Origin: Devosia sp.
GTDB taxonomy: Bacteria > Pseudomonadota > Alphaproteobacteria > Rhizobiales > Devosiaceae
Assembly (NCBI GenBank): GCA_016793415.1
Contig: JAEUMC010000052.1
Coordinates: forward strand, 1 to 6,952
Direction of reading: 5' to 3'
Length of the DNA stretch: 6,952 nt
Shown here: in pieces, positions 1 through 6,952 of the stretch
How the letters are laid out: every line of letters begins with the position of its first letter
How positions within the stretch are numbered: the first letter of the stretch is position 1
The notes under the pieces: generated by a model
Told to the model about the DNA's origin: nothing
What the model saw: only the letters and a program-made list of their open reading frames with translations
Database searches by the model: none
Program-made: the position numbers and the translations under genes

Positions 1-39
1 TTCCCAATCCCCGGCTCCGGTGGTAATCACCCTCGCCAA

Positions 40-1618
<1,579 letters not shown>

Positions 1619-1630
1619 GGCCGCTGTCCG

Positions 1631-2044
1631 ATGGCGTTCTGGCTGATCGCCGCCATTCTCGCCCAGGGCGCGCTCGCCCTGGGTCTGCTCTGGTACCTCG
1701 GCACCATCCGCATCCCGATGGTGCTGAAGGGCGAGGTGCGGATCGACGACATCGCGCTCGAGCGCACGGGCTGGCCGAAACGCGAGTGGCAGGCCGCCAA
1801 CGCCGTCGACAACCAGTTCCAGTTGCCAGTGCTGTTCTATGTCGGAGCCGGGCTGGCGCTGTACTTCGGCCCGACCATCTTCGAGGTCGTGCTGGCCTGG
1901 CTCTTCGTGCTGAGCCGCTACGTCCATGCCATCGTCCACATCACCGACAACCACGTGATCCGTCGCTTCACTGCCTACCTTGTCGGGCTGACGGTGCTCT
2001 GCGTGTTCTGGCTCGACCTGCTGGTGCGGCTGTTCCTCGCTTGA
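1631..2044 (+). CDS. MAPEG-family integral membrane protein
   Basis: The 137-residue hydrophobic protein has about four membrane segments (roughly 3-25, 66-82, 84-103 and 113-135). The polar stretch between the first two contains RTGWPKREWQAANAVDNQFQ and leads into LPVLFYVGAGLALYFG, which resembles the conserved N...E/Q-x-PVLFY region of the MAPEG family (membrane-associated proteins in eicosanoid and glutathione metabolism). Eukaryotic members are microsomal glutathione transferases or leukotriene synthases. The substrate of bacterial members like this is generally unknown, so no enzyme activity is assigned. It starts 12 bases after the guaB stop. A GAGG that overlaps the guaB stop codon (1617-1620) serves as a weak ribosome site, which suggests coupled translation. 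Confidence 0.85.
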   Translation: MAFWLIAAILAQGALALGLLWYLGTIRIPMVLKGEVRIDDIALERTGWPKREWQAANAVDNQFQLPVLFYVGAGLALYFGPTIFEVVLAWLFVLSRYVHAIVHITDNHVIRRFTAYLVGLTVLCVFWLDLLVRLFLA

Positions 2045-2096
2045 TCCGCGTCCCGCATCGTGGCACGGACGACGCCGAACTACTGAGGATCGTCAG

Positions 2097-3389
2097 ATGA
2101 GACTGCCCGGCCGGATCGCCGCCGCCATCGATGTGCTCGCCGATATCGACGCACACAAGCGCCCGGTGGCCGAGGCGCTGAAGGCGTGGGGGCTCAATAA
2201 CCGCTTCGCCGGGGCCGGCGATCGCGCCGCCATCGGCAACCTCGTCTATGACGCGTTGCGGCGTAGGAGCTCGCATGCCTGGGCCATGGGCTCGGACGCA
2301 CCGCGTGCGCTGGTGCAGAGCGTCGTGGTGCGTGACTGGGGCGAGAGCATCGAGGAGCTCAATGCGAGTTTTGGCGGCGACCGGTTTGCGCCGGCACCTA
2401 TCGACGCCGACGAAGCGGCAAAACTCACCGCCGCCGACCCGCTGGCCGGGGCGCCGGATCATGTGCGCGGCGACGTGCCCGAATGGGTGGCGCCGCATCT
2501 CGCCGAGAGCTTTGGCGAGGATTGGGTGGCCGAGGCGCACGACCTCTCCGGCCGACCGCCGCTCGACCTCCGCGTCAACACGCTGAAAGCCAACCGCGAC
2601 AAGGCGCTGCGGGCACTCGGCCGCTTCGCGCCGGATGCAACCTCCATCATCCCGGACGGTATCCGCTTCCCGGCCGGCGAGCGCGACAGCCGCACGCCGA
2701 ACGTGCAGAGCGAAGAGGGCTACATCAAGGGCTGGTTCGAGGTGCAGGATTTCGGCAGCCAGATCGTCGCGGCGCTGGCCGGCGCGCGCGGCGGCGAGCA
2801 GGTGCTTGACCTCTGTGCCGGAGCAGGGGGCAAGACCCTCGCCATGGCCGCCGCGATGCAGAACCGCGGCCAGATTTTCGCCTATGACAGCGACCGTACC
2901 CGGCTTGCCCCGATCTACGACCGGCTGAAGCGCGCCGGTGCTCGCAACGTGCAGGTCCGTGCGCCCGGCGAGGGCGTGCTTGACGATCTCGTCGGCAAGC
3001 TCGACCGCGTGGTGGTCGATGCCCCCTGTACCGGCTCGGGCACCTGGCGCCGCCAGCCCACCGCCAAATGGAAGCTGACGGCGGAGCAATTGGCGGTTCG
3101 CGTCGAGGAACAGCGCGCCATCCTCATCGAAGCGGCAAGATACCTGAAGCCGGGCGGCACGCTGGTCTACATCACCTGCTCGGTGCTGCCGGAGGAGAAT
3201 GCGCGGCAGGCCGCGGCCTTCCTTGCCGCCAACCCGGGATTCACCGCCATTGCCGGTAACAAGCTGTGGATGAGCCATTTCTCCGGCGCCAAGCTTCGCG
3301 CCCGCTTCTCGCCGGAAGGGGGCGTGTCGCTTACCCCGCACCTCACTGGCACGGACGGCTTCTACGTCATCGCCATGCAGCGAGGCTGA
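2097..3389 (+). CDS. RsmB/NOP-family SAM-dependent RNA (cytosine-5) methyltransferase
   Basis: The likely role is methylation of carbon 5 of a cytosine in RNA, probably 16S rRNA, using S-adenosylmethionine. Of the 430 residues, the N-terminal 80 or so look like the NusB-type helical RNA-binding region of RsmB. DLRVNTLKANRDKA (157-170) marks the linker region common to RsmB/NOP2 enzymes. The Rossmann methyltransferase domain follows: DLCAGAGGK (238-246) is the SAM loop, VVVDAPCTGSG (305-315) is motif IV with Cys311, and YITCSVLPEEN (358-368) is motif VI with Cys361, giving the two-cysteine mechanism of m5C methyltransferases. The start ATG has GAGGA at 2085-2089, 7 bases upstream. Whether the target is C967 as in E. 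coli RsmB is not shown, and alphaproteobacteria often carry more than one homologue, so no symbol is given. Confidence 0.92.
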   Translation: MRLPGRIAAAIDVLADIDAHKRPVAEALKAWGLNNRFAGAGDRAAIGNLVYDALRRRSSHAWAMGSDAPRALVQSVVVRDWGESIEELNASFGGDRFAPAPIDADEAAKLTAADPLAGAPDHVRGDVPEWVAPHLAESFGEDWVAEAHDLSGRPPLDLRVNTLKANRDKALRALGRFAPDATSIIPDGIRFPAGERDSRTPNVQSEEGYIKGWFEVQDFGSQIVAALAGARGGEQVLDLCAGAGGKTLAMAAAMQNRGQIFAYDSDRTRLAPIYDRLKRAGARNVQVRAPGEGVLDDLVGKLDRVVVDAPCTGSGTWRRQPTAKWKLTAEQLAVRVEEQRAILIEAARYLKPGGTLVYITCSVLPEENARQAAAFLAANPGFTAIAGNKLWMSHFSGAKLRARFSPEGGVSLTPHLTGTDGFYVIAMQRG

Positions 3390-3390
3390 A

Positions 3391-3792
3391 GTGATCCGCG
3401 ACGACGCCGGCGGCATCTCGCCCATGTTCATCTTCATCGCCGGCTCGGTGGCATTCCTGCTGATCGTCGGCGCCATCATCTGGTTCGCCATTCCCGGCGC
3501 CAGCGCCAGGCACCATTTTGTCTCGCCATCAGGACGTGTCGCGCTCGATATCGGCGAGCAGTGCGGCGAGACCTGCGAGCGTCGAGTCATCGCAGAGACG
3601 ATTGCCGCCGATGGCAGCAGATTGCGCCGCGGCTGCCGCGTCGAGCTTGCCGAAACCCACCCGGTCCTGCTCAACGCCTTCCCGCTCTGGGCTGCCGACG
3701 AGCAGACGGTGGAGATCGTCTATGCCGATGCCGACGGGCAGGGTGGAAAGTTCCCGCTGAACATCGCTGCCGATTGCACGCAGACCGAGTGA
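3391..3792 (+). CDS. Small single-pass membrane protein of unknown function with four cysteines
   Basis: I do not recognise this 133-residue protein. It has a short acidic N-terminus, one strong membrane segment at about 12-34, and then a soluble domain of about 95 residues. That domain is probably periplasmic, with the segment acting as an uncleaved signal anchor. It contains Cys58, Cys62, Cys82 and Cys129; the CxxxC spacing and the likely periplasmic location suggest disulfides, which is inference. The GTG start lies one base after the methyltransferase stop, and GAGG at 3382-3385 sits 5 bases before it inside the upstream gene, so translation is probably coupled. An ATG at residue 12 would cut into the membrane segment and is less likely. 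Tight spacing and an intact frame support a real gene. Confidence 0.75.
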   Translation: MIRDDAGGISPMFIFIAGSVAFLLIVGAIIWFAIPGASARHHFVSPSGRVALDIGEQCGETCERRVIAETIAADGSRLRRGCRVELAETHPVLLNAFPLWAADEQTVEIVYADADGQGGKFPLNIAADCTQTE

Positions 3793-3823
3793 ACCTGTCG
3801 CCCGTCTCGTGCGTTGGGGCGGC

Positions 3824-4309
3824 ATGAGCACCCTCTCCCTATCCGACCTCAAGACACCGCGGGCCTTGATCCTGCTGGCGGTCTTCCTTGTCGTGGTGAT
3901 CGGCGTCGGCGCCGTCATCGGTGTTACCACCGCACCAGGCGAATGGTATGCCGGCCTCGCCAAGCCACCGTTCAATCCGCCAAACTGGCTGTTCGGGCCG
4001 GTCTGGTTCGCGCTCTATGTGCTGATTGCCATTGCTGGCTGGCGCACCTTCCTCAGTGAGGCGAGCGGCGTTGGAATGAAGCTCTGGTACGGGCAGATGG
4101 CGCTCAACTGGCTGTGGTCGCCAGTGTGGTTCTCGCTGCACCTGCTGTGGCCGGCCTTCATCGTGATCATCGCCATCCTGGCCTTGATCCTGATGTTCAT
4201 TGCCAACCGCTGGGATCGCGACCGCGTGTCCGCCCTGCTGTTCGTTCCCTATGCCGTCTGGGTCGGCTTCGCGAGCCTGCTGAACCTCGCCATCGCCACA
4301 CTCAACTAA
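3824..4309 (+). CDS. tspO: TspO/MBR family protein (tryptophan-rich sensory protein)
   Basis: The 161-residue integral membrane protein belongs to the TspO/peripheral benzodiazepine receptor family, whose members bind porphyrins and related ligands and modulate tetrapyrrole or stress responses. Five membrane segments are visible (about 14-34, 56-74, 87-106, 110-128 and 136-156). Family signatures are WYAGLAKPPFNPPNWLFGPVW (41-61, long first-loop motif), QMALNWLWSP (91-100) and PYAVWVGFASLLN (142-154). The last aligns with the human PYLAWLAFATTLN region around Ala147, and the small residue is kept. Tryptophans are abundant, as the family name implies. The ATG at 3824 is preferred over an in-frame GTG at 3809 because it gives the usual length and has GGGG at 3815-3818 upstream, although the site is weak. 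The protein ends almost directly after the last membrane segment. Confidence 0.93.
   Translation: MSTLSLSDLKTPRALILLAVFLVVVIGVGAVIGVTTAPGEWYAGLAKPPFNPPNWLFGPVWFALYVLIAIAGWRTFLSEASGVGMKLWYGQMALNWLWSPVWFSLHLLWPAFIVIIAILALILMFIANRWDRDRVSALLFVPYAVWVGFASLLNLAIATLN
4306..4309. other. Tail-to-tail stop codon overlap (CTAA)
   Basis: The plus-strand tspO ends with TAA at 4307-4309, and the minus-strand DUF1349 gene ends with TAG read from 4308 to 4306. The two convergent coding regions therefore share four bases, with no intergenic space and no separate terminator visible. Any transcription termination signal must lie inside one of the coding regions. Confidence 0.9.
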
Positions 4310-4881
4310 TGCAGTTCGCGTGAGATCGGCTCGCCCAGTGCCAGCCGGCTGAAGCTGACCTCGAGCCCCTCGCCGGTCGGTGAGCAGGTCATCGGGCCGA
4401 CCTCGACGGTGTCGCCCATGCGCAGAAAGCAGAGCCGGACCAATTGCCAGCTTCCGTCGGGTTCCTGCAACTGCACCCGCAGCGCTTCGGCATGGCGCGT
4501 GAGCCGCAGCGTCACGGGCCCGTCCACCGGGCGGTCGAGCTTCAAGACCGACCAGTCCGACTGGTCGTCGCGGGTCACCACCACCGAAAAATGCATCGCG
4601 CCATCGGTGAACTCGACGCCGCATTTCATCCAGTTCTCACCGTCGACGAACAGCATCGCCCCGGCCTGGTCATAGAGCCGCTGGTAGTTGGCGCGGAAGG
4701 TGACTTCGAAGCTGAAATCGCCGCCGACTTCCGTGGCGCGAAAATGCCCGTCCTCGTGCTTGAAGCCGTAGAATGTGTTGTTCCAGTAGTCGGTGTCGCG
4801 TCCGGTGCGCACCACGAGCGTACTGCCGCGCTCCTCGTAGAATGGCGGCTGATTGCGCCAGAAGGTCTTGCCGGTCTTCAT
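4306..4881 (-). CDS. DUF1349 domain protein (concanavalin A-like fold, YncA-like)
   Basis: The 191-residue soluble protein has no signal peptide or membrane segment. The pattern matches the DUF1349 family: an N-terminal TFWRNQPPFYEE (6-17), TDYWNNTFYGF (30-40), then DQAGAMLFVDGENWMKCGVE (71-90), SVVVTRDDQSDWSVL (99-113) and VGPMTCSP (161-168). The family is predicted to adopt a concanavalin A-like beta-sandwich; the biochemical role is unknown and carbohydrate binding would be only inference. The ATG at 4881 lies 4 bases after the acyltransferase stop, without a strong ribosome site, pointing to coupled translation. An in-frame ATG at 4905 would add eight residues and overlap the upstream gene by 20 bases; it is less likely because family members start near the FW motif. 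Confidence 0.88.
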   Translation of the reverse strand: MKTGKTFWRNQPPFYEERGSTLVVRTGRDTDYWNNTFYGFKHEDGHFRATEVGGDFSFEVTFRANYQRLYDQAGAMLFVDGENWMKCGVEFTDGAMHFSVVVTRDDQSDWSVLKLDRPVDGPVTLRLTRHAEALRVQLQEPDGSWQLVRLCFLRMGDTVEVGPMTCSPTGEGLEVSFSRLALGEPISRELH

Positions 4882-4885
4882 CAGG

Positions 4886-6112
4886 TCATTCCGCCGCAGC
4901 TGCAACTGTGGTTGAACCCGTGCGCCGCCGCTCCTTGCCGCGAGCCCACTGAATCACCGGGTTCTCGACCAGATGATACGACAGGTGCGCGACGGTGAAA
5001 GTGAGCAGCGTGATGATGGTGCAGGTGACTGCGAAGCGGATCGGGTCAGAGGCCTGGCCGTGGTCGATCTGCGGATCCCAATAGACCCGCACCAGCTCCA
5101 GCACCGGATAGTGCCAGATATAGATGCCGAACGAGATTTTCGCGACGTAGCGCGTCACCGGATTGTCGAGGGCCGACCCGAGCAGGGCGCTTGAAGGCGC
5201 CGATGACAGGAACAGCCCGACCGCCAGAACGAACCAGGGGAAACCGTAGGGTACCCCGAGCCAGCCCCAGCCATCGGCAGTCTTGGCGGCAAGTTGGTCG
5301 TTCATCAGGCTAATGCCCCAGGCGAAGGCGGCGAGCGCCATGAGGTCGAACAGCACGTGCCGATACTTCGCCCACCGCACCTGCAATCCACCGGCCAGGG
5401 CGCCGACGGCGAACATCGCGAAGAAGGCGAAGGGGTTGAAGCGCGGCATCCAGTACTTGGCGCCGCCGATCAATCCGTAGTCCCAGCCGCGCTGGTGCAT
5501 GTCGACCCGGTAGTACCGCGTGAACAGCCAATGCGCGAGCAGCGCCAGGGCGATCACGCCAAGCCACAGCAAGCGCGACTGCCAGCCCTGGCCGCTCCAC
5601 CGGCCAACCAAGAACAGCGCCGCAAAGCCGAGCGGCAGCAGCAGATACGAGGTGACTTCGAAGCTGATCGACCAAAGCGGCCCGTTCACTTCCACCGGGA
5701 ACAGCGTCACCCAGTGCCAGTCGGCGACGGCGAAGATGCCGGCTACGAGTCGCAACAGCAGCTGTCCGTCGAGCACCGCCCCGAACACCGTGATACTGAG
5801 GACAAACGTGACGATCAGCGCCAGCCAGAACCCCGGCAGGATGCGCGCCGCGCGGCGCATGGCATAGACCCTGAGGGACGGCGCCGGTTCGCCGCGATCC
5901 AGCGCCTGCCAGAACGGGCGCGAGAGCAGGAAGCCCGACAGCACGAAGAACATCGCCACGCCGAAGGTGCCGATCTGGGCGAAGATCCGGAACCATTCGA
6001 TGCCACCCAGGTGATCCTGCCAGCTCATGCGCTGCGCCAGGTGGTGGAACAGCACCGTCAGGCATGCGGCCGCGCGGACGAAATCCGCGCCGAGAAGGCG
6101 GTTGTCAGTCAT
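4886..6112 (-). CDS. Acyltransferase_3 family integral membrane acyltransferase
   Basis: The 408-residue polytopic inner-membrane protein belongs to the acyltransferase_3 family (OafA/NodX/ExoZ type), which moves acetyl or other acyl groups onto surface polysaccharides, lipids or peptidoglycan. Signatures are the N-terminal DFVRAAACLTVLFHH (10-24) with Arg13 and His23/24, GVAMFFVLSGFLL (51-63), the RxxR motif RRAARILPGFWLAL (86-99), GPLWSISFE (144-152), SFGIYIWHYPV (327-337) and the terminal SYHLVENP (378-385). About ten hydrophobic segments are present. The acceptor is not predictable. The start at 6112 has GAGGGGA about 6 bases upstream and gives the normal N-terminus; the reading frame stays open to an ATG at 6271, but the extra 53 residues are arginine-rich and not family-like. 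It is the first gene of a pair with the DUF1349 gene. Confidence 0.93.
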   Translation of the reverse strand: MTDNRLLGADFVRAAACLTVLFHHLAQRMSWQDHLGGIEWFRIFAQIGTFGVAMFFVLSGFLLSRPFWQALDRGEPAPSLRVYAMRRAARILPGFWLALIVTFVLSITVFGAVLDGQLLLRLVAGIFAVADWHWVTLFPVEVNGPLWSISFEVTSYLLLPLGFAALFLVGRWSGQGWQSRLLWLGVIALALLAHWLFTRYYRVDMHQRGWDYGLIGGAKYWMPRFNPFAFFAMFAVGALAGGLQVRWAKYRHVLFDLMALAAFAWGISLMNDQLAAKTADGWGWLGVPYGFPWFVLAVGLFLSSAPSSALLGSALDNPVTRYVAKISFGIYIWHYPVLELVRVYWDPQIDHGQASDPIRFAVTCTIITLLTFTVAHLSYHLVENPVIQWARGKERRRTGSTTVAAAAE

Positions 6113-6359
6113 CGTTTCCCCTCGCCTCGCACGGCCCACGTCTGCCGCGCGGCGTCGTGCAATCGATTTCATTTGGCACCGACTGGCCAATGATCTCAAG
6201 CGTTTTCGAACCGGGCCAGGGCGGCGACGCTCGGCCCCTCCGATCGACGTCACCAGCGGGCGGCGATCCACAGCTTACCTTGCCCAGTCTATTGCACCCC
6301 TTGTTTGTGACAGTCGGAGCGGGCTAGGCCAATCGACCTCACCTCCTGCTTTGCGGTGC
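6113..6359. other. Divergent intergenic region, no gene seen
   Basis: These 247 bases separate the minus-strand acyltransferase gene from the plus-strand Popeye-like gene and should hold promoters for both. Apart from one weak minus-strand promoter candidate and a small inverted repeat near 6171-6199, I see no RNA gene, terminator or repeat. I could not find a convincing plus-strand -35/-10 pair. Confidence 0.6.
6171..6199 (-). promoter_or_regulatory. Candidate promoter for the acyltransferase gene with overlapping inverted repeat
   Basis: Read on the minus strand, TTGAGA (6199-6194) is a 5 of 6 match to the -35 consensus, followed by a 17-base spacer and CCAAAT (6176-6171), a poor 3 of 6 match to the -10. 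It lies about 60 bases before the acyltransferase start. A small inverted repeat, TTGGC-N8-GCCAA (6173-6190), covers part of the -10 and spacer, where a repressor site could sit. Both signals are short enough to arise by chance. Confidence 0.25.
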
Positions 6360-6952
6360 ATGATGTCCGGTCTGTTCGACCAGTTGATCACGGGTCTTGC
6401 CAACCCGGTCATCCTGTTTGGTCACTTCACTTACTTCCTGCTGATCGTCTCGATGCTGATGCGGCGGATGGTGTGGCTGAGAAGCTTTGCCGTGGCGTCG
6501 GGCGTCGCCAAGATCGTCTATCGGGCGTTCTTCGTGTTCGATCCGGTGAGCGTGTTGTGGGAGACCGTGTTCGTGCTGGTGAATATCGGCCAGTTGCTGC
6601 TGATCTGGTACTATGAGCGCCACCATCGCTTCACTGACGACCAGCGCCATTTCGTCGACAGTATGCCTGCCAGCGTGGAGCGGCGGGCGCTCAAGCGGCT
6701 GCTCGGTTTTGCGACCGTCCGCGAGGTGCCTGCCGATGCGGTGCTGGTGCGCGAAGGCGAAGTGGTGAAAGACCTGCTCTACGTCGCCACCGGCGTCGCC
6801 CGCATCGAAAGCGGCGGGCGCATCATCGCGGTCTGCGGGCCAGGTGATTACTTGGGCGAGATGAGCTTTCTGAGCGGTGAGCCGGCTACCGCCACCGTGG
6901 TAGCGTCAAAGCCGATGCGGGTGCTGGCATTCGATCAGCAGCGGCTGCATGC
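6360..6952 (+). CDS. Popeye-domain-like membrane protein with cyclic-nucleotide-binding fold (3' end outside window)
   Basis: The frame is open from ATG 6360 to the window edge, giving 197 complete codons. Residues about 15-34, 40-59 and 65-85 form three hydrophobic segments. A linker with FTDDQRHFVDSMPASVERRA (91-110) leads into a cyclic-nucleotide-binding (cNMP) fold from about 113 on: VREGEVVKDLLYVATGVARI (130-149), then the phosphate-binding cassette GDYLGEMSFLSGEPATATVV (162-181). Three N-terminal helices followed directly by this domain is the layout of Popeye-domain proteins (POPDC1/BVES in animals, with known bacterial relatives), and the segment FVLVNIGQLLLIWYYE (71-86) resembles the third Popeye helix. 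Glu167 of the cassette is present, but the arginine that normally contacts the cyclic phosphate is Ala176. Two adjacent ATGs (6360, 6363) could start it; neither has a strong ribosome site. The function is unknown; nucleotide sensing at the membrane is inference. Confidence 0.8.
   Translation, partial: MMSGLFDQLITGLANPVILFGHFTYFLLIVSMLMRRMVWLRSFAVASGVAKIVYRAFFVFDPVSVLWETVFVLVNIGQLLLIWYYERHHRFTDDQRHFVDSMPASVERRALKRLLGFATVREVPADAVLVREGEVVKDLLYVATGVARIESGGRIIAVCGPGDYLGEMSFLSGEPATATVVASKPMRVLAFDQQRLH

Follow-up and report, generated by a model that had tools for sequence, protein, structure and literature searches.

Does the last gene of a Devosia sp. contig encode a bacterial counterpart of the animal Popeye (POPDC) proteins, and is such a protein a membrane-bound sensor of cyclic nucleotides, as a preliminary description had suggested? 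The stretch of DNA analysed here (the window, 6,952 nucleotides) is one entire contig (C541) of its assembly, and its final reading frame (197 codons, with an ATG at 6360 or 6363) is still open where the contig ends. P0002, a database protein of 235 aa, shows 99% identity across the visible part, so the window gene is about 38 codons short at its 3' end; because of this cut, the last 38 residues of its protein were read from relatives. Full-length relatives have about 234 aa (218-260 aa among the 120 listed of 297 matches), and the named ones at 93-94% identity come from two Devosia loci (L012, from Devosia sp. Root413D1, and L019). Compared with D. insulae (L019), 184 of 196 amino acids and 504 of 588 nucleotides are identical, and dN is 0.032 against a dS of 0.75 (NG86); the gene is therefore constrained rather than decaying, and it is under strong purifying selection. 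We consider it somewhat probable that the product is a bacterial Popeye-like protein, with three predicted membrane helices and a cyclic-nucleotide-binding domain (CNBD) that has lost its ligand-binding arginine, which likely works as a dimer that would pass a cytoplasmic signal to the membrane and is no classic cAMP sensor. Feature coordinates are collected in Table 1.

Table 1. Features of the window and of related loci; coordinates refer to the window unless a locus is named, and residues are numbered from the ATG at 6360.
Feature	Coordinates	Strand	Remarks
IMP dehydrogenase gene (guaB), upstream	116..1618	+	PF00478
Divergent acyltransferase gene (Acyl_transf_3), next gene upstream	4886..6271	-	synteny with L012, L019
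Popeye-like gene, three predicted membrane helices and CNBD	6360..6950	+	alternative start 6363; cut by contig end
Predicted membrane helix 1 (residues 16-33), with H22	6405..6458	+	AlphaFold, hydropathy, conservation
PF04831 (POPDC1-3) match, profile 6-86 of 140	6420..6650	+	24.7 bits; cut-off 28.1
Predicted membrane helix 2 (residues 38-59), with R41	6471..6536	+	model, conservation
Predicted membrane helix 3 (residues 62-89), with N75, W67	6543..6626	+	model, conservation
Cyclic-nucleotide-binding-type domain, C-terminal side cut	6720..6950	+	PF00027 match 6720-6947
Phosphate-binding-cassette segment G162-V180, GDYLGEMSFLSGEPATATV	6843..6899	+	
Cassette Glu167	6858-6860	+	
Ala176 at the place of the cassette Arg	6885-6887	+	
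STAS, HATPase_c_2 kinase and CNBD-SpoIIE genes of related loci	L014 3603-5777; L017 3643-6275 (ORFs); L022 947-3220	-	

The layout proposed at the outset, three hydrophobic segments followed by a CNBD, was borne out by three kinds of evidence. Hydropathy of the window protein peaks near residues 16-34, 43-61 and 64-82 (1.9, 1.3 and 1.8); the AlphaFold model of P0002 (mean pLDDT 87.6) places N-terminal helices at residues 2-14, 16-33, 38-59 and 62-89, which supports three predicted membrane helices within the first 90 or so residues; and PF00027 matches the remainder with 61.6 bits (cut-off 27.5, E 6.9e-17). When the whole model was compared with known structures, the PDB matches listed were all CNBD proteins. 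In full-length relatives, the three predicted membrane helices and the CNBD are followed by a predicted C-terminal helix, after which the protein ends. The expectation that no DNA-binding helix-turn-helix (HTH) would follow also held, since the relatives end after the C-helix and no HTH family was found at E<=0.001 in the 53 scanned; beyond PF00027 and PF04831, no family at all reached this threshold in these proteins. Neither an HTH nor a catalytic domain follows the CNBD in the relatives, and profile searches of the window protein and its relatives returned no channel or transporter family above cut-off, and ion-channel families were absent from the matches both in Pfam (E<=1) and in NCBIfam (E<=0.1 and 1).

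Similarity to Popeye proteins was examined with the Pfam family PF04831 (POPDC1-3). The window fragment scores 24.7 bits and P0002 27.6 bits, both just below the curated cut-off of 28.1 in the release scanned, whereas a bacterial relative of the same class (L043) exceeds it with 39.4 bits. Precomputed labels from a later version tag P0002 as PF04831.19, as they do 42 of the 120 first-group rows listed (the other 78 carry PF00027 alone) and many relatives from the L043 group, several of them named Erythrobacter among the matches listed. At E<=0.001, PF04831 is found in 48 of the 53 full-length relatives scanned and PF00027 in all 53. When segments holding only the membrane part were searched, 30 of 32 matched PF04831 at E<=0.01 (the other two matched Imp-YgjV), which shows that a generic CNBD is not the source of the match. 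The family is rare, with matches at E<=0.001 in four of 299 genomes of the phylum (our own included), one of them above cut-off, and in none of 14 controls. The cassette motifs of POPDC proteins are given as DSPE and FQVT in passages of two papers (PMC6562197, PMC6952887); both are absent from the window protein, which has YLGE and ATAT at those places. Given the missing motifs and a score below the cut-off of the release scanned, the protein would not count as a strict member of POPDC1-3. The proposed resemblance was supported, and the window protein is Popeye-like as judged from its predicted layout, its profile match and its cassette pattern.

The proposed role as a cyclic-nucleotide sensor was examined in the phosphate-binding cassette. 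In canonical CNBDs, a Glu and an Arg of this cassette bind the ligand, with the Arg holding the phosphate. Among the close relatives listed (120), the usual form of the cassette is GE[LM]S[FY]L.G..A[ST]AT, and HMMER aligns EPATAT of the window protein with EPRSAT of a cGMP-dependent kinase, with Ala opposite Arg. Conservation was measured in three sets: a first group (120 listed of 297 matches, with rows that are not independent and include near-identical ones), a second group (120 listed of 470 matches) and 32 diverse rows. Position 167 is Glu in 120/120, 120/120 and 29/32 rows (the other three have Asp), and position 176 is Ala throughout the first group, T98 A11 S9 P2 in the second and A30 S1 T1 in the diverse set; thus, Arg occupies the canonical place in 0/120 and 0/120 listed relatives of the two groups. 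With the Glu kept and the Arg absent, this is not a canonical cAMP sensor. The loss is not peculiar to the Popeye-like family, as the Arg is also missing from a further two soluble CNBD ORFs in the genome of the window (L042). Separately, a distant protein with the same architecture (L070 287-919), matching Imp-YgjV in its membrane part, carries an Arg nine residues past the Glu.

Loss of the Arg would still be compatible with binding, since POPDC proteins, whose own cassette is divergent, are reported to bind cAMP in passages of two papers (PMC6952887, PMC4918794). The protein could, in the same manner, be a true membrane-bound sensor with a non-canonical cassette, its likely ligand being cAMP, cGMP or some other cyclic nucleotide. 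We regard this as rather unlikely, not only on account of the uniformly missing Arg and POPDC motifs but also because CNBDs that do retain the Arg are found close by. Among 12 named loci (L012-L023; a fragment, L024, and a CNBD-only locus, L025, were excluded from these counts), five have a soluble CNBD with PRSAT/S directly upstream of the membrane-helix CNBD gene (L014-L017, L022), and all five keep the cassette Arg, as does their relative in our own genome, a soluble single-domain CNBD on another contig (L041 920-1354, contig C906). Of the initial proposal of a membrane-bound cyclic-nucleotide sensor, the predicted membrane layout is retained, and the sensor part is weakened by Ala in place of Arg and by the lack of DSPE and FQVT.

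Signal relay by a dimer, the reading we favour, draws on the C-terminal helix. In the model of P0002, this is a single long helix ending at residue 229 of 235, with a hydrophobic ladder at positions 210, 214 and 218 (mostly Leu or Met) and a Lys at position 221 that is kept in 117/120 first-group, 32/32 diverse and 120/120 second-group listed rows. These four positions are spaced like F249, I253, I257 and K260 of POPDC1, residues of a helix implicated in the POPDC1-POPDC2 contact in the part of PMC9830914 consulted. From this spacing, two Popeye-like chains would be expected to pair through the C-terminal helix, and the dimer would carry information from the cytoplasm to the membrane. A partner protein or some other ligand may act on the Arg-less cassette, and in some relatives the adjoining soluble CNBD with its Arg would do the nucleotide sensing. 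Tandem copies of the gene are present in six of the 12 named loci (L012, L013, L014, L019, L020 and L021), always just upstream of guaA, and seven of 18 matching genomes of the family have two matches to the membrane profile within about 1 kb of each other on one contig, although these may overlap with the species of the named loci. Where present, such copies might form a heterodimer by analogy with POPDC1-POPDC2. No tandem copy exists in the window, where positions 6181-6297 correspond to L012 5088-5935 (the copy is present in L012 and L019), and the membrane profile has one match in our own genome, which is 82.5% complete; a heterodimer partner is therefore not in sight here.

The membrane part carries conserved features of its own. 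R41 is kept in every row of all three sets (120/120, 32/32 and 120/120 for the first-group, diverse and second-group listed rows) and N75 in 120/120, 31/32 and 120/120, whereas H22, present in 120/120 first-group and 32/32 diverse rows, occurs in 36/120 of the second group, and W67, conserved in the first group and the diverse rows, in only 3/120. R35 and R36 sit in the turn preceding predicted helix 2. By the positive-inside rule, the Arg-rich first turn and the acidic second turn would put the N-terminus outside and the CNBD inside. A profile of this membrane part (A3) has matches at E<=0.001 in 18/121 family, 16/289 class and 26/299 phylum genomes, in samples that overlap and each include our own genome, some of the matches being weak. 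Nine phylum matches examined from outside the class each consist of one stand-alone ORF (78-120 aa; L060-L067, L069); five of these proteins were compared with Pfam and NCBIfam, and all five match Imp-YgjV, four above cut-off, as well as SemiSWEET weakly (E 1.6e-4 to 0.5).

These matches raise the possibility that the protein is a half-transporter, in which a SemiSWEET-like bundle would dimerise into a transport path opened and closed by the CNBD. Profile comparison with hhalign links A3 to the nine stand-alone three-helix proteins (96.6%, E 5.7e-10) and to YgjV in its second half (93.1%, E 3.2e-7; first half 0.5%), and the stand-alone set in turn to 17 SemiSWEETs (94.8%, E 5.1e-8, 48 columns), with a three-helix NuoK control at 0.1-0.3%; further, at E<=10 the stand-alone profile has four PDB matches, each of them a SemiSWEET/MtN3 protein (best E 0.021). 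However, the direct comparison of A3 with SemiSWEET gives 0.4%, that of SemiSWEET with YgjV 26.5%, and A3 has no match among PDB sequences at E<=10. A model of the membrane part alone is poor (pLDDT 71.6, pTM 0.49) and finds no fold match at E<=0.001. A gated half-transporter thus seems distinctly improbable to us, and the link of the membrane part to YgjV and SemiSWEET through stand-alone intermediates is best treated as a lead.

The gene neighbourhood could suggest a role in purine metabolism, with guaB, an rsmB-like gene, the Popeye-like gene and guaA forming a shared arrangement. Upstream of the gene, the window holds guaB, MAPEG, rsmB-like, TspO, DUF1349 and acyltransferase genes in the same order as in L012 and L019. 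It also holds a 133-codon ORF (3391-3792) that encodes a hydrophobic segment in its early part and matches nothing in Pfam (E<=1) or NCBIfam (E<=0.1); L016, L017 and L019 contain relatives of the ORF that occupies this position in L012. In eight of the 12 named loci (L012, L013, L014, L016, L017, L019, L020, L021), guaA begins 38-70 nt past the membrane-helix CNBD gene; L023 has an ORF on the opposite strand that separates the two, in L015 and L018 no guaA occurs within the stretch examined, and the stretch of L022 ends too early. The same spacing of 38-70 nt is found in two of 15 distant loci (L026 and L027, representing two further families within the order). A regulator tied to GMP synthesis, which would sense a purine nucleotide and report at the membrane, would fit these positions, but no guaA is found in the other 13 distant loci within stretches of 9.6-13 kb, and guaB, guaA and the rsmB-like gene may lie together regardless of the Popeye-like gene, which may then be a passenger; we consider this role very improbable. 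Three of the 12 named loci (L014, L017, L022) also carry opposite-strand genes for a STAS protein, a HATPase_c_2 kinase and a CNBD-SpoIIE phosphatase, which, divergent from the pair of soluble CNBD and membrane-helix CNBD genes, are a CNBD-linked partner-switching set; our own genome yielded no complete CNBD-SpoIIE gene when searched. We find it barely credible that the protein is an antiphage membrane effector of the Pycsar type responding to cUMP or cCMP. Its CNBD does match Pycsar models of PADLOC (44.3 bits at best, for P0002) and has PycTIR (8jsk) among its fold matches, but the P0002 matches are confined to residues 108-229, the generic CNBD, no cyclase was found among the neighbours scanned (part of the ORFs; in the window, the upstream side only), and the gene is syntenic and under the purifying selection described above.

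Passages of three reviews (PMC6562197, PMC4973886, PMC4918794) describe POPDC proteins as unique, follow them back to animals and a protozoan, and give bacterial CRP as the nearest relative. Bacterial members of PF04831 are already tagged by databases (Pfam), and our literature search found no paper joining Popeye with such bacteria or genomes, nor one linking POPDC with SemiSWEET or SemiSWEET with YgjV. A broader and quite unlikely extension is that Popeye proteins as a whole derive from an ancient bacterial SemiSWEET-like module joined to a CNBD whose canonical phosphate binding was lost, that they are homo- or heterodimeric CNBD-gated membrane switches, and that POPDC1-POPDC2 of the heart is their animal descendant. 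A bacterial family with the predicted Popeye layout, a PF04831 match across its membrane part, a Glu-only cassette and tandem pairs would provide a small, tractable model for the role of Popeye in the membrane and for what, if anything, its pocket binds.

Set beside known systems, the Popeye-like protein shares the CNBD and C-helix with Crp/Fnr regulators but differs in its N-terminal membrane helices and in having neither an HTH nor the cassette Arg. Like the MloK1-type CNG and HCN channels, which are among the PDB matches to its CNBD, it has a membrane part followed by a C-terminal CNBD, but with three helices and no ion-channel family match. Pycsar effectors (PycTIR and its relatives) resemble it in the CNBD, whereas the Popeye-like protein lacks a TIR domain and has no cyclase among the neighbours scanned. 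With SemiSWEET, YgjV and the stand-alone three-helix inner membrane proteins it has in common a three-helix module, by a profile link through intermediates; it differs in the CNBD fused to this module and in having no direct profile match to SemiSWEET. Animal POPDC1-3 have 290-360 aa (in the part of PMC4973886 consulted) and a long variable C-terminal domain (in passages of PMC4080823 and PMC4918794), whereas the bacterial P0002 has 235 aa and stops 6 residues past its predicted C-helix, DSPE and FQVT are absent, and the window member scores just below the Pfam cut-off. In common with POPDC1-3, it has three membrane helices (predicted here), a CNBD-type domain and a C-terminal helix, a PF04831 match across the membrane part, a cassette that keeps its Glu and is otherwise non-canonical, and, in some relatives, tandem paralogues like the POPDC1/POPDC3 pair described in passages of PMC4080823 and PMC4918794.
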